Source of the DNA: a virus
Length of the DNA: 23,173 nucleotides
Reading direction: 5' to 3' (one strand)
IMG/VR virus record: IMGVR_UViG_3300025168_013722
Location: 1 to 23,173 of that record
Part shown: piece by piece, positions 1 through 23,173 of the stretch
How the letters are laid out: every line of letters begins with the position of its first letter
Position numbering within the stretch: position 1 is the first letter of the stretch
Program-made: the position numbers and the translations under genes
Notes under the pieces: model-generated
Database searches by the model: none
What the model saw: only the letters and a program-made list of their open reading frames with translations
Told to the model about the DNA's origin: nothing

Positions 1-161
1 ATGATTTTATGATCGCTATCAACTTTTATTTGTAGTTTCATTACATCTCCACATTCTGGAGCACCCACAAGACCAGTACCGACAGAACTATCCCTATTAT
101 CCAAACTACCAACATTTTTTGGTCTATCATAATGTTCCAATACTTTATCCGAATATGCCAT
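1..161 (-). CDS. iscU: Fe-S cluster scaffold protein IscU (partial, 3' end beyond window)
   Basis: Only the first 53 codons are present; the gene runs off the left edge of the window. The visible N-terminus starts MAYSDKVLEHYDRPKNVGS and continues to GAPECGDVMKLQIKV, which is the standard IscU N-terminus; Cys37 and Asp39 match the first conserved cluster ligands of bacterial IscU. In bacteria IscU is the cytosolic scaffold on which the cysteine desulfurase IscS builds [2Fe-2S] clusters. The ATG shares one base with the TAA of the upstream nuclease gene (TAATG), so translation is probably coupled. A metallothionein-like peptide lies two genes upstream, giving a small metal-handling neighbourhood. 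Family assignment is firm from the sequence; completeness and the role in infection cannot be judged here. Confidence 0.9.
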   Translation of the reverse strand, partial: MAYSDKVLEHYDRPKNVGSLDNRDSSVGTGLVGAPECGDVMKLQIKVDSDHKI

Positions 162-679
162 TAGTTTTCATCCCATTGTAACAGTTCATGAACTCCCTGT
201 TCTTCTAGAAGTAAACGATTTTTCCAATGCTCGCCTTTAACATCATCTTTGTTCTGGCCAGTGTAACCAACTGCGTAACCACTCTCACACATCCATTTGT
301 TTATGTTTGTCCATCCTCCAAACTCATGCCCATCTTCTGTACAGTTAATCCAAAGTTCACCTAGTACTCTACCGAACTTACCTCTACTATCTGATTCTGG
401 ACATCGACATTGAATTTCAATATCATCTCTATCTGACAATATTGCCCAATGTATCCACGATGTTAATGCAGTCTTGGACAATTTACCATATATTTTTTCG
501 TTCTTGTGTCTTGTTCTGGATTCTGGTGTGTCTATTCCTAGTAAACGGATTCTATTACATATCCGTACATCGAAACCCAAATCAAAAATCGCATCGATAG
601 TATCTCCATCGACAATCTTTTCTACAGCAGTTATGTTATAAATGAACTCACAGGGTTCATTATTCGTATATTCAGCCAC
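161..679 (-). CDS. SNase-like (thermonuclease family) nuclease
   Basis: 172-aa staphylococcal-nuclease-like OB-fold protein. Visible landmarks in order: VDGDTID at about residues 23-29, RIRLLGIDTPESR at about 43-55 (the Arg and Asp-Thr-Pro-Glu typical of the calcium/active site), KFGRVLGELW at about 101-110 (second catalytic Arg), and a C-terminal NKWMCESGYAVGY helix region. No signal peptide is evident, so it probably acts in the host cytoplasm, perhaps in host nucleic-acid breakdown. The start is a GTG 7 nt after GAAAGGAT; an ATG 5 nt further upstream is in another frame. It sits between the Cys-rich peptide gene and iscU and overlaps iscU by one base. The family call is strong; the substrate (DNA or RNA) is unknown. 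Confidence 0.85.
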   Translation of the reverse strand: MAEYTNNEPCEFIYNITAVEKIVDGDTIDAIFDLGFDVRICNRIRLLGIDTPESRTRHKNEKIYGKLSKTALTSWIHWAILSDRDDIEIQCRCPESDSRGKFGRVLGELWINCTEDGHEFGGWTNINKWMCESGYAVGYTGQNKDDVKGEHWKNRLLLEEQGVHELLQWDEN

Positions 680-689
680 TTCATCCTTT

Positions 690-797
690 CTATATTGTTG
701 CGACTAACTCCTCATCACAGCCACATTGGTTATCAATTGTGCATTCACAGGGATCACAAGTACAATTTTCGCATTTGCATTCTTCGTTATTACACAT
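690..797 (-). CDS. 35-aa cysteine-rich metallothionein-like peptide
   Basis: Short ORF with AGGAG 8 nt before its ATG, read just after the nucleotidyltransferase gene (the ATG lies 2 nt from that gene's stop region, so the ribosome site is inside the upstream gene). The peptide is MCNNEECKCENCTCDPCECT followed by IDNQCGCDEELVATI. Nine of 35 residues are Cys, in four CxC pairs at positions 7/9, 12/14, 17/19 and 25/27 plus Cys2. Dense CxC spacing without aromatic residues is the hallmark of metallothioneins, which bind Zn, Cu or Cd through thiolate clusters. The acidic rest of the chain and lack of a signal peptide suggest a cytosolic metal buffer. It is not assignable to a named family from sequence alone; metal binding is inferred. 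Confidence 0.75.
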   Translation of the reverse strand: MCNNEECKCENCTCDPCECTIDNQCGCDEELVATI

Positions 798-798
798 T

Positions 799-2067
799 TT
801 ACTTCTCCTTTGGTTTATTCATGGACTTTCTACGTTCCACATCTTGTTTTCGTTTATCTTTGACAAGTCTTTTTGCAAATCGAGCAATAAGTCCTGCTTT
901 CTTTTTGACTATATCAGAGATTTTTCCACGTTCTGCATAACTAAGTTCTGATCTACTTTTTGTTTTAAGTTTGGGATAGAATTTTTTAACAACCATTTGT
1001 ATTGCAGATTTTCTCGCTCGCATCAAAAGTTTTGCTTTGGTTGCTGCACGTTTCATTGCACGTTTTCTTTTCATTATGAAAGAAGGTTTCTTTGCCATAA
1101 TTTTCATACGAATTGCCATTCTTCTTCGTTGTGAAGGAGACAACCCTCTTGATGGTGGTTTGGAATTTGCTGCTTTAACTGGTGCTTCTTCCAGTTCATC
1201 CAATCCCCACTCTTCCCTAATCTCAGCCAACTTAACTTTCATTCCTTTTGCGACTGCATTGTAAAGAGTATGACAATCTTTTTCTGACATACCAGAAGGA
1301 ACACCCATTTTGAAAATATCATAATTTTTATCTTTAACTGCAGCTCTCATCTTTGATGCAGACATTCCACTTGTTCCTTCTGCATCTGGATCTCTTTCTC
1401 CTGCTGAAATTACATCTATGTCTTCAAATCTATAAAAACCATGTTTAGATTCTATATCATTGTATTTGTTCAATAAAGTTTTAAATTCTCTTACACGATC
1501 ACTTCCTACAACCATGATAACCTTTGAGAATTTTCCTGTTTTATGAATTTCTGACAATGCGTGGAGTGCTGTTTTTGCTTCTGTTCTCATGAAAGAAGTT
1601 CGATGTTTGGGAAACATCATTTTCATGAATACTATTTTTTGGTCGTTTGATAGGGGATTCTTCTTTGCATCTTGAGAATGACTTGTGTATACAAAACTTT
1701 CGGCTTTGGCTCTGGTAGCGGTACTCCCGACTACATTTAACAATTTTTCATGACCGATTGTTGGGGGGTTGAATCGACCAAACGTGAATACCGCCGTAGT
1801 TCCTCTTACTTCTTTGATAAATTTTTCGTATGATTTTTTTGATTCGTTTGTTCTTTGTTGATGATCACTATGGTCTTGTTCTTCTTCTTCATCACCTTCT
1901 TTTTGTTTTGACTTGACTTTATTTCGTGCAACTTCTATCTTACCTCTGATGGTTGCAGGATCGCCCCAACGAGAATCTTGATATGTTTCATCTCCAAACA
2001 TCTCTTCCCATTCGGTTGCTTCGTGTAAAGAAGTTGCTATTTTTGCATTTCGTTTGTGGTTGTTCAT
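799..2067 (-). CDS. Cytidylyltransferase-like nucleotidyltransferase with basic C-terminal tail
   Basis: 422-aa protein. Residues 1-90 are charged with an acidic patch (about 58-65). A Rossmann-type nucleotidyltransferase domain follows: FTFGRFNPPTIGHEKLL at about 95-110 contains the HxGH-type signature in the form TIGH, and TSGMSASKMRAAV at about 232-244 is the second ATP-binding signature (ISxTxxR-like). From about 305 to the end the chain is extremely rich in Lys and Arg, suggesting nucleic-acid binding. The family includes NMN adenylyltransferase and CTP:phosphate-donor cytidylyltransferases; the substrate cannot be read here. The ATG overlaps the upstream stop as ATGA; a TTG 9 nt earlier is possible but has no ribosome site. 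The four-base overlap with the ligase-like gene suggests the two products work together. Confidence 0.75.
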   Translation of the reverse strand: MNNHKRNAKIATSLHEATEWEEMFGDETYQDSRWGDPATIRGKIEVARNKVKSKQKEGDEEEEQDHSDHQQRTNESKKSYEKFIKEVRGTTAVFTFGRFNPPTIGHEKLLNVVGSTATRAKAESFVYTSHSQDAKKNPLSNDQKIVFMKMMFPKHRTSFMRTEAKTALHALSEIHKTGKFSKVIMVVGSDRVREFKTLLNKYNDIESKHGFYRFEDIDVISAGERDPDAEGTSGMSASKMRAAVKDKNYDIFKMGVPSGMSEKDCHTLYNAVAKGMKVKLAEIREEWGLDELEEAPVKAANSKPPSRGLSPSQRRRMAIRMKIMAKKPSFIMKRKRAMKRAATKAKLLMRARKSAIQMVVKKFYPKLKTKSRSELSYAERGKISDIVKKKAGLIARFAKRLVKDKRKQDVERRKSMNKPKEK

Positions 2068-3287
2068 TTTGTCCAATTCTTTGCTGCATTGAAATTAGCA
2101 CGTGAAAATTCCATGCGATCAACAAGTTTCACCGCACTTCCCATCTGATCTATTGCAACAAAACCTTCTGCTGGTGTTACCCGATATCCATTTTCGGTAC
2201 GAATGAAGGTGTCCATAACCCCTTTGGCTGATTCTAATTTGCGAATTATCATGTTCTTTGCATCGACCAAATGATTTTGCATATCGAAAATAGTCTGTAG
2301 GCCTTTCTTATTAGAAGAAAGAAATCCAACAACCGCATCTTTGGTCTGTTTTTTTGCTTGTTTTGCTTTTGGGGTCTTTACACTATCTATGTTTTTTTGA
2401 AGTTTAACATCTATATATTTGATTAAATCAGAAGTGTGTTTAGTGGTGTTTGATATCTTCTGGCCTTCTCTGACTTTCACGTTATTAAATGTCTTGATTA
2501 ATGTCACGATATCGTCACGATTCATCAATTGTTTCATGAAATTTGCACTCATCTTACGAAATGTTTTTCCTGCAAGAGATAATACTGCTGTTATCTTATC
2601 CGTTTCTGACTTGTTAAAATTCACAGTTCCAGATGTATCTTTGTAATCTGCATCAGTAAACCATACATCATTTGTATTAGTTAATCCTTTTATATTCGCA
2701 CCGAAAGATGCCCGCATATCTTGGAGCTTCGTTCCTGAGTAAGTGGTATGCCAGACAATACCCATTTTCGATTTTTCAATCTTACTGGCACTTTCCTTTG
2801 GTACGGCATACGTAATTGTATTGGGTGTGAAGGTAATATGAGAGATGCCATCTATTATTTCTGTTGAAAAGTCATCTTGTGTAAATAACATATCTCCTTG
2901 TAGAACATCCGTTATTCCTAACTTTGGGAGATACTTGAGTGCAACTTTTAACTTTGCATTGAGTCCAGCCGAGGAATGATTTGCATCTATATCCGCATCT
3001 GTGTAATTGACTTTAGGAGTTACGTTGAACACTCCTTTTGTTCCTACAAAAAACTTGTCATTCTCTGGATTGATCCCTGCAAATATCGCAGGGGCTCCAT
3101 CCCACTTAACTGTAACGTTGACACTTTTCTTTGAACTTCCTGCAAGCATATCTCTCAATGACTGTAAGAAGTTAATTGCGCCCCTAGTCCCATTGATGCC
3201 ATTGTTCAGAACTTCATCTTCTAGATGTTCCAAATGAAGGTTTTTACCTTCTTTTGCCTCAATAAGGTATTCTTTGAATCGTAACAT
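2064..3287 (-). CDS. Ligase-like nucleotidyltransferase (DUF6267-type conserved phage protein)
   Basis: 407-aa protein resembling a conserved family of marine T4-like phages usually left as a DUF. The sequence shows a set of motifs in the order of the covalent nucleotidyltransferase (DNA/RNA ligase, capping enzyme) superfamily: VKWDGAPAI with K61-x-D63-G64 (motif I, the AMP-accepting Lys), GTKG at 82-85 (the SRxG-like segment), QGDMLF at 130-135 (motif III position), GIVWHTTY at 176-183 (motif IIIa position), EGFVA at 374-378 (motif IV) and VKLVDR at 386-391 (motif V). A helical insert rich in Lys (about 230-350) separates IIIa from IV. It is preceded by a late promoter and a structured leader. 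The motif set is seen directly; enzymatic activity and substrate are inference. Confidence 0.7.
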   Translation of the reverse strand: MLRFKEYLIEAKEGKNLHLEHLEDEVLNNGINGTRGAINFLQSLRDMLAGSSKKSVNVTVKWDGAPAIFAGINPENDKFFVGTKGVFNVTPKVNYTDADIDANHSSAGLNAKLKVALKYLPKLGITDVLQGDMLFTQDDFSTEIIDGISHITFTPNTITYAVPKESASKIEKSKMGIVWHTTYSGTKLQDMRASFGANIKGLTNTNDVWFTDADYKDTSGTVNFNKSETDKITAVLSLAGKTFRKMSANFMKQLMNRDDIVTLIKTFNNVKVREGQKISNTTKHTSDLIKYIDVKLQKNIDSVKTPKAKQAKKQTKDAVVGFLSSNKKGLQTIFDMQNHLVDAKNMIIRKLESAKGVMDTFIRTENGYRVTPAEGFVAIDQMGSAVKLVDRMEFSRANFNAAKNWTK

Positions 3288-3330
3288 TCTTATTACAAAA
3301 TTTTGTTTTTATAGGGTAGGTATGACAAAC

Positions 3331-3404
3331 TAATGAGGGGAGAGGCCATATCCAGAAGATTCAGAAAATCTTCTTTGCGAATATTCCCTCCATAACCCTC
3401 ATTA
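3331..3404 (-). promoter_or_regulatory. Structured leader RNA element upstream of the ligase-like gene
   Basis: Non-coding DNA between two genes with nested inverted repeats. An outer pair, TAATGAGGG (3331-3339) and CCCTCATTA (3396-3404), encloses an inner perfect hairpin, AGAAGATT (3354-3361) and AATCTTCT (3367-3374) with a 5-base loop. The late promoter box lies at 3407-3414, so a transcript starting about six bases past the box would begin within the outer stem. Function is unknown: mRNA protection or translation control are options. A 13-codon ORF (ATG at 3403-3401 to TGA at 3363-3365) also lies inside and is judged unlikely. Confidence 0.55.
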
Positions 3405-3406
3405 AT

Positions 3407-3414
3407 TATTTATA
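3407..3414 (-). promoter_or_regulatory. T4-type late promoter box TATAAATA
   Basis: A perfect copy of the T4 late promoter -10 box (TATAAATA, read by the gp55/gp33/gp45-modified polymerase in T4) on the minus strand, just before the structured leader and the ligase-like gene. Predicted +1 is near 3401. Confidence 0.7.
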
Positions 3415-3417
3415 ATA

Positions 3418-3732
3418 CTAAGACACTAAAGGAGATTCAGGATCTGGCATCTGCATTGCTGCGGCCGAAAATTCCTCCATAGAAGAGGGAACAAACTCCG
3501 GCGGCGGATCATCAGTACGAAAAGTAACTAAATTTCCGAAATGATCTTCTGCAATGAAATGACATTCTGCATTTTTAGTGTGCATCGGTGAGGTAATACC
3601 GACAATATGAAGATACACTCTCATTTCTAGATTGGCATAATACCCACCTACATGAACATTGAGAGTAAATTTTTCTCTACGAAATAGATCTAAATCAACG
3701 ATGTTATCGTTGTTTCCATTCTTTTTCTTCAT
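3418..3732 (-). CDS. Conserved-looking phage protein of unknown function (104 aa)
   Basis: Not recognised. The N-terminus is polar (MKKKNGNNDNIVDLDLF), followed by a region of alternating hydrophobic and polar residues suggesting a beta-rich fold (TLNVHVGGYYANLEMRVYLH; HFIAEDHFGNLVTFR), then a Pro/Met-rich, probably disordered C-terminal tail (about residues 75-104). No signal peptide or membrane segment. Its ATG lies inside the 3' end of the bS21 gene, overlapping it by 29 bases in another frame, so it is co-transcribed with that gene from the sigma70 promoter at 3998-4026. The sequence ends just before the late promoter at 3407-3414. Confidence 0.75.
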   Translation of the reverse strand: MKKKNGNNDNIVDLDLFRREKFTLNVHVGGYYANLEMRVYLHIVGITSPMHTKNAECHFIAEDHFGNLVTFRTDDPPPEFVPSSMEEFSAAAMQMPDPESPLVS

Positions 3733-3937
3733 TCTGTATTTTTCTGATAACTTTTAATTCATCTTTCATGCGTTGTCTTGCAGCCTCTTCTCGTTTCAAT
3801 TTTCTTTTGAGACAAGGTTTAACAAAATGGGACTTAGCACGAACATCTTTCATGATGCCCTCATTCATGACCATTGATTTGAATTTGCTCAACACATGAT
3901 TCATGTTATCTCTTGGTTTTACTTTAATAGTAATCAT
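3704..3937 (-). CDS. rpsU: Ribosomal protein bS21
   Basis: 77-aa basic protein with the bS21 layout: an N-terminal IKVKPRDNMNHVLSKFK strand-helix segment, the linker GIMKDVRAKSHFVKPCLKRK corresponding to the conserved region that joins the helices in bS21 (consensus ...EVRRREFYEKPTxxRKR...), and a Lys/Arg/Glu-rich C-terminal helix. In bacteria bS21 is the last small-subunit protein to join, lies near the anti-Shine-Dalgarno region of 16S rRNA and helps initiation. Virus-encoded bS21 is established in marine phages, including pelagiphages. The gene has a perfect-consensus sigma70 promoter about 60 bp upstream (3998-4026), so it is probably early. The ribosome site before ATG is weak and A-rich (AAAAATAAT). 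A plausible role is steering host ribosomes to phage mRNAs with weak Shine-Dalgarno sites. Confidence 0.88.
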   Translation of the reverse strand: MITIKVKPRDNMNHVLSKFKSMVMNEGIMKDVRAKSHFVKPCLKRKLKREEAARQRMKDELKVIRKIQNEEKEWKQR

Positions 3938-3997
3938 ATTATTTTTCTATTCATGTTATAGTTTATGTGACAGATTATTCTCTCACTTTCTTCTATC

Positions 3998-4026
3998 ATT
4001 ATAACAATTTATAATGCATTTGTCAA
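3998..4026 (-). promoter_or_regulatory. Sigma70-type promoter for the bS21 gene
   Basis: On the minus strand: TTGACA (4026-4021), 17-base spacer, TATAAT (4003-3998). Both hexamers match the bacterial consensus exactly and the spacing is optimal. It overlaps the end of the Na/Pi gene and reads into bS21. Confidence 0.85.
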
Positions 4027-4027
4027 G

Positions 4028-4522
4028 TCAAAATTTAGACATATATCTTGCAATCTGTTGTACAAATGGAAGCAATAGGGCTGCCATAAACAGATTTACA
4101 CCAGTATGTACCATCGCTATTTGTTTAGTAATCCCTACAGGCATACCATCGCTCACTAACATTCCTGCTAGCCAAATAGTTCCTGTAGTTCCTATGTTTG
4201 CACCAAGTACAGCAGCAATTGCAGATGGTAAAGGCAATGCACCACTCGCTACTAATCCTATAATGGCAGTAGTTGATAGTGATGAAGATTGCCATAGAAG
4301 AGTCATTACAATTCCACCTACGAACATATAGTATGGATTGCCTAAAAAGTATTCCATATGTTCTAGCTTCCCCATACTCTTCATTCCTCCGCTGAAAAGT
4401 TTGAGTCCTATGTAAAAAATTACCAAACCAATTAGTGTCTGTATTACAGGATTATTAAATTCTGTCAAGGAGCTCCTTTTATATTTCCAATAATCGTAAA
4501 GTTGTCTATGTTTTTTCTTCAT
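4028..4522 (-). CDS. Half-length Na+/phosphate cotransporter (Na_Pi_cotrans repeat) membrane protein
   Basis: 164-aa membrane protein containing one Na/Pi-cotransporter repeat: LWQSSSLSTTAIIGLVASG at about 76-94 with the family's QSSS signature (78-81) and GANIGTT at 107-113. Hydrophobic segments lie at about 28-44, 66-92, 98-120 and 138-158. Cellular relatives (NptA, YjbB) carry two inverted repeats in one chain of 300 or more residues; here only one is present, so it may dimerise. It would sit in the inner membrane and help phosphate entry, a common limitation in the ocean. The ATG at 4522 is preferred over a TTG at 4549, because the latter adds a polar extension and lacks a ribosome site. 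Family call strong, transport activity of a half-protein inferred. Confidence 0.82.
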   Translation of the reverse strand: MKKKHRQLYDYWKYKRSSLTEFNNPVIQTLIGLVIFYIGLKLFSGGMKSMGKLEHMEYFLGNPYYMFVGGIVMTLLWQSSSLSTTAIIGLVASGALPLPSAIAAVLGANIGTTGTIWLAGMLVSDGMPVGITKQIAMVHTGVNLFMAALLLPFVQQIARYMSKF

Positions 4523-4568
4523 ACTGTATTTAGTTTTACATTTTTCCAAATATTAGAAAATCATTTCT

Positions 4569-4576
4569 TATAAATA
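4569..4576 (+). promoter_or_regulatory. T4-type late promoter box TATAAATA
   Basis: Perfect late box on the plus strand, in the divergent gap between the Na/Pi gene and the Asn cassette. If the box occupies -13 to -6, +1 falls at 4582, the first base of the hairpin at 4582-4606. Confidence 0.75.
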
Positions 4577-4581
4577 AAAAG

Positions 4582-4606
4582 AAATCTCTTTTTAAGGTAG
4601 AGATTT
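4582..4606 (+). promoter_or_regulatory. 5'-terminal hairpin of the Asn cassette mRNA
   Basis: AAATCTCT (4582-4589), 9-base loop, AGAGATTT (4599-4606), followed by four T. It looks like an intrinsic terminator, but it lies between the late box and the AGGAGG ribosome site of the gene, and its 5' arm starts at the predicted +1. A protective 5' stem-loop is therefore the better reading; partial termination or attenuation remains possible. Confidence 0.5.
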
Positions 4607-4622
4607 TTTTAGAAAGGAGGCA

Positions 4623-5501
4623 ATGTCATCCCTTATATCACCTTATGAATTTACTGAAGTAACCCGCCAACTCCGATCCTTTTTTGATGAAAAAGGATTT
4701 CAAGAAGTACATACCCAAAACAGATTATCTATACTTGCTGCTTGTGAAGATCCAACAACAGTTGCGACTTACGAGTACTCTGGACAAATCTGGCCTTTAC
4801 CTCAAACTGGTCAAATGTGGTTAGAATATGAACTACTGACAAAACCAGAATTGAAAGGGTGTTATTGTGTATCAACATCATATCGACAAGAACAGAATCC
4901 AAAAGAAGGAAGACATGAATTAATCTTCCCAATGTTTGAATTTGAGGCTCCTGGCGATTTTGAAGATTTACTTCAATTAGAAAACGATCTTTGTAAACAT
5001 CTTGGATTCAAATGTGATCATGAAAGGAATCGTTTTACTGAAAATTTCCCTGGCGGTTTTTATCAAAGTGTGCTAGCAAAATATACTGGTGTAGAATTAG
5101 ATGCCGGTCATGAAGAGGAAATGTATAAAGAATATGGAGATGTATTCTTTTTAACGCATTTTCCAGAATCAACAAGTCCTTTTTGGAACATGAAACTTGG
5201 TGAAATGGATGTGAAAAAGGAAAAGAAACTTGCTAATAAATGTGATGTTATCATGGGCGGAATGGAAACTATTGGTAGTGCGGAACGTGGTACTGATGTT
5301 GATGAAATGAAAAATCAATTCTATACTATCTCTGAAGGCGGTTATGCAGAATTATTGTTTAATCTATTCGGAAAAGATAGAGTAGAAGCAGAACTTGAAC
5401 AATTTCTTGCACACGATTTCGTTCCACGATATGGTGGTGGAATTGGTATAACTAGAATGATTAGTGCTATGAAACGTGCTAGGTTAATCGTAAATGACTG
5501 A
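4623..5501 (+). CDS. AsnA/AsnRS-like class II aminoacyl-tRNA synthetase catalytic domain without anticodon-binding domain
   Basis: 292-aa protein made only of the class II synthetase core. Motif 2 is YRQEQNPKEGRHELIFPMFE (residues 87-106, with R88, E90, R97-H98) and motif 3 is GGGIGITRM (271-279, with R278). The segment IGSAERGTDVDEMKNQFY (217-234) resembles both AsnRS (GGSxRE...) and AsnA, and EAELEQFLAHDFVPRYGGGI before motif 3 resembles AsnA (asparagine synthetase A). No N-terminal OB anticodon-binding domain exists: the catalytic core starts within 10-15 residues. Known precedents are AsnA and the archaeal AsnRS paralogue that makes asparagine. AAAGGAGG lies 2 nt before ATG. It heads the window's only plus-strand unit, ending in a tRNA with Asn anticodon. 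Asparagine synthesis and tRNA charging are both possible; the choice is inference. Confidence 0.78.
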   Translation: MSSLISPYEFTEVTRQLRSFFDEKGFQEVHTQNRLSILAACEDPTTVATYEYSGQIWPLPQTGQMWLEYELLTKPELKGCYCVSTSYRQEQNPKEGRHELIFPMFEFEAPGDFEDLLQLENDLCKHLGFKCDHERNRFTENFPGGFYQSVLAKYTGVELDAGHEEEMYKEYGDVFFLTHFPESTSPFWNMKLGEMDVKKEKKLANKCDVIMGGMETIGSAERGTDVDEMKNQFYTISEGGYAELLFNLFGKDRVEAELEQFLAHDFVPRYGGGIGITRMISAMKRARLIVND

Positions 5502-5655
5502 TGAAATAATTCCAGTTTATAAAGATGGTAAATTATTTTCAGTAAAAAGTAATAAAACAATTCCAGTTTATAAAAATGGTGCTGGTATACATGAAGTATT
5601 AGATCAATTGCATAGACAAGCAATTGAGTTGAAAAGACTAGAAGAAAAAGATTGA
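5494..5655 (+). CDS. 53-aa peptide with two IPVYK(D/N)G repeats between synthetase-like gene and tRNA
   Basis: Not in a family I recognise. The ATG overlaps the end of the synthetase-like gene (ATGACTGA), a typical coupling arrangement, and the stop is one base before the tRNA. The peptide has two copies of a short motif, IIPVYKDG (5-12) and TIPVYKNG (22-29), encoded by a near-identical 22-base direct repeat at about 5508-5529 and 5559-5580, followed by a predicted charged helix, HEVLDQLHRQAIELKRLEEK. Its position suggests a partner of the synthetase-like protein or of the tRNA, perhaps supplying an RNA contact that the trimmed synthetase lacks; this is speculation. Length and overlap make it a likely real gene. 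Confidence 0.6.
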   Translation: MTDEIIPVYKDGKLFSVKSNKTIPVYKNGAGIHEVLDQLHRQAIELKRLEEKD

Positions 5656-5656
5656 T

Positions 5657-5735
5657 TGCAGGGTGGCGAAATTGGCAAACGCATTCCGTTGTTGGCGGTC
5701 ATAAACTGAAGGTTCGATTCCTTCCCCTGCAGCCA
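5657..5735 (+). tRNA. tRNA with GUU anticodon (Asn), atypical anticodon stem
   Basis: A cloverleaf can be drawn: acceptor TGCAGGG (5657-5663) pairs with CCCTGCA (5725-5731), discriminator G (5732) and encoded CCA (5733-5735); D stem GCG/CGC (5666-5668, 5680-5682) around a loop with GG; T arm GAAGG-TTCGATT-CCTTC (5708-5724). The loop TTGTTGG (5689-5695) gives anticodon GUU for Asn, and G73 also fits Asn identity. Oddities: only three anticodon-stem pairs form (CCG/CGG), positions 27:43 and 28:42 are mismatched, the variable region is 7 nt, and the D arm looks more like a tRNA-Leu. It is transcribed with the synthetase-like gene. It could be a divergent functional tRNA or a decayed one. Confidence 0.8.
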
Positions 5736-5766
5736 ACCTTATATCTTTGAAGGAATAACTATTTAG

Positions 5767-6258
5767 TTAAACTGGCATCTGAAATAATGCAGTAATCCAT
5801 TTTGGTGTTTTGATTCGTGCAAACACTACCCATCCTATGTAATCAGTAGGGTTTCTCCATTGTCTTTTTATCTTAAATTCTTCCATCGAACCGCCAGTAG
5901 TAAGTACATCATCGACAATACAAATCGGGTCTTCTCTTTTTCCTGTTCCATATTGATTGAGCAAACTTCCTAATTTAGTTCCCCCTCTAGGTATTCCTAC
6001 TGCCTCTTTAAATGGTGGTGAAATCTCCATAATCATTTGACTGATAGTAAACCATTCTGGATCTGATATAGCATCACACTCAATTTTCCATTTAAGTTCT
6101 AATCCCGAATGAGATTTAAAATCTACTGATTGAAATAAATGTGTATGTCTCCCTATATTTTCGTTCATAATTGCCCCTTCTAATCTACAAGCCCATGCTA
6201 AAGACATACCAACAAAGGCTACAAATATCCAAATAATAATTTCTCTTTTATTAAACAT
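5767..6258 (-). CDS. Phosphoribosyltransferase-like protein (OPRT type) with optional N-terminal membrane segment
   Basis: 163 aa. The PRPP-binding loop is CIVDDVLTTGGS at about 112-123 (consensus VxDDVxTTGGS of orotate-type phosphoribosyltransferases), preceded by the flexible-loop/PPi region GIPRGGTKLGSLLNQY at about 88-103 and by HSGLELKWKIECDAI, found in a plasmid/phage PRT group. Residues 7-24 form a membrane segment. An internal ATG (Met31, start 6168) has the better ribosome site (GAAGGGG, 6 nt before), so a soluble 133-aa form starting there may be the main or a second product. The substrate base is unknown. The candidate structured RNA at 6268-6434 lies immediately upstream and could be its leader. 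It fits the purine/pyrimidine salvage theme of the neighbours. Confidence 0.78.
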   Translation of the reverse strand: MFNKREIIIWIFVAFVGMSLAWACRLEGAIMNENIGRHTHLFQSVDFKSHSGLELKWKIECDAISDPEWFTISQMIMEISPPFKEAVGIPRGGTKLGSLLNQYGTGKREDPICIVDDVLTTGGSMEEFKIKRQWRNPTDYIGWVVFARIKTPKWITALFQMPV

Positions 6259-6267
6259 ACTATCTCA

Positions 6268-6434
6268 TTAAAAAAAAGAGTGCTAGTTTGCCCCTCTGAG
6301 TCCCTTGCAAAAATCAAATTTTACAAGTTTAATAATAGACTACCTTTACAGAAGATCACTAAGCGATAGACGAATTCCGCCGGTCTAGATGTTGAAAAGT
6401 TGTCATCTTTTCGCACTAGAGCGCAACACTCTTT
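6268..6434 (-). ncRNA. Candidate structured RNA (~165 nt) with late promoter and U-tract end
   Basis: No plausible ORF. On the minus strand the region starts 5 bases after a late box (6439-6446) and ends in eight U. The ends pair: AAAGAGTG at the 5' end (6434-6427) with CACTCTTT at the 3' end (6282-6275), extended by TTGC/GCAA. Internal perfect hairpins: GAAAAG/CTTTTC (6394-6399, 6407-6412, 7-base loop), TAGAC/GTCTA (6367-6371, 6383-6387, 11-base loop) and a 9-pair stem at 6304-6312/6319-6327 with one G-U in RNA. No tRNA T-arm and no match I know to tmRNA, RNase P, or glutamine riboswitches. T4 has stable RNAs C and D of unknown role as precedent. It may be a stand-alone RNA or the leader of the downstream PRT gene. 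Confidence 0.6.
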
Positions 6435-6437
6435 ATT

Positions 6438-7409
6438 TCATTTATACTCTTGATTTTCGGGAAGATGTTGTTTACCATCTTTTCCCACTTCTTCATTATC
6501 TATGTACTCATCATCCACATAAGATTGTGCAAGTCTCCATTTGAGATATTCGTATGCAGAAATTGGAGAATATTTGTCTGGTTGGTTTGTAAGATTTTTG
6601 ATAATCACATCACGGCCTGGGTCTACAAAATAGGGCATTGAGTATCGTGGCCTATCCATATCTACATTTACTACACGATGTGGCGTTGATTTTAATATAT
6701 CGTTTGACCATCTTGCAAACATATCTGCAACATTTAATACTATAGAATTTTTAACTGATGGTACAGTAACCCACACATCATCTTTTTTGTCATAAACTTG
6801 TAACGCACTTATATCATCAAAACGCCAGAGTAAAGTGATAGAACCATAGTCTGTATGAGCTCCACCTCTGACTTGTCCTTCTTTAATATTATCTTTCCAC
6901 GCAGGATAATGAATCATTCTCATGGTTGCAGAACCATCTATATGTTGCTCAACTAATGATCCTGTAGGAATTCTTAGAACTTTTTCAAATCTATAGAGGA
7001 ATTGATAGGACAACATTCTTGAAATGCGTTCTATCTTTTGTGCGAGAGGTTTAAATTCGGGAATTTCTTTGGGCCAGTATTGTTCCTGCATACGGTCAGG
7101 AGAAACCCAATTGTAAGATTCTTTCAAATCGCCAGGCATGGTTGGAGTCAGACGCTCCTCCTCCAACCAATTATAGCCAAGGTTTTCTTTCACACCACTA
7201 TAAGCATATTGTCGTTTTGCTGATAGTGGTAGATGGAAGAACTCTTCCATGAGTTGTTTCCAATCTTCAAATTCCGATAACCAATTATCATAGACATGAG
7301 TAAAGACAGCAAAACCACAAGTGGAATATGCTTTGTACATTTCTTCAATGCAGTCATTCTCAAATCTAAAATCAATTATCGGAATAGAGCTCACTGATAA
7401 TGTGGTCAT
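6438..7409 (-). CDS. 2-oxoglutarate/Fe(II) dioxygenase, isopenicillin-N-synthase-like
   Basis: 323-aa cytosolic enzyme. The N-terminal domain (about 8-110) matches the DIOX_N layout of isopenicillin N synthase relatives (IPIIDFRF..., CGFAVFTHV). The C-terminal double-stranded beta-helix carries the iron triad H185-x-D187 (GGAHTDYGS) and H244 (STPHRVV), and R255-x-S257 (RYS) binds the 2-oxoglutarate carboxylate. Members hydroxylate or ring-close small molecules, including nucleobases and hormones, so the substrate cannot be told. It starts one base after the stop of the BMP binding-protein gene, so translation is coupled and its substrate may be linked to what that protein brings in. Length is normal for the family and all key residues are present. 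Confidence 0.88.
   Translation of the reverse strand: MTTLSVSSIPIIDFRFENDCIEEMYKAYSTCGFAVFTHVYDNWLSEFEDWKQLMEEFFHLPLSAKRQYAYSGVKENLGYNWLEEERLTPTMPGDLKESYNWVSPDRMQEQYWPKEIPEFKPLAQKIERISRMLSYQFLYRFEKVLRIPTGSLVEQHIDGSATMRMIHYPAWKDNIKEGQVRGGAHTDYGSITLLWRFDDISALQVYDKKDDVWVTVPSVKNSIVLNVADMFARWSNDILKSTPHRVVNVDMDRPRYSMPYFVDPGRDVIIKNLTNQPDKYSPISAYEYLKWRLAQSYVDDEYIDNEEVGKDGKQHLPENQEYK
6439..6446 (-). promoter_or_regulatory. T4-type late promoter box TATAAATG
   Basis: One mismatch from TATAAATA, on the minus strand, overlapping the last codons of the oxygenase gene. Predicted +1 is 6433, within one base of the outer helix of the candidate RNA (6434). The match of position and structure supports both calls. 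Confidence 0.6.
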
Positions 7410-7410
7410 T

Positions 7411-8493
7411 TTAGTTCAACTTGCCGTTCACACCTTCAACATAGAATTGCATAGTATCAAGTTGTTGGCGTTTGATTTCACCAGCAGGAATTTTTGTTCC
7501 ATCTTGCTTAGTAACACCGGCACTAAATGGAAAGAATCTATCCATCTTGTCATTTACCCAATCCATCTTAATTGTCTCAACATGATTGACAACTGAGCCA
7601 GGTACATTGACACCCCACGGCGATAGTCCTACACAATTTTCCTGTAGTCCCCAATTTAACCGTTGGCCTGGTTTCCACGTTCCAGCTGCAACTTTGTCAA
7701 GTATGTGTTTATACATAATATTCCAATTGAACATCATACCTGTGATGTATCTATCTGGGCCATTGTGTCCCATAGGTGCATCATTACCCATACTCCACAC
7801 TTCTTTACCATCACGTTTCCACACTTGTTGTGCAAGGGCAACTACACTAGGCGAATCGGTTGTAGTGAACAGAACATCGTTGTTGTCATCAAGAAGTGCT
7901 TTGGCCGCATCCATATCTTTAGGTGGATCGAACCAACTATTAATCCACACAATATTAACTTCTGCTTTTGGATTAACTGACCTTGCACCAAGTATGAGGG
8001 CATTAATGTTACGAATGATTTCTGGAATTGGATGTGAACCAACTACACCAATCTTATTAGTTTTTGTCATCAATCCTGCAGCAACACCAGAAAGGTATCG
8101 TGCTTGATAACTCATACAACCATAGTTGTCAAAGTTAGTATCGTTGCCTTTGTAACCTGTAGCGTGCATGAAAATTGTGTCAGGATTTTTCTTTGCAGCC
8201 TTTTCCATTCCATCCATATAACCGAATGAGGTTGCAAATACAATATCGTGTTTTCGTGCAAGTTTGTTGAATATTTTTGTTGACTCTGCTTCAGGCACCA
8301 TTTCAACCATCGACACATTATAACCATGTTTTGTTAATGATTGAAATCCATCATGATGTCTCATTGACCATCCACCATCGGTGTGTGGCCCCACTAGAAC
8401 ATAACCAACTGAAGGTAATTTCTTACCAACGATACTTATACTAAAGGCTGCAAACATTGCAACCACCGCCACTAGGGCAATTAGTTTCTTCAT
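7411..8493 (-). CDS. BMP-family periplasmic substrate-binding protein (nucleoside-type ABC receptor)
   Basis: 360-aa secreted protein. Residues 1-22 (MKKLIALVAVVAMFAAFSIS) are a signal peptide without a lipobox Cys. The mature part follows the Bmp/PnrA pattern: VGYVLVGPHTDGGWSMRHHDG at its start (aromatic and GGW... pocket motif), IVFATSFGYMDG, FMHATGYKG, SYQARYLSGVAAGLMTKTNKIGVV and the later DVLFTTTDSP and SMGNDAPMG. This family binds purine nucleosides or related compounds for ABC import. No permease or ATPase is in the window, so it would have to work with host transporters. A strong GGAGAT site lies in a leader hairpin (8498-8512). An imported nucleobase source would fit the PRTs and GuaC nearby; ligand identity is inference. 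Confidence 0.88.
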   Translation of the reverse strand: MKKLIALVAVVAMFAAFSISIVGKKLPSVGYVLVGPHTDGGWSMRHHDGFQSLTKHGYNVSMVEMVPEAESTKIFNKLARKHDIVFATSFGYMDGMEKAAKKNPDTIFMHATGYKGNDTNFDNYGCMSYQARYLSGVAAGLMTKTNKIGVVGSHPIPEIIRNINALILGARSVNPKAEVNIVWINSWFDPPKDMDAAKALLDDNNDVLFTTTDSPSVVALAQQVWKRDGKEVWSMGNDAPMGHNGPDRYITGMMFNWNIMYKHILDKVAAGTWKPGQRLNWGLQENCVGLSPWGVNVPGSVVNHVETIKMDWVNDKMDRFFPFSAGVTKQDGTKIPAGEIKRQQLDTMQFYVEGVNGKLN

Positions 8494-8497
8494 ATTA

Positions 8498-8550
8498 ATC
8501 TCCTTCCGAGATTTTTTGTTTAAGAGTTACCGTCTGTAACTCCCCTTAAA
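8498..8550 (-). promoter_or_regulatory. Two-hairpin leader covering the ribosome site of the BMP gene
   Basis: Reading the minus strand: first a long stem, TTTAA (8550-8546) with TTAAA (8523-8519) and GAGTTAC (8542-8536) with GTAACTC (8530-8524), separated by a GGG bulge and closed by loop AGACG; then ATCTC (8512-8508), loop GGAAG, GAGAT (8502-8498). The second stem contains the Shine-Dalgarno bases GGAG, so folding could limit translation. Ligand control is possible but unproven. Confidence 0.5.
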
Positions 8551-8554
8551 TGAA

Positions 8555-8562
8555 TATTTATC
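8555..8562 (-). promoter_or_regulatory. Late-promoter-like box GATAAATA
   Basis: One mismatch from the T4 late box, minus strand, 62 bases before the BMP start. Predicted +1 near 8549, where the first leader helix begins (8550). Confidence 0.5.
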
Positions 8563-8644
8563 AAAATGAATCTATCATCACATAAGTTATTATAATATAA
8601 AGTCCATATTTCCAAATGAACAATGCAACAAAATCATATCCCAT
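8561..8644 (-). CDS. Possible 27-aa single-membrane-segment peptide
   Basis: ORF starting 9 bases after the stop of the xanthine-type PRT gene, encoding MGYDFVALFIWKYGLYIIIT followed by YVMIDSF, essentially one hydrophobic helix. It has no clear ribosome site and would depend on reinitiation after the PRT gene. It overlaps the late-like box at 8555-8562 by two bases. Composition is consistent with a small phage membrane peptide, but chance ORFs of this length are common in AT-rich DNA. Confidence 0.35.
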   Translation of the reverse strand: MGYDFVALFIWKYGLYIIITYVMIDSF

Positions 8645-8651
8645 AATATTA

Positions 8652-9134
8652 TCAAACAGGAGCATTCCACCACAATTCATGTGGAAAATGTATCCATGTT
8701 TTAGTTGAATCTTTAGCCATTTCCTGTGCATAATAGTGAGGTTCAAATCCTTCTGGGGCCTCGTTGTTCCACCAAAGAGAACAGAATCTTATGTCACATC
8801 GGATTTCCAATGGATCTCCTTTTCTTGGCCCAGTTATATGACTAGAAATTTTTTGGAATGTTTTGCCTGAATCACAGATGTCATCAACAATGAGAACTCG
8901 TTGATCTGTTTTTTTAGGTAAGTAATCTTCCCATGTGGGAAAATCTCTCATCGATGCTCTCACAGGTTTAAAGGGGAGTTTAAACCAATGAGACATCATC
9001 ACGCCAGGAACTAAACCGCCCCTAGAAATTCCTACTATCACTTGAGGTTTGAAATTATCTAATACTATATCTCGGCAAAGAACATTAATATCTCGCCTCA
9101 TCTCATCCCATGAATACCACAACTTCTTACTCAT
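8652..9134 (-). CDS. Xanthine/guanine-type phosphoribosyltransferase
   Basis: 160-aa protein like bacterial Gpt-type PRTs in length and order of motifs: WYSWDEMRRDINVLCRDI at the start, VIVGISRGGLVPGVMMSHW at about 32-50 (the ISRGGLVPG loop of xanthine-guanine PRTs), and the PRPP loop VLIVDDICDSGKTF at about 80-93. These enzymes join PRPP to guanine, xanthine or hypoxanthine to give the nucleotide. The C-terminal part (HYYAQEMAKDSTKTWIHFPH) resembles the KPWxxFPWE tail of such enzymes. GGAAG precedes ATG by 7 nt. It stands 52 bp downstream of the HtrA-like gene and upstream of the BMP receptor; together with GuaC and ThyX it indicates phage-directed nucleotide supply. The exact base cannot be told. 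Confidence 0.85.
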   Translation of the reverse strand: MSKKLWYSWDEMRRDINVLCRDIVLDNFKPQVIVGISRGGLVPGVMMSHWFKLPFKPVRASMRDFPTWEDYLPKKTDQRVLIVDDICDSGKTFQKISSHITGPRKGDPLEIRCDIRFCSLWWNNEAPEGFEPHYYAQEMAKDSTKTWIHFPHELWWNAPV

Positions 9135-9186
9135 TTATATCTTCCATATAAAATTTAAGAAACAATTCTAATTACTTTATATATGA

Positions 9187-10263
9187 TTAAGGGTTTACTG
9201 CTCCCGGCCTCGCATACATTTTATCTACAGGAACTTCAAACACCCTTATCATTAAATCTAATTGAATAAATCGTTTCTTACGGATAATTGTAACTGAAAC
9301 TTTTTTACCAATTTCATGTTTATTCATTTCTTCTGCAAATTCTATGCCATTGTTAATTGGTATTCCATCAATTGCTACTATTGTATCCCACAATTTCAAT
9401 TCTTCTGGAATGGTTTTATCTTCACTTATCAACAATCCAAGAGTATTTGGAATATTTTTTTGATTAACTGTGGGATTCTTTTTTAAAATATTATCCCTTT
9501 GTCGATCATCTCCTAATGGAGTAATCATAATACCAAGCGCACCCCTATCCACGATGCCATATTCTAACATTGTTTTAACAGAGTGTTTTACAATGTCTGC
9601 TCGAATTGAAATTGCCAATCCTGCATTTTCATTTACTTTAGAAATCATCAAAGAATTAATTGCAACAATTTCCCCCTTCATATTCATAAGAGGCCCACCA
9701 GAATTTCCTTTATTGATAGCTGCATCTGTTTGAACAGCTTTAATATAAGGATGCCTTGCAAATCTATCTGTGTTTGAAAGGATTCCTTTAGTCACAGTCC
9801 ATGTCATACCCATTGGATGACCCATTGCAAAAACTTCATCTCCTGTTTTCAATTCGCCCTCTGCGAATTTGAGAAAAGAAACAGGAGTTTCTTTATCCGT
9901 TACTTTAAGAAGTGCTAGGTCTGCGAGCGGATCTCTTCCTATAATTGATACTTCGTGTCCTTCCCAATCATTTTCATCCCAATAAAATATTCTGAGATAT
10001 TTTTGATTATGGATGCAATGATAGTTAGTAATGATATATTGATTCTCTATCACAACACCCGAACACGCAGAATTTTGTGCTGGGTTTGTTGCTGGATTTT
10101 CGAGCGCACTTGCCATCACATAGACTATGGATTTTTTTACACGTTCTATTACTGATGGTAAATCATTTTTGTTTTCTTTAACTGATATGTTGTTACTATT
10201 TGTCGCACAACTAATAACGAATATAGAAAAACACATCAAGCCAAGCAGCCTGTGTATTTTCAT
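9187..10263 (-). CDS. HtrA/DegP-like serine protease, lipoprotein-anchored
   Basis: 358 aa. Residues 1-19 end in a lipobox (VISC, Cys19), so it should be lipid-anchored on the periplasmic side. The trypsin-like domain has the full triad: H82 (ITNYHC), D115 (DPLADLALLK) and S188 (NKGNSGGPL). A single C-terminal PDZ-like domain spans about 240-345 (LGIMITPL..., WDTIVAIDGIPINNG). DegP has two PDZ domains and DegS one, so the layout is DegS-like but with a lipid anchor. Ribosome site GTAGGA before ATG. It closes a run of envelope genes (SbmA-like, lipoproteins, MotA/MotB-like). Likely roles are processing or removal of envelope proteins, or control of host envelope stress; all catalytic residues are intact. 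Confidence 0.88.
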   Translation of the reverse strand: MKIHRLLGLMCFSIFVISCATNSNNISVKENKNDLPSVIERVKKSIVYVMASALENPATNPAQNSACSGVVIENQYIITNYHCIHNQKYLRIFYWDENDWEGHEVSIIGRDPLADLALLKVTDKETPVSFLKFAEGELKTGDEVFAMGHPMGMTWTVTKGILSNTDRFARHPYIKAVQTDAAINKGNSGGPLMNMKGEIVAINSLMISKVNENAGLAISIRADIVKHSVKTMLEYGIVDRGALGIMITPLGDDRQRDNILKKNPTVNQKNIPNTLGLLISEDKTIPEELKLWDTIVAIDGIPINNGIEFAEEMNKHEIGKKVSVTIIRKKRFIQLDLMIRVFEVPVDKMYARPGAVNP

Positions 10264-10270
10264 TCGTGTC

Positions 10271-10798
10271 CTACCCTTGTAAAATTGTTTGTTGGTCGTT
10301 TAGTTTCTCAACAGGTGATGACTCTTCGGGCTCTTCCGGCTCTGCAGGCAGCACTTCTAATTTCTCAATCGTCCCATTGTCTGTCTTTGTTGCATTATCT
10401 AATGGATTTTGCATAAGAATAATTCCACGCATCGTATCAAATTCTCTAATACATTCATATGCTTTCTTCAAGAAAAGATCTCCTAGCGATTCACTAGATC
10501 TCGCAAATCTAACATATTCTTCGATAGAAAATTCTACTCTTACTTTATCTAGTACACAAAAACAATGATTTATCATTTGTCGTTGAATAACAGGTGGTGG
10601 CGGTCTTCCAATCAATGCTGGATTCGCTAGTATTATCCATCTATATGTTCCTTGATAACACCCATTCACGGTATCATAAACTAACTGAGTATGCCACTCC
10701 TCTGTTTTATTATCTTTAGCATTAACTTGACTGACCATGATCATTGTACCAAAAATAAACAACATACATAATATAATTTTAATAAATTTCATATTCAT
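10271..10798 (-). CDS. Secreted protein of unknown function (175 aa)
   Basis: Not recognised. The N-terminus MNMKFIKIILCMLFIFGTMI ... VNAKD is a clear signal peptide with a probable cleavage after VNA. The mature region has conserved-looking Cys pairs (NGCYQG; NHCFCVLDKVR; YECIREF) and a PPPP stretch, then an acidic Pro/Glu tail (AEPEEPEESSPVEK) likely unfolded. This points to a periplasmic protein with disulfides. ATG at 10798 is chosen since AGAGG precedes it by about 5 nt; a GTG two codons earlier is possible. It ends 8 bases before the HtrA-like gene, so it may be that protease's partner or substrate. Confidence 0.75.
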   Translation of the reverse strand: MNMKFIKIILCMLFIFGTMIMVSQVNAKDNKTEEWHTQLVYDTVNGCYQGTYRWIILANPALIGRPPPPVIQRQMINHCFCVLDKVRVEFSIEEYVRFARSSESLGDLFLKKAYECIREFDTMRGIILMQNPLDNATKTDNGTIEKLEVLPAEPEEPEESSPVEKLNDQQTILQG

Positions 10799-10821
10799 CT
10801 TCACCTCTTATTATATTATTC

Positions 10822-11478
10822 TTAAATGTAAATATGGTATTTGACAATAGTATATACAAATCCCACAAAAAAGATTCCCATACCGATTTCATGAACTCTT
10901 CTGTTATCACTCAACACCATTGGAGCCATGACAACGAGCATAATAACTCTACCTACTACTTTCAATGAAGCCCATTCTCCTTGAAAGAATACAAAAAGAT
11001 TTGCGAGAAGACATACTTGTAACATCCATGCTAATCCTAATATAACTTTATAATTGTGGTAATAATATTCACGTAAATGTACTTCTTTATCTTTGTGTGC
11101 TTCAGCTTGTGGAGCAATTACTTCAGAAAGCATAAAAAACAAAAATGGTACAGAAAGATATAATAAAAACGTGAATAAATTCCATCCGTCATTTGGAAAA
11201 TAAGTCAAATCTCTTAACGGATAAGAAGTCCACCAAAATAGTATAATAGTAAAAAATGTTATAAAACTAATTGCTGTATGTGGCCAATAAAAAAAGACAT
11301 CATCATCTCCATCATCATTATAATTTTTTGCAAGTAATGCGCTGAAGTTTATCATTAACCTCACCATAGACAAACCCAATATTACAAAAGCAATCATTGA
11401 CAAATGTGAAAATGCTACCATTAGTTTTACCCATACGTTTTTTAATATTCTATAGTTCCATCCTCTAGGATACGGCAT
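10822..11478 (-). CDS. Polytopic membrane protein of unknown function (218 aa)
   Basis: About six hydrophobic segments: roughly 17-42, 66-84, 99-122, 145-166, 172-188 and 196-215. Between segments 1 and 2 is an acidic patch (NYNDDGDDDVFFY) and after segment 3 a His/Lys/Glu-rich loop (AEAHKDKEVHLREYYYH). No family recognised; no transporter or cytochrome motif is evident. The start lies inside the 3' end of the preceding single-TM gene, overlapping by 37 bases; Met20 would be an alternative start outside most of the overlap but has no better ribosome site. Part of the envelope gene run. Confidence 0.75.
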   Translation of the reverse strand: MPYPRGWNYRILKNVWVKLMVAFSHLSMIAFVILGLSMVRLMINFSALLAKNYNDDGDDDVFFYWPHTAISFITFFTIILFWWTSYPLRDLTYFPNDGWNLFTFLLYLSVPFLFFMLSEVIAPQAEAHKDKEVHLREYYYHNYKVILGLAWMLQVCLLANLFVFFQGEWASLKVVGRVIMLVVMAPMVLSDNRRVHEIGMGIFFVGFVYTIVKYHIYI

Positions 11479-11693
11479 CCTGCCGGTCTTTTACACTCTT
11501 GTTCTACTTTCTTATAAATGTAAGGCTTCACTTCAACATACTCTATTGTAGTTGTGTTATTTGTTGCCTTGTTATCTTTTAGTACTATGAATAGGATTCC
11601 AATGAATATGATAATTACAAGAACATACACGAATAATGCTTGTAGTCCAAACTCAATCAATTCCCATATTATTTTAAATGGAGACAATAACAT
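11442..11693 (-). CDS. Single-span membrane protein of unknown function (83 aa)
   Basis: One strong membrane helix at about 15-39 (GLQALFVYVLVIIIFIGILF) preceded by a short amphipathic start, then a polar domain of about 45 residues with two Cys (EQECKRPAGCRILEDG). Orientation is unclear. It lies between the SbmA-like transporter and the six-TM protein and overlaps the latter, so the three are probably made together and may form one complex. No family recognised. Confidence 0.7.
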   Translation of the reverse strand: MLLSPFKIIWELIEFGLQALFVYVLVIIIFIGILFIVLKDNKATNNTTTIEYVEVKPYIYKKVEQECKRPAGCRILEDGTIEY

Positions 11694-11712
11694 TTTACTT
11701 ACTCCTTATATT

Positions 11713-12693
11713 CTATACCTTTTCATACTCCATCAATTTAGTTTCAAATTCTCTTAACCGCCTAAAAACACTCATTAATTCAATAATGGTAGGCCACGCT
11801 TTTAATAGATATTGCATTGATCCTTCTACTCTACCAAATGCTCTTATTATTTGTTGCATTACACCTAGAGTCATTACTCCTACAACTATTGCTGGTGCTA
11901 GGAATACATAAGCTGATAATACGTTTGCTTGTAAGTAAGCCATTCGTCCAATATTAAAATATAGATAACGTATATAACTTAAAAAATGAATTTTACGAAC
12001 ATCATCAAAGAATTCCTCAATTTTCTTTGGTCTAACAGTTCCATCATCTTCTGCAATAACCAGTATTTTTCTATATGCTGCTTCTTTTGCTTGTATATCA
12101 TATTCTATACCAACTAAACGCAATATCCACCCCAATCCGATTAAAAAGGCAGTACCACCTAATGTCCAAAGTAATGCACCTGTAATCAATCCATATTCCC
12201 AATCACCGAAAAAGAATATTGGAATACCTATTGACAATCCAAATAATATAGGAATAAACTGAACCAAAACCATAATCGATTCAATTAAAGATGTTCCTAA
12301 ACTTTCCATTATTCGGGTAAATTTAATTGTATCTTCTTGAACCCTTTGTGATGCACCTTCTATTGTTCTGGCCTTCTCATACACACTATGATACCATTCA
12401 ACCATTGCTGTACGCCATCTAAACAAATAGTGAGCTGTAAAATAACTTATTACAACATAGAGTGCAACATATATTCCTGCTAGTGTAATAAATGATAATA
12501 GACTTGCAAAATATTCTTCTATTGTAATTGCATTTGGTGTAGCAAGTGCTTTTTGAATCATGTCATAAAATTGACCAAACCATTCATTTATTTTTACATC
12601 AATCTTTACTTGAACCCAAAGTGATCCCAAAATAATCATTGAGCCAAGCCAAGACCATAACCACCATTTTTTGTTTGTAAAAAATCTAAACAT
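11713..12693 (-). CDS. SbmA/BacA-like peptide transporter (inner membrane)
   Basis: 326-aa polytopic protein with the SbmA_BacA family signature: WRTAMVEWYHSVYEKARTIE then EGASQRVQEDTIKF (112-125), which matches the conserved region of SbmA (...IEGAAQRVQEDTMRF...), followed by LGTSLIESIMVLVQFIPIL. SbmA is a proton-driven homodimeric importer of microcins, proline-rich peptides and other cargo; BacA is its rhizobial relative. Cellular proteins are about 400 aa, so this one is shorter by roughly 80, with N-terminal and C-terminal ends reduced. Membrane segments are visible at about 12-30, 64-90, 132-155, 160-195 and 250-280. It follows three small lipoprotein genes. Cargo in infection is unknown: peptide uptake as nutrient and altered envelope permeability are both possible. 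Confidence 0.85.
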   Translation of the reverse strand: MFRFFTNKKWWLWSWLGSMIILGSLWVQVKIDVKINEWFGQFYDMIQKALATPNAITIEEYFASLLSFITLAGIYVALYVVISYFTAHYLFRWRTAMVEWYHSVYEKARTIEGASQRVQEDTIKFTRIMESLGTSLIESIMVLVQFIPILFGLSIGIPIFFFGDWEYGLITGALLWTLGGTAFLIGLGWILRLVGIEYDIQAKEAAYRKILVIAEDDGTVRPKKIEEFFDDVRKIHFLSYIRYLYFNIGRMAYLQANVLSAYVFLAPAIVVGVMTLGVMQQIIRAFGRVEGSMQYLLKAWPTIIELMSVFRRLREFETKLMEYEKV

Positions 12694-12704
12694 AATATTC
12701 TCCT

Positions 12705-12923
12705 TTAATCATTTGTTAGAGTTGGTTCACCTCTATCGTAAAATAACCAACGGCCTTTCTTACAAGGACTTTGTTTTCTTTTTCCCCAGGCATTATCTGT
12801 ATATACATTTTGTGTTCCTTCACACTCTGCAAAAAAAGGTGTCATTCCATCTGGCCAATTGTTGCTCTTTGTTGAACAACTACTCATCACTAACATTACA
12901 AAAATTAGTAATGTTATCTTCAT
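12705..12923 (-). CDS. Small lipoprotein (copy 3 of a tandem trio)
   Basis: 72 aa. Signal peptide MKITLLIFVMLVMSS with lipobox MSSC (Cys16). The mature part contains FAECEGTQNVYTDNAWGKR...SPCKKGRWLFYDRG, with two Cys that could form a disulfide and the same loose pattern (Cys, aromatic, GxR/K, Cys) as the two lipoproteins upstream. The ATG overlaps the previous stop as ATGA. No enzymatic motif. Small phage lipoproteins often sit in the outer membrane and block receptors against superinfection (as Llp of T5 does); this is a hypothesis here. Confidence 0.72.
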   Translation of the reverse strand: MKITLLIFVMLVMSSCSTKSNNWPDGMTPFFAECEGTQNVYTDNAWGKRKQSPCKKGRWLFYDRGEPTLTND

Positions 12924-13141
12924 CCGTGTGACCTTTTCTCTGTATTTTTATATGGAGAGGATTTCTCTACACATTGTCGATAGGGTCTAACATTATTTCG
13001 ATTAGACCACCTAGTGCCCCTCTTATGGCCATCGTTTGATTCCATCCAAAATCCATAACACTCTGCTTGTCTTACTGTTTCACACCCCACAACCATCCAT
13101 GTTGCCATCATTACGAAAATTAATAATAGCATTTTCTTCAC
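12920..13141 (-). CDS. Small lipoprotein (copy 2 of a tandem trio)
   Basis: 73 aa, starting at a GTG with GGAGAT 5 nt before it and overlapping the upstream stop (GTGA). Signal peptide KMLLLIFVMMATWMVVGC gives a lipobox VVGC (Cys20). The mature part, ECYGFWMESNDGHKRGTRWS... PYRQCVEKSSPYKNTEKR, is clearly related to copy 1: CYG(F/H)W, GxxRGTR, PY(R/Y)QCV and a final EKR. Two mature Cys may form a disulfide. Probably arose by duplication; function unknown. Confidence 0.75.
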   Translation of the reverse strand: MKKMLLLIFVMMATWMVVGCETVRQAECYGFWMESNDGHKRGTRWSNRNNVRPYRQCVEKSSPYKNTEKRSHG

Positions 13142-13350
13142 AAATATCTCCGTTTCTCTAAATTGTTACCTTTGTTATTTTCATCTACACATTGGTAATA
13201 AGGTAAATGGGCATCTTTAAGAAGAGCTCTTGTTCCTCTATGATGCCCGGGGCCCTTAACCCAATGTCCATAACAACCTATTGTACTTGTTCCACATCCA
13301 ACAACTATCCATGTCGCCATCATTACAAAAAGTAATAATGGTTTTTTCAT
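13138..13350 (-). CDS. Small lipoprotein (copy 1 of a tandem trio)
   Basis: 70 aa. Signal MKKPLLLFVMMATWIVVGC with lipobox VVGC (Cys19). Mature part GCYGHWVKGPGHHRGTRALL ... PYYQCVDENNKGNNLEKRRY shares with copy 2 the signal sequence almost letter for letter (LLFVMMATW-VVGC) and the CYG-W, HxRGTR, PYxQCV and LEKR/TEKR blocks. The ATG has AGAGGAA upstream. First of the three lipoprotein genes; an 11-bp hairpin (13379-13408) lies just upstream of it. Confidence 0.75.
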   Translation of the reverse strand: MKKPLLLFVMMATWIVVGCGTSTIGCYGHWVKGPGHHRGTRALLKDAHLPYYQCVDENNKGNNLEKRRYL

Positions 13351-13378
13351 TCACGTTCCTCTTGATTCTTCTGTTGAC

Positions 13379-13408
13379 TGTCACAAAAACTATATACTTT
13401 TTGTGACA
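13379..13408. repeat. 11-bp perfect inverted repeat between the motor-like genes and the lipoproteins
   Basis: TGTCACAAAAA (13379-13389), 8-base centre CTATATAC, TTTTTGTGACA (13398-13408). In RNA of either strand it forms a strong hairpin, but no U-tract follows directly, so it is not a standard terminator. It could be an mRNA processing or stability element or a protein binding site (the TGTCAC/GTGACA ends resemble a dimeric operator). Confidence 0.6.
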
Positions 13409-13423
13409 AAATAACTACTGTAT

Positions 13424-13918
13424 TCATTCTCTTTCTGAGTTCTTTTGTTGACTGTCAGATTTATAATCCCATTCATAGAAACTAATATCTCCGCCAATTG
13501 TGATTCCGCCTTCTTGTTCTTCTTTTCCTTCTTCCTCTCCTGTTCCTTCATTCTCTTCTTCACGTAAAACCATAAATTTTCCTTCTTGTTCCGATTTCTG
13601 TTTCACACCCTCTAATGCTTCATGTGTTTTCTTTGTATATACTAACTGGTAAGATATAGGAATTCTTTCTTTATATACAACCCACAAATAAATCCAATTT
13701 GGTTCATCAATATAATGTTTAAGATATAATCCTTCTTTTGGATTTTCAATTCTTGGATATCCTAATATTGAAGTATATGTTACATATGTTGATGAAACCA
13801 AAACAAGAACAAGAGGAATAAACCAAATCAAAAACTTTGGGTTTTTTCTCCCTTCAATCAACAACCATAAACATATAATTGAAAGTAATACCAATCCTAA
13901 AATTAAAAGTTCTATCAT
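13424..13918 (-). CDS. Two-span membrane protein with acidic C-terminal region (164 aa)
   Basis: Hydrophobic helices at 1-21 (MIELLILGLVLLSIICLWLL) and about 29-49 with a short basic loop (EGRKNPK) between them, then a domain of about 75 residues with aromatic beta-like segments (YLKHYIDEPNWIYLWVVY; YQLVYTKKTHEALEG), then a Glu/Gly-rich stretch (about 120-138, EENEGTGEEEGKEEQEGG). No family recognised. The ATG overlaps the stop of the MotB/ExbD-like gene by four bases, so it is probably a third part of that membrane assembly. Confidence 0.72.
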   Translation of the reverse strand: MIELLILGLVLLSIICLWLLIEGRKNPKFLIWFIPLVLVLVSSTYVTYTSILGYPRIENPKEGLYLKHYIDEPNWIYLWVVYKERIPISYQLVYTKKTHEALEGVKQKSEQEGKFMVLREEENEGTGEEEGKEEQEGGITIGGDISFYEWDYKSDSQQKNSERE

Positions 13919-14625
13919 CTGTCTGTCCCTCTTACTTCTCCTGCCGCACCTGTAAAGTTTTGTGGGGGGTTGTCCAAACTGGTTGGCTGTATATTACCCA
14001 TTCTCTCTTGCAACGGAGTCACAAACTTTTTCTTTTCAAATGTAAATGGTGGAAGAATGTTTCCATCTTTGTCCAATCTAAATCTCAAAAAAGTTTCTTC
14101 TTGTCCTTTATGAGTAAACGTTTTCTCTCCTACCCATGCTATTGTATATGGATTTACTTTGTGTAACTCTACTCTTACTGTTATAGTTGGTTTTTCCTGA
14201 GTAAGCTTATCATAACTTCTTACAGAATAATAATGGCCATTGACAGTATATTCGCCCTTGATAATTCCACGAATAGTTACTACTTCTCTATTGATTGCAA
14301 TAGTAGTTGTTGAACCATCCGCATTAACTACAGTATCATTCATTGCACCCAAATCATCTTTATCTAAGTGCATAAAGTTGTGATTATGATATCTGAAACT
14401 AACTTGTTTGTTCGTGGGATCTTCTACATAGAGATCTATATCTCCACTAGCATCGTTATCCCATTCCATCACAACAACAAATTCGGCTCTCCGTTCAAAA
14501 TCTTTTTTCTTTGCTTCTGGTTTTATTAGAAGAAACGCTATGATGAAAAGAAATGCAAAACCAACAAGAATGTTAAAAAGCAGATCTGTAAAACCAATGG
14601 TGGATTTGTATTTTTCATTATTCAT
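13915..14625 (-). CDS. MotB/ExbD-like single-span protein fused to a DUF2135-like beta domain
   Basis: 236 aa. A short N-tail is followed by TDLLFNILVGFAFLFIIAFL (about 13-32): one membrane helix with Asp14 at its N-terminal edge, the place of the conserved ion-carrying Asp in MotB, ExbD, TolR and ZorB. After a charged linker (KPEAKKKDFERR) comes a beta-rich domain with VVMEWDNDASGDIDLYVEDP (51-70), which fits the DUF2135/YfaP-like pattern (W-D-x-D-x-S-D-x-D-L-x-V-x-D-P), and later GIIKGEYTVNGHYYS. A family-typical peptidoglycan-binding OmpA domain is absent. The ATG overlaps the MotA/ExbB-like gene by 8 bases, supporting a stator-like pair. Pairing is well supported by order and motifs; what it drives is unknown. 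Confidence 0.72.
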   Translation of the reverse strand: MNNEKYKSTIGFTDLLFNILVGFAFLFIIAFLLIKPEAKKKDFERRAEFVVVMEWDNDASGDIDLYVEDPTNKQVSFRYHNHNFMHLDKDDLGAMNDTVVNADGSTTTIAINREVVTIRGIIKGEYTVNGHYYSVRSYDKLTQEKPTITVRVELHKVNPYTIAWVGEKTFTHKGQEETFLRFRLDKDGNILPPFTFEKKKFVTPLQERMGNIQPTSLDNPPQNFTGAAGEVRGTDR

Positions 14626-15076
14626 TTAAAGCCACTTCAAGATTAACTAACTGAACTTTAATAATGAGAGAACATATAAGACCAACTAATGTAGTCCACA
14701 ATGCAGTACTCATTCCTACTGCCATATCTGATAATGCATTTTGTAGAGTAATTGCATTTGATACATCAACATTTTCAAATGCCGTCCCTAGCATTATTAG
14801 AAAACCAGTAACGGTTCCTACCATTCCAAGTGCAAGACACGATTCTGAAACGAACCATCCTACATCTCCTTTTTGATTATAATCTTGTAATATTCCGACT
14901 CGATAAGTTAGCGAACCTATCCAAACAGAAGTACATCCAAAAATAATTAGTATAAGAAAACTCAACCTAGTTATATCGGATTCATATAAACTCTTATGAA
15001 CATCGAAATAAAAACAAGCACCAATTCCTAGTATGGTCATACAAAATATTAACCACCATTTTAGTACAGACTTCAT
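14618..15076 (-). CDS. MotA/TolQ/ExbB-like proton channel subunit
   Basis: 152 aa with four membrane helices at about 7-24, 38-58, 80-99 and 119-141. The last two carry the MotA_ExbB core: GMVGTVTGFLIMLGTAFENV (84-103) and LSDMAVGMSTALWTTLVGLI (115-134), including the GTVTG and the small-residue-rich helix with T-A-L-W-T-T lining the ion path in family members. It is short: the large cytoplasmic domain of MotA/TolQ between helices 2 and 3 is reduced to about 20 residues. The ATG is in TGATG with the guaC stop and its end overlaps the MotB/ExbD-like gene. Expected to form a 5:2 inner-membrane complex with it. Confidence 0.8.
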   Translation of the reverse strand: MKSVLKWWLIFCMTILGIGACFYFDVHKSLYESDITRLSFLILIIFGCTSVWIGSLTYRVGILQDYNQKGDVGWFVSESCLALGMVGTVTGFLIMLGTAFENVDVSNAITLQNALSDMAVGMSTALWTTLVGLICSLIIKVQLVNLEVALNE

Positions 15077-16047
15077 CAGTTAAAAACCTCATTAAGTTGT
15101 CGATTTACCTTCACGAAAGTTGTACATTTCGGAAGAGCTTTTAATGTTTCTGCTCCTGCGTATGTACAAGAACTTCTCAATCCTCCAAGAATTTCTTCGA
15201 TGGTATCTTCTACTCTACCACGATAAGGAACTTGGACTGCCTTTCCTTCACTAGCACGATAAGATTGTTTCTCTCCATAATATTTTATTTGTGCTTCTTT
15301 TGAAGACATTCCATAAAAAGTCATTGTATCATTTTCTATTTCACCTGAACATTCATCGTGGCCTGCAAGCATTCCACCTAACATCACAAAATCTGCACCG
15401 GCACCAAATGCCTTTGCAATATCACCAGGCACAGTACATCCACCATCGCTCATTGCGTGGCCACCTAATCCGTGAGCCGCATCTGCACATTCGATAATAC
15501 AAGAAAGTTGAGGATACCCTACACCTGTCATTTTGCGTGTGATGCAAACTGACCCTGGCCCAATTCCCAGTTTTACTATGTCGGCTCCTGCAAGAATTAT
15601 TTGTTCTGTGGCTTCGGGAGTGCAAACATTACCAGCAACTATAATTGCATTGGAATGTCTCTCCCTAACTTTATTTATGTAATTAAAGAACCTTTCGGTG
15701 TAACCATTTGCAATATCGATACATATCCATTTTGGTGTATGAAATTCTAAATCATTATCTAATCCAATCGTTCTCATTATATTTTCATTCCAACCCCATT
15801 CTGATGACTTAACAAACTTGCAAAGGGCAGTAAGTATTTTCTTTTCCATGAGAACATGACACATTGCAATCGTTCCTGTGTGATCCATATTAGAGGCAAC
15901 TATAGGAATGCCTGTCCATATGTCATCAGAATACTTAAACTTAAATTTTCTTTCCAGTACTGCATTTTTTCTGGATACTAAAGTGGAACGTTTTGGCCGA
16001 ATTAAAACATCGCCAAAATCTAATTTTATATCTTCTTCAATTCGCAT
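15076..16047 (-). CDS. guaC: GMP reductase
   Basis: 323 aa, close to Escherichia coli GuaC along the full length: MRIEEDIKLDFGDVLIRPKR at the start, VASNMDHTGT, CIDIANGYTE, VAGNVCTPE, then GADIVKLGIGPGSVCITRK with the catalytic Cys168, MTGVGYPQLSCIIECADAAH, GGHAMSDGGCTVPGDIAKAF, FVMLGGMLAGH, FYGMSSKEA and ILGGLRSSCTYAGA. It reduces GMP to IMP with NADPH in the cytosol, letting guanine nucleotides be re-used for adenine nucleotides, which suits an AT-rich genome. Lacks CBS domains, as GuaC does and IMPDH does not. AGGAG lies 6-7 nt before ATG. A strong terminator sits just upstream (16067-16103), so expression needs read-through or a nearby promoter. It heads the envelope gene run. Confidence 0.95.
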   Translation of the reverse strand: MRIEEDIKLDFGDVLIRPKRSTLVSRKNAVLERKFKFKYSDDIWTGIPIVASNMDHTGTIAMCHVLMEKKILTALCKFVKSSEWGWNENIMRTIGLDNDLEFHTPKWICIDIANGYTERFFNYINKVRERHSNAIIVAGNVCTPEATEQIILAGADIVKLGIGPGSVCITRKMTGVGYPQLSCIIECADAAHGLGGHAMSDGGCTVPGDIAKAFGAGADFVMLGGMLAGHDECSGEIENDTMTFYGMSSKEAQIKYYGEKQSYRASEGKAVQVPYRGRVEDTIEEILGGLRSSCTYAGAETLKALPKCTTFVKVNRQLNEVFN

Positions 16048-16066
16048 TAATTTCTCCTAGACAAAA

Positions 16067-16103
16067 AAAAAGGGAAGAAGCCTACAAGACCCCTTCCCTT
16101 TTT
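16067..16103. terminator. Intrinsic terminator, bidirectional
   Basis: AAAAAGGGAAG (16067-16077) and CTTCCCTTTTT (16093-16103) form an 11-pair stem with a 15-base loop. In the minus direction the stem is followed by more U (16071-16063). It should end transcripts of the small membrane protein gene (16133-16354) before guaC. A TATAAT sequence on the minus strand lies just upstream of the hairpin (near 16107-16112), but no -35 is evident. Confidence 0.82.
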
Positions 16104-16132
16104 AAATATTATAATACACGACTATAGGGGTA

Positions 16133-16354
16133 TTACTTTTTTTCGTAGATTCCCCATAGAACCCATACTGCAACCAATCCAACTAAACCTTCTGAGCCAA
16201 ATTGTTTTACAAGTGCAACCACCGAACCAACAATGTCCAATCCAAGAAAAGGAATTGCTGCTCCGAAAATTATTTGAAGGACTACACCAAGTGCAATTAC
16301 TGCGAGTCCTAATTCTGTGAGTTGGCGAATCCAACCCAAAGCCTTATCTACCAT
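16133..16354 (-). CDS. Small two-span membrane protein (73 aa), conserved-phage type
   Basis: MVDKALGWIRQLTELGLAVI starts a helix continuing to about residue 38; a second helix spans about 53-69 (GLVGLVAVWVLWGIY), joined by a Gly/Leu/Val-rich region with Pro at FLGLDIVGS. Short, two helices, basic end (EKK): a holin-like outline, although similar abundant small proteins of unknown role occur in marine T4-like phages. It has the strongest ribosome site in the region (GGAGG, 7-8 nt before ATG), its own terminator downstream, and a late-like ACTAAATA at 16387-16394 upstream, all pointing to a highly and separately expressed late gene. Function is not established. Confidence 0.8.
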   Translation of the reverse strand: MVDKALGWIRQLTELGLAVIALGVVLQIIFGAAIPFLGLDIVGSVVALVKQFGSEGLVGLVAVWVLWGIYEKK

Positions 16355-16385
16355 ATATATCCTCCGTAGTAGTGTGAATGTACTA

Positions 16386-17030
16386 TTATTTAGTATTTCT
16401 CAACTCTGTCCATGATATCGGGAATAACTTATCACATTCTTTATTTATTAAATTTGCAACAATACGTGTCTCGTACTGTGCATCTGAGGCACACCTGAGA
16501 TTGCAAACCCTTGCAAACGCATATAGTGTTCCCGACCAATACCACTCAGTCATCATACTTTGTGGTAAAATCATTCGTGCTTGTTCTGGTGCAACTCCTG
16601 CATCCAGCAAAACTTTATAATTATGTAGTGCAAGATTTTCTACTGCTGTTTGTAAAGCACCTGTTCTCTGACTTCTACTAACCCATTCTATTTCTCTATC
16701 ACTTGATCCCTGTTTTTTATCTACTGGTTTGCCTCTCCATTTATCTACTTCATAAAACTCTGGTTCATAATCAACATACCTTCTGGAAATTTCATTCCAG
16801 ACAAGCCCCACAGTATGCTTTACTAATTGTCTTGCTACAAATACTGGTGCTTTAATTCTAAACTGTAAAGATGCATGACCAAATGGGCTCCAATGATTAT
16901 GTTTTGCGAGATACTTGATTAGTTTGGTATCACCCTCAGACATTTCTTTTATGCGCTTACCAAAAGAAACTCTTGCGGCATTGACGATACTTGTATCGTT
17001 GCCCATTTGGTCAATTAGTTCAACTTCCAT
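16386..17030 (-). CDS. thyX: FAD-dependent thymidylate synthase ThyX
   Basis: 214-aa protein with the ThyX layout: VNAARVSFGKRIKEMSEGD at the start, LIKYLAKHNHWSPFGHASLQ (the H-x-P-F-x-H region), FRIKAPVFVARQLVKH, then the signature region VKHTVGLVWNEISRRYVDYE, and near the end GVAPEQARMILPQSMMTEWY (ARxxLP motif). ThyX makes dTMP from dUMP with methylenetetrahydrofolate, FAD and NADPH. The classical RHRx7S signature is changed to K-H-T with the Ser in NEIS retained, a variant type of ThyX. It supplies dTMP for an AT-rich genome. AAAGGAAG precedes ATG; its start overlaps the small gene upstream by 11 bases. Confidence 0.92.
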   Translation of the reverse strand: MEVELIDQMGNDTSIVNAARVSFGKRIKEMSEGDTKLIKYLAKHNHWSPFGHASLQFRIKAPVFVARQLVKHTVGLVWNEISRRYVDYEPEFYEVDKWRGKPVDKKQGSSDREIEWVSRSQRTGALQTAVENLALHNYKVLLDAGVAPEQARMILPQSMMTEWYWSGTLYAFARVCNLRCASDAQYETRIVANLINKECDKLFPISWTELRNTK

Positions 17031-17220
17031 CTTCCTTTATTTCTTTTATTCTACACTTAATAACATTAATAGTATCTTGAAGATATAGAATATCAATTTT
17101 GGAATGAGATGGATTTAATCGTGATTTATGCACTTCTATTTCATCTTCAAGAACAGCCACAACTACTTCTTTCATAGTTACTGAACCTATTCTGCTCCAT
17201 ATTTTATCTAGATTTTTCAA
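17020..17220 (-). CDS. Small charged helical protein (66 aa)
   Basis: Not recognised. Sequence is mostly helical and charged (KEVVVAVLEDEIEVHKSRLN; LYLQDTINVIKCRIKEIKED), with no membrane segment. The start is uncertain: a TTG immediately follows the upstream stop (TAATTG) but has no ribosome site; an ATG at 17175 would give 51 aa. It overlaps the thyX start by 11 bases in another frame, so it is co-translated with thyX. Confidence 0.6.
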   Translation of the reverse strand: MKNLDKIWSRIGSVTMKEVVVAVLEDEIEVHKSRLNPSHSKIDILYLQDTINVIKCRIKEIKEDGS

Positions 17221-17448
17221 TTATGTGTCGTGTCGATTAGATTGTATTGGAATATTCTTACCTTCTTCTCTTGCTTTATCTTCTGCTATTTTTCTCCGGC
17301 CCATCATTGAAGAAACATCTTCTGTCAGATGAACTAAATCGTCATTTGTCAAATAAGGCAAAAAAGAATTAATTGTTGCTACAATATTCTGATGTGAGTA
17401 TTGAATCTCTTTTTCATTGATGAATATTTGAACTCTGTTTTCTTCCAT
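17221..17448 (-). CDS. Small hypothetical protein (75 aa)
   Basis: Not recognised. N-terminal strands (NRVQIFINEKEIQYSHQNI) precede helices with LTNDDLVHLTEDVSSMMGRR and a basic polar tail. No signal peptide or membrane helix. Its ATG follows directly after the TAA of the upstream gene (TAAATG) and its stop abuts the next gene, so it belongs to the thyX operon. Confidence 0.65.
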   Translation of the reverse strand: MEENRVQIFINEKEIQYSHQNIVATINSFLPYLTNDDLVHLTEDVSSMMGRRKIAEDKAREEGKNIPIQSNRHDT

Positions 17449-17955
17449 TTAATTCAACATCCATTTGGGTTTTGTACTGTAGTCCCATTTAGCAAAACTG
17501 CTCTTCTCTTTTATATAATAATTTCGATATGCCCTAACCACATCATCATCTTTACAATGATCTGGCATACATTGTGGGGGATCTGCCCAGCCGTTGTCTT
17601 CTATATTCTTTGGTGCAGTTTCTAAAATCTTTCCAAGTTTCACCCATGATTTATGAACTTTAAACGTATCGTTACTCTCAGTTATTAATCCATATCTTAT
17701 ACTGTATTCGGCACTCAACATTCTGAACAATCGAAACAACCAATCGTAATGTTGTTTTGATGAACGTGTCCATATAGTTGATGGATGATTCTTATGTGCA
17801 ATCTTATACAAGTCTGGATGAGCTAAATCTTCATCAAGTATTCTATGTGCAGTTGATAACATCTGAGCATATTCCAATATCATCTTAACACAATGTTTAT
17901 CACAATGCATTTCCGCTGCATCATCTGGGCGTTTATCCAAGTAAAAAATATTCAT
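17449..17955 (-). CDS. Conserved phage protein with HCDKHCVKMI motif (168 aa)
   Basis: A type of protein seen in many marine T4-like phages whose function I cannot name. It starts MNIFYLDKRPDDAAEMHCDK HC, then VKMILEYAQMLSTAHR, a conserved-looking Asp/His/Lys-rich helical start that could form an active or nucleotide-binding site. Further on are HPSTIWTRSSKQHYDWLF, and a C-terminal AYRNYYIKEKSSFAKWDY with a final KPKWM. Many His, Trp and Tyr residues suggest an enzyme or nucleic-acid-binding protein; it is cytosolic. It is the first gene after the candidate RNA at 17985-18241 and leads the thyX group. Confidence 0.78.
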   Translation of the reverse strand: MNIFYLDKRPDDAAEMHCDKHCVKMILEYAQMLSTAHRILDEDLAHPDLYKIAHKNHPSTIWTRSSKQHYDWLFRLFRMLSAEYSIRYGLITESNDTFKVHKSWVKLGKILETAPKNIEDNGWADPPQCMPDHCKDDDVVRAYRNYYIKEKSSFAKWDYSTKPKWMLN

Positions 17956-17984
17956 AATTTTATTCTATAAGATTAATGTAAAAA

Positions 17985-18241
17985 AGAAAAAACCATGTTC
18001 ATGTCCTTGTACTTCGATACCTAGAACCTTTGGCCTGCGAACTTCTCACGAATCGTCATCGCCGCTCTAGTATATGCAATTGAATTTCATCTCTTAAATG
18101 AAAGGGACTTAATCGCAACACTCACACATAACATTCTTACCTCAGAATCAATTAAGGGTGCGTTACACCTAGCGTCCTGTCACGAACATTTCGCTATATC
18201 TGACCATCCGCCCACCGACTCGGAATGCTTAGGTTTTTTCT
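17985..18241 (-). ncRNA. Candidate structured RNA region (~255 nt), visibly richer in G+C than its surroundings
   Basis: About 270 bases with no plausible ORF and visibly more G+C than nearby genes. Ends are complementary: AGAAAAAACC (17985-17994) and GGTTTTTTCT (18232-18241); the right arm covers the last codons of the restriction-endonuclease gene. Inside, a three-way junction can be drawn: TCAGA (18142-18146) with TCTGA (18199-18203) encloses two adjacent hairpins, GGTG-CGTTA-CACC (18157-18169) and TAGCG/CGCTA (18170-18174, 18192-18196). A further hairpin is TTTCAT/ATGAAA (18085-18090, 18098-18103). Minus orientation is preferred because it ends in a U-rich run (17992-17981) and lies in a minus-strand gene row. 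Not matched by eye to tmRNA, RNase P or other RNAs known to me. Confidence 0.5.
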
Positions 18242-18768
18242 CTTATTCTATATGTTTTTGATTTTTCAATTAAATGTTTCTTCATATCAATTCCAGAAAC
18301 CTTTTTAATAAACTCAAATGATTCATCTCCTACATATATTTTCCATCCACCTTTACGACAAGCTGTAATTGCAGATGAAAGATTGTCTTCTCTCAATAAA
18401 AGAAGCACAGGTTTATATCCTCGCTCTTTCAATAATGAACCATATTGTTTAAACTTTTTAAGAGTTCCAGAATCGCCCGACCCCAATCTATATTTTGTAT
18501 CAATTGCAAAATTTCCCATTCTTAAATCACATGGTTCATTTGCACCATCTTTCAACGGCCCGGCAAATATATTAGAAGATTTACATACTTCTGTTACAAT
18601 CATTTGCCAACACATTCCTAACTCTCTTCCCCAATATTGTTTATTTTCTCGTTTTATTTGGGGAGAAATATCAAAAATATTCATCAGAAGATCGTTTTCA
18701 TTATTTTCTTTTGAATATGTTTTTTTACTAAAAGAATCTTGATAATTTTCTAAAATATGATCAAACAT
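18229..18768 (-). CDS. ApaLI-like type II restriction endonuclease
   Basis: 179 aa. The core EPCDLRMGNFAIDTKYRLGS (78-97) gives a PD-(D/E)xK active site as D81 and D90-T-K92, with E49 (WGRELG) as possible upstream acidic residue. The following SGDSGTLKKFKQYGSLLKER, LLLLREDNLSSAITACRKGG and W-x-x-Y-x-G-D-x-S-F segments match the pattern I recall for ApaLI-type enzymes (recognition GTGCAC in ApaLI). No partner methyltransferase is in the window. In a phage it may act on host DNA or rival phages, with the phage's own DNA protected by lack of sites or by modification. The fold is well supported; the specificity is inferred and should not be assumed. It ends inside the candidate RNA's outer repeat. 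Confidence 0.72.
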   Translation of the reverse strand: MFDHILENYQDSFSKKTYSKENNENDLLMNIFDISPQIKRENKQYWGRELGMCWQMIVTEVCKSSNIFAGPLKDGANEPCDLRMGNFAIDTKYRLGSGDSGTLKKFKQYGSLLKERGYKPVLLLLREDNLSSAITACRKGGWKIYVGDESFEFIKKVSGIDMKKHLIEKSKTYRIREKT

Positions 18769-18776
18769 TTTGTCTC

Positions 18777-19052
18777 TTATATCGTTCCTCTATTTTCTAA
18801 AACTGTTACTCTATTCAAATATGTTAAAGGTTTTCCTCTCTCATATTTGTCTAACCGATGTTCTGCAATCGTTGCTTTGAGAAGAACACAATCTCCTTCA
18901 TTAAACTCTGGCCCTTTGTAATTATAAAACATTGCTTTCCTACCATTCCGATCTTCCATAAAATTCATAGTGTACTCTGGTCTGGAAATACGTTTGGTTA
19001 GTTTTAAAAATAACTCAGGTTTTGTTTTTATTCCTCCTAGATAATCTTCCAT
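18777..19052 (-). CDS. Small hypothetical protein, possibly OB-fold (91 aa)
   Basis: The C-terminal half, FNEGDCVLLKATIAEHRLDK followed by ERGKPLTYLNRVTVL, resembles the strands of small OB-type domains seen in phage and DNA-replication proteins (F-x-x-G-D-x-V-x-L-K-A-T...T-x-L-N-R-V). The N-terminal part is polar (PELFLKLTKRISRPEYTMNF). No catalytic motif. An ATG at 19052 with AGAGAAAT before it is preferred; a GTG at 19079 would add nine residues and overlap the upstream gene. Short distance (8 bases) to the restriction enzyme gene. Confidence 0.65.
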   Translation of the reverse strand: MEDYLGGIKTKPELFLKLTKRISRPEYTMNFMEDRNGRKAMFYNYKGPEFNEGDCVLLKATIAEHRLDKYERGKPLTYLNRVTVLENRGTI

Positions 19053-19065
19053 AATTATTTCTCTA

Positions 19066-19251
19066 TTATCGGTTGCCACTCCAATTCATATACGGATCAT
19101 CATACATTTCCATTTGAGCCAATTCTTTCCTTCGTTCCCTAATCAAGTCTGCACGATTTTCATCTATAACGTGCTGAGGAACATCCTCTTCCTGAACATC
19201 TTCCATTGGTTCGTTTGCAACTTTTTCTGCAATCTTGTCTACATTAAACAT
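19066..19251 (-). CDS. Small acidic protein (61 aa)
   Basis: Highly charged, probably helical and partly disordered: KVANEPMEDVQEEDVPQHVI, RADLIRERRKELAQMEMYDD. Acidic small proteins of this kind in phages often bind host enzymes or mimic DNA, but no motif shows this. ATG overlaps the zinc-ribbon gene by 8 bases; AAGGA lies 9 nt upstream. Not recognised. Confidence 0.65.
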   Translation of the reverse strand: MFNVDKIAEKVANEPMEDVQEEDVPQHVIDENRADLIRERRKELAQMEMYDDPYMNWSGNR

Positions 19252-19435
19252 TTATGAATCCTTCCTTCACTTTTACTTTTTCATCTGCACCACAATGGGG
19301 GCAAAAATAATCTATGTTAGATGGTAAATGCATATCAGCCCCATATATTACAGTAGGTATTACAGCATAACTCCACCAGTTCTTACACACTCCACAATTG
19401 AAATGATATAAAGTTTCAACAGTATATTCATGCAT
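19244..19435 (-). CDS. Small zinc-ribbon protein (63 aa)
   Basis: Two CxxC knuckles, CGVCKNWW (14-21) and CPHCGADEK (45-53), separated by about 27 residues: a zinc ribbon. Aromatic residues around the first knuckle (HFNCGVCKNWWSYAV) suggest a binding surface. Such proteins in phages are usually nucleic-acid or polymerase-binding. ATG overlaps the preceding gene (ATGCATGA), with AGAGGA 7-8 nt upstream. Family not identifiable further. Confidence 0.72.
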   Translation of the reverse strand: MHEYTVETLYHFNCGVCKNWWSYAVIPTVIYGADMHLPSNIDYFCPHCGADEKVKVKEGFINV

Positions 19436-19724
19436 TTTTCAAATCCTCTTTAGGAATCAATTGATAACCCGATTTGTTATAAGCAATCGTGACTGTAAAT
19501 CCTTCAGGCATTTTCGGTTCACGATTTATTACATTTACAGTAGAAGTTTTTTTGACTCTCATTCGTTCAACATAATTATCTGGAATGTCTTCTAGTTCAG
19601 ACCTTCTTCTGAAAACGTTTGGTTCTTTATCAGCAGAACCGCCTTTAGTACCGACTATTGGATTGATAATTATTTCTTCTTCTGGTTCAAAAGTGCAGCC
19701 AGGTGCAACGGTGTGGAATGTCAT
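19428..19724 (-). CDS. Hypothetical protein (98 aa)
   Basis: Not recognised. Polar first half, rich in Glu and Arg (CTFEPEEEIIINPIVGTKGG; VFRRRSELEDIPDNYVERM), then beta-like segments (TSTVNVINREPKMPEGFTVT; YNKSGYQLIPKED). No membrane helix. No clear ribosome site precedes its ATG. It opens the overlapping row of four genes ending before the restriction enzyme. Confidence 0.65.
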   Translation of the reverse strand: MTFHTVAPGCTFEPEEEIIINPIVGTKGGSADKEPNVFRRRSELEDIPDNYVERMRVKKTSTVNVINREPKMPEGFTVTIAYNKSGYQLIPKEDLKNA

Positions 19725-19733
19725 AATATTTTA

Positions 19734-19883
19734 TTAATTACTTTTTTCAACAATATTAAGTATATACATTATATACCAATTCCATTTATCAAAAAATGAA
19801 ATATACGAATAAGCAAAAAACAATAGAATGCTTATTCGTAGTGTGTATTTTGTAACGACTAATATATTAATTATATTAATCAT
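19734..19883 (-). CDS. Possible 49-aa membrane peptide
   Basis: ORF beginning one base after the stop of the 129-aa gene (TAATATG), with hydrophobic runs (MINIINILVVT; ISILLFFAYSYISFF; WYIMYILNIV). It has no ribosome site except possible reinitiation, and very high A+T makes chance ORFs likely. It contains the 11-bp inverted repeat at 19804-19840. Could be a real small membrane protein or non-coding spacer. Confidence 0.35.
   Translation of the reverse strand: MINIINILVVTKYTLRISILLFFAYSYISFFDKWNWYIMYILNIVEKSN
19804..19840. repeat. 11-bp perfect inverted repeat
   Basis: TACGAATAAGC (19804-19814) and GCTTATTCGTA (19830-19840) around a 15-base centre that is A-rich on the plus strand. No U-tract follows the stem on either strand, so it is not a typical terminator. 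It separates the 129-aa gene from the 98-aa gene and may mark a transcript end, a processing site or a protein site. Confidence 0.55.
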
Positions 19884-19884
19884 A

Positions 19885-20274
19885 TTAATCCATTTTTGAA
19901 TCCACATAACATCTGAATCCAGCTTCACTCAGAACATTGGCATATGCATTTGCATAAGCTTCTTTGCGAGTCAAGGACTGATTGAATACACGAACAGAAA
20001 CGTAGTAACCTCCGTAGTAATGTTTGTGACCGATTCCAATACTTTTAAGATAAGAAACGAACTTACCACGAGCAGGTTTAATTACTACTCCAGCAAAACC
20101 ACATACTCCATCCTCTACAACGTATGTAGGTTTGGAATAGTCAATGTCGTTGCCCATCAACTCAGTAGGAGTTCCGACTAACATCGGAGTCACACCGACT
20201 CTACGACCAGCATCCATACCCATTAAGTGGGCACGTTCCAGAAGTTTTTCACAATGTACTTTACTCATACTCAT
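19885..20274 (-). CDS. Conserved-looking small phage protein (129 aa)
   Basis: Cytosolic protein of unknown function. It starts MSMSKVHCEKLLERAHLMGM DAG, a helix typical of a small-protein group found in several phages, followed by VGVTPMLVGTPTEL and strands TYVVEDGVCGFAGVVIKPAR, then a Tyr/His/Gly-rich region (HKHYYGGYYVSVR) and a C-terminal helix (LTRKEAYANAYANVLSEAGF). The latter resembles a C-terminal alpha/beta module with an aromatic strand. Start ATG has GGAGAT 6 nt before. It is the first gene after the early promoter at 20335-20363 with its leader hairpin, so early expression is expected. Confidence 0.72.
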   Translation of the reverse strand: MSMSKVHCEKLLERAHLMGMDAGRRVGVTPMLVGTPTELMGNDIDYSKPTYVVEDGVCGFAGVVIKPARGKFVSYLKSIGIGHKHYYGGYYVSVRVFNQSLTRKEAYANAYANVLSEAGFRCYVDSKMD

Positions 20275-20306
20275 AACAAATCTCCATTTAAGGATTTTCA
20301 AAACGA

Positions 20307-20323
20307 TTGAAGTCAATCTTCAA
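20307..20323 (-). promoter_or_regulatory. Early-leader hairpin with AUUGA loop (copy A)
   Basis: On the minus strand TTGAAG-ATTGA-CTTCAA: six pairs around loop AUUGA, about 6-10 bases past the predicted transcription start. Same design as copies B (21192-21204) and C (22020-22032), with different stem pairs and identical loop, preceded in each by AAGTGAAGG. Confidence 0.65.
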
Positions 20324-20334
20324 CCTTCACTTAT

Positions 20335-20363
20335 ATTATAACAAATCCAGACAGTAATGTCAA
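20335..20363 (-). promoter_or_regulatory. Sigma70-type early promoter A
   Basis: Minus strand TTGACA (20363-20358), 17-base spacer, TATAAT (20340-20335), with an A-tract upstream of -35. Drives the 129-aa gene and whatever follows. Confidence 0.85.
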
Positions 20364-20370
20364 GTTTTTT

Positions 20371-20517
20371 TTAAAAAGAATTTTCTAATATCGTTTTTTT
20401 TCTTTCCAATAATTCCATAATTCTCGAAACTTCTTCTATTTCTTTATTCACTCTCCTAAGTTCAAAAATATTTTTGGTGATCTTTACTGCTCTCAATGTA
20501 TGTAATTCCATGCTCAT
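20371..20517 (-). CDS. 48-aa coiled-coil-like peptide
   Basis: MSMELHTLRAVKITKNIFEL then RRVNKEIEEVSRIMELLERK, a charged amphipathic helix pattern. No family. The ATG follows the 24-aa ORF after 12 bases; the stop lies next to the -35 box of early promoter A. Probably a small early protein that binds another protein. Confidence 0.6.
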   Translation of the reverse strand: MSMELHTLRAVKITKNIFELRRVNKEIEEVSRIMELLERKKTILENSF

Positions 20518-20529
20518 AATATAATCTTT

Positions 20530-20604
20530 CTATTTTTTATTTGATTTAGCCTTTAATGATTCTAAAAACTTTTCGTAATTCTTTTTTTGCTCCCACTTTT
20601 TCAT
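20530..20604 (-). CDS. 24-aa basic peptide
   Basis: MKKWEQKKNYEKFLESLKAK then SNKK: a short Lys-rich helix. Preceded by TTGAGAATGTATT-ATG, the same leader wording seen before the SprT-like gene (TTGAGAATGTCTT-ATG) and the 101-aa gene (ATGAGAATGATT-ATG), suggesting a shared ribosome site type. Size is at the limit of certainty. Confidence 0.45.
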   Translation of the reverse strand: MKKWEQKKNYEKFLESLKAKSNKK

Positions 20605-20622
20605 AATACATTCTCAATTAAA

Positions 20623-20709
20623 TTATAAACTCAAAATAATAACTGCCGCAAGGTAAGCTAAACCAAACAACAATACCGCTGTAAAAATTTCCTCCATCCA
20701 CATCATCAT
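20623..20709 (-). CDS. 28-aa single-span membrane peptide
   Basis: MMMWMEEIFTAVLLFGLAYL then AAVIILSL: one membrane helix with an acidic start. GGAGAT lies 6 nt before the first ATG. Forms a pair with the 42-aa membrane peptide just upstream. Function unknown. Confidence 0.55.
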   Translation of the reverse strand: MMMWMEEIFTAVLLFGLAYLAAVIILSL

Positions 20710-20721
20710 AACAATCTCCAA

Positions 20722-20850
20722 TTAAAAAATGAAAGTAGGAAGTATCCATCCTACTGTAAGAAAAAGAGCTTCACCGATTATCAAATAAATGATGAATCCA
20801 TGAAATCCCCAATCACATAAAGTCTCTATCTTGTGTAAAATATTTGTCAT
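20722..20850 (-). CDS. 42-aa membrane peptide
   Basis: MTNILHKIETLCDWGFHGFI then IYLIIGEALFLTVGWILPTF: an amphipathic start and one or two closely spaced hydrophobic helices. Stop and next ATG are 12 bases apart. No known motif. Small early membrane peptides in phages often act on host envelope or transport functions, but nothing here shows which. Confidence 0.55.
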   Translation of the reverse strand: MTNILHKIETLCDWGFHGFIIYLIIGEALFLTVGWILPTFIF

Positions 20851-20858
20851 ATCTAATT

Positions 20859-21164
20859 TTAAAATAAGGAAGTATGCATTCCAGTATGTTTTGTGAACAT
20901 CAAACGTAAATGTATATTGTGAATATTTTTATATTCTTTGACAGATTTCTCTTCAAACTTTCTGGTCAACTTAGAAAATTTCATATCGTACAAATCCCAT
21001 GAGTTCAATGTAATTTTCAGATAGTTTGAGTTTGAACTGTTTCGGCCAATTCTCATTGACAGAGCATCTTCTGTTCCACCAAGATTTTTAGCACCTGTCA
21101 TCATACGGAATTTATTACCTCCGAGTTGTTCAAGGATTGTTTCTGCTACTTTCAAATTACTCAT
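20859..21164 (-). CDS. Conserved small phage protein (101 aa), host-takeover type
   Basis: Starts MSNLKVAETILEQLGGNKFR followed by MMTGAKNLGG; this opening and the end MFTKHTGMHTSLF are typical of a widespread small protein in diverse phages (pattern xxVAxTILxQLGGNxFxxMTGAK...TGxxTSL). Middle part has LSMRIGRN and YLKITLNSWDLYDMKFSKL strands. Function is unknown in all the relatives I can recall. Start at 21164 is chosen as ATGAGAATGATT precedes it; earlier in-frame Met codons lie within the leader. First gene after early promoter B. Confidence 0.78.
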   Translation of the reverse strand: MSNLKVAETILEQLGGNKFRMMTGAKNLGGTEDALSMRIGRNSSNSNYLKITLNSWDLYDMKFSKLTRKFEEKSVKEYKNIHNIHLRLMFTKHTGMHTSLF

Positions 21165-21191
21165 AATCATTCTCATTCGGGTTAATTGGAA

Positions 21192-21204
21192 GAGGTCAAT
21201 CCTC
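21192..21204 (-). promoter_or_regulatory. Early-leader hairpin with AUUGA loop (copy B)
   Basis: Minus strand GAGG-ATTGA-CCTC, preceded by AAGTGAAGGTT and followed by TTCCAATTAACCC. Copy C has TTCCAAATAACCC at the same place. Confidence 0.65.
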
Positions 21205-21217
21205 AACCTTCACTTAT

Positions 21218-21246
21218 AGTATATCAAAGCTAGAGCTAAATGTCAA
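21218..21246 (-). promoter_or_regulatory. Sigma70-type early promoter B
   Basis: Minus strand TTGACA (21246-21241), 17-base spacer, TATACT (21223-21218). The upstream A-tract (AAAAAAAGTTAGAAAAAAAC) resembles an UP element and has the same wording as in promoter C. Confidence 0.82.
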
Positions 21247-21337
21247 GTTTTTTTCTAACTTTTTTTATTTTTTTTACAAGACTCGCAGAAAGGATTACTG
21301 CTGGAGAGTTGTCTTTTATCTTTGGCTTCTCCAACAT
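21236..21337 (-). CDS. Possible 33-aa basic peptide overlapping promoter B
   Basis: ORF with a good ribosome site (AGGAG 5-6 nt before ATG): MLEKPKIKDNSPAVILSASL then VKKIKKVRKKLDI. The last codons contain the A-tract and the TTGACA of promoter B, so the Lys-rich end may simply be the promoter read as codons. Real gene and fortuitous ORF are about equally likely. Confidence 0.4.
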   Translation of the reverse strand: MLEKPKIKDNSPAVILSASLVKKIKKVRKKLDI

Positions 21338-21402
21338 TGGCTCTCCTGCAAGATATGTTCTCAGGGGAGAGTTGTTGTAAAAGTGAGATGTGTGATATAT
21401 TT

Positions 21403-21639
21403 TCATTTGATGCCGTATGCTTTGGCTAATGTTGGAATATCTTTAACTCCACAAGCATTCCAAATTGCCATACCTTCTGACCCGATTTCCCAGCGAACAC
21501 GTTTGTTTACCAGCAGTTCAATTCGATTGAACTCTTTCACATCCATCTCAGGTGTTCTATCTGTAACAGTTATCTCGCCACCATTTCGTTTGAGGTGGTT
21601 GAACCTCCACCAGAATTGTTTGGTTGATACAATTTTCAT
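21403..21639 (-). CDS. Hypothetical protein (78 aa)
   Basis: Not recognised. MKIVSTKQFWWRFNHLKRNG then strands (GEITVTDRTPEMDVKEF), helix (NRIELLVNKRVRWEIGSEGM) and a C-terminal AIWNACGVKDIPTLAKAYGI. No membrane helix. An ATG five codons upstream would overlap the preceding 46-aa gene; 21639 is preferred because it lies 4 bases after that stop. Confidence 0.65.
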   Translation of the reverse strand: MKIVSTKQFWWRFNHLKRNGGEITVTDRTPEMDVKEFNRIELLVNKRVRWEIGSEGMAIWNACGVKDIPTLAKAYGIK

Positions 21640-21643
21640 TTTT

Positions 21644-21784
21644 TTAAATAGCATCCATTCCAGAGAGGTAATCTTCTAATGCATAAAATGCACTAGATTC
21701 TATACCTTCATTTTCAGCTTCAAAATAAGAATTAACAAGTTCTTCTAAACTTCTGTTTAAACTTAAATCAATTTCTTCTATCAT
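21644..21784 (-). CDS. 46-aa acidic peptide
   Basis: MIEEIDLSLNRSLEELVNSY then FEAENEGIESSAFYALEDYL ending SGMDAI: a strongly acidic helical peptide. AAGGAG lies 7-8 nt before ATG, so it is a confident small gene. Ends 4 bases before the 78-aa gene. Acidic phage peptides often inhibit nucleic-acid-binding host proteins; not shown here. Confidence 0.7.
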   Translation of the reverse strand: MIEEIDLSLNRSLEELVNSYFEAENEGIESSAFYALEDYLSGMDAI

Positions 21785-21794
21785 AATATTCTCC

Positions 21795-21992
21795 TTATGC
21801 AATTTCAAAATCATTAATTTTAATTACGAAATGTTCATCTTCAAAATCAGAGAACACATCACCCATAAGTTTTTTTACTTCATCCATTGCCCACATTCTT
21901 CCTTCTGACAAATCCCAAAACATCTTTCTGGATTCTGCACTCACGTTATCTCGTTTGGCAATCACATCCACTAACCAAGCTTTTTTCTTCAT
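21795..21992 (-). CDS. Small hypothetical protein (65 aa)
   Basis: MKKKAWLVDVIAKRDNVSAE then SRKMFWDLSEGRMWAMDEVK and a C-terminal acidic FSDFEDEHFVIKINDFEIA. A helix-rich cytosolic protein, family unknown. ATG at 21992 with TGAGAT 6 nt upstream is chosen over the TTG at 22004. First gene after early promoter C and its leader hairpin. Confidence 0.68.
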   Translation of the reverse strand: MKKKAWLVDVIAKRDNVSAESRKMFWDLSEGRMWAMDEVKKLMGDVFSDFEDEHFVIKINDFEIA

Positions 21993-22019
21993 ATCAAATC
22001 TCAAGGGGGTTATTTGGAA

Positions 22020-22032
22020 AGGGTCAATCCCT
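22020..22032 (-). promoter_or_regulatory. Early-leader hairpin with AUUGA loop (copy C)
   Basis: Minus strand AGGG-ATTGA-CCCT, preceded by AAGTGAAGGTG and followed by TTCCAAATAACCC. Stem differs from copies A and B at both arms in a compensating way. Confidence 0.65.
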
Positions 22033-22046
22033 CACCTTCACTTACT

Positions 22047-22075
22047 ATTATACAGTAAACTCTACAGGATGTCAA
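22047..22075 (-). promoter_or_regulatory. Sigma70-type early promoter C
   Basis: Minus strand TTGACA (22075-22070), 17-base spacer, TATAAT (22052-22047): perfect hexamers with an upstream A-tract (AAAAAAAGCACGAAAAAAAC) like that of promoter B. Confidence 0.87.
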
Positions 22076-22093
22076 GTTTTTTTCGTGCTTTTT

Positions 22094-22183
22094 TTATTTT
22101 TTTTTGTTTGTATTGAGGGAGTTTCCTAGTAGGTCAATCGGGTGGCCAATGGCTCTCATCATCTCATATATGCTCAGTCCCAT
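22094..22183 (-). CDS. Possible 29-aa peptide
   Basis: ATG in MGLSIYEMMRAIGHPIDLLG then NSLNTNKKK, read in a frame overlapping the end of the 59-aa ORF by 20 bases. The same frame stays open upstream to an ATG at 22321 (75 aa), giving an Arg/Leu-rich chain that is less natural than the 59-aa ORF in the other frame. Which is translated is unresolved. Confidence 0.4.
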   Translation of the reverse strand: MGLSIYEMMRAIGHPIDLLGNSLNTNKKK

Positions 22184-22343
22184 AAATCGGCGTCCCAATC
22201 TTTGCGGTAGTGTTCTTCGTAGTTTTCTTAGTCTTTTTAACCTTCTCGTTTCTTTTTCCGGCATTGTCTCTTTCGGCCATACGCCGTACAACATCAGACC
22301 TATTAAGAAAACTTGGGCCATTCCATATTTCTCTAAATGCCAT
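22164..22343 (-). CDS. 59-aa Lys/Thr-rich basic protein
   Basis: MAFREIWNGPSFLNRSDVVR then RMAERDNAGKRNEKVKKTKK and TTKNTTAKIGTPIYG. GAAGGG lies 8 nt before ATG and the ATG overlaps the TAA of the 43-aa gene (TAATG). The basic, low-complexity middle suggests nucleic-acid binding. Preferred over the 75-aa ORF in another frame because of the ribosome site, the coupled start and more typical codons (AAA, AAG, ACT). Confidence 0.55.
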   Translation of the reverse strand: MAFREIWNGPSFLNRSDVVRRMAERDNAGKRNEKVKKTKKTTKNTTAKIGTPIYGTEHI

Positions 22344-22474
22344 TATATACCCTTCAATAAAATCATCTTTGCATTTTTACGAACACCCTTGTTGGCCATT
22401 CGTTTTAGAAACTTGCTATTTGTTCTTCCCCAGCAGGCAGCAAACTTTCTGCCGAGTTTATTTTCTTTTTTCAT
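22343..22474 (-). CDS. 43-aa basic peptide
   Basis: MKKENKLGRKFAACWGRTNS then KFLKRMANKGVRKNAKMILL KGI. Basic, helical, with one Cys and one Trp; possible nucleic-acid-binding peptide. Stop overlaps the next ATG; it starts 5 bases after the end of the SprT-like gene, so it is in the same early transcript from promoter D. Confidence 0.55.
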   Translation of the reverse strand: MKKENKLGRKFAACWGRTNSKFLKRMANKGVRKNAKMILLKGI

Positions 22475-22478
22475 AGTT

Positions 22479-23006
22479 CTATGCCAACTCTTCTAATTCT
22501 TTTTTGTATTTCTTTTCAATGTCTGTCCAAACTAACAGAAACCCAAACAAAAGACCATACTCTCGGCCATGTGCTTCAATCTCATAAGGAAGGTCATAAT
22601 AGTGTAAAAGATTTTTAGGATTATGACTAACACCTTTCCAGAGAAGTCCACGATCCCTCCAAGTCAACTCACCTCTGATGTATTGTTTAACGTGAACTAA
22701 TTCGTGAGCCAATGTTCTGAGAACTCTGTGACCCCATTCAGTATCTTCTAATGATCTATTATAATCATCTTTTTCCATTCGATGTTGATCCAAATAAATT
22801 TTGAAATCTCTAGGTCGATACCTGTTAGCATTTTCTGCCACTCTGGCTTCACCTTCAGTTGAATGATGACCCATATGAATTGTAAGATTTAAATTTTTTG
22901 ATATTCTGTTGGAAATACCTAAACTTGATATGGCGTATCCACACATCGAATGAATGGCAGCCTTAAGTTTGAAGTCTACGTGTTTGGAGTATAATTTGAT
23001 TTTCAT
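22479..23006 (-). CDS. SprT-like zinc metallopeptidase
   Basis: 175 aa. The zincin motif is HELVH at 101-105 (RTLAHELVHVKQYIRGEL), with E102 catalytic and H101/H105 as zinc ligands; the later YEIEAHGREYG (about 150-160) supplies a candidate third ligand region. This short layout without a C-terminal zinc ribbon is typical of phage SprT-like proteins. The family includes Spartan, which cuts DNA-bound proteins, so removal of host or blocked proteins from DNA is a possible role. ATG has TTGAGAATGTCTT before it, in a hairpin (23010-23025). It is the first gene after promoter D, so early expression is expected. Confidence 0.82.
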   Translation of the reverse strand: MKIKLYSKHVDFKLKAAIHSMCGYAISSLGISNRISKNLNLTIHMGHHSTEGEARVAENANRYRPRDFKIYLDQHRMEKDDYNRSLEDTEWGHRVLRTLAHELVHVKQYIRGELTWRDRGLLWKGVSHNPKNLLHYYDLPYEIEAHGREYGLLFGFLLVWTDIEKKYKKELEELA

Positions 23007-23009
23007 AAG

Positions 23010-23025
23010 ACATTCTCAATAATGT
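23010..23025 (-). promoter_or_regulatory. Hairpin over the ribosome site of the SprT-like gene
   Basis: Minus strand ACATT-ATTGAG-AATGT: five pairs, loop ATTGAG, ending 3 bases before ATG. The loop shares AUUGA with copies A-C, but the stem sits at the ribosome site rather than near +1. May be related or coincidental. Confidence 0.4.
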
Positions 23026-23044
23026 TTTTTTATCTTCAGTCTAT

Positions 23045-23074
23045 ATTATACCACAGTTCTCAGGTCATTGTCAA
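23045..23074 (-). promoter_or_regulatory. Sigma70-type early promoter D
   Basis: Minus strand TTGACA (23074-23069), 18-base spacer, TATAAT (23050-23045), preceded by an A-rich stretch. Reads into the SprT-like gene. Confidence 0.83.
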
Positions 23075-23093
23075 GTTATTTTTAAGTATTTAT

Positions 23094-23173
23094 TCATTTT
23101 GTTCCAAATTGTTTATCTGTCATTGCAGTTGGGCCCTTTTTTTTCTGAGATGTCTCTGAAAACATTGCAACAG
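23094..23173 (-). CDS. C-terminal end of an unidentified gene (partial, 5' end beyond window)
   Basis: Open frame from the right edge to TGA at 23094-23096: VAMFSETSQKKKGPTAMTDK then QFGTK. Only 25 residues, polar and basic; no family can be assigned. It ends 20 bases before the -35 box of promoter D. Another frame has an early stop, so this frame is the likely one. Confidence 0.45.
   Translation of the reverse strand, partial: VAMFSETSQKKKGPTAMTDKQFGTK

Follow-up and report, generated by a model that had tools for sequence, protein, structure and literature searches.

An AsnRS-like phage protein with its own unusual asparagine-type tRNA, and a possible place for the pair in pyrimidine synthesis

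The stretch of DNA analysed, here called the window, is 23,173 nt long (positions 1 to 23,173 of IMGVR_UViG_3300025168_013722) and is from a marine phage. Its plus-strand unit is real: an ORF for a protein that we call X is followed by a 53-aa ORF, ORF2, and then by a tRNA with the anticodon GUU. A preliminary description, made from the letters alone, had the peptide overlapping the enzyme and the tRNA starting one base after the peptide, and the coordinates agree. The features are as follows.

4569–4576, plus strand: T4-type late promoter motif TATAAATA, enriched 5′ of X homologues at related loci
4578–4610, plus strand: predicted leader hairpin, 12 bp and a T-run, between the promoter motif and the ribosome-binding site
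4613–4620, plus strand: Shine-Dalgarno-like AAAGGAGG, from the sequence
4623–5501, plus strand: X, 292 aa, a stand-alone AsnRS-type class II catalytic core, from profiles, predicted structure and genome context
5494–5655, plus strand: ORF2, 53 aa, with a repeated IPVYK(D/N)G motif; lineage-specific, overlapping the end of X
5657–5735, plus strand: X-linked tRNA, called tRNA-Asn(GTT) by ARAGORN, starting one base past ORF2
5767–6258, minus strand: phosphoribosyltransferase-like protein (PRTase), convergent with X and the tRNA, homologous to a PRTase beside pyrF

Taken alone, TATAAATA occurs in the window at chance level. What bears out the earlier assignment of a late promoter is its recurrence no more than 200 nt 5′ of X in 29 of 81 related loci, the expectation being 0.017 per locus. 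The hairpin at 4578–4610 may, to judge from its predicted fold, be a leader element of X, the folding values (−10.3 kcal/mol, z −1.6) being weak evidence. ORF2 matched no family in Pfam or NCBIfam; a similar peptide has the same place between X and the tRNA in some near relatives and is missing from most. Peptides with IP(I/V)YKNGxGIH lie 3′ of X in the window lineage and at loci L010, L012–L021, L042, L043 and L049, and some ORF2-like peptides run on into a zinc-finger-like C..C..H..H segment. The same phage has other genes for metabolism and transport, all on the minus strand, whose products have the domains of an IMPDH/GMP-reductase (15076–16047), a second PRTase (8652–9134), a PnrA-type (nucleoside-binding) lipoprotein (7411–8493), an SbmA/BacA transporter (11713–12693) and a Na/Pi cotransporter (4028–4549).

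Protein X matches Pfam tRNA-synt_2 (E 3e-21) and PHROG 29758, a family of unknown function (E 5e-103). Its AlphaFold2 model (pLDDT 89.5, pTM 0.90), which covers the catalytic domain alone, has as its best PDB match by Foldseek AsnRS with Asn-AMP (1x54, E 7e-18), with AspRS next; the preliminary description was right in seeing an AsnRS-like class II synthetase core, and the best match is not to an unrelated class II protein. The conserved class II residues are present in profile alignments, with motif 2 as SYRQEQNPKEGRHE..FEFE and motif 3 as GGGIGITR, and E68 is invariant across all aligned homologues. Also as described earlier, there is no anticodon-binding domain: the N-terminal OB-fold of AsnRS is absent, and X starts at the catalytic core, its alignment setting in at about AsnRS residue 140–160. 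By profile alignment the substrate-pocket segment is QTGQMWLE in X, QSSQLYLE in AsnRS and QSPQLYKQ in AspRS (6od8), so that the Asp-binding Lys of QLYKQ is missing from QMWLE and has Leu in its stead; the asparagine synthetase A paralogue presumably retains that Lys. By such comparison fold and pocket are AsnRS-like, and X nevertheless scores far under the cut-offs of the named families, with 34.7 versus 342.6 bits for AsnRS (TIGR00457), 13.2 versus 389 bits for asparagine synthetase A, the AsnRS paralogue (NF005055), and 18.4 versus 286.9 bits for EpmA/GenX (TIGR00462). The last of these scores rules out a PoxA/EpmA-like modifier.

Is the tRNA that lies 3′ of X an ordinary tRNA-Asn? The window copy has U1-A72, G73 (5732), an encoded CCA, a Leu-type D-arm, GUU (5691–5693) and G37; it is of a subtype with a short variable region (7 nt), has a weak anticodon stem, retains all invariant bases and folds with an energy no better than that of shuffled sequences. 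The stretch 3′ of X was parsed in 86 phage loci, which yielded, with filtering for GUU, 51 distinct tRNAs; an unfiltered scan found no other anticodon directly 3′ of X. U1-A72, G73 and GUU are present in all 51, CCA is encoded in 49, and the D-arm is of the tRNA-Leu type. GUU with G73 is the Asn identity set, and U1-A72 is what GatCAB recognises (PMC9976931, PMC4206432). The variable region is from 5 to 39 nt, and at least 12 nt in 46 of the 51, so that as a group these tRNAs lack the short variable loop of class I. At position 37, where a decoding tRNA-Asn has a purine (A37), there is T in 38, C in one, A in seven and G in five, i.e., a pyrimidine in 39 of 51, the window copy being among those with G; at position 33 there is T in 47, with C in three and G in one. 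The same loci yielded 43 other distinct tRNAs, which without exception have T at position 33 and, but for one with a pyrimidine, a purine at position 37 (42 of 43). Furthermore, two of the phages with an X-linked tRNA encode an ordinary 75-nt tRNA-Asn elsewhere. The variable arm, position 37 and the separate ordinary tRNA-Asn rule out an ordinary tRNA-Asn for the class: GUU and G73 hold as described earlier, and providing translation with Asn is not supported as the main role of the pair. Charging with Leu, which the Leu-like body brings to mind, is disfavoured by G73, as the discriminator base of tRNA-Leu is A73.

Scanning IMG/VR by the tRNA sequence alone gave 113 contigs, of which 107 extend far enough upstream for evaluation, and X is upstream of the tRNA in every one of the 107, mostly with a gap of 4–10 nt. 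The linkage of enzyme and tRNA is thus conserved in relatives, as the preliminary reading required, and with the invariant bases it rules out chance or mis-annotation. The X-linked tRNA seems to be a dedicated partner of X and not an ordinary decoding tRNA. It is missing from seven phage X loci that are scattered over the tree. Phages of the same group have an odd 94-nt tRNA with a long variable arm and the anticodon TAT, called Ile (L072, 1407–1500, and L073, 6364–6457, both plus strand), and phage-borne tmRNA genes are present near X at L066 (2993–3375, plus strand), L067 and L071.

The relatives of X are in both phages and cells. In the cyanophages P-SSM7 and P-SSM5 an X homologue annotated as ‘tRNA ligase’ is directly followed by a tRNA-Asn of 85–86 nt, and ARAGORN places the same tRNA-Asn 3′ of the homologue in P-SSM2. 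Divergent X proteins without the tRNA are encoded by two huge phages, of 735 kb (L004) and 484 kb (L005); in the former, five tRNA-Leu genes are clustered. Among 84,980 species genomes scanned there were 125 relatives, with L086, L087, L095 and L100 likely to be phage contigs, and perhaps also L128 and L134. The cellular taxa are Bacteroidetes, Patescibacteria, DPANN archaea, Alphaproteobacteria, Gammaproteobacteria, Pasteurella atlantica, Myxococcota and Dependentiae, and chromosomal homologues are 50–60% identical. No X-type tRNA lies next to the cellular X genes, and none was found elsewhere in those genomes among the best 30 matches, which are ordinary long tRNAs, nearly all Leu.

The cellular genes are informative in another respect, a pyrimidine link that was absent from the preliminary description and is strong here. 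Within 2.5 kb of X there is a homologue of pyrD, pyrE, pyrF or UMPS in 26 of 74 cellular loci from several phyla, the setting sought for a dihydroorotate-forming enzyme, and among the meaningful neighbour clusters UMPS (22 loci) and DHODH (12) are seen most often. X in Pasteurella atlantica has a quinone-type pyrD, pyrF and a PRTase as neighbours, UMPS and pyrD adjoin it in Aureispira and in a Myxococcota MAG, and pyrE does so in a Patescibacterium, most patescibacterial X genes not being beside pyr genes. An argininosuccinate-lyase-like gene is directly upstream of X in four cellular loci (L108, L146, L162 and L165). Such a lyase together with an amidohydrolase, as in the patescibacterial L108, was considered as a general alternative route and rejected, the lyase being at four loci and the amidohydrolase at two. 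Near phage X genes there is PyrF at L013, L026–L029 and L031, a PyrD/DHODH-like protein at L057, L087 and L100, and a PRTase of the window type in the window itself and at L007, L012, L026–L029, L031 and L057. The window PRTase is homologous to PRTases beside pyrF at L148, L154, L155, L156 and L161 (phmmer E 6e-16 to 7e-16 with that of L148). It does not count as a proven OPRT: its Pfam Pribosyltran match is below the cut-off, and the homology is to pyrF-adjacent PRTases only.

The first three steps of de novo pyrimidine synthesis are regarded as near-universal. In 32 X-bearing genomes, over the respective cut-offs, ATCase is present in two, CarB in two and PyrC in one, i.e., they are absent from 30, 30 and 31, whereas ATCase and CarB are both found in 14 of 14 control genomes. 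OMP decarboxylase is over its cut-off in 24 of the 32, and DHODH is found in 17. As two carriers have ATCase, and four more than the one with PyrC have PyrC-like proteins under the cut-off, replacement is not uniform. Gene absence from MAGs and from streamlined Patescibacteria and DPANN, where incompleteness or auxotrophy is possible, is weak evidence one by one; it is the large genomes that carry the argument, namely Aureispira (7.4 Mb), Saprospiraceae (4.4 Mb) and the complete P. atlantica chromosome. Of 41 relatives of P. atlantica two have X, and ATCase exceeds its cut-off only in the 14 more distant ones and not in those of Pasteurellaceae type; these distributions suggest gain of X in genomes that had already lost the upstream pyrimidine steps. 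Orphan pyrDEF without X also occurs in Pasteurellaceae, and Haemophilus influenzae, of the same family as P. atlantica, is a pyrimidine auxotroph (PMC13328217). Around Aureispira there is no ATCase over the cut-off in the eight nearest genomes, and there is ATCase in 29 of 33 more distant ones.

What, then, does X do? Judged from gene content and neighbourhood it very probably acts in pyrimidine synthesis upstream of PyrD, its family standing in for the upstream enzymes and feeding dihydroorotate to PyrD/E/F. The dihydroorotate ring is equivalent to asparagine plus one carbonyl. X would bind L-Asn and form Asn-AMP in the manner of AsnRS; CO2 would then join the alpha-amine of Asn-AMP to give an N-carboxy-Asn or Asn-N-carboxyanhydride intermediate, and attack by the side-chain amide nitrogen on the CO2-derived carbonyl would close the six-membered ring and free the alpha-carboxylate. 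The net reaction would be Asn + CO2 + ATP to L-dihydroorotate + AMP + PPi. That CO2 and aminoacyl adenylates give N-carboxyanhydrides is a known reaction (PMC6462974). The proposed route has no need of carbamoyl phosphate, ATCase or DHOase, which matches the enzymes that are missing, and in phages it would circumvent CarAB and PyrB, where the pathway is regulated. To this conversion, in which substrate, product and anhydride route are all presumed, we give an even chance.

For the tRNA, the conserved Asn identity set with U1-A72, position 37 being left free, leads us to suggest that the host makes a private Asn-tRNA and that X consumes it. Charging would be by host AsnRS, or by non-discriminating AspRS with GatCAB, and X would take asparagine from this Asn-tRNA where free Asn in the host is scarce, the tRNA-bound Asn ester being as good a starting point as Asn-AMP. 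That the cellular X genomes have no X-type tRNA among their best matches, and that seven phage loci are without it, means that the basic reaction can dispense with the tRNA. A comparison of AsnB between tRNA-less and tRNA-bearing phages, which bears on the idea of Asn shortage, found an AsnB-like ORF in one tRNA-bearing phage. The role of Asn donor is put forward tentatively. A phage dihydroorotate-forming enzyme supplied with asparagine by a private non-decoding Asn-tRNA is our best explanation, with the chances for and against it about equal; its most specific form, a synthetase-derived protein making dihydroorotate in one step from Asn and CO2 and fed in phages by a dedicated, non-decoding, host-charged Asn-tRNA, is somewhat unlikely to be right in every part. 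The T4-type late promoter counts against this explanation, as that is usually an unusual place for a nucleotide-synthesis gene.

The tight one-to-one linkage invites another thought, close to the preliminary description, that X is a minimal orthogonal AsnRS which recognises its own tRNA by the acceptor stem and variable arm and charges it with Asn for decoding of AAU and AAC during infection. The AsnRS-type core with motifs 2 and 3 intact, the conserved GUU, G73 and CCA and the mostly retained U33 are all as it would have them. We nevertheless hold it unlikely: many cells have X alone, in pyrimidine clusters and with no such tRNA, position 37 is mostly a pyrimidine, two of the phages encode an ordinary tRNA-Asn as well, and GUU is strictly kept with no obvious reader, X having no anticodon domain. 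The invariance of identity elements alongside relaxed decoding features would suit a tRNA that donates no Asn and is instead a decoy titrating host AspRS, AsnRS or GatCAB, or an allosteric regulator of X. Were the tRNA a decoy, X need not accompany it in all the contigs, and the encoded CCA in 49 of 51 suggests aminoacylation, which makes this role improbable.

Other alternatives concern the chemistry of X. The preliminary description had proposed a joint role in Asn supply or Asn-tRNA formation or, alternatively, an enzyme making free asparagine like AsnA; with homologues in pyrimidine clusters of genomes without ATCase and CarB, neither supplying translation with Asn nor a simple AsnA is supported as the main role. 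Still, a stand-alone class IIb core working without an anticodon domain is what the archaeal AsnRS-related AsnA has, and there is the weak 13-bit NCBIfam match to asparagine synthetase A. An ATP-dependent asparagine synthetase with an accessory Asn tRNA is distinctly improbable given a family cut-off of 389, Leu in place of the AspRS-type pocket Lys and a strong AsnB match already in about 20 of the 32 carriers, and it leaves the pyrimidine context and the missing CarB and ATCase unexplained. Archaeal AsnA activates the beta-carboxyl of Asp, and X might do likewise with Asp, or with N-carbamoyl-Asp, joining it to urea or to its own ureido nitrogen to form the dihydroorotate ring. The same genome-context evidence favours this other pyrimidine chemistry; with a pocket segment that is AsnRS-like and not Asp-binding, and with N-carbamoyl-Asp requiring ATCase and CarB, both missing, we allow it a small chance.

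If dihydroorotate formation by X is correct, the replacement of CarAB/PyrB/PyrC by a single AsnRS-like protein would amount to a new pathway and to the recruitment of a synthetase into central metabolism, and would explain how pyrimidines are made in genomes with pyrDEF and without CarAB/PyrB/PyrC. A tRNA that phages retain only beside X, with charging and amidation identity and odd bases for decoding, would represent a novel use of tRNA, and the phages would have a tRNA-dependent pathway to a nucleotide precursor.

How does the pair compare with known systems? With AsnRS (class IIb; PDB 1x54, 8h53 and 2xti) X shares the fold, motifs 2 and 3 and the LE of the pocket segment, and in phages there is the further link of an Asn-type tRNA beside it; it differs in its lack of the OB-fold anticodon domain, in identity of only about 20% and in the pyrimidine operons of its cellular members. 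The archaeal AsnRS-related asparagine synthetase (NF005055) is likewise a class IIb core that works without an anticodon domain, but the pocket of X is not of the Asp type and its gene context is different. CarAB, PyrB and PyrC have in common with X the proposed product and a position just before PyrD; they are unrelated proteins, and one class II synthetase core would do the work of three or four enzymes. The cyanophage ‘tRNA ligase’ (T4-GC 194; P-SSM2, P-SSM5 and P-SSM7) and PHROG 29758 are of the same family as X, with 54–55% identity and the same long-armed tRNA-Asn directly 3′; their annotation is tRNA ligase or unknown function, the pyrimidine link being undescribed there. In the open-licence papers searched we found no precedent for an AsnRS-like pyrimidine enzyme, a long-arm phage tRNA-Asn or a cyanophage AsnRS, and there may be precedent elsewhere. 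The nev-tRNAs of nematodes are class II bodies with foreign anticodons, and the X-linked tRNA also has an unexpected anticodon on a class II body but, unlike them, an obligate partner gene. That partner, a Leu-like D-arm and, in most copies, a long variable arm and a pyrimidine at position 37 set it apart from bacterial tRNA-Asn, with which it shares GUU, G73 and U1-A72. It bears the bases recognised by the enzymes of tRNA-dependent Asn synthesis, non-discriminating AspRS and GatCAB (PMC9976931, PMC4206432), with the difference that here the asparagine would go to metabolism and not to translation.

Follow-up and report, generated by a model that had tools for sequence, protein, structure and literature searches.

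Gene content of the record and position of the RNA

The window analysed here is a viral source record taken at its full length of 23,173 nt, with a G+C content of 35%. Its genes include those for a PnrA-like binding protein, a 2OG-Fe(II) oxygenase, a phosphoribosyltransferase (PRT)-like protein, ThyX and an IMPDH/GMP reductase, together with members of phage protein families most familiar from marine phages of the T4-like group. The phage is uncultured, T4-like and probably marine, the marine origin being judged from its gene content and from the phages related to it.

An AsnRS-like class II catalytic-domain protein (4623–5501, plus strand; PF00152, 292 aa) lies beside a tRNA-Asn (5657–5735, plus strand). 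This pair recurs in L003, L004, L007, L011 and L076 (L numbers denote other viral loci) and in Prochlorococcus phage P-SSM7, and in L088, L090 and L095 the partner of the AsnRS-like gene is an odd tRNA of ~100 nt with an anticodon unreadable by ARAGORN. The minus strand encodes a DegP-like trypsin/PDZ protease with a lipoprotein-type N-terminus (9187–10263), a full-length SbmA/BacA-family peptide transporter (11713–12693; PF05992, E 1e-132), with relatives recognised by eye in L089, L129 and L081, and, at 13915–15076, a MotA/TolQ/ExbB-like protein (PF01618) and, after it, a protein with named-phage relatives in Rhizobium phages only. These relatives give a hint of an alphaproteobacterial host.

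Between the oxygenase and PRT-like genes lies a structured RNA on the minus strand. The features of the locus, in 5′ to 3′ order along that strand, are as follows.

6438–7409 (−): upstream gene, 2OG-Fe(II) oxygenase (PF03171, E 8e-20; PF14226), ending at the 5′ end of the RNA
6439–6446 (−): T4-late-like box TATAAATG, a sequence match that overlaps the oxygenase stop codon and C-terminus
6270–6434 (−): structured RNA of ~165 nt, flanked by the stop of the oxygenase gene (6438) and the start of the PRT gene (6258)
~6434/6433 to 6270 (−): predicted transcript of the structured RNA
6425–6434 (−): P1 5′ strand, AAAGAGUGUU, pairing with 6275–6284
6416–6420 (−): P2 5′ strand, UCUAG, pairing with 6384–6388
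6394–6412 (−): P3 hairpin, GAAAAG-AUGACAA-CUUUUC, with UGAC in the loop
6384–6388 (−): P2 3′ strand, CUAGA
6363–6380 (−): P4 hairpin, GCGG-AAUUCGUCUA-UCGC, with GUC in the loop, complementary to GAC of the P3 loop
6293–6354 (−): P5, a variable arm (CUUCUG/CAGAGG, AGUC/GACU, CUUGUAAAA/UUUUGCAAG)
6275–6284 (−): P1 3′ strand, AGCACUCUUU, the complement of AAAGAGUGUU, ~140 nt further on
6270–6277 (−): U8 run, a terminator-like 3′ end directly 3′ of P1 that shares the last P1 pairs
5767–6258 (−): downstream gene, PRT-like ORF of 163 aa

The PRT assignment is based on a VDDVLTTGGS motif recognised by eye and on 54 homologous loci, with no Pfam family matched at E ≤ 0.001. Within the RNA, the longest ORF on its own strand is 31 aa, with a GTG start, and the lengths of family members range from 117 to about 165 nt, so that a conserved ORF is unlikely. 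The preliminary description of a structured RNA of ~165 nt is upheld, as is its terminal U8, which corresponds to the eight Ts after P1 in the window.

Conservation and covariation of the fold

A protein search with the oxygenase returned ten loci, six of which carry a related RNA directly after the oxygenase stop codon and four of which lack it. The shared core GGCGG..GTC..CGC was scanned as a pattern across viral contigs, and a covariance model built from 19 members recovered these as well as members outside the training set. The model matches the window at 6272–6436 (cmsearch 83.7 bits, E 3e-15 to 7e-15). It found the non-training member L081 at 67 bits and scored L129, L126, L130, L107, L123, L120, L108 and a second copy in L113, likewise outside the training set, at 54–87 bits; L122, also non-training, is weaker at 32.5 bits and keeps all helices and both loops by eye. 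Homologues were thus found on 36 viral contigs, comprising 29 distinct aligned sequences and close duplicates.

One architecture is common to all homologues. P1 joins both ends and is followed by P2/P3, P4 (GCGG/YCGC), a variable P5 and a U-rich 3′ end, a U-rich flank being seen in almost all members; P1, P2/P3, P4 and P5 meet at a four-helix junction. All members form a hairpin at P5, its length and sequence being unrelated from one member to another. By eye, P5 also shows a candidate T-loop-like 7-nt motif.

In an alignment of the 29 distinct sequences fitted to the model, 91.8% of cells form standard pairs, compensatory changes occur at 17 of the 26 pairs (105 cells), and the covariation score was reached by none of 500 shuffles. 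Sliding the partner strand by 1–3 columns as a control lowers pairing to 36–44%. As a model-fitted alignment leans towards its own model, two structure-blind MAFFT alignments were added. The first (A2) is 90.9% paired with 12 pairs compensated, and from the second (A5) RNAalifold finds P1, P2 and P4 de novo, with compensation at 11 of 18 pairs. Helix by helix, compensatory changes affect six of eleven pairs in P1 (95% of cells paired), all five in P2 and five of six in P3 (77% of cells paired), while 99% of cells are paired in P4. P2 is the clearest case, with UCUAG/CUAGA in the window against UUCAG/CUGAA, CCGG/CCGG and GUGRGA/UCUCAC in other members. We are nearly certain that the window RNA is a conserved structured RNA. 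The pairing of its 5′ and 3′ ends, proposed in the preliminary description, is retained across homologues as P1, and the covariation that was looked for as its test is present in all three alignments.

The predicted folding energy of the window RNA is, by itself, suggestive only: the MFE (minus strand, 6446 to 6264) is −46.5 kcal/mol, compared with −35.9 for the average shuffled sequence (z −2.6; 3 of 200 shuffles as good), and the opposite strand gives a z-score of −1.1. This modest value could suit a decayed gene, or an AT-rich spacer that folds by chance, but that reading is refuted by the compensated pairs, the collapse of the slid controls and the recovery of non-training members, and we give it virtually no credence. 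The conserved fold differs from the MFE fold of the window, and the hairpin AUCGC-UUA-GUGAU, which competes with the conserved P4, is probably not real. Among the obvious perfect hairpins, only GAAAAG/CUUUUC (P3) is family-wide; CUUGUAAAA/UUUUGCAAG belongs to the variable P5.

While the helices drift, UUG, UGAC, CG and GUC in the loops and junction stay almost unchanged, with UGAC (P3 loop) and GUC (P4 loop) found in 29 of 29 members; such a pattern is expected of a binding surface and not of a plain terminator. The two loops are complementary to one another as GAC:GUC in all 29, and a fourth pair, U-A or U-G, is available in 28 of these, the window being the exception with U-U. The P3 and P4 loops could therefore kiss, although the loop columns hardly vary, so that covariation cannot prove the pair. 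A tRNA-like reading, in which the 7-nt UGAC loop would serve as the anticodon loop, was rejected because the helix order is wrong.

Genomic context, distribution and expression

The RNA almost always starts at, or no more than ~190 nt from, the stop codon of a co-directional upstream gene. These genes vary and include the oxygenase, a PnrA-like binding protein, a lipoprotein, an FmdB-like protein and, in L075, PurF. The upstream frame enters the RNA by 65–93 nt in L089, L126 and L129 (FmdB-like) and in L123 (PurD-like by eye), where the RNA thus supplies the C-terminus of the protein. The downstream genes vary too (PRT, a second PRT, pyrF-like, PurF, IMPDH/GMP-reductase-like, Na/Pi cotransporter and gp33). 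Names for FmdB, PurD, pyrF and the lipoprotein were assigned by eye; those for the oxygenase, PnrA, the second PRT, PurF (glutamine amidotransferase plus PRT domains), the Na/Pi cotransporter and gp33 are Pfam-based.

In about a third of members, the next feature is convergent (tRNA-Asn or small ORFs), and the next gene is so oriented in L002, L003, L004, L011, L074, L088, L090, L095 and L130. A co-directional gene follows in ~2/3 of contexts, often within about 15–90 nt, and cis action on that gene is thus possible. L002 and L006 share both flanks, with the RNA present in one and missing from the other, and none of the 54 loci found by PRT homology carries it. The varied and convergent contexts, the L002/L006 pair and the PRT loci together indicate that the RNA is tied to neither neighbour. 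A ligand-sensing leader of the PRT gene, which the preliminary description had entertained, is not supported by these contexts, nor by the four oxygenase loci that lack the RNA, and a PRT riboswitch was rejected as a general role.

Only one of the 36 contigs (493 kb in total) holds a second copy. This is L113, a 9.4-kb contig with two diverged copies at 13–175 and 5127–5251. Assuming genomes of ~140 kb, as in related isolates, we estimate about one copy per genome, within a range of ~1–3, which is unlike a repeated terminator or operator.

As far as tested, the RNA is specific to phages. When 85k cellular genomes were scanned with a pattern, the only matches were five chance ones in coding sequence, a weak negative given the narrow pattern, and the covariance model found no match in 398 Pseudomonadota genomes, again a weak negative given the strict filters; on these two results, mimicry of a host RNA was rejected. 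Nor did a host version emerge for the host-regulator decoy raised in the preliminary description. Among named phages, BLAST returned no homologue, and the covariance model had no match in 13 marine or other T4-like or rhizobial phages, where the first-look filter passed no candidates. Full-model scans of named-phage pieces gave chance matches only, the best (23.8 bits) being antisense within gp59.

The late box of the preliminary description is indeed present at 6446–6439 as TATAAATG, but T4-late-like boxes are conserved only within the oxygenase-linked clade: TATAAAT is kept in L002, L003, L007, L011, L074 and L076, and is missing in L004, L005 and all other clades. With T4 spacing from TATAAATG, transcription would start at 6433, where the first pairs of P1 lie. 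A late promoter of the TATAAATA type fits the window and six relatives in both box and spacing, lies within coding sequence and is absent elsewhere. In L069, L071 and the near-identical L078, a strong sigma-70-type promoter with an extended −10 (TTGACA-17-TATACT, an 11/12 match in L069/L071) stands ~17–21 nt upstream of P1; the next gene in L071 encodes the late-transcription coactivator gp33 (PF16805). No promoter conserved across clades was found, and most members have no recognisable promoter of their own. On these sequences, some members plausibly use a promoter of their own, and many members may arise by release from upstream transcripts, at the 3′ end of these. A standard terminator scan did not detect the RNA. 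A boxA/put-type antiterminator was rejected, there being no consistent boxA and the element lying at operon ends.

Possible function and relation to known RNAs

The best single reading, to which we assign roughly an even chance, is that of a discrete trans-acting phage RNA that is made either as a 3′-end transcript or from a promoter of its own. Such an RNA would accumulate as a discrete species. In most phages it would be cleaved out of the upstream transcript or would terminate it, and in others it would be transcribed separately from its own promoter. P1, by closing before the U-run, would set the 3′ end and protect the RNA, and the compact core with its kissing loops would work in trans during infection by binding a host or phage protein, RNA polymerase or the translation machinery. 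The reading is drawn from the varied, sometimes convergent downstream genes, the L002/L006 pair, the L069/L071 promoter, the low copy number and the invariant loops.

Other roles account for parts of this evidence. The conserved junction and loops are aptamer-like, and P1 with its U-run resembles a conditional terminator, as would suit an attenuator or riboswitch in which binding of a ligand or protein closes P1 before the U-run and halts transcription into the next gene. That gene often belongs to nucleotide metabolism (PRT, pyrF-like, purF, IMPDH/GMP-reductase-like), and riboswitch candidates are carried by marine T4-like phages (manA and wcaG, PMC2864571; the glutamine riboswitch, PMC9004378). 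Nucleotide genes are, however, abundant in these phages anyway, the next gene is convergent in nine members and is the Na/Pi cotransporter or gp33 in others, and the 54 PRT and four oxygenase loci do without the RNA, so that we regard cis action of this kind as rather unlikely. Also unlikely is a mobile 3′-end cassette, that is, a structured terminator or exonuclease block that guards an mRNA at its 3′ end and relocates from one gene end to another, like T4-type cassettes. It would explain why the RNA usually abuts or overlaps the upstream co-directional stop, even forming the C-terminus in L089, L126, L129 and L123, as well as its presence or absence between identical flanks and its U-rich 3′ end; but a terminator needs neither invariant loops nor a conserved junction, a genome holds about one copy and not many, the copy in L069, L071 and L078 lies behind a promoter and upstream of gp33, and the terminator scan missed the RNA. 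A self-cleaving ribozyme, or another catalytic RNA that processes phage transcripts, might be read from the compact multi-helix fold, the invariant junction and loop residues and the position within transcripts near gene ends, yet the sequence suggests no cleavage site and no Rfam ribozyme family matches, and we consider it highly improbable.

The preliminary description of a stand-alone structured RNA of no known family is supported by the strong covariation and by the negative outcome with Rfam. With Rfam 15, the window and the L003, L071 and L107 regions gave no match beyond chance at E ≤ 10 with lax filters, and the RNA in seven member loci gave none at the gathering score. The RNA is outside all catalogued Rfam families and represents a new family of phage-encoded structured RNA, of about 115–165 nt. 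No description of it was found in the literature searched, mainly open-access articles. To our knowledge, few phage-encoded structured RNAs are known, and fewer have covariation support. Tentatively, and with less confidence than in action in trans as such, we suggest a new functional class: a kissing-loop, four-helix-junction RNA of an uncultured marine T4-like phage lineage that would engage a host machine (polymerase, ribosome or RNase) or sense a nucleotide-pool metabolite, and so reprogramme the infected cell. The RNA is found across many independent contigs, and, with so highly conserved a core, its partner or ligand can be sought directly. Should the RNA prove to act on the host, it would open a way into how phages of the ocean control hosts in which regulation depends on RNA.

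T4-type phages encode small non-coding RNAs, such as RNAs C and D of T4, that have no assigned function, and by analogy the new RNA is possibly a stable phage RNA in their manner; model R2 had no match in the T4 genome (NC_000866), a weak negative in that the first-look filter passed no candidates. 6S RNA, a stable stand-alone RNA in which a long outer helix joins both ends, is similar in length and in that helix, but is a rod with a central bubble where the new RNA has a four-helix junction with short hairpins, and no Rfam 6S match was obtained. PeSL mobile cassettes are short, intergenic and tied to gene exchange in T4-type phages; they consist of a promoter and a simple stem-loop, in contrast to the large, conserved multi-helix RNA described here, which mostly has no conserved promoter.

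The manA and wcaG motifs, both structured RNAs, occur in marine metagenomes and in T4-like cyanophages, manA being reported near nucleotide-synthesis genes among others and placed in potential 5′ UTRs (PMC2864571), whereas the new RNA is usually at gene ends and sometimes faces convergent genes. Across 13 member records, the manA model (RF01745) gave no match at E ≤ 10 and the wcaG model (RF01761) none at the RNA, with sub-threshold scores of 10.7–13.8 bits elsewhere in the records. The glnA and tmRNA models were not among the Rfam matches on the new RNA, and our models had no match in Mosig or Melnitz. L078 separately encodes a permuted two-piece tmRNA (9716–10099, minus strand; RF04321, 88.8 bits) on the same contig as its gp33-linked RNA. 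In the Melnitz and Mosig phages, a glutamine riboswitch and a two-piece tmRNA take up the slot immediately before gp33, and the Melnitz paper places the tmRNA after an early promoter (PMC9004378). This slot of the glutamine riboswitch and tmRNA is the very one that the new RNA occupies in L069, L071 and L078.
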